From: a virus
Direction: 5' to 3' (one strand)
IMG/VR virus record: IMGVR_UViG_3300020213_000126
Location: 1-21,658 of that record
DNA length: 21,658 nt
Shown here: one piece after another, positions 1 to 21,658 of the stretch
Position numbering within the stretch: position 1 is the first letter of the stretch
Layout: each line of letters starts with the position of its first letter
Notes under the pieces: generated by a model
The model's database searches: none
Told to the model about the DNA's origin: nothing
The model's input: the letters and a program-made list of their open reading frames with translations, nothing else
Made by a program: the position numbers and the translations under genes

Positions 1-39
1 TGGTAGCACGCGCACGGGACAGGGGGGCGCGTGCTACCA
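1..39. promoter_or_regulatory. Perfect 13-bp inverted repeat (hairpin) upstream of the terminase genes
   Basis: Bases 1-13 (TGGTAGCACGCGC) are the exact reverse complement of bases 27-39, with a 13-nt G-rich loop. The stem is GC-rich and would fold stably in RNA. No T-run follows on the + strand, so it is not a textbook intrinsic terminator. It could end an upstream transcript, be a regulatory hairpin for the late operon, or be part of a packaging (cos/pac) region, which often lies next to the small terminase gene. The repeat begins at the first base of the window, so its true length is unknown. Confidence 0.6.
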
Positions 40-55
40 TTCAAACCTATTCAAA
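39..55. repeat. ATTCAAA direct repeat in AT-rich leader of terS
   Basis: ATTCAAA occurs at 39-45 and again at 49-55, a 10-bp period that puts both copies on the same face of the helix. They lie in an AT-rich island (about 39-68) between the hairpin and the small terminase start, in an otherwise GC-rich sequence. This could be a binding site for a regulator or for the small terminase, but two 7-mers are weak evidence. Confidence 0.3.
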
Positions 56-80
56 TATCCAAAATAATGGAGTGAATCCA

Positions 81-581
81 ATGGGAAGTGGTGGCGCGCG
101 GGCTGGTTCTGGGCCAAAACCAAGAAACCGTATTGCGGCGTTCGTGTCTGGTGCGCGTGGTGTCGCGGCGCCTACGGTGGCGGTGGTGCCGGCTGCTCCG
201 GTGGTGATGCCGGTGGGGATGCCACTGGCGCAGCAGGCGGTGTGGCTCGAGCTGGCGCCGCATGCGATTGCGGCCGGCACGCTGACGGCTGGCACGGCGG
301 CGAGCTTCGTGCGGCTGTGTGGCGCGGTGGTGCGGCTGGCGCGGTGGCAGGCGCAGGTGGAGCGGGACGGCGACACGCTGACGATGGGCGAGGGGATGCC
401 TCTCACGATTCACCCGCTCGTGCCGAAGGCGCTGGCGCTCGAGAAGGACGTGCGGGTGTGGTCGAAGGACTTCGCGATCTCGCCGTTCGGAAAGGCGCAG
501 CCGTCTCTCGTGCCGGTGGCGCTGGACCCCTTCGCCGAGTTTGACTCGCCGCTGCAGGTGCTGCAGGGCGGGAAGGTGTGA
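81..581 (+). CDS. terS: Phage terminase small subunit (putative)
   Basis: 166 aa. The small terminase recognises phage DNA and hands it to the large subunit for packaging. The N-terminus MGSGGARAGSGPKP matches the basic Gly-Arg-Pro opening (GGARxGAGRKP-like) common in small terminases. An Ala/Val/Pro-rich linker follows (about residues 25-55), then a helical, charged middle. The gene directly precedes the large terminase and overlaps it by 4 nt (GTGA at 578-581). I chose ATG 81 because GGAG (69-72) sits 8 nt upstream. An in-frame GTG at 72 would add three residues but overlaps that ribosome site. The family assignment rests on position and the N-terminal motif, not on a catalytic signature. 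Confidence 0.75.
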   Translation: MGSGGARAGSGPKPRNRIAAFVSGARGVAAPTVAVVPAAPVVMPVGMPLAQQAVWLELAPHAIAAGTLTAGTAASFVRLCGAVVRLARWQAQVERDGDTLTMGEGMPLTIHPLVPKALALEKDVRVWSKDFAISPFGKAQPSLVPVALDPFAEFDSPLQVLQGGKV

Positions 582-2278
582 CGCTAACGCCTGTTGACAC
601 CTACGCCCTCGATGTCGTCGAGGGCCGCGTGCTGGCCGGTAAGTATCACCGGCTGTCGTGTCAGCGGCATCTGAGCGACCGGGCGCGTGAGGCGACGACG
701 GGGTTTCCGTTTCGGTTCGACTGGGCGCGCGTCGAGCGGTTCGTGCGGTTCGCTGGCCAGTTGAAGCACTACAAGGGCGAGTGGGCCGGCCAGCCGATTG
801 TGCTGCAGCCGCATCAGGTCTTCCGGCTCGGGTCGCTGTTTGCGTGGGTGAACACGGAGACTGGACTGCGGCGGTATCGCACGAGCTACAACGAGCTGCC
901 GCGAAAGTCTGGGAAGAGCCTTGAGGCCGCGGTCGTGGTGCTCTATGCCGCGTTCTTCGACGACGAGCCCGGCGCCGAGGGCTACACGATCGCGACGAAG
1001 CGCGACCAGGCCAAGATCGTCTTCAATGATGCCAAGAAGCTTGTGCAGTCGTCTGGGCTGAAGACGCGCATCGCCATTCGCGTGGCGAACTTGCACAACG
1101 TGGCCAGCGCCTCGAAGCTCGAGCCGCTCGGCGCCGACCATGACTCAACGGACGGGCTGAATCCGCACATCGTGTGCGTGGACGAGTTCCACGCACATAA
1201 AGATCGCGGTCTGATTGACGTCATGGAAACGGCGACTGGCGCGCGCCGACAGCCGATCTTCTTCCAGATCACGACGGCCGGCGATGACCCGGTCTCGCCA
1301 TGCGGCGACCAGCACGACTATGCCTGCAAGATTCTCGATGGCGTGATTGTCGATGAGACATTCTTCGGTTTCATCGCGCACGCGGATGAGGGCGACGACT
1401 GGCTCGACGAGCGCACCTGGCAGAAGGCGAATCCAAATTGGGACGTCTCGGTCAAGCCTGACGACATGCGCGCGTTGGCGACGAAGGCGCAGCACATGCC
1501 GAGCGCCGCGGCCACATTTAAACAGAAGCGGCTGAATGTGTGGGTCAACGCCACGTCGGTCTGCCTGTCGATTGAGGGGTGGAAGCGGGGCCAGTCGCGC
1601 GAGTGGCGCGGCGACCCGCGGTCACTCGATGTCCCGGAGCTGCACCACGAGCGGTGCTTTGTGGGGATTGACCTCGCGTCGAAGATTGACTTGTGCGCGG
1701 TCACGTTCGCGTTTCCGCCGTCACCTGGCCGGCCGACGTGGCGGTGGCTACAGCAGATCTGGAGCCCCGAGGACACGCTCGTGGAGCGGGCGCTGAAGGA
1801 CCGGGCGCCGTATCTGGTGTGGCGTGACCAGGGCTGGTTGCAGACAACGACAGGCGTTCGGCTGGACCATCAGAAGCTGATCGACGCCATCCTTGCGGCC
1901 AGGGAGATCTACGACATCGAGGCGATTGGCTACGACGAGTGGCACGCGGACAAGATCATCGACGACCTGATTACCGTGCATGGTTTTGATAAAGATCATG
2001 TGCTCGCGGTCAGCCAGACCTACAAGGGGATGTCGAGCGCGTGCCTGCACGTCCAAGCGGACATCCTTGCTGGGGAGGTGGATGCCGGTGGGTGCCCAGT
2101 CACGGCGTGGTGCATCTCGAACACGGCGGCGAACATCGACGGCAAGGAAAACCTGATGTTCGCGAAGGGCCGGTCTCGCGGGCGGATCGACCCGGTTATT
2201 TCGGCCACGATCGCCACGGCGCTGTGGCTACGGCAGCCAGATGAGACGGCAGTGGAGGTGGGGGCATGGGTGCTATGA
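578..2278 (+). CDS. terL: Phage terminase large subunit (ATPase/nuclease)
   Basis: 566 aa, the usual length for the Terminase_1 (HK97-like) family. It is the packaging motor that uses ATP to pump DNA into the prohead and cuts the concatemer. The N-terminus (YALDVVEGRVLAGKYHRL) is typical of this family. Walker A is PRKSGKS (residues 108-114), Walker B is IVCVDE (198-203), and the ITTAG coupling motif is at 231-235. The C-terminal RNase-H-like nuclease shows GIDLAS with D365, the GYDEWHADK acidic patch near 451-459, and D538 in DPVISATIA. The GTG start at 578 overlaps the terS stop. AGGGCGGG (564-571) is a usable ribosome site. The 3' end overlaps the next gene by 13 nt. Confidence 0.95.
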   Translation: MTLTPVDTYALDVVEGRVLAGKYHRLSCQRHLSDRAREATTGFPFRFDWARVERFVRFAGQLKHYKGEWAGQPIVLQPHQVFRLGSLFAWVNTETGLRRYRTSYNELPRKSGKSLEAAVVVLYAAFFDDEPGAEGYTIATKRDQAKIVFNDAKKLVQSSGLKTRIAIRVANLHNVASASKLEPLGADHDSTDGLNPHIVCVDEFHAHKDRGLIDVMETATGARRQPIFFQITTAGDDPVSPCGDQHDYACKILDGVIVDETFFGFIAHADEGDDWLDERTWQKANPNWDVSVKPDDMRALATKAQHMPSAAATFKQKRLNVWVNATSVCLSIEGWKRGQSREWRGDPRSLDVPELHHERCFVGIDLASKIDLCAVTFAFPPSPGRPTWRWLQQIWSPEDTLVERALKDRAPYLVWRDQGWLQTTTGVRLDHQKLIDAILAAREIYDIEAIGYDEWHADKIIDDLITVHGFDKDHVLAVSQTYKGMSSACLHVQADILAGEVDAGGCPVTAWCISNTAANIDGKENLMFAKGRSRGRIDPVISATIATALWLRQPDETAVEVGAWVL

Positions 2279-2478
2279 CGGTGCGCGAGCAACTGCGGGA
2301 CGCCTATCTTTCGTCGGGTCGGACAATGGACGATTTGTCGCATGCGTCGGGCGTGAGTAAGCGGACGATTCTGCACATGTTTTGTGGGCGGAACGTGACG
2401 ACGGCCAACCTCTTCGCGCTGGCGTGCGTGCTGCGTATTGAGTCGATTCGCGTCCCTGTGAGTGAGCAACTCTCGTGA
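2266..2478 (+). CDS. Small XRE-type helix-turn-helix protein
   Basis: 70 aa. The segment from about residue 20 to 52 (TMDDLSHASGVSKRTILHMF, then an N-x-T-T-x-N-L-F-A-L-A pattern) is a typical XRE/Cro-like helix-turn-helix, so it probably binds DNA. ATG 2266 is supported by GGAGG at 2254-2258. ATG 2275 would give an ATGA overlap with terL but sits too far from that site. The gene falls between terL and portal, an uncommon place for a regulator. It is followed by a perfect short dyad and a TTGACA element before the methyltransferase-glycosyltransferase gene. I infer that it may control that gene. Nothing in the sequence says whether it activates or represses. Confidence 0.7.
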   Translation: MGAMTVREQLRDAYLSSGRTMDDLSHASGVSKRTILHMFCGRNVTTANLFALACVLRIESIRVPVSEQLS

Positions 2479-2531
2479 AGTGCAACCTATTGCGCCAATA
2501 ATTTGACAATCGGTCGGTATCCTGATGCCAC
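2479..2531 (+). promoter_or_regulatory. Dyad TATTG-CGC-CAATA plus TTGACA element (possible operator/promoter)
   Basis: This is one of the few non-coding gaps in the window. TATTG (2488-2492) and CAATA (2496-2500) are perfect 5-bp arms around CGC. A consensus -35 hexamer TTGACA follows at 2503-2508. No good -10 hexamer is found at 16-18 nt spacing (about 2525-2531). TATCCT at 2518-2523 is only 9 nt away, so a sigma-70 promoter is not proven. The small AT-rich patch next to an XRE gene fits an operator. Confidence 0.3.
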
Positions 2532-3866
2532 GTGCCACGCCTAGATCGCGGTGCTCTCGATCACTTCTACCAGGAGATTCCTGGCTGGTGTGATTACGCG
2601 GACTATTACGCGAAGGTCATCGCCGGCCTTCCTGATGGTGCGCGCATAGTCGAGGTCGGCGCCTGGCAAGGCCAGAGCACAGCGGCGCTGGGTGTAGAGA
2701 TCGCGAATTCGGGGAAGGCCATCCGTTTGGATGTGGTCGATCACTTTCGCGGGTCCGACGCGAGCGAAGGCCCAACGGGCGCGCTCGGGCTGCCTGACCT
2801 TCGCCAGCGCTTCGACAGACATACGGAGCCGATTAGACATCTGATCCGCAACGTCCACCAGATGGCCTCAGTCGACGCTGCGGCTCTTTACGACGACGCT
2901 AGTCTCGATTTCGTCTGGATCGACGCCTCGCACACGGCGCCAGACGTGCTGGCCGATCTGAATGCCTGGTGGCCGAAGGTGCGGCGCGGCGGTATCCTGG
3001 CCGGCCACGATGCGGATATGGTGGGCGTGAGCGCTGCCGTCGTGCCCTGGGGTCATATGGCCGGCGTGACACCTCGGCCAGTCTCCCTGCGGTCATGGGA
3101 AGTCCGCAAGCCCTCGGGACTCGGCAGTCTGCATGTGCCAGTCGGACGACGTAAGTGTCTCGTCGTGGTCGCCTCGAATGAACGAACGATCTACCGCGGC
3201 ACGGTCGAAAGCCTTGTGAAACTCGGATGGGGCGCGCGCGTCACGACGGCCGGCACGATGCACGGATTCGACGACGTGCAGTTTACGTGGGTCTCGCGCC
3301 ACACGCGCGTGGACGACCTCCGTAATGAAGCCGTCCGTATGGCGATCGGCACGGGCGCCACACATTTACTGTTTCTCGATGCCGACATGACCTGGCCTTC
3401 GGATCTGCTGGCCAGGATACTCGCGCATCACGACAAGGGCGTCGTTTCTGGGCTCTACTTTCTGAAACAGTGGCCGCACTGGCCGGTCTCGCTTGCGTCT
3501 CCGTCTGTGAATCTCTCAACGGGTGGGGTGGATTACATTTACGACGACGCGGCCGTGATCGACGTGCACTTGCGTCCGGCATCCCTCGTCGGTATGGGCT
3601 GCACATTGATCCCGATGTCGGTGATCGACGCGATGCCGTCTCCCTGGTTCGAGTATCGTCAGAATAGTCACGGCTTCTGGACGGTCACTGAAGACGTGGC
3701 GTTCTGCCAGAAGGTCTCCGCGCTCGGCTGTCCAATCTGGCTGGACCCGTCGATAAAGTGCGGCCACATTGGCGCAGAGCCGGTCACGGAGCCGTGGTTC
3801 CTGCGGTCTCAAGTGGAGCAGCGTGCCCTGGCGGACATGAAGCAGCGCGAGCAGGTGTCCGCATGA
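2532..3866 (+). CDS. Methyltransferase-glycosyltransferase fusion protein
   Basis: 444 aa in two enzymes' worth of sequence. Residues about 20-195 look like a class I SAM methyltransferase (Methyltransf_24-like): SAM motif I is IVEVGAWQGQST (39-50), an acidic strand DVVDHF follows (67-72), then FVWIDASH (127-134) and RRGGILAGHD (151-160). Residues about 208-425 look like a GT-A glycosyltransferase: CLVVVASNER opens the domain (209-218), the metal/nucleotide-sugar DxD is LFLDADM (280-286), TED (386-388) is a possible catalytic acid, and CGHIG (410-414) may supply the metal-binding His. The GTG start is the first possible codon after an in-frame stop at 2523, and no clear ribosome site precedes it. 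The gene overlaps portal by ATGA. Likely role: sugar transfer plus O-methylation on virion protein or another glycan. The acceptor is unknown. Confidence 0.8.
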   Translation: MPRLDRGALDHFYQEIPGWCDYADYYAKVIAGLPDGARIVEVGAWQGQSTAALGVEIANSGKAIRLDVVDHFRGSDASEGPTGALGLPDLRQRFDRHTEPIRHLIRNVHQMASVDAAALYDDASLDFVWIDASHTAPDVLADLNAWWPKVRRGGILAGHDADMVGVSAAVVPWGHMAGVTPRPVSLRSWEVRKPSGLGSLHVPVGRRKCLVVVASNERTIYRGTVESLVKLGWGARVTTAGTMHGFDDVQFTWVSRHTRVDDLRNEAVRMAIGTGATHLLFLDADMTWPSDLLARILAHHDKGVVSGLYFLKQWPHWPVSLASPSVNLSTGGVDYIYDDAAVIDVHLRPASLVGMGCTLIPMSVIDAMPSPWFEYRQNSHGFWTVTEDVAFCQKVSALGCPIWLDPSIKCGHIGAEPVTEPWFLRSQVEQRALADMKQREQVSA

Positions 3867-5131
3867 GCCTATGGACGCGGATGTTCGGCGCCACGCCTCA
3901 GCCTGAGCAGCGGGCCACCTTTAAGGAAGTCGAGTTCTGGCGCGATCTCGGCTGGACGAGTGAGGTGTCATCCGGCCTCTCGGTGACGCCAGACTCTGCC
4001 GTCATGGTGCCCGAGGTCTACTCGTGCATCAACGTGCTGGCGCAGGACGTCGGCCGGTGCCCGCTCAAGCTGCGTGCCCGCACCGATCAGGGATGGATCG
4101 ACGCCGAGACGCACCAACTCTGGGAAGTGCTACACGATCTGCCTAACCCCGAGATGACGGCTGCGGAGTTCCGCGCCGACATGATGCGGCAGCTGCTGAA
4201 GCACGAGCGCGCGTATGCCGAGATCGTGCGTCGGCCGAACGGCACGATTCAGGCGATGTGGCCGCTCGAGAGCAGCCGGATGACCGTGAGTCGGGACGGC
4301 ATGAATCGCAAGGTCTACACCTATAAAGTCGGCGACGGGCAGCCGATCACGTGGATTTTCAACGCTGACCGACCACCATTGCTTGATCTACGGCACCCGT
4401 CGCCGATCCACCAGTGCCGCGATGCTATCGGGCTGGCGATGGCGATCGACATGTATGGCGGCAAGTTCTTCGCCAACGGCGCACGACTCTCCGGGCTCTT
4501 GATGGCGAAGGGTGGGCTCAAGCCTGCTCAAAAGCAGTCGCTTCGTGAGGCGTTCGCCGAGATGTATGGCGGCGTCAAGAACGCGCACCGGGTAGGCGTG
4601 CTCGAGGGCGATATGGAATTCAAGCAACTGACGTCGCCGAACGACGAAGCTCAATATCACGAGTCGCGCAAGATGGTGCGGTCGCTGATTGCCGGCGCGT
4701 TCCGCGTCCCGTCTCACAAAATCAACGACCTCGAGCGCGCGACGTTCTCGAACATCGAAGCGCAGGATCGTGATTACGTGAACAGCGGTCTGGACCCGTA
4801 TCTCGTGCTGTGGGAGCAGGCGATTAGACGCGACGTGCTGACGACGCGCCAGTATCCCCGTTACCAGGCCACGTTCGACCGTGAGGCGCTGATCCAGGCT
4901 GATTCCGCCTCGCGGGCCGCTGGCTTCTCACAGGGCCGGCAGAACGGCTGGTATAGCCCAAACGACATCCGCCAGAAACTCGGCGAGAATCCGATCCCAG
5001 CGACCGAGGGCGGCAACCGCTACCACATGAACAGCACGCTTGTGCCACTCGACACTGAGCCTGCCGAACATGTGGCCTCCGTCGTGAACCCATCAGGGGT
5101 TTCCGATCTGCCGGTGCAGCAGGTGATGTGA
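3863..5131 (+). CDS. HK97-type portal protein
   Basis: 422 aa, typical for the HK97 portal family (Phage_portal, PF04860). The portal forms the dodecameric ring at one capsid vertex through which DNA enters and to which the tail attaches. Family hallmarks are the N-terminal VPEVYSCINVLAQDVGRCPL segment (49-68), the LLDLRHPSPIHQCRDAIGLA region (about 173-192), and the C-terminal FRVPSHKINDLERATFSNIEA segment (280-300), the most conserved part of the family. ATG 3863 overlaps the upstream stop (ATGA). A longer in-frame reading from 3758 would lie inside the upstream gene and is rejected. The gene also overlaps the protease gene. Confidence 0.95.
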   Translation: MSLWTRMFGATPQPEQRATFKEVEFWRDLGWTSEVSSGLSVTPDSAVMVPEVYSCINVLAQDVGRCPLKLRARTDQGWIDAETHQLWEVLHDLPNPEMTAAEFRADMMRQLLKHERAYAEIVRRPNGTIQAMWPLESSRMTVSRDGMNRKVYTYKVGDGQPITWIFNADRPPLLDLRHPSPIHQCRDAIGLAMAIDMYGGKFFANGARLSGLLMAKGGLKPAQKQSLREAFAEMYGGVKNAHRVGVLEGDMEFKQLTSPNDEAQYHESRKMVRSLIAGAFRVPSHKINDLERATFSNIEAQDRDYVNSGLDPYLVLWEQAIRRDVLTTRQYPRYQATFDREALIQADSASRAAGFSQGRQNGWYSPNDIRQKLGENPIPATEGGNRYHMNSTLVPLDTEPAEHVASVVNPSGVSDLPVQQVM

Positions 5132-5703
5132 TGAGCCAAGAACGCCGAGGACTGGATCGGATCGTGGAGTTGCGGGCAGACGCCGACGCGCCGCCGCAGT
5201 TGGTTGGCTATGCGGCCATCTTCGGCCAGCGCACGACCATTGCCGGCATGTTCCACGAGCAGATCGACCCGGGCGCGTTCCGTGACGCCGTGGGCGAAGA
5301 CGACGTGCGCGCGTTGTTCAACCACGACCCGAACTTTCTGCTTGGGCGCAGCGCCGCAGGCACGTTGCGGCTCAGTGAGGATGCCACGGGCCTCCGCTAT
5401 GAGATCGATATGCCTGACACGCAGGTCGGGCGCGATGTGCTGACCAGCGTCAAACGTGGCGACATTCGAGGCAGTTCGTTCGCGTTCGATGTCGTGGGCG
5501 ACGTCTGGACGAATCCGACGCGATCGGGTGAGTTGCCGGTGCGAACAATCACGAAAGCGCGTCTCTTCGACGTGTCGCCTGTGACGTTTCCGGCCTATGA
5601 GCAGACGAGTGTGTCTGCACGGAGCCAGGCTGAAGCGTCGACGCGGCCTGTCGACACGATGAGTGTAGAGCGGTCGCGATGGACACTGGCGCAGAAAGGC
5701 TAG
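5131..5703 (+). CDS. Prohead (capsid maturation) serine protease
   Basis: 190 aa, the usual size for the HK97 gp4-like family (peptidase U35). It cleaves the scaffold-like delta domain of the capsid protein during head maturation. Numbering from the GTG at 5128, the nucleophile/base pair is visible as FNHDPNFLLGR (His66) and RGSSFAFDV (Ser116 or Ser117). The strand order GYAAIFG, GTLRLSED, GLRYEIDMPDT and DVSPVTFPAYE is characteristic. I prefer ATG 5131, which overlaps the portal stop and has AGGTG 5-10 nt upstream. The GTG at 5128 is in frame and would add one residue. It lies immediately upstream of a Com-like gene and then the capsid gene. Confidence 0.93.
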   Translation: MSQERRGLDRIVELRADADAPPQLVGYAAIFGQRTTIAGMFHEQIDPGAFRDAVGEDDVRALFNHDPNFLLGRSAAGTLRLSEDATGLRYEIDMPDTQVGRDVLTSVKRGDIRGSSFAFDVVGDVWTNPTRSGELPVRTITKARLFDVSPVTFPAYEQTSVSARSQAEASTRPVDTMSVERSRWTLAQKG

Positions 5704-5858
5704 TGCCCGCGCGGGCGTTGTTGCGAGAGGTGCGCTGCAGAGCGTGTCGGCGGTTGCTCTGCAAGTCTACGGACGCTCCCGTGAAGGCGGGATCGACCGT
5801 GGAGATCAAGTGCGGTGGTTGCGACACGATGAACTATTTGGTAAGCCGTCCGACGTAA
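5703..5858 (+). CDS. com-like: Com-like zinc-ribbon protein
   Basis: A 51-aa reading frame. It has two Cys pairs, RCRAC (C12, C15) and IKCGGC (C37, C40). The pattern RCxxCRRLL, then about 20 residues, then VEIKCGGCDTMN matches the Mu Com family (consensus near RCxxCxKLL ... LEIKCPRCxxxN). Mu Com is a zinc-binding RNA-binding protein that opens the mom mRNA for translation. The GTG at 5703 shares a base with the protease stop, and AAAGG lies at 5695-5699. A second in-frame GTG is at 5730, just before the first Cys pair. No mom-like gene lies in this window. The next gene is the major capsid protein, so the RNA target here is unknown. Confidence 0.75.
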   Translation: MPARALLREVRCRACRRLLCKSTDAPVKAGSTVEIKCGGCDTMNYLVSRPT

Positions 5859-5933
5859 TTCCTACGTGTGACGGAATCCGGCATCCAGAGGCCCAGCGCG
5901 AAAGGCCCGCCAGACGCGCACCGGAGAATCTGT
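5859..5933 (+). promoter_or_regulatory. Leader of the capsid gene with strong ribosome site
   Basis: A 75-nt gap between the Com-like gene and the capsid gene. GGAGA (5923-5927) is 6 nt before the ATG at 5934. ATTCC (5857-5861 region) and GGAAT can pair around a 10-nt loop, and CAGA/TCTG flank the ribosome site as a weak 4-bp pairing. These are short and could be chance. If the Com-like protein binds RNA locally, this leader is the nearest candidate. A longer in-frame capsid start at GTG 5868 has no ribosome site and is rejected. Confidence 0.3.
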
Positions 5934-7127
5934 ATGTCTATTTCCCTGCGAGAGAAGCGCGCCAAGCTCGTTGCCGACTGGCGCGTCGTGCTGGACAAGG
6001 CCGACACCGAACAGCGCGGACTGTCGGTCGACGAAAAGGCGATGGTCGAGAAGATCGAGGCCGACATCGACGGCATTAAGTCCACCATCGACACTCAGGA
6101 CCGTCTGGCGGCGGCGGAAAAGCTGGCCACGGAAGAGCGTGGCGTGGTGCCCGAGTCGCAGCGTGCGACGGTCAAGCACACGGAGAGCGCCATCCTCGCG
6201 CCTGCGGACATTTACCGCGACGCCTTCTGGCACATGTTCCGCACGGGCGAGCGTCGCGCCGAGCTGCGATCGCACGCGGTCGGCACCGACACGCGCGGCG
6301 GCAACCTCGTGCCTGACGAGTTCCGCCGCGAACTGGTGATGGCCCTCGAAGAGGCCAACGTCATGCGTCAGTTGGGCACGGTCATCACGACCAACAGCGG
6401 CGCCCTCAGCATCCCCACGGTCAGCGCGCACGGATCGGCCTCGTGGAAGGGCGAAGAAGTCGCGTTCGCCGAGAGCGACGAACAGTTCGGCTCGGTCACG
6501 TTGAATGAATACAAGGCCACCACGCTCGTGAAGGTCTCCGAGGAACTGCTGAACGACTCGGCGTTTCCGCTGGAAAGCTACATGGCGACCGAGTTCGCGC
6601 GCCGTCTGGCCGACCTCGAAGAGACCGCCTTCGTCGTGGGCACCGGTTCAGGCCAGCCCACGGGCGTGGTCGGCGGGTCCACCGCTGGCAAAACCGCGAC
6701 CGCGACCAACGCCATCACGGCTGACGAGTTGATGGATCTGCAGTATGCGCTGGCGCGTCCGTATCGGAAGCGTGCGTCATGGCTGATGAATGACTCCGCG
6801 GTCAAGGCGATTCGCAAGCTGAAGACCGGCGTCTCGAGCGACAACACCTACCTCTGGTCGCCAGGTCTGTCGGCCAGTGAGCCGGATCGTCTGCTTGGCT
6901 CGCCCGTCTTCACGTCGCCGGACATGGCTGCGATTGCCACGTCAGCGAAAGCCGTGCTTTACGGCGATTTCAGCTACTACTACATCGCGGATCGCCAGTC
7001 GATCACGATGCAGCGTCTCGTGGAGCTCTACGCCGGCAACGGCCAGGTGGGGTTCCGCATCTTCAAGCGCACGGATGGCAAGCTCACGCTGGCCACGTCC
7101 GTGCAGCACCTCGTGATGGCCGCGTAA
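5934..7127 (+). CDS. HK97-type major capsid protein
   Basis: 397 aa. It forms the icosahedral head shell. Residues 1 to about 105 are charged and helical (coiled-coil-like), matching the delta/scaffold domain that the prohead protease removes. The mature part begins around residues 105-125, near GTDTRGGNLVPDEF (117-130), a very typical start of the HK97 fold. Further signatures are the NSGALSIPTV strand, the EVAFAESDEQFGSVTLNEYK segment, SEELLNDSAFPLESYM, and the C-terminal VGFRIFKRTDGKL. There are no cysteines. It follows the protease with only the Com-like gene between. ATG 5934 was chosen for its GGAGA site. Confidence 0.96.
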   Translation: MSISLREKRAKLVADWRVVLDKADTEQRGLSVDEKAMVEKIEADIDGIKSTIDTQDRLAAAEKLATEERGVVPESQRATVKHTESAILAPADIYRDAFWHMFRTGERRAELRSHAVGTDTRGGNLVPDEFRRELVMALEEANVMRQLGTVITTNSGALSIPTVSAHGSASWKGEEVAFAESDEQFGSVTLNEYKATTLVKVSEELLNDSAFPLESYMATEFARRLADLEETAFVVGTGSGQPTGVVGGSTAGKTATATNAITADELMDLQYALARPYRKRASWLMNDSAVKAIRKLKTGVSSDNTYLWSPGLSASEPDRLLGSPVFTSPDMAAIATSAKAVLYGDFSYYYIADRQSITMQRLVELYAGNGQVGFRIFKRTDGKLTLATSVQHLVMAA

Positions 7128-7140
7128 GGGAGTTAGGTAT

Positions 7141-7572
7141 ATGCCACGTAACTTCCTGAACGGCGCACGGCTCATCAAGGTGGCCGACCATACGGTGGCC
7201 GGCACCTCCACGCTCACGTCGAGCATTATCGACACCGCTGGGTACCAGGGCGTCGTGTTCTTCACGTCTCTGTCAGTGGCAGACGCGACGAACTCAATCA
7301 AAATCCAGCAGCACACCGCCAACCAGACGACCGGCATGTCGGATCTGGCTGGGTCTAGCGTGGCTAGCGGCACGACCGACGAGGATCTCGTGATCGAGAT
7401 TCACAAGCCGGGTGAGCGGTACCTGCAGGTAGTCGTGACCCGTGGGGCATCGACCACCTGCGAATCGGTCTGGGCGGCGCTCTATGGCGGCACCACGAGC
7501 TCCGCGTCGACGGGCGTGGCTGGCACGGCGGCGGCTGAGCTGCACGTGTCGCCTGCTGAGGGCACGGCCTAA
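7141..7572 (+). CDS. Putative head decoration/auxiliary structural protein
   Basis: 143 aa, family not recognised with certainty. The sequence is rich in Thr, Ser, Val and Gly with alternating hydrophobic residues, so mostly beta-strand is expected. Segments such as YQGVVFFTSLSVADATNSIKIQQ and the run GERYLQVVVTRG are common in proteins placed just after capsid genes in siphoviruses. It lies 13 nt after the capsid gene, with GGGAG at 7128-7133 as the ribosome site. A capsid decoration or other capsid-surface role is an inference from position and composition only. Confidence 0.6.
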   Translation: MPRNFLNGARLIKVADHTVAGTSTLTSSIIDTAGYQGVVFFTSLSVADATNSIKIQQHTANQTTGMSDLAGSSVASGTTDEDLVIEIHKPGERYLQVVVTRGASTTCESVWAALYGGTTSSASTGVAGTAAAELHVSPAEGTA

Positions 7573-7574
7573 TC

Positions 7575-7790
7575 ATGCAGATCCGGTTGCTCACCTCACT
7601 AGCAGGCCCCGACGGCGCGTGGGCAGCTGGCGATCTGTTTACGTGTGACGAGGCGACGGCTGGCCGCATGATTGCGGCCGGCTACGCCGTTCCTGCGTTC
7701 ATCGGGGCGGCGTCTGTCGTCGTCGAAACGGCAGACGCGCCGCCATTCGCAGAGCGTGCGATTGTCTCCCGTAAAGGGAAGCGCACGTGA
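7575..7790 (+). CDS. Small head-associated protein of unknown function
   Basis: 71 aa. The first 40 residues (RLLTSLAGPDGAW ... GDLFTCDEATAGRMIAAGYAVP) follow a pattern often seen in short proteins encoded just before the head-tail connector: a strand, an acidic segment, then a helix ending in a Gly-Tyr/Ile-Ala turn. The function of such proteins is not established. The ATG at 7575 follows the previous stop by 2 nt. GAGGG at 7559-7563 is a little far for a ribosome site, so reinitiation after the upstream stop is likely. The end overlaps the connector gene by GTGA. Confidence 0.7.
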   Translation: MQIRLLTSLAGPDGAWAAGDLFTCDEATAGRMIAAGYAVPAFIGAASVVVETADAPPFAERAIVSRKGKRT

Positions 7791-8392
7791 TTGACGCGCG
7801 GTCTCGTCCGATCCATTTCGGACTGACACGCACGACCGATGCGCCGATTGACGCGATCGACGTGATGGAGGCGAAGGACTGGCTTCGTGTCACGCATGAC
7901 TCTGAAGACGTGACCATCGCGGCGCTCATCGCGGCGGCACGCGTCAAGGTTGAGGACGACACCGGCATCGGGATTGGGTTGTCGACATGGACGTGGACTC
8001 TCGATGCCACGCCGCGCAGTCTACGTGTGCCTGTCGGGCCGCTGCAAAGCGTGACGAGCATCACAAGCCATAACGAATCCGACAGTAACGACGTGGTGGC
8101 CGCGTCTGTGTATCGGGTGGATGTCGAAAGCCTCCCAGGCAGAATTGTGCTCAAGAACGGTCAGTCATGGCCCTCTAGTTTACGGCCAGAGGGCGGGCTC
8201 ACCGTGATCTTCGTTGCAGGGTTCAGCGCGCCCAATAGCGTGCCGACCCCGTTACGGTTGGCGATGCGTCTATTGGTGGAGCACTGGTTCTCGCATCGTG
8301 GCGTGGTCGCGACGCCGGGCCAAACAGGGACGGAGCTACCACGTGCGTATGGCGATCTTGTGGAGCCCTACAGGCTCAGGGTGGTGATGTGA
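7787..8392 (+). CDS. Head-tail connector protein (HK97 gp6-like)
   Basis: 201 aa. This family forms the ring below the portal that joins the head to the tail. The helical stretch VMEAKDWLRVTHDSEDVTIAALIAAARVKVEDDTG (26-61) is the hallmark of the Phage_connect_1/gp6-like family. A central beta region with SLRVPVGPLQSVTSI follows, and PTPLRLAMRLLVEHWFSHR with the C-terminal LVEPYRL is also typical. The GTG start overlaps the previous stop (GTGA), with AAGGGAAG upstream at 7774-7781. It overlaps the adaptor gene in the same way. Confidence 0.88.
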   Translation: MIDARSRPIHFGLTRTTDAPIDAIDVMEAKDWLRVTHDSEDVTIAALIAAARVKVEDDTGIGIGLSTWTWTLDATPRSLRVPVGPLQSVTSITSHNESDSNDVVAASVYRVDVESLPGRIVLKNGQSWPSSLRPEGGLTVIFVAGFSAPNSVPTPLRLAMRLLVEHWFSHRGVVATPGQTGTELPRAYGDLVEPYRLRVVM

Positions 8393-8724
8393 CCCCGCGT
8401 CAGTCTGGCACGAGGCGCCACCTAGTCGAGCTGCAATCGATTACCGGCCGCGTGCCGGCTGGGGACGGCTACACCGACACGTGGGCCACCTACGCGACGG
8501 CGTGGGCATCCGTGCTGCCTGCGGACGCCGCGGCGGTGGCACGCGTCAGCGCGAACACGATTGAGTCGCCCATCACGCATGTGGTCGAGACGGACTATCG
8601 CGCGGCCATCAAGCCTCAGCATCGTGTCTGGCTGAAGAGCGCGCGTGCGCTCTACATCACAGGGATTGCGAATCTTGAAGAGCGGGACATCACGCACGTG
8701 CTCCTATGCGAGGAACGCCAGTGA
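8389..8724 (+). CDS. Head-tail adaptor (Phage_H_T_join family)
   Basis: 111 aa, typical for the SPP1 gp16 / HK97 gp7 type of head-closure protein. The pattern SGTRRHLVELQSITGRVPAGDGYTDTW (residues 6-32) then WASVLPADAA, and later IESPITHVVETDYRAAIKPQHRV with YITGIANLEER, matches this small beta-barrel family: an opening 'RR..L' strand, 'D..G...W' turn, then the 'H...iRyr..i....rv' strand. It closes the DNA exit channel after packaging. GTG start in a GTGA overlap, with AGGGTGG at 8378-8384 as ribosome site. Confidence 0.88.
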   Translation: MTPRQSGTRRHLVELQSITGRVPAGDGYTDTWATYATAWASVLPADAAAVARVSANTIESPITHVVETDYRAAIKPQHRVWLKSARALYITGIANLEERDITHVLLCEERQ

Positions 8725-9146
8725 GCGCGTCATTCCGCGTTGACATTTCCGGGTTGCGTGCGGATCTGCTCGCGCTGGGGGCTGTGGCGGACGCTGAGAC
8801 GGCGCGCATCGTGGAGTCTCATGCGCGCCTCTTTGCGGCGGACCTCCCGACGCGGTATCCGGCTGGCGCGACGGGGAATCTCAGGGGCGGCGTGAGGCTC
8901 GACAAGTTAGGGCCGCGCCGATTCAGAGTCCAAAACAGAGCGCCCCATGCCCACTTGTATGAGTTCGGCACCGTGCGCCGCTTCACCTCTGGCAGCGGAG
9001 CGAAACGGGGCACCATGCCCGCGCGTCCGGTGTTCGTGCCGCAGGCGATTTACTGGCGGACGCAGATGTTCCAGCGCACGGCGTCTTGGTTGCGGTCGCT
9101 GCGCGTGAACGGCTTCCGCGGCACGCCCGAGGTGCGCGAGACATGA
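8721..9146 (+). CDS. HK97 gp10-like head-tail/tail completion protein
   Basis: 141 aa. The N-terminal pattern ISGLRADLLALGAVADAETARIVESHARLFAADLPTRYPAGATGNLRGGV and the later PHAHLYEFGTVRRF, followed by PARPVFVPQA, are classic HK97 gp10-like features (the 'tGnLr', 'hA...E.GT' and 'mPaRPf..pa' blocks). The family is needed to join or finish the tail. I place the start at GTG 8721, which overlaps the adaptor stop and has AGGAA 6-7 nt upstream. The in-frame ATG at 8706 would add five residues but lies inside that ribosome site. Confidence 0.88.
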   Translation: MSASFRVDISGLRADLLALGAVADAETARIVESHARLFAADLPTRYPAGATGNLRGGVRLDKLGPRRFRVQNRAPHAHLYEFGTVRRFTSGSGAKRGTMPARPVFVPQAIYWRTQMFQRTASWLRSLRVNGFRGTPEVRET

Positions 9147-9568
9147 GCGCGATTGACGTGGCCGTCATGACCGCGCTGAAGGGGGATGCCACGCTCACCA
9201 CGTTGGCGCCAGGCGGCATCTATCGCGACGTCGCGCCGGAGGCGGTGGTCAGTTCCGCGCTCGCAGACGCTACGCAGGTGTTTGGTGTCGTCACGCTACA
9301 GAGCGCGCCACAGGTTTACACGTTCACAGAACGCGCGTTCGAGGAATGCCGCTATCTCGTGAAGTGCGTGTCGCCTTCGACGAGTCCCGTGAAAGCCCAG
9401 CAAGCGATCGACCGCGCCGAAGTCGTGCTCTCGACGCTTGCGGTGAGTGGGTTCGCGGTGACGTGCTCACGTCGAGAAGAGCGCATCAGCTACGTCGAAT
9501 CTGACGGGCCGGTGTTCTGGCAGCACCGAGGCGTGTCGTGGTTGGTGATGGCGAGTCCCACATCATGA
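9143..9568 (+). CDS. Putative tail terminator/tail completion protein
   Basis: 141 aa. Residues 1-30 (IDVAVMTALKGDATLTTLAPGGIYRDVAP) resemble the opening of DUF3168-type tail-terminator proteins ('v..aL..d..l..l..gg.I......'). The middle FEECRYLVKCVSPS and the amphipathic AQQAIDRAEVVLSTL helix, then a C-terminal strand pair ending in WQHRGVSWLVMA, also fit that fold. Position after the gp10-like gene and before the tail tube supports a tail terminator that caps the tube at the head end. ATGA overlap at both ends. ATG 9143 has GAGGTG 9-14 nt upstream. Confidence 0.7.
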   Translation: MSAIDVAVMTALKGDATLTTLAPGGIYRDVAPEAVVSSALADATQVFGVVTLQSAPQVYTFTERAFEECRYLVKCVSPSTSPVKAQQAIDRAEVVLSTLAVSGFAVTCSRREERISYVESDGPVFWQHRGVSWLVMASPTS

Positions 9569-10659
9569 CGCCGCTCAAAGTGCTGGTGATTGGGGCTGGG
9601 GCGTCCACGTCGACCGCGGACGTTGAAGCTGGGCTGATCTTCGGTCTCAAGGCGGAGGGGTGCACGGTCATCCACTACGCGCTCGAGGGCCGACTCCACG
9701 GCGCGAAGAAGTGGCTGCATAACGCCTGGAGGCTCAAGAGAAAGACGCAGCCGGACATCCTCAAGCCAAACGATGCGGATGTGCGGTATCAGGCCGGCAT
9801 GGGCGCTCTGGAGCGTGCGTTGCGGCATCAGGTGGACGCGGTGATCGCGGTCAGTGGGATGTTCCTGCATCCGGATGTGCTGATTCTGATGCGTCGCGCT
9901 GGGCTGATTGTGACGGTGCTATTCACTGAGTCGCCCTACGACATCGAAGAAGAGTTGAAGGTCGCGCAGATTGTGCATGCGTGCTGGACGAACGAGCGCA
10001 CGTGTGTCGAGCAGTTTCGGTCGGTCTGCCCAAATGCCGGCTATCTGCCTCACGCCTGGCATCCGACGCGGCATACGCTGTCGCACGCGGGCGATAGCGA
10101 CGTGCGGGCGCACGATGTGGTGTTCGTCGGGTCGGCGTTTCGAGAGCGCGTGGAGATGTTCAGGTCGATTGATTGGACGGGCATCGACCTTGGCCTCTAT
10201 GGAAACTGGGACTCGCTCGCGCCACGCGATCGCCTGCGGAAGTATCTCTATGGCGGCGTCCAAAACAACGCGACGGCTGCGGCAATGTATCGGCGCGCGA
10301 AGGTCGGCCTGAACCTGTATCGGTCGTCGAAGGGGTTCGGCTGGGCGGCGCCACAGATTGCGCCAGCGTCGGCGCAGTCCCTCTCGCCGCGCGCCTACGA
10401 GTTGGCGGCGTGTGGCGTGTTTCATTTATCGGAATCCCGTGCGGAAGTGGCGGAGGTGTTCGGCTCGGCCGTCCCGACGTTCACGAATCCCACGGAGGCA
10501 GCGGCCTTGATCCGGCGCTGGCTGGCAGATGATGCCGGCCGCGCGGCTGTGGCCGCTTCACTCCCGGCCATGGTGGCCGAGTCGTCCTGGGTGCATCGAG
10601 CACGACAGGTCATGACGGATGTGAGCGCGCTCGTGCAAAGCACGCGGCGCGCAGCGTAA
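9565..10659 (+). CDS. GT-B type glycosyltransferase (CgeB/Glyco_trans_1_2-like)
   Basis: 364 aa. Opening KVLVIGAGASTS is a Rossmann strand-turn. Residues 115-150 (IVTVLFTESPYDIEEELKVAQIVHACWTNERTC) match the CgeB-type pattern in which a strand is followed by 'tdd.....', and HDVVFVGSAFRERVEMF (183-199) starts the C-terminal half. The strongest sign is LSPRAYELAACGVFHLSE (273-290), the nucleotide-sugar binding motif of GT-B glycosyltransferases, followed by a helical tail typical of Glyco_trans_1_2 (PF13524). It sits between tail terminator and tail tube genes with ATGA overlap upstream. Likely acceptor: a virion protein or a host surface sugar; not shown by the sequence. Confidence 0.85.
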   Translation: MTPLKVLVIGAGASTSTADVEAGLIFGLKAEGCTVIHYALEGRLHGAKKWLHNAWRLKRKTQPDILKPNDADVRYQAGMGALERALRHQVDAVIAVSGMFLHPDVLILMRRAGLIVTVLFTESPYDIEEELKVAQIVHACWTNERTCVEQFRSVCPNAGYLPHAWHPTRHTLSHAGDSDVRAHDVVFVGSAFRERVEMFRSIDWTGIDLGLYGNWDSLAPRDRLRKYLYGGVQNNATAAAMYRRAKVGLNLYRSSKGFGWAAPQIAPASAQSLSPRAYELAACGVFHLSESRAEVAEVFGSAVPTFTNPTEAAALIRRWLADDAGRAAVAASLPAMVAESSWVHRARQVMTDVSALVQSTRRAA

Positions 10660-10672
10660 ACGGAGTCTCACG

Positions 10673-11071
10673 ATGCCGAAGTATCACGGACAAAAAGGGC
10701 GCGTCTACATGTCGGTGTCGGGTGCCGGCGTGGCTGTGCAGCAGGTGGCGCTGACCAGTTGGTCGCTCGACATGCCGACCGACCGCGTGGAGGTGACGTC
10801 GTTCGAGGACGGGAATAAGGTCTACGTCCAGGGCAAGAAGGACATCTCCGGGTCGCTGTCTGGCTTCTTCGACGACACCAGCGATCTGCTGTTCCAGTCG
10901 GCGGACTCGGCGACTCCCGTGAGGATGTATCTGTATCCATCGGCCGACGCGCCCACGGTCTACCACTACGGCACGGCGTGGGTGGACGCCTCGATCGAAG
11001 TCGGGGTCGATGCGGCGGTGTCGATCACGGGCAGCTTCCAGGCTGCGACGACGTGGGCGCGGAAGCCCTAA
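10673..11071 (+). CDS. Major tail (tube) protein candidate
   Basis: 132 aa, no cysteine. The pattern KGRVYMSVSGAGVAVQQVALTSWSLDMPTDRVEVTSFEDGNKVYVQGKKDISGSLSGFFDD is typical of siphovirus tail tube proteins: an N-terminal strand, a 'W.l....d..evTsf.d......'-type turn, then 'G....~sgsl.G..dd.s..l'. The C-terminus (YGTAWVDASIEVGVDAAVSITGSFQAAT) has the usual final beta-hairpin. It precedes the tail assembly chaperones and the tape measure, the standard place. GGAG (10662-10665) lies 7 nt before the ATG. It directly follows the GT-B gene. Confidence 0.85.
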   Translation: MPKYHGQKGRVYMSVSGAGVAVQQVALTSWSLDMPTDRVEVTSFEDGNKVYVQGKKDISGSLSGFFDDTSDLLFQSADSATPVRMYLYPSADAPTVYHYGTAWVDASIEVGVDAAVSITGSFQAATTWARKP

Positions 11072-11080
11072 GAGGCAACC

Positions 11081-11362
11081 ATGAGCCATTCGCTGGTCGT
11101 GCGTGGACGCGAAGGACGGGTCAAGGTCGGCTATCACGTTGCCGCCGAACTCGGTGCCTTCACGCTCACGCCGGAGGCCGGCGAATGGCGCATCGACGCG
11201 GCGGTCATCTCGGCCGATGAATTCTGGGTGACCCAAGACGGCACGCGAACGCTGGAACTGACCATCGGCACGCAGCGATGGAGTTGGCGCAACGCGGATC
11301 GCTTGGCGGTGGACGTTGGCGCGGTGACTGGCACCGTGACCGGCAGTCCCGAACGGAGGTAG
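11081..11362 (+). CDS. Hypothetical protein between tail tube and chaperone genes
   Basis: 93 aa. I do not recognise a family. The sequence is beta-rich with several Trp residues (EWRIDAAVI, EFWVTQDGTRTLELTIGTQRWSWRNADRLAVD). AGAGG 6 nt before the ATG is a good ribosome site, and the coding is tight against both neighbours, so it is a real gene. Position suggests a tail-related accessory protein. Confidence 0.7.
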   Translation: MSHSLVVRGREGRVKVGYHVAAELGAFTLTPEAGEWRIDAAVISADEFWVTQDGTRTLELTIGTQRWSWRNADRLAVDVGAVTGTVTGSPERR

Positions 11363-11366
11363 GCAG

Positions 11367-11822
11367 ATGGGGAAGCGACTGCGGTTTGTGCAGCCGGTCG
11401 TGCATCGGCTCGCGTTGAGCGATGGTGACTGGATCGAGATCAAGGGCATGCTGACGGTGGGGGAGCGGCGGGCGATTATCTCGCGCGCGGCAAAGGGTGG
11501 CATCTCCACGGACGGCGAGCGCGTGCATATCGACGGGAACGAAATGGCCTTCGCGCGTGTCGAGACCTGGCTGGTCGACTGGTCGTTTGTCGACGCGAAA
11601 GACAAGCCAATGAAGTTGTCGCCAGGCGCCATTCGTGCGCTTGACAGCGAGACGTTCATCGAGATCGAAACGGCGCTCGATGCCCACGAAGAGGCGGTTG
11701 ATGCCGCAAAAAACTCGTGTGCGTCGCCGGTGGTGTCCGCATCGACGCTGACCAGCGACGCGATCAGCTCCGCGGCGAGTTCGCCCTTTGCCTCAGATTC
11801 GGGTGGACCTACGCCGAGCTAA
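11367..11822 (+). CDS. Tail assembly chaperone, upstream frame (gpG-like)
   Basis: 151 aa. In siphoviruses such a protein, with its frameshifted longer form, coats the tape measure and guides tail-tube polymerisation. The N-terminal half has the usual short strands (DWIEIKGMLTVGERRAIISRAAK) and a helix (ALDSETFIEIETALDAHEEAVDAA, 91-114). The last 35 residues (after N116) are Ser/Ala/Thr-rich and low in complexity, which is common past the slip site. GGAGG (11355-11359) is 7 nt before the ATG. The gene lies directly upstream of the tape measure, its standard place. Confidence 0.85.
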   Translation: MGKRLRFVQPVVHRLALSDGDWIEIKGMLTVGERRAIISRAAKGGISTDGERVHIDGNEMAFARVETWLVDWSFVDAKDKPMKLSPGAIRALDSETFIEIETALDAHEEAVDAAKNSCASPVVSASTLTSDAISSAASSPFASDSGGPTPS

Positions 11823-11893
11823 TGGAACTCGACCCGCACGTCTACGCTGAGCTGGTCGAGTTCTTCAACACCGTCCTGTCGCCACAGTCATAA
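11367..11893 (+). CDS. Tail assembly chaperone, -1 frameshift product (gpG-T-like)
   Basis: Predicted 175-aa fusion made when ribosomes slip back one base at A AAA AAC (11708-11714). The first 116 residues equal the upstream-frame product. The next 59 come from the -1 frame, which is open from the slip site to the TAA at 11891-11893. This extension contains RGEFALCLRFGWTYAELMEL and ends FFNTVLSPQS, the compact hydrophobic domain typical of the T part of G-T chaperones. The T frame has no start of its own in the right place, so frameshifting is the natural way to express it. The tape measure starts 16 nt after the stop. Confidence 0.8.
11708..11714 (+). other. Programmed -1 ribosomal frameshift slippery heptamer
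   Basis: In the gpG frame the codons read GCA AAA AAC, giving the canonical X XXY YYZ heptamer A AAA AAC. After the shift the next codon is CTC at 11714. The -1 frame stays open for 59 codons. Confidence 0.8.
11721..11748 (+). promoter_or_regulatory. Frameshift-stimulating hairpin downstream of the slippery site
   Basis: GCGTCG (11721-11726) pairs perfectly with CGACGC (11743-11748). An inner CGG (11728-11730)/CCG (11737-11739) pair closes a TGGTGT loop. The stem starts 6 nt after the heptamer, inside the 5-9 nt spacing typical of frameshift stimulators. Confidence 0.55.
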
Positions 11894-11908
11894 CGGAGCA
11901 TCTGCCCT

Positions 11909-14900
11909 GTGCCTCTGAGCGCGAGTCTCAGCCTCGATGTGAGCAAGTTCGAGCAAGGTCTGAAAAAGGCCGAGGTCGAGTTGCAGACGTTTGAGCGCGC
12001 GACGAAATACACCAACCGCGATCTCAAGCGGCTGATGGAAGAGTTCAGCGGACAGAAAGTCGTGGTCGAAGCGGCGCGTATGTCGGAGGCGGTGACGCGG
12101 ATCGGTGGCGCGTCGAAGTTGACCGAGGGCGAGCAGCGACGCGTGAATGCGTCGGTGACTGAGGCGATTGCGAAGTATCGCGCGCTGGGGCAGGAGGCGC
12201 CGGCGCACCTGGTGAAGTTACAGGCTGAGACGGCGAAAGTCGAACGCGCCTCGACCTCAGCGGGGTCGTCAATCGCGAGGATGGCGGCGTCATTCACGGT
12301 TGCCGGCCTCGCGGAGTCGGCAATTCGTGGCATGGCGAATGGTCTCGGTGACTTCGTCTCGCGCGGCGGCGAAGTCTCAGGGATGCGAAACGCTTTCGAC
12401 AAACTGTCTGGCGGTGTGGACGCGGCAAACATCCGTATCGGAGCCATTCGGAAGAGCACGCTTGGGCTCGTCGATGACTTCTCCGCGATGCAGGCGTCGA
12501 ACAAAGCGACATTGCTGGGCTTGGGGCTCGGTGCTGAGCAGATGGGCGAACTGGCGAAGACGGCATCGATTCTCGGCCGTGCGATGGGCCAGGACGCCAC
12601 GAAGTCGCTCGATGACCTCATCACGGCCTTGGGCCGGTCCTCGCCGATGATTCTCGACAACCTCGGCCTGACGGTCAAGGTTGGAGAAGCGAATGATCGG
12701 TATGCGGCGTCGCTCGGGCGGACGGCAGACTCCTTGTCGGACGCGGAAAAGAAGCAAGCGTTCATGAACGCGGCGATGGACGCGGCAAAAGACAAAGTCC
12801 ACACGCTCGGTGCGCTCACACTCACCGCGTCTGACCGTCTCTCGCAGATGTGGACATCCGTCAAGAACGTGTCCGACGCGACGGCCTCATGGGCGGTGTC
12901 CATTGGGCCGGTCAATGCGGGTCTGGAAACGATGGTGAATCGGATGCGGCTCACTGAAGAGCTGTTCCGCGGCGGTCCACGGAAGGCGCTGGAGGAATAC
13001 AAGCGACAACTCGGCGATACGCTGCCCACGGTGCAGGCGCTCGAGGACAATTGGCGCGGTCTTCAGGCGCCCGCGGGCGCGTTGACGATCTCCACCGAAG
13101 AGATGGCGGCAGTGACGAAGACGCTCACGAAGGAATTCGACGCGAACGTCAAAGCGGCGGAAGCGTTCAACGCGCAGTTGCAGAGCTTTGGCGGCGGCGC
13201 GGCAATCACGAAGGCGAATGAACTTGTGCGTGTGCTTGGTGCGATGGGTGGCCCGCTGAAGGTGCTGCCGTCGCAGCTCGAGACGATGGCAAAAGCCATG
13301 CGCGACGCGTCAGAAGCGGCGTTGCTGATGGGCCGTCATGACCTCGCGCAGCAATATGCGGCGCTGGCCCGCACGCTCACGCCCGTGGTGCAACTCCAGC
13401 AGCGATACAACGTCACCATTGGCCAGTTTGTGATGAAGTCTGACGACTATTCACAGGCCGTGCGAGACCAGATCGACGTGCTGACGAAGCTCGACGACAC
13501 GCTGTCGTTTGGCGTGCTGCCGAACATCGGTAAGCTCGCGCAGGCGTGGGCACCGTTGAAGGCGGCAGTCGATGCGACGAATCCGCGCATGCTCACGTCG
13601 ACGTCGAGATTAGATGCGTTGGCGCAGTCGTCCGCGCAGACGGCCACGGCGTTGCGTGCATTATCCGGCGCGCTCGCTGAGATGGCGCAGATCTCTGGCA
13701 AGGCGAATAGCGGGCTCGGCACGCTCTCGACTATCGTCGCCAGTATGTCCACGGGGCAGCAAGCGGCCAGTGGCTTTACGACGGCTTTAGCGGGGATGCG
13801 GGACGGGTCGATCAAGACGGGTGCTGGACTGATCCAGATGGCGGCGTCTGTGACGACCCTCGTTGCGGCACTCAACCAAGCGACAAGTTCCAGCAGCCGG
13901 GCGCAGAACGCGCTCAGTGGGCTAGCGATGGGGGCCTCTGCTGGCGCCACGATCGGCACCGCGTTTGGTCCGGCCGGGACTGGTATCGGCGCGGTCATCG
14001 GTGGCGCGATCGGCGGGCTCGTGGGCCTTTTTGGCGGCGCGAAGAAGAAGGCGTCCGAAGTCGGTGCTGTGGTCACGGACTGGGCACGTCTGATTGCCGA
14101 CGCTACGGATGAGACTGGCCGACTGTCGAGGGCCATGCGCGATACCTTGGCGACGATGATGAAGATGGGCACTGCCACCAAGGAGATCAGAGACTACCTC
14201 CAGGGTCAGAGCACCTCCGCGATCGCAGGGTTCAACGCCGTGGCGGCTGATGGACTGACGAAGTGGCAGCGCTACGGGGACGCGGTGAAGGTGGCCGCGG
14301 AGGCTCGTATGAAAGCGCTCGAAGACGGTAGCGCAGACGACACGATGTCGCCGAGTAGCGACAAAGGCGGCAAGTTCCGCGCACTAGACGACGGTCTTAC
14401 CGACGCGCTGAGGGCGCAGCAGGCCGCATCCGTGGCCGCGGGCCCTGCGCTGAAGGACCTCGGCATCCAGGCGGTGGCGGCGTTCAACGCGGCCACCGCC
14501 TCCGGGATGAGCTTCACAGACGCGCTGAAGCTGATTCAGCCGGGCATACAGTCGCTCATCGGCGCGTACGGTGCATTGGGCCTGAATATCGATGACGCGG
14601 CGCTCAAAGCCATTGCGATGCAGAGCACGCTACTCGCGGACAACCCGGCGTTGCTGGCCGGTGTCGATGGGCTCGCGCAAGGGATGCTCGCGCTGGGCAA
14701 CATGGGGATGCTCAACGAAGAGACGTTCGCATCGATGCAGCGGACCGCGCTCGACATGTATACGCGCATCCAGGGCGAAGTGGCGAAGGCGGGCGGGAGC
14801 ACGCGGGATGCGTTGCTGCCGATGCAACGCTACCTTCAGGAAGCGGCAGAAGCGGCAAAGGAACTGGGTATTCCACTCGACGAGAACACGCAGATGATGA

Positions 14901-15298
14901 TCGACCAGTCGCGAGAACTGGGCATCTGGAAAGACAAGGCTGTCGACCCGATGCTCGAGGTGCGGGACGCGGCGCTGGAAATTCGGGACGCGATTCGTGA
15001 ACTCATCGCAGAGATGAAGCGTATTCCTAGCCGCGTATCGACCGAGATCAACACGCGGTATACCCGCGACGGGGAGCCATCGCCAGGCGGCGGCACAAGC
15101 GGCGGTGGTGGCACGGGTGGCGGTGACACTGGGGGCCGCGGGTTCGTGGCACCGAGTGACCCGCGCATCACGGGCGGCGTGTCTCCGTCGAGTGGCGGAG
15201 AGACCACGATCACGGTGCCGGTCTACATTGACGGTCGCCAAGTGGCTGAGGCGTCCGCGCCCTATCTCGTGGGCGCATTTGAACGGCGGGGCGTCTAG
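11909..15298 (+). CDS. Tail tape measure protein
   Basis: 1129 aa, the longest gene here; it fixes tail length. By the usual rule of about 0.15 nm per residue a tail near 170 nm would be expected (inference). Residues 1-120 are charged and helical. The segment near 235-290 (LDDLITALGRSSPMILDNLG ... then SDAEKKQAFMNAAM) is characteristic of tape measure proteins. A glycine-zipper hydrophobic stretch lies near 672-712 (GASAGATIGTAF, GAVIGGAIGGLVGLFGG), a likely membrane-inserting element. A Gly-rich linker lies near 1053-1077 before a short C-terminal domain. No lysozyme or peptidase motif and no cysteine were seen. The GTG start has GGAG 10 nt upstream. Confidence 0.93.
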   Translation: MPLSASLSLDVSKFEQGLKKAEVELQTFERATKYTNRDLKRLMEEFSGQKVVVEAARMSEAVTRIGGASKLTEGEQRRVNASVTEAIAKYRALGQEAPAHLVKLQAETAKVERASTSAGSSIARMAASFTVAGLAESAIRGMANGLGDFVSRGGEVSGMRNAFDKLSGGVDAANIRIGAIRKSTLGLVDDFSAMQASNKATLLGLGLGAEQMGELAKTASILGRAMGQDATKSLDDLITALGRSSPMILDNLGLTVKVGEANDRYAASLGRTADSLSDAEKKQAFMNAAMDAAKDKVHTLGALTLTASDRLSQMWTSVKNVSDATASWAVSIGPVNAGLETMVNRMRLTEELFRGGPRKALEEYKRQLGDTLPTVQALEDNWRGLQAPAGALTISTEEMAAVTKTLTKEFDANVKAAEAFNAQLQSFGGGAAITKANELVRVLGAMGGPLKVLPSQLETMAKAMRDASEAALLMGRHDLAQQYAALARTLTPVVQLQQRYNVTIGQFVMKSDDYSQAVRDQIDVLTKLDDTLSFGVLPNIGKLAQAWAPLKAAVDATNPRMLTSTSRLDALAQSSAQTATALRALSGALAEMAQISGKANSGLGTLSTIVASMSTGQQAASGFTTALAGMRDGSIKTGAGLIQMAASVTTLVAALNQATSSSSRAQNALSGLAMGASAGATIGTAFGPAGTGIGAVIGGAIGGLVGLFGGAKKKASEVGAVVTDWARLIADATDETGRLSRAMRDTLATMMKMGTATKEIRDYLQGQSTSAIAGFNAVAADGLTKWQRYGDAVKVAAEARMKALEDGSADDTMSPSSDKGGKFRALDDGLTDALRAQQAASVAAGPALKDLGIQAVAAFNAATASGMSFTDALKLIQPGIQSLIGAYGALGLNIDDAALKAIAMQSTLLADNPALLAGVDGLAQGMLALGNMGMLNEETFASMQRTALDMYTRIQGEVAKAGGSTRDALLPMQRYLQEAAEAAKELGIPLDENTQMMIDQSRELGIWKDKAVDPMLEVRDAALEIRDAIRELIAEMKRIPSRVSTEINTRYTRDGEPSPGGGTSGGGGTGGGDTGGRGFVAPSDPRITGGVSPSSGGETTITVPVYIDGRQVAEASAPYLVGAFERRGV

Positions 15299-16762
15299 GT
15301 GCCTGTCGCGACCTTGCGTGTCGGCGGTGTCGCACGCGCGATGCGTGCCGGGTCGCTCTCGGTCATGTGGAACGTCAATGGTCGGTCGACGCTCCGTGCG
15401 CGCGTGGTGACGTTGTCTGGCACCTACTCGCCCGCGTTCGACGACATCGTGCTGCTCGAGGACGCGGCGGCGGCGACGATGTTCGCCGGCTACGTGACCG
15501 ACGTGCGGAAAATATGGCTTGGCGCGAATACGTCGTCCGCCTCCACATTCGAGACGGAGATCACTGTCAGCGACTACTCGGCGTATACGACACGGAGGCT
15601 GATCGCGGCGTCGTCACCCGCGGGCACTGTGGCGCGCGATGCGGTCGATGCGATTGTGGCCGCCACGCTCGCACCGTTCGGCGTCACGCGCGACCCCGGC
15701 ATGGCCGCAGGCGCGACTCTGGGTGCGCTCGTCTACGATTTCGCGACGGTCGAAGCGGTCTTCAACGACCTCATCAAGCTGGCGGCGCCGGCTGGATGGG
15801 TGTGGTACATCGACAACCTGAAAGTGCTTAAGGCGTATCTACCGAGTGTCGGCGCAGCGCCGTGTCCGTGGACGATGACGGACGCCTCGTCGAAAATCGC
15901 GGGCGGGGACATCGAGATCACCAAGACGCGGCAGGATTATGCAAACCGCGTGTATCTCGTCTACAACAACGGCACGAGCACGCCGGCCAATGTCACGGCG
16001 AACGATGCTGCAGAACAGGCACTCTACGGGCTTTATGAGACGGTGATTCGGTCTGACGGCCCGTTCAATGCGACGACCGCACAAGCGGTGGTGGATGCGG
16101 CGCTCGTGAAGTTCGTGACACGCCCACGCACACTCGTGTTTCGCACTGATGAACCAGGCGCGCGGCCGGGCCAGACGCTCACGGTGAACATCACCAATCG
16201 TGCGGCGGGGGACTTCTTGATTACGGGCGTGGAGATGGTGGACTTCGGCGGCGCCGTGTTGCTGTACACCATCACGGCGGTTGAAGGCGCGACATTTCCC
16301 GGCGACTGGCGGGATACCGTCCGGGAGTGGAGCGGCGGCGGCGCATCCTCGGCGCTCGTGTCGAGTGTGACGATCATCACCTCGACGGCCCCGGCGCGGG
16401 TGTCCTACTTCCTCGGCGGCTCTGGGATCGCGGCGGAACAGTCGGCCGGGCCGAGCGTGCTGGTGGCTGTGGGCTACATCGACGTCATGATCGACACGGC
16501 GGCGCTGCCGGCTGGCACGAGTTGCACGGCGGTCGTGCAGTGCAAGACGGCGTCCGCGGGCGCGGGCGTCACGCCACAGGTCTACAACATGACGACGGCG
16601 GCGGTGGTGGGCACGGGGTCGCTCGTCGTGGGCACGGCGTGGACGACGGTCACGTTTGCGGTCACGCTGGCGGCCGGCGCGAACACGTATCGGCTCCGCA
16701 TGACGCCGGACACGGCGGCCGTGGACTGCTTCACCTTGGGGTATCTGGAGGTTGGGCGATGA
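15299..16762 (+). CDS. Tail hub / distal tail-associated protein
   Basis: 487 aa. Position right after the tape measure fits a distal-tail or hub (Tal-like) protein at the tail tip. Residues 1-100 show alternating strands (RVVTLSGTYSPAFDDIVLLED, MFAGYVTDVRKIWLG, EITVSDYSAY), and the middle has the 'W.i..k....' strand followed by DYANRVYLVYNN (213-224), a pattern common in gp27-like hub proteins. From about residue 345 on, after a Gly-rich turn, the sequence is Ala/Val/Thr-rich and beta-like, possibly a carbohydrate-binding or jelly-roll domain. GTG 15299 directly follows the tape measure stop. The gene end overlaps the fibre gene by ATGA. The exact hub subtype is uncertain. Confidence 0.72.
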   Translation: MPVATLRVGGVARAMRAGSLSVMWNVNGRSTLRARVVTLSGTYSPAFDDIVLLEDAAAATMFAGYVTDVRKIWLGANTSSASTFETEITVSDYSAYTTRRLIAASSPAGTVARDAVDAIVAATLAPFGVTRDPGMAAGATLGALVYDFATVEAVFNDLIKLAAPAGWVWYIDNLKVLKAYLPSVGAAPCPWTMTDASSKIAGGDIEITKTRQDYANRVYLVYNNGTSTPANVTANDAAEQALYGLYETVIRSDGPFNATTAQAVVDAALVKFVTRPRTLVFRTDEPGARPGQTLTVNITNRAAGDFLITGVEMVDFGGAVLLYTITAVEGATFPGDWRDTVREWSGGGASSALVSSVTIITSTAPARVSYFLGGSGIAAEQSAGPSVLVAVGYIDVMIDTAALPAGTSCTAVVQCKTASAGAGVTPQVYNMTTAAVVGTGSLVVGTAWTTVTFAVTLAAGANTYRLRMTPDTAAVDCFTLGYLEVGR

Positions 16763-19269
16763 GACTAGGACTCGTGGTGCTGCTGCTGCTTGTGGGGTCG
16801 GCTGAGGCACAGACGGTGGTGGGGTCGCGGTTCCAACTCTCGACGGGTCCCTGCACGATCAGATCGGGCAGTGGCGCACCTGCGACGGGCCTAGGCGTGG
16901 TGTGTGACACCTATATCAGGACCGACAGCCCCTACACGATTTCTGTGAAGACGGCCGGCTCGACGTGGAGCGAAATCTACCGCGCGGGCGGCACGGATGT
17001 GGCGGTGGCGGATGGCGGCACGGGGTTGTCGTCCTACACCACGGGGGATGTGCTCTACGCGAGTGGGGCCGGGACGCTTGCCGGGCGTGCGGCGGTGGCG
17101 TCAGGGCAGGTGCTCACGAGTGCGGGCACGAGCACGGCACCTGTCTACTCGGCCACGCCGTCGGTGACGTCGCTCACGGCGTCTGGCGCGGTGCAGGGCG
17201 CGACGGTCGTAGGCACGACGTCGATGACCACGCCCACGCTCACCGCCTCGGCAAATCTCACGCTGAGCCCCGCCGGTGACATCATCACGGCACCTACGGG
17301 GCTCGACATTCTGCCCGGTGTTGGCTACACGACGAACATCGGGATGTTGACCAACAAGTATCTGACGCTGCACGCGGCTGAGCTATGGGTCGAGACGCTG
17401 GTTGCACAGAACACGATCGCGACGATTGGCGGGCGCATCCTCGTGGGGCCGACGACGATACTCACGAGTGACCTCGCGGCTGCTGCCACGTCGATGATTG
17501 TCAAGCACAACCAGATGATCAGCGGAGACCGTGTGGTCATGCAGGCGAACAATAGCCTGGAGTGGTTCGCGATCACCAGTGCGGCGTCTGGCGGTGGCCC
17601 CTACACCTACACGATCACGAGGAATCTTGACGGGTCCGGCGCGAACAATTGGGCGGCCGGTGATGCCGTCTTTAATTCTGGCACCACCAATAACGGCTAC
17701 ATCGACCTGTACTCGGTGGCGGGCTTGCGACCTGGGAGTACTGCGGGTCCGACTATCGTTGGCAACGAGCGGACTGGCGCGACCTTTAGCGATATTGCGC
17801 CGCGCTGGGCCATCGGCAACCTGAACGGGCTCTACGGCTACAGTGCGAGCACCTACGGTGCAGCGTTCGGTGACAATAACAATGCTTGGGTGAAGATTGA
17901 CCCCACGAACGGCGTCCGCATCGGGCGCGCAGGAACTACGAACTTCCAGGTCGATGCGGCCGGTAACGCCACGTTCGTCGGCAACGGCACGTTTGGCGGA
18001 AGCGTCACGGTCGGCAGCGGCGGGCGGAACCAGATCACGAACAGTCAGATGATGCGCTTCACGGCCGCGGGCTTCGCGCTATCGAGTGACGGGGTGGCGT
18101 GGAGCGCAGGGGCGGCACCGGGGGCAGACTGGGGCGCTGAAGGAGTTGGCGGAACCTCTGGGTTAGGCTACAACCAGAATTGCGCGTTGGCGTCGTGGTT
18201 CGTAAATGGAAGCGGAAGCTGCTATTTCCAAATGATAGGCACGCCATCCGTGGGCACAAATTCTAATACCTATGGCCCGGCCTACCCTGTCACGGCTGGG
18301 GATACCTATGAGTTTAGCTTCTTTTGTGGCAACCATCGCGGGGCCGCAGTGAATGCTGAGATTGCGTGGTATAACGCCGCGAATACGAATATCAGCACAT
18401 CGCAAGGCGCGAACGGCACATGCTCTGACGGCGCAAAGCTTGGCGGCACGACCTGGGACACGTGGGGTCGTGCGTTTGTGATTGCGGTGGCCCCTGCTGG
18501 AGCGGTGCGTGGGCATCCGCACCTCAGACAGTATTACCCCGGTGCGCAGCTTGACCCATTCTTATTCTACACGCGTCTGTACTTCGGACAGGCGACCACT
18601 GGGCAGACGACGGCAAGCCCGTGGAGTGCGGCGGGGATCTCACAGATCACTGGTGAGCATTTCGCTACTGACATGGTGATCGCAAACACGATCCGCAGTA
18701 GCGGTGCGACAGCACTCGGAACAGGCTCGGGCTATTGGCTGGACGCGACTGGCACGCCGACGTTCCGTGTGGGGGTCCCTGGCGGTAATGAGATGAAGTG
18801 GGATGGAACGAACCTCACGCTGACGAGCACGAACTTCTCGTTTGGGCCGAGTGGTGTGGTGATTGCGCCTTCTGATAGTGCTAGTTTTGAGCCAACAAGA
18901 GCATACGCGTGGACGGTACCAACTGGACATCTCGGCGTCTCCGGTTTAGATGGTTCAATAAATGGGCGTTTAATCAAAATTGATTCCAAGTGGTCAGGCA
19001 CTGGTAGCCGAACAGTTACCGTGCAATTAGCTGCTATATACGAGGGGTCTGCTGGTTCGCCGAGTAGCACGTCAGTCTCCGCGTCAGCGAATTCCTCTGG
19101 CGGCACATTGTCGTTAAATGCGACCACTCGTACACTTTTCAGCGTTGGTGAGGTCTACATTGCGGCTATTGACAACGGGAACGGGAAAGTCGTTTGCATC
19201 AAATCAGATGGCGACCTCGGCACATGTAACGCCACCACTATAGGGACCAGCACATGCACATGCGGATAA
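16759..19269 (+). CDS. Tail-fibre-like protein with N-terminal signal peptide
   Basis: 836 aa. The N-terminus MRLGLVVLLLLVGSAEAQ is a clear Sec signal peptide (Arg, 10-residue hydrophobic core, A-E-A before Gln18). GGAGG (16747-16751) lies 7 nt before the ATG, so this start is firm. Residues 78-130 contain the GGTGLSSYTTGDVLYASG block and a GQVLTSAGTS block, both typical of phage tail fibres. The middle is Gly/Thr/Asn-rich beta repeats. Ten cysteines (C32, C49, four in the 18,170-18,430 region, four at the C-terminal end) contrast with none in capsid, tail tube or tape measure. The last 130 codons are much more AT-rich. It is probably the receptor-binding fibre, but the export signal makes a secreted surface protein a real alternative. 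Confidence 0.75.
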   Translation: MRLGLVVLLLLVGSAEAQTVVGSRFQLSTGPCTIRSGSGAPATGLGVVCDTYIRTDSPYTISVKTAGSTWSEIYRAGGTDVAVADGGTGLSSYTTGDVLYASGAGTLAGRAAVASGQVLTSAGTSTAPVYSATPSVTSLTASGAVQGATVVGTTSMTTPTLTASANLTLSPAGDIITAPTGLDILPGVGYTTNIGMLTNKYLTLHAAELWVETLVAQNTIATIGGRILVGPTTILTSDLAAAATSMIVKHNQMISGDRVVMQANNSLEWFAITSAASGGGPYTYTITRNLDGSGANNWAAGDAVFNSGTTNNGYIDLYSVAGLRPGSTAGPTIVGNERTGATFSDIAPRWAIGNLNGLYGYSASTYGAAFGDNNNAWVKIDPTNGVRIGRAGTTNFQVDAAGNATFVGNGTFGGSVTVGSGGRNQITNSQMMRFTAAGFALSSDGVAWSAGAAPGADWGAEGVGGTSGLGYNQNCALASWFVNGSGSCYFQMIGTPSVGTNSNTYGPAYPVTAGDTYEFSFFCGNHRGAAVNAEIAWYNAANTNISTSQGANGTCSDGAKLGGTTWDTWGRAFVIAVAPAGAVRGHPHLRQYYPGAQLDPFLFYTRLYFGQATTGQTTASPWSAAGISQITGEHFATDMVIANTIRSSGATALGTGSGYWLDATGTPTFRVGVPGGNEMKWDGTNLTLTSTNFSFGPSGVVIAPSDSASFEPTRAYAWTVPTGHLGVSGLDGSINGRLIKIDSKWSGTGSRTVTVQLAAIYEGSAGSPSSTSVSASANSSGGTLSLNATTRTLFSVGEVYIAAIDNGNGKVVCIKSDGDLGTCNATTIGTSTCTCG

Positions 19270-19643
19270 TCGCGGCGATTGTTTTCTGCTCGGCTACGCT
19301 TTCAGCGCAGTCACTTGTTGTTTCGGAAAAGCTTCCGCTCGGCCTCTCTGAAGGCAATGTGTGGCCGGCTGAACTCGACGGCGATCTACGGACGCTAGAA
19401 GCCATTCAGTACTATTACGTGCCTGCACTTGGAGCTGAATTCATCCGCGGTGTGGCTTTTCGTGGAGGGGCCATATGCAAAGGCACATGGATTGACCCGT
19501 GGGGGCAAGTGTTTGCGTCTAAGGAGTTCCAAGAAGGGCCATTCAGCTACCTCTATGGTCAAGTGTTCACGACGGGCATCGCTAAGTTCGTCGCGCAGTC
19601 AGAGCTCCACGTCTGGGTGATTGACATCGGTTACGGCTGCTGA
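19254..19643 (+). CDS. Small secreted protein of unknown function
   Basis: 129 aa. Residues 1-18 (MHMRIIAAIVFCSATLSA) form a Sec signal peptide with likely cleavage before Gln19. The mature part has just two cysteines, C75 and the final residue C129, which could pair in the periplasm. It contains many aromatic residues and Gly (AIQYYYVPALGAEFIRGVAFRGG, GPFSYLYGQVF), suggesting a small beta fold. I do not recognise a family. The ATG overlaps the fibre stop by 16 nt; AGGGA (19243-19247) is the ribosome site. An in-frame ATG at 19260 is possible. It has lower G+C than the genes on either side. Confidence 0.7.
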   Translation: MHMRIIAAIVFCSATLSAQSLVVSEKLPLGLSEGNVWPAELDGDLRTLEAIQYYYVPALGAEFIRGVAFRGGAICKGTWIDPWGQVFASKEFQEGPFSYLYGQVFTTGIAKFVAQSELHVWVIDIGYGC

Positions 19644-19652
19644 AGGACAATG

Positions 19653-19934
19653 ATGCGTTACCTGACCCTCGTCTTCGCCCTCGCCATCCCGTTGACCCTC
19701 TCAGCGCAAGCGCCGATGTCCGAGGTGAGTACGCTGAAGGCCGAGGCGCATGTGCTGCGCGTGCAGGTCGTGCAGCTTCGCGCGGCCCTCGCACAGGCGC
19801 AGGCAGAGATGGATCTCGGGAAGCTCACCGCGGAACGCGCTCAGATTGAGGCGATGCTGCGCGAGGAGCTGAAGCCGGCCGAGGGCAGCACGTTCGACTG
19901 GGCCACGCTCACGTTTAAGGAGCCAGCGAAATGA
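19653..19934 (+). CDS. Secreted coiled-coil protein of unknown function
   Basis: 93 aa. MRYLTLVFALAIPLTLSA is a Sec signal peptide, with cleavage probably before a Gln. The mature chain is a long amphipathic helix (SEVSTLKAEAHVLRVQVVQLRAALAQAQAEMDLGKLTAERAQIEAMLREEL), predicted coiled coil, ending in a short tail. No lipobox cysteine follows the hydrophobic core, so it is not a typical o-spanin lipoprotein. The gene overlaps the next one by ATGA. ATG 19653 has AAGGA (19643-19647) 5 nt upstream; the adjacent ATG 19650 is closer than ideal. Periplasmic partner of the next gene's product is an inference. Confidence 0.7.
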   Translation: MRYLTLVFALAIPLTLSAQAPMSEVSTLKAEAHVLRVQVVQLRAALAQAQAEMDLGKLTAERAQIEAMLREELKPAEGSTFDWATLTFKEPAK

Positions 19935-20350
19935 GCGAGCAGGGCTCGTCGTATCTGGCCGCGGTCATCACGGCGGTCGGCGCCGTGGTGCTCACCGCCT
20001 GGAAGACCACCACGCATTTTCTGTCAACCCGCGCCACGCAACGCGCCGATGTCGACCGGCAGCGCATCGACGATCTCCGCGCCATAATCACGAGTGACCT
20101 CGACTTTGCCACCGGGCTCCGAAACGAATTGCGCGAGGACGTCACGCGGATGAAGGGGCAGATGTCGGAGATCATCAGCGAGAATCTGGCCCTCCGAAGA
20201 GAAGTCAGCTCGATCAGCCGAGAAAAGCACACCCTCCGAAACGAGCTGGCGCTCGTGAAGTGGCGGGTGGTCCAACTGGAAGGGGCGCTCTCTGCGGCCG
20301 GCATCGCGGTGCCCACTAATCCCTTTACCGTGGCTGAGGGCGCACCATGA
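19931..20350 (+). CDS. Single-span membrane coiled-coil protein (candidate i-spanin or holin-like)
   Basis: 139 aa. A short polar N-terminus precedes one hydrophobic span at residues 8-24 (YLAAVITAVGAVVLTAW), followed by a long charged helix (about 38-125) with coiled-coil character. This topology, with the bulk outside the membrane, is that of Rz-type i-spanins; a holin is the alternative. It sits between a secreted coiled-coil protein and the transglycosylase-like lysin, with ATGA overlaps on both sides, so a lysis role is the best reading. No family signature was recognised, and no other holin is visible in the window. Confidence 0.65.
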   Translation: MSEQGSSYLAAVITAVGAVVLTAWKTTTHFLSTRATQRADVDRQRIDDLRAIITSDLDFATGLRNELREDVTRMKGQMSEIISENLALRREVSSISREKHTLRNELALVKWRVVQLEGALSAAGIAVPTNPFTVAEGAP

Positions 20351-20868
20351 CCCCAGAGCAGCTCGTCGCGACCGTCGTCCCTGCGGCGCTGGCCTACCTG
20401 CCTGAGTCCATGCGCGAGCGGCCCGCGGTGGCGCAGCTCGTGGCGATTGCGTTGCAAGAGTCCGGGCTGCGACTCCGGCGCCAGATTGGCAGCTACCGGC
20501 GCGACCGCACACCGGTGTATGGGCCGGCGCGTGGCTGGTGGCAATTCGAGCGGGACGGCGGCACGGCCGCGGTGCTTGAGCACCGGACGTCACGCGACCA
20601 TGCCGGGCGCGTCTGTGATGAGCGGGGCCTGGTCGGCGCGACCCTGCGCGAGGTGCATCTTGCGCTTGAGCATGACGACGTGCTGGCGTGCGTCTTCGCG
20701 CGGTTGTTGCTGTGGACGGACCCTCGGGCACTGCCGCAGTCAGCGGAAGATCACGCGCTGGGGTGGGCGATCTACCTCTCGACGTGGCGACCGGGGAAGC
20801 CGAAGACGTTGACATGGCCTAGCCACGTGGCGACCGGGTGGCGCGTCTCGGAAGGATGGCCGGCGTGA
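20347..20868 (+). CDS. Lytic-transglycosylase-like lysin
   Basis: 173 aa. LVAIALQESGLRLRRQ (31-46) carries the AxxxES-type motif of lysozyme/lytic transglycosylases, with E38 as the likely catalytic acid. GPARGWWQFERDGGTAAVLEH (59-79) corresponds to the 'GlwQf' block of that fold, and LGWAIYLSTWRPGKPKTLTWPSH (138-160) is a pattern I associate with phage members of the group. It probably degrades peptidoglycan for host lysis or during entry. No signal peptide is seen, so release would need a holin. ATGA and GTGA overlaps link it to its neighbours. Confidence 0.8.
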   Translation: MTPEQLVATVVPAALAYLPESMRERPAVAQLVAIALQESGLRLRRQIGSYRRDRTPVYGPARGWWQFERDGGTAAVLEHRTSRDHAGRVCDERGLVGATLREVHLALEHDDVLACVFARLLLWTDPRALPQSAEDHALGWAIYLSTWRPGKPKTLTWPSHVATGWRVSEGWPA

Positions 20869-21658
20869 AGCCCGTCGGCATCTTCTCGGTTGATCCCGCG
20901 ATTCAGACGTGCCCCCCGTGGGCGCAATTCGCGTTGCTCGCGGACTGGTGTGACTTCGCCGAGGCCGTGCGGATGTCCCGAGAGACGGGGGTCTGGTGGG
21001 TGCTCGGCATCTACAGCTACGCGCCGGACGAGCCGCTGGCGGGGGTGCTCCCGGCGCTGATCGCGCGGATAGACGCAGCCGGGTTGCGGCCGTACCTTGT
21101 GGGCACTTGCTACTCGGAAGAGTGGTACGGGCGATTCAAGGGCGGCGAGTTCGACACGCTCGCGAGCACGACCGGGATGCACCTGACTGAGGCGGGCCAG
21201 TGGAAGGGCGCCGAGCTGATCCACTGGTGGACGGGCCAGCAGCACGCGGCGATCAAGGCGGCGCTCCCAGGCGTGCCAATCGCGTGGATTGACGGCTACG
21301 TCAACGACGACCGCGCTCATGGGGCGTGGTGGTATCAGCCGGTCCCTGATCACGTCGATGTGCTCGCCCTCGAAGGTTACGTGCCTGCCGGCGGGACATG
21401 GGCGGCGCACGTCGAGCCCTTCCTGCGGCACGCAGTCGCGACGCGCCGTGAACCGATCGTGCTCATCGTGCAGGGGTTTCACGCCCCTGGTGATGCGTTG
21501 TGGGGCGACGGGCCGACTGAGGACGGCCTTGCGGGGACAGCGCGGTGGATGGCCCACCCGCGTGTCGTGTCGGCGTGGATTTTCGACTGGCATTCACGGC
21601 CGGGTATGCGCGGGCTCGACGTGCTGGTTATGCAGCCGCGGTTACTCGCGGCAGTAGG
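20865..21658 (+). CDS. TIM-barrel glycoside-hydrolase-like protein (partial, runs off window)
   Basis: At least 264 aa with no stop before the window ends. Strand segments at regular spacing suggest a (beta/alpha)8 barrel: VGIFSVD (4-10), VWWVLGIYSY (43-52), RPYLVGTCYSEEWY (75-88), VPIAWIDGYVN (137-147), VDVLALEGYV (164-173), PIVLIVQGFH (197-206), VVSAWIFDWH (234-243). Acidic residues at strand ends (E85/E86, D143, E170, D241) fit a glycoside hydrolase active site. GTG 20865 overlaps the lysin stop as GTGA. It may cleave cell wall or surface glycans, but the substrate and even hydrolase activity are inferred. Confidence 0.65.
   Translation, partial: MKPVGIFSVDPAIQTCPPWAQFALLADWCDFAEAVRMSRETGVWWVLGIYSYAPDEPLAGVLPALIARIDAAGLRPYLVGTCYSEEWYGRFKGGEFDTLASTTGMHLTEAGQWKGAELIHWWTGQQHAAIKAALPGVPIAWIDGYVNDDRAHGAWWYQPVPDHVDVLALEGYVPAGGTWAAHVEPFLRHAVATRREPIVLIVQGFHAPGDALWGDGPTEDGLAGTARWMAHPRVVSAWIFDWHSRPGMRGLDVLVMQPRLLAAV

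Follow-up and report, generated by a model that had tools for sequence, protein, structure and literature searches.

Virion glycosylation has been reported for mycobacteriophages Che8, Corndog, and Myrna, with the capsid and tail tube proteins as the reported acceptors (Freeman et al. 2023, PMC10527164, as cited in later papers), and genes of this kind are stated elsewhere to act on the proteins of the capsid and tail tube (PMC11600133, PMC12363180). We used Corndogvirus Catdawg as the comparison genome and positive control, standing in for Corndog and Myrna. In Catdawg, the gene order is portal, TylF-type O-methyltransferase, three glycosyltransferases (GTs), protease, and capsid. Che8 gp108 is a fusion of a GT2 domain and a Methyltransf_24/TylF domain. 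The mycobacteriophage parallel drawn in a first-pass annotation of the DNA analysed here is therefore closer than had been claimed.

The window, that is, the whole stretch analysed, comprises 21,658 nt of IMGVR_UViG_3300020213_000126, an uncultivated bacterial virus; it is a 21.7-kb fragment, and the early genes lie outside it. As the annotation had proposed, two GTs are located inside the head and tail genes, and the flanking genes are genuine: TerS, TerL, portal, S78 protease, HK97-type capsid, connector, head completion, gp10-like, gp17-like, tail tube, and tape measure. The features discussed below are as follows.

2266..2478, plus strand: small HTH_3 regulator (PF01381, 2.8e-5), upstream of the fusion gene
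2532..3866, plus strand: methyltransferase-GT-A fusion (MT-GTA), 444 aa, with a GTG start at 2532 and a TGA stop at 3866 (PF13578, 4e-17; phrog_1574, 2e-17)
3863..5131, plus strand: portal (PF04860, 1.6e-89)
5131..5703, plus strand: prohead serine protease, S78 (PF04586, 5.8e-48)
5703..5858 (start may be 5679), plus strand: Com-like zinc ribbon (PF10122, 7.5e-7; 29.0 bits, cut-off 22.9)
5934..7127, plus strand: HK97-type major capsid protein (PF05065, 1e-73), candidate head-module acceptor
7141..7572, plus strand: small Ser/Thr-rich protein immediately 3' of the capsid gene (phrog_5707, function unknown)
9143..9568, plus strand: gp17-like tail completion/terminator protein (PF11367, 7.7e-4, below cut-off; synteny in relatives L005 and L006)
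9565..10659, plus strand: GT-B glycosyltransferase, 364 aa (Glyco_trans_1_2, PF13524, 3e-18; 66.6 bits, cut-off 25)
10673..11071, plus strand: tail tube (major tail) protein, 132 aa (phrog_1407 major tail protein, 1.3e-9)

No matches were obtained in tRNA and Rfam searches of this DNA. The genome scan returned one close relative, a 5.6-kb contig in a Propionibacteriaceae metagenome-assembled genome (MAG), in which the contig may be mis-binned.

Domain structure of the two enzymes

The methyltransferase of MT-GTA occupies residues ~1 to 200 and the GT-A domain residues ~205 to 420; the start of the protein is uncertain, as relatives begin 7 to 8 codons downstream. Methyltransf_24 (PF13578) spans residues 40 to 160 with 63.4 bits (E = 4e-17; curated cut-off, 26.3). 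On the GT-A half, PF00535 (Glycosyl transferase family 2) scored 16.6 bits, under its cut-off of 23.3, and this half was identified by its matches to glycosyltransferase families phrog_1574 and phrog_12406 and also by its fold. It carries a DxD-type motif (DAD, residues 283 to 285) that is conserved in relatives. In the AF2 model (pLDDT, 82), residues 1 to 199 matched the sugar O-methyltransferases MeT1, MycF, and SpnH. MeT1, among the top folds (Z, 18.6 to 18.8), was also the sole PDB sequence match (E = 6e-4). The resemblance to sugar O-methyltransferases fits the earlier suggestion that the methyltransferase could cap a glycan. Residues 204 to 424 of the model matched the LH3 GT domain and STIV A197, and COLGALT1 (GT25 fold) matched by structure only; the match to collagen-type protein GTs reflects a common fold and says nothing of function.

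For the second enzyme, the start was set at the ATG at 9565 (9538 in the open reading frame [ORF] list) because this start overlaps the tail-terminator stop and agrees with the relatives. The AF2 model (pLDDT, 95.1) has a GT4-like fold over the whole chain, with matches to BshA (Z up to 27.1 over 323 residues), PimA, and PglA, although identity to the solved chains matched by fold is just 8 to 17%. The two GTs thus differ in fold class (GT-A and GT-B) and are unrelated. Residues R195, R276, E279, R292, and E294 of GT-B are invariant across 35 relatives. The protein had no sequence match in the PDB and none among the PHROG families, and tblastn found no relatives of it across 50,697 phage records. 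T4 alpha-glucosyltransferase also matches the fold (Z, 22), and the modelled fold cannot separate protein acceptors from DNA or small-molecule acceptors.

The match to the T4 enzyme bears on the reading that both enzymes glycosylate or hypermodify phage DNA, with Com controlling the modification gene as in phage Mu, an alternative that the first-pass annotation had raised from the Com-like regulator. The zinc ribbon itself scores above its cut-off, and phrog_2675 carries the name DNA methyltransferase. However, Pfam and fold both place the methyltransferase half with O-methyltransferases of sugars and small molecules and not with DNA methyltransferases, and neither a mom-like nor a hydroxymethylation gene was detected within the 21.7-kb fragment. 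Com is a regular member of this head module, lying between protease and capsid in relatives (conserved in L003, L085, L176, and L178), and the next gene is that for the capsid, as in the window. The enzymes are linked to the portal and tail tube genes rather than to replication genes, and we regard DNA modification as very unlikely.

Linkage to the portal and tail tube genes

The stop of MT-GTA overlaps the portal ATG (ATGA at 3863 to 3866), as it also does in L003, L085, and L176, and the GT-B start overlaps the tail-terminator stop (ATGA at 9565 to 9568). The translational coupling previously proposed is consistent with these overlaps, coupling here denoting gene overlap only. The tail tube gene (10673) opens 13 nt after the GT-B stop (10659). 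On its upstream side MT-GTA is uncoupled, with a gap of 53 nt after the small HTH gene, to which no match was found in L003.

Of the 117 distinct tail-tube sequences, 115 have GT-B encoded immediately upstream, a count that includes two scans queried with the tail tube alone. In searches queried with the portal only, MT-GTA was directly upstream of the portal gene in all six portal relatives with at least 60% identity, and the same held for three lineages at greater distance. Recurring in 115/117 tail-tube sequences and nine independent portal loci, the linkage of enzyme to structural gene is far above chance, but it does not identify the acceptor. The head genes and the gene preceding GT-B vary while the GT-B/tail-tube pair stays fixed, and the two paired proteins diverge together (Mantel r, 0.41; 0 of 2,000 permutations). 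L232 has a distant tail tube (~30% identity) that does without GT-B, as does a tail tube of Pelagibacter phage HTVC111P. Residue 79 is Ser in every one of the 86 tail tubes aligned from GT-B loci and Ala or Gly in the two tail tubes lacking GT-B.

Modification of host surface polysaccharide or lipid-linked sugars is a common job of phage GTs according to the literature, and enzymes of the GT4 type, such as PimA and PglA, often use lipid carriers or glycans. If the two enzymes acted in this way, they would change the receptor late in infection (superinfection exclusion or serotype conversion) and their late-operon position would be incidental, and the clusters of several GTs present in some relatives could be read likewise. 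However, a host-modifying gene has no need to stay beside one structural gene across proteins that are 35 to 60% identical and head modules that differ, as the GT-B/tail-tube pair does. Both GTs lack a convincing membrane segment (Kyte-Doolittle maxima, 1.5 and 1.7; the second peak falls within a folded Rossmann domain), and no gtrABC-type flippase gene or membrane-bound GT gene near an integrase was seen among the ORFs of the fragment. Host-surface modification is accordingly an unlikely explanation.

Inheritance of the two modules

MT-GTA and GT-B belong to different modules that are inherited separately; either occurs in the absence of the other, and the window combines both. L003 and L085 contain MT-GTA and no PF13524 GT-B, and the 40-kb record L005 contains GT-B and neither PF13578 nor PF00535. 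The annotation had treated the enzymes as a single system split across the morphogenesis genes, and this part of its proposal did not hold. One joint pathway, with MT-GTA and then GT-B building a single glycan on one acceptor, would be compatible with the presence of both enzymes in the window and with ~9 sister records that have GT-A and methyltransferase as separate adjoining genes between capsid and portal and GT-B among the tail genes. Nevertheless, it is quite improbable, as inheritance ties each enzyme to a different structural module.

GT-A and methyltransferase are also separate genes in L090 and L092, and a GT2 and a methyltransferase are fused in the reverse order in L010 and L012, as in Che8 gp108. 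These split and oppositely fused arrangements suggest that the two activities work together. MT-GTA had changed faster at the protein level than its neighbours, with 13 nonsynonymous and 37 synonymous codon changes versus 4 and 80 (Fisher p = 7e-4), which in this one genome pair points only to relaxed or diversifying pressure on the protein.

The gene preceding GT-B in 64 of 92 loci encodes a methyltransferase, GT2-methyltransferase fusion, radical SAM protein, nucleotidyltransferase, GT2, or aminotransferase, and the products of this variable slot in sister phages include a cytidylyltransferase and a sugar aminotransferase. Such changing tailoring enzymes are what would be expected of a variable glycan. 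A phage-encoded sugar pathway was rejected as a general feature, a DegT aminotransferase being present in 0 of 50 records and only L170 having one.

Proposed function in virion assembly

Virion glycosylation with methylated sugars is the most likely and best-supported reading, and it is preferred because phages reported to glycosylate their virions carry the same enzyme combination. On balance, two independent protein-modifying units probably act during virion assembly. MT-GTA would be translated just ahead of the portal, and its GT-A half would put a sugar on a head-module protein, which the methyltransferase half would then O-methylate. The acceptor would most likely be the capsid protein or the Ser/Thr-rich protein encoded after it, a candidate decoration protein that is 64 to 71% conserved along with the head module. 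GT-B, co-produced with the tail tube, may use a nucleotide sugar supplied by the host to glycosylate the tail tube subunit or to extend a glycan already on the tail tube. The modifications could shield or stabilize the particle.

More tentatively, the near-obligate GT-B/tail-tube pair in this large uncultivated lineage could represent a dedicated tail-tube GT that now belongs to the core tail-assembly genes, the exchangeable tailoring slot before it serving to diversify the tail glycan and tail tube Ser79 being a candidate attachment site. If so, virion glycosylation would be a fixed tail-assembly step in a broad phage lineage, beyond a few mycobacteriophages, with a built-in slot to change the sugar. 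Its purpose, whether shielding from binding proteins, tail stability, or adsorption, could be tested with phages that are alike except in the slot. The lineage would also offer a ready supply of protein glycosyltransferases that come from phages and act on defined acceptors.

Comparison with known systems

BLAST comparison of the window GTs with the Che8 enzymes, including gp110, gave no significant similarity, and direct homology to the Che8 GTs was dropped. Neither window enzyme has a Pfam match to GT25, the type of Che8 gp110 and Catdawg gene 36, so the window system is described as one that works like the mycobacteriophage type and is not classed as a member of it. The tie to the proven Che8 system is through architecture and methyltransferase family only. 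The Com zinc ribbon is shared with the Com-Mom system of Mu. MeT1, MycF, and SpnH resemble the methyltransferase half in both PF13578 and fold, but the window domain is fused to a GT-A. Similarly, BshA, PimA, and PglA share the GT4-type whole-chain fold of GT-B, whereas the window enzyme belongs to a family encoded nearly always beside a tail tube gene. As in the mycobacteriophage systems, phage GTs in the window occur together with a TylF/Methyltransf_24 O-methyltransferase, and, as in Catdawg, GT and methyltransferase genes accompany the portal and capsid protease genes, between which they lie in Catdawg. However, the GTs of Che8 and of Catdawg form a single cluster, whereas the window has a tail-tube-locked GT-B and a fused MT-GTA.

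Two glycosyltransferases in a late operon

The window (21,658 bases, 63.6% GC) is an IMG/VR virus fragment carrying a plain siphovirus-like late operon. The first-pass annotation proposed virion glycosylation by two glycosyltransferases sited among the head and tail genes, and both enzymes do exist.

2532-3866: MT-GTA, an N-terminal Methyltransf_24 domain (4e-17) followed by a GT-A domain
9565-10659: GT-B, Glyco_trans_1_2 (3e-18)
Gene order, first part: TerS, TerL, small HTH, MT-GTA, portal, S78 protease, Com-like zinc ribbon
Middle: HK97 capsid, Ser/Thr-rich protein, connector, head completion, gp10-like, gp17-like terminator
Last part: GT-B, tail tube, chaperone-like genes, tape measure, tail genes

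ATGA overlaps link MT-GTA to the portal gene and the terminator to GT-B, and the tail tube gene starts 13 nt past the GT-B end. Close to the right end, a gene at 20347-20868 matches phrog_3108 (5.6e-35).

The GT-A domain of MT-GTA is matched by phrog_1574 and phrog_12406, only weakly by PF00535, and carries conserved LDADM and TEDVxFC motifs. In the structure model (pLDDT 82, pTM 0.66), the first 199 residues resemble the small-molecule/sugar O-methyltransferases 8c9v, MeT1, MycF, SpnH, and NovP (Z 17.6 to 18.9), and residues 204 to 424 resemble GT-A enzymes, including STIV A197 (Z 17.2) and the human LH3 glycosyltransferase domain (Z 16.9); COLGALT1 was also among the Foldseek matches. These model-based matches are a likeness of fold and no proof that the acceptor is a protein. 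The whole GT-B chain (pLDDT 95.1, pTM 0.90) resembles GT4-type enzymes, with BshA at Z 27.1 (rmsd 3.0, 323 residues) and GlgM, PimA, and PglA as further matches. T4 DNA alpha-glucosyltransferase also matches (Z 22.4), and the GT-B fold therefore names no acceptor.

Inheritance of the two enzymes

Comparison with related loci in other virus records (L-numbers) indicates that the enzymes are two separate modules, MT-GTA with the head and GT-B with the tail. The order MT-GTA, portal, protease, Com, and capsid is found in L002 (97%), L003 (60%), and L085 (57%); the TerL and tail genes of L003 and L085 differ from those of the window, and neither locus has a PF13524 GT-B. Among the 77 loci from a scan with the portal as the only query, MT-GTA lies directly upstream in all six with portal identity of at least 60%. 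It is also directly upstream of the portal in L185, L219, and L231/L232 (portal identity, 34% to 41%; MT-GTA identity, 44% to 49%), and the remaining loci of that scan gave no MT-GTA match. Between the window and L002 (1019-2350), MT-GTA has 13 amino acid changes versus 4 in four neighboring genes combined, the synonymous changes being 37 versus 80 (Fisher p=7e-4).

On the tail side, L005 and L006 keep terminator, GT-B, and tail tube (59% to 80% identity), with heads unrelated to that of the window or very distant; the 40-kb record of L005 has no PF13578 or PF00535 protein. When the tail tube served as the query, every locus returned (the best 80 of 166 in one scan and the best 80 of 320 in another) has GT-B upstream of the tail tube gene. 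In all loci together, GT-B is directly upstream in 115 of 117 distinct tail tube sequences, a count that includes loci retrieved by the GT-B query itself, so that the two scans are its unbiased part. In one exception, L297, GT-B lies ~940 nt upstream; the other, L232 (tail tube ~30% identical), is without GT-B. Pelagibacter phage HTVC111P (31%) is without it too. GT-B and tail tube distances correlate (Mantel r 0.41, 81 pairs, 0 of 2000 permutations as high). In L251 (record shared with L028), L254, and L255, the GT-B coding region runs ~90 nt into the tail tube gene in another frame.

Tailoring genes

The slot before GT-B was surveyed in 94 nonredundant loci, two of them at contig ends. Methyltransferases occupy it in 38 loci and GT2-MT fusions in 15; the tail terminator is there in 11, including the window, and radical SAM/SPASM proteins in 8. 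A cytidylyltransferase, a GT2, and a DegT aminotransferase each occur once, and the gene in the other 17 is without assignment. GT-B is apparently a near-obligatory tail tube partner beside a changing tailoring slot; a constant glycosyltransferase and acceptor with changing tailoring enzymes is as expected for a diversifying glycan. The radical SAM/SPASM proteins (PF04055, PF13186) of the eight sister loci (L018:988-2055, L156:3827-4903, and about six more) could use radical chemistry to modify the sugar or the peptide of a virion protein. The single cytidylyltransferase (L040:2982-3482) and DegT/DnrJ sugar aminotransferase (L170:2-667) hint at sugar donors made by the phage.

Methyltransferase and GT-A genes also recur together. 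They are unfused neighbors between capsid and portal in nine loci (L011, L029, L044, L047, L052, L070, L072, L074, and L137), where GT-A is 25% to 35% identical to the window domain and GT-B is present too. In L090/L092 they are unfused, in the order of the window, and followed by another methyltransferase, with a GT9-like gene as well in L090. L010, L012, and L043 encode a GT2-MT protein of the reverse order immediately before GT-B, and gp108 of mycobacteriophage Che8 is a fusion of that same order. Such repeated fusion or adjacency argues that the two activities belong together, a sugar being transferred and then methylated. Several GT2, GT-B, and methyltransferase genes cluster between the capsid and tail genes in L057 (1000-6500), and several GT2 matches occur in the records of L028 and L034; the L057-type clusters would represent larger glycan assembly cassettes within the same lineage.

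Candidate acceptors and known systems

All 86 aligned tail tubes from GT-B loci have Ser at position 79, where the two from loci lacking GT-B have Ala or Gly. Tyr88 and Trp128 show the same pattern, and Ser79 as a candidate acceptor site is therefore a lead only. On the head side, the candidates are the capsid and the Ser/Thr-rich 143-amino-acid protein, which travels with the head module (64% to 71% identity).

Virion glycosylation is reported for mycobacteriophages including Che8 and Corndog. PMC11600133, citing Freeman et al. 2023, states that in cluster O phages the capsid and tail tube proteins are modified by three glycosyltransferases, which lie in tandem 3' of an O-methyltransferase; Che8 gp110 and Corndog gp38 are named in PMC12363180, and PMC12619734 places the glycans at the C termini of capsid and tail tube subunits. 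Our positive control, Corndogvirus Catdawg (KF017002), has the order terminase, HNH, portal, O-methyltransferase (TylF/Methyltransf_24), three glycosyltransferases (the last GT25), protease, and capsid. BLAST found no significant similarity between the window and Che8 enzymes; the window system is therefore of the same kind in layout and enzyme classes, and not a proven member. Virion glycosylation being already known, the kind of system is ordinary; its form, with two independent glycosyltransferase modules of predicted function, is unusual.

Follow-up and report, generated by a model that had tools for sequence, protein, structure and literature searches.

Exported proteins and tail fibres in described phages

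Tailed phages are taught to assemble entirely in the cytoplasm. An exported phage product is nevertheless known from T5, whose Llp is a phage-made lipoprotein that serves in superinfection exclusion. The set of three genes described here resembles Llp as a phage-made exported product that possibly acts at a receptor; it differs in that it is not a lipoprotein, is fibre-derived and lies in a late tail operon.

A second comparison is offered by the phages of Porphyromonas gingivalis, which copy the Q-rule (PMC10367356, PMC10653852), a signal-peptidase preference reported as Bacteroidetes-specific (PMC5837995). As in the present locus, their genes carry Sec signal peptides that expose a glutamine and match the signal-peptidase context of the host (PMC10367356). 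Unlike the present set, that of P. gingivalis comprises five genes of unassigned function (PMC10367356), whereas one gene here encodes a predicted fibre and another a partner whose signal peptide co-varies with that of the fibre; moreover, the likely host is an acidobacterium and not a member of the Bacteroidetes. Two further systems concern single genes of the set. Gene 1 is like the tail or central fibres of siphoviruses in its position after the hub, in the hub-fibre fusions of its relatives and in its fold matches, and differs from them by a signal peptide and by disulphide-type cysteine statistics. Gene 3 is like the two-component Rz/Rz1 spanins in being a small coiled coil, predicted to be periplasmic, whose gene lies close to those for holin-like and endolysin proteins, and differs from them in that its signal peptide is of type I, not of the lipoprotein type, and in having homologues without a signal peptide. 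No exported tail fibre was found in the openly licensed papers searched, and no exported tail-fibre module among the isolate phage records searched.

Layout of the late region

The window, that is, the whole stretch of DNA analysed here, is a virus record of 21,658 bases with 24 predicted genes. It has the late-region order of an HK97-type siphovirus: terminase, portal, protease, capsid, connectors, tape measure and tail hub (15299). The hub gene is followed on its 3' side by genes 1, 2 and 3, then by a gene for a transmembrane coiled-coil protein, a gene in the endolysin slot and a gene cut by the contig end (Table 1). The endolysin slot is filled in L002, L003 and L150 by proteins that, by eye, are GH24-like, M15-like or NlpC/P60-like; in the window it holds a protein of a family without assigned function, which may be an unrecognised type of endolysin. 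Elsewhere in the window, a 444-aa ORF between terminase and portal (2532-3866) has methyltransferase-like and glycosyltransferase-like matches and overlaps the portal start.

Table 1. Features from the tail hub to the contig end, in window coordinates. SP, signal peptide; a slash marks the predicted cut.
Feature	Position	Strand	Basis
Tail hub protein, 487 aa, no SP	15299..16762	+	Weak YQBQ/phrog_400 tail matches; homology to the L028 and L158 hub-fibre fusions in their N-terminal part
GGAGG ribosome-binding site of gene 1	16747..16751	+	Sequence
Gene 1, predicted exported tail fibre, 836 aa, 10 Cys	16759..19269	+	SP scan; homologues; fusions; phage fibre and CBM matches of a low-confidence fold model
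Gene 1 predicted signal peptide, cut AEA/Q	16759..16809	+	Rule-based scan
Gene 1 conserved central fibre domain, residues 165-395, common to SP-less fibres	17251..17943	+	
Gene 1 beta-sandwich region, carbohydrate-binding-module-like, residues 500-620	18256..18618	+	Weak Foldseek CBM4/CBM16 matches; position taken from the second confident region of the gene 1 model
Gene 2, predicted small exported protein, 127 aa from ATG 19260	19260..19643	+	SP LSA/Q; L150 homologue; 2 conserved mature Cys
Gene 3, predicted exported coiled-coil protein, C-terminal FDW motif, 93 aa from ATG 19653	19653..19934	+	SP LSA/Q; family present in 24 loci, some of them lacking the SP
Protein with one TM segment and coiled coil, holin- or i-spanin-like, no SP	19931..20350	+	Weak hol-like phrog_2658 match; same slot in L003 and L150
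phrog_3108 protein, endolysin slot	20347..20868	+	phrog_3108, E=5.6e-35
Protein without family match, cut by contig end, no SP	20865..21656	+	Family searches

Three adjacent signal peptides

Signal peptides were called, in the window and in its relatives, by our own rule-based scan and not by SignalP. Sec/SPI signal peptides were found in only 3 of the 24 window genes, and these three are adjacent. Gene 1 begins at 16759 with MRLGLVVLLLLVGSAEA/QTVV, gene 2 at 19254 (or at the internal ATG 19260) with M(HM)RIIAAIVFCSATLSA/QSLV, and gene 3 at 19653 (or at the ATG 19650) with MRYLTLVFALAIPLTLSA/QAPM, so that glutamine is the +1 residue in all three. The N-termini are as an earlier sequence-only reading had given them. 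A GGAGG upstream of 16759 and an ATGA overlap with the hub stop support the start of gene 1, and an AAGGA upstream of 19650/19653 supports that of gene 3.

Shuffling the N-termini of the other 21 genes gave an SP-like sequence in 1.1% of trials, which is taken as the false-positive rate; for genes 1-3 themselves the figure was 3.3%, and 0.5% for a signal peptide with glutamine at +1. The chance of three adjacent signal-peptide genes among 24 is p = 0.011, and on the scan and the shuffles a chance origin of the three was rejected. Purifying selection acts on the mature parts, and the signal peptides diverge yet stay signal peptides. Judged from these sequences, the three proteins are likely to be exported and cut by the host machinery. 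The signal peptides could instead be unused, hydrophobic N-termini of ordinary virion proteins that stay uncut and perhaps form membrane-touching tips. Fibre homologues without a signal peptide do look like plain virion parts, but AxA/Q is kept while the remainder of the signal peptide diverges, glutamine stands at +1 far above its level in shuffles, and the even-cysteine bias described below also speaks against this explanation, which we consider improbable.

The sequence-only reading had seen in the consecutive exported set a departure from the standard siphovirus plan, and had suggested searching metagenomic phages for the same order. The set proved both real and recurrent: all three genes occur in the same order in L150, a 40-kb relative whose fibre is 59% identical to gene 1 over the aligned mature part, and in which the only other signal-peptide calls are three weak ones of low score. 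L021/L022 and L209 likewise have fibre, small gene and coiled coil in succession, each with a signal peptide ending before glutamine, and the pair of fibre and coiled coil was found in 17 non-duplicate phage loci. Among the relatives, glutamine occupies a plausible +1 position, by eye, in 21 of 22 fibres with a signal peptide and in 15 of 16 coiled-coil signal peptides. The phages with the module are uncultured and of soil type; the isolate phage records searched contained no recognisable relatives of genes 2 and 3, and for gene 1 only a weak partial match of 19%.

Gene 1 as the predicted tail fibre

Gene 1 had been described as a neighbour of the fibre gene; from its homologues, notably those fused to a hub, its predicted product is the tail fibre itself. 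Searches of Pfam, PHROGs and NCBIfam gave no family match for it. Profile scans of viral and genome contigs yielded 87 loci carrying its central domain; the gene has a signal peptide in about 22 of them and none in most. In two loci the homologue is fused to a hub: residues 1-464 of the L028 protein (L028:6447-9884) correspond to the hub and 451-1132 to the fibre, and in L158 (L158:6081-9995) the two parts are residues 1-486 and 613-1030. Since hub and fibre homologues form one protein there, the fibre would belong to the tail in those phages, and the fusions are indirect but good evidence that it joins the tail. Both fused proteins lack a signal peptide, which indicates that such a fibre can also be made in the cytoplasm. 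Fibres with and without a signal peptide are co-linear (L209 and L206, 43% over 455 residues; L021 and L045, 42.5%).

The AlphaFold model of gene 1 is of low confidence overall (pLDDT 51) with two better regions; around the central domain, residues 230-310 and 330-400 reach a pLDDT of about 75-88 for most of their length. Its fold matches are to phage fibres, (minor) tail proteins and carbohydrate-binding modules. In a tree of the fibre domain the signal-peptide label needs at least 10 changes, but most deep forks are weakly supported. The relatives' records of 40-72 kb, which are possibly incomplete, showed no further copy of the fibre domain.

The cysteines of the fibres differ with the signal peptide. 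Per 1000 residues, fibres with a signal peptide have 6.7 cysteines, against 3.0 in high-GC fibres without one (Mann-Whitney p=5e-5). Even cysteine counts are found in 18 of 21 of the former and 24 of 53 of the latter (p=0.0017), and, with near relatives removed, in 14 of 17 fibres with a signal peptide (p=0.011); kinship between the fibres is only partly removed in these tests. Paired cysteines of this kind would fit folding in an oxidising compartment.

Gene 3 as a probable coiled-coil partner

Gene 3 gave only weak coiled-coil matches in Pfam, PHROGs and NCBIfam, and a first scan with its profile matched L002 only. A model of the coiled-coil family placed a member 0-2 genes 3' of the fibre in 24 loci, plus L206 and L209; many members have a C-terminal FDW/WDW-like motif. 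Fibre and coiled coil agree in their signal-peptide status: among non-duplicate loci, 17 have both with a signal peptide, 5 have both without one (L028, L045, L046, L050 and L206), and none is mixed (p=3.8e-5). Four of these five pairs form one clade (99% SH-aLRT), and L206, which is outside the tree, closely resembles it; because the loci without a signal peptide come down to about one clade, the co-variation may reflect a single joint switch, in which case p=0.056. Taken together, these patterns suggest that gene 3 probably encodes a partner of the fibre.

Its position next to the endolysin slot, and its predicted nature as a periplasmic coiled coil, would also suit a role in lysis. Together with the transmembrane coiled-coil gene at 19931, gene 3 would then take the place of spanins, as an unconventional pair for lysis of the outer membrane, and its signal peptide would be unrelated to the fibre. 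Seventeen of 19 loci, and likewise the window, showed no o-spanin lipobox; L059 has a very weak Rz-like match (E=0.07), and in one survey 91 of 677 phages had no spanins that could be found (PMC6139136). Gene 3 itself, however, also has no lipobox, and its homologues lack a signal peptide exactly where the fibre does, a state that a spanin would not tolerate unless the hosts had no outer membrane. The existence of these homologues makes a spanin less likely, and the candidacy of gene 3 as a lysis protein was lowered for this reason; we consider the lysis pair improbable.

The middle slot and other predicted exported proteins

Gene 2 also had no family match in Pfam, PHROGs or NCBIfam, and the confidence of its fold model (55.8) is too low for use. 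Its homologue in L150 stands in the same place, is 61% identical and shares two conserved mature cysteines. Across the relatives, what stands between fibre and coiled coil varies. The middle gene of L013 has a signal peptide and its homologue in L040 has none, although the L040 fibre has one, a difference which implies that the middle slot is less strictly exported than fibre and coiled coil. In L158 the fused fibre has no signal peptide but the following gene has one ending before glutamine.

Other proteins with a signal peptide ending before glutamine occur in these phages. Small ones are encoded past the endolysin slot or further 3' in L003 (about 14624-15089), L006 (11759-12220), L090 (15500-15889) and L155 (14200-14685), those of L090 and L155 appearing related, and a 1549-aa phage protein, possibly a beta-helix, is encoded 3' of the coiled-coil gene in L013 (10836-15485).

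Glutamine at +1 and the likely hosts

Of the contigs with the fibre module, L070 and L090 were binned to Acidobacteriota, in G001 and G056 respectively, and a single one, L068, to Planctomycetota; hosts are assigned by this binning, which is uncertain for virus contigs. Among predicted exported proteins of the sampled Acidobacteriota, glutamine was at a plausible +1 in 17 of 30 in G056, 7 of 11 in G012, 1 of 3 in G001 and 0 of 4 in G008; the Planctomycetota samples held too few signal peptides for a frequency. Some Acidobacteriota appear to favour glutamine at +1 (G056, L110-L119 and L166-L185; G012, L120-L124). Glutaminyl cyclase PF05096 is present in G001 and was not found in G056, G012 or G008. 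As the likely host phylum seems to favour glutamine in two sampled genomes, the shared residue suggests adaptation to the host and is weak evidence of a joint function. The A/Q context common to the three signal peptides would largely reflect that of the host signal peptidase, which explains enough of it for A/Q to be rejected as proof of joint function.

A possible assembly route and the decoy alternative

The reading that we favour, at a little under an even chance, is an exported tail-fibre module that consists of genes 1 and 3 and has a variable accessory in gene 2. The late operon would supply the fibre, its coiled-coil partner and usually a small middle protein, with translation of the fibre coupled to that of the hub. 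Host Sec would export all of them, and signal peptidase I would cut at AxA/Q. These steps are well supported by the genes as read. Outside the cytoplasm the fibre would fold with disulphide bonds, the coiled-coil protein acting as its dedicated partner, be it as chaperone, as trimeriser or as a segment of the fibre. This step is supported by the cysteine statistics and the co-variation, from which the exact role of gene 3 is deduced. At lysis, the exported fibres would meet cytoplasm-made tails and dock on the hub as the receptor-binding end of the virion, a step that we infer and regard as possible, at somewhat less than an even chance. Virion assembly as a whole might then be split, with heads and tails cytoplasmic, disulphide-bonded fibres and their partner periplasmic, and the two joining only at lysis; this fuller picture is more tentative still. 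We know of no tailed phage that attaches an exported fibre.

Docking fits the hub-fibre fusions, the coupling to the hub and the single fibre copy, whereas export itself fits a decoy on the envelope side. In that case the exported fibre, with its carbohydrate-binding modules and partners, would occupy glycans or receptors on the surface of the infected cell, and would block superinfection or stop progeny from sticking to debris, while the virion binds by another protein. The fibre is indeed predicted to be exported, is cysteine-rich and has CBM-like regions; other large downstream proteins without a signal peptide could be the virion binder in several relatives; and for the Q-rule exported proteins that P. 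gingivalis phages also encode, a modification of the outer membrane has been suggested (PMC10367356). Against a decoy, gene 1 sits in the fibre slot, coupled to a hub to which it is fused elsewhere, the records of 40-72 kb show no other copy of the fibre domain, and no lipobox or outer-membrane anchor was recognised. A decoy appears rather unlikely, and docking is slightly preferred over it. Of the envelope-directed module proposed in the sequence-only reading, export is supported; as gene 1 is a predicted fibre and gene 3 follows the compartment of the fibre, the set reads better as an exported fibre module than as an envelope accessory next to the fibre. Surface display, superinfection exclusion, receptor masking and envelope disruption, the roles suggested in that reading, are each possible.

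Meaning for phage biology

The frequencies in the sampled genomes suggest that glutamine at +1 is common in some Acidobacteriota and is mirrored in their phages. A phage lineage whose sole fibre copy bears an export signal and oxidised-looking cysteines would imply either assembly in two compartments or an exported decoy. The exported fibre module would in any case represent phage-encoded exported proteins of an unusual sort, and would be categorically new if two-compartment assembly were shown.
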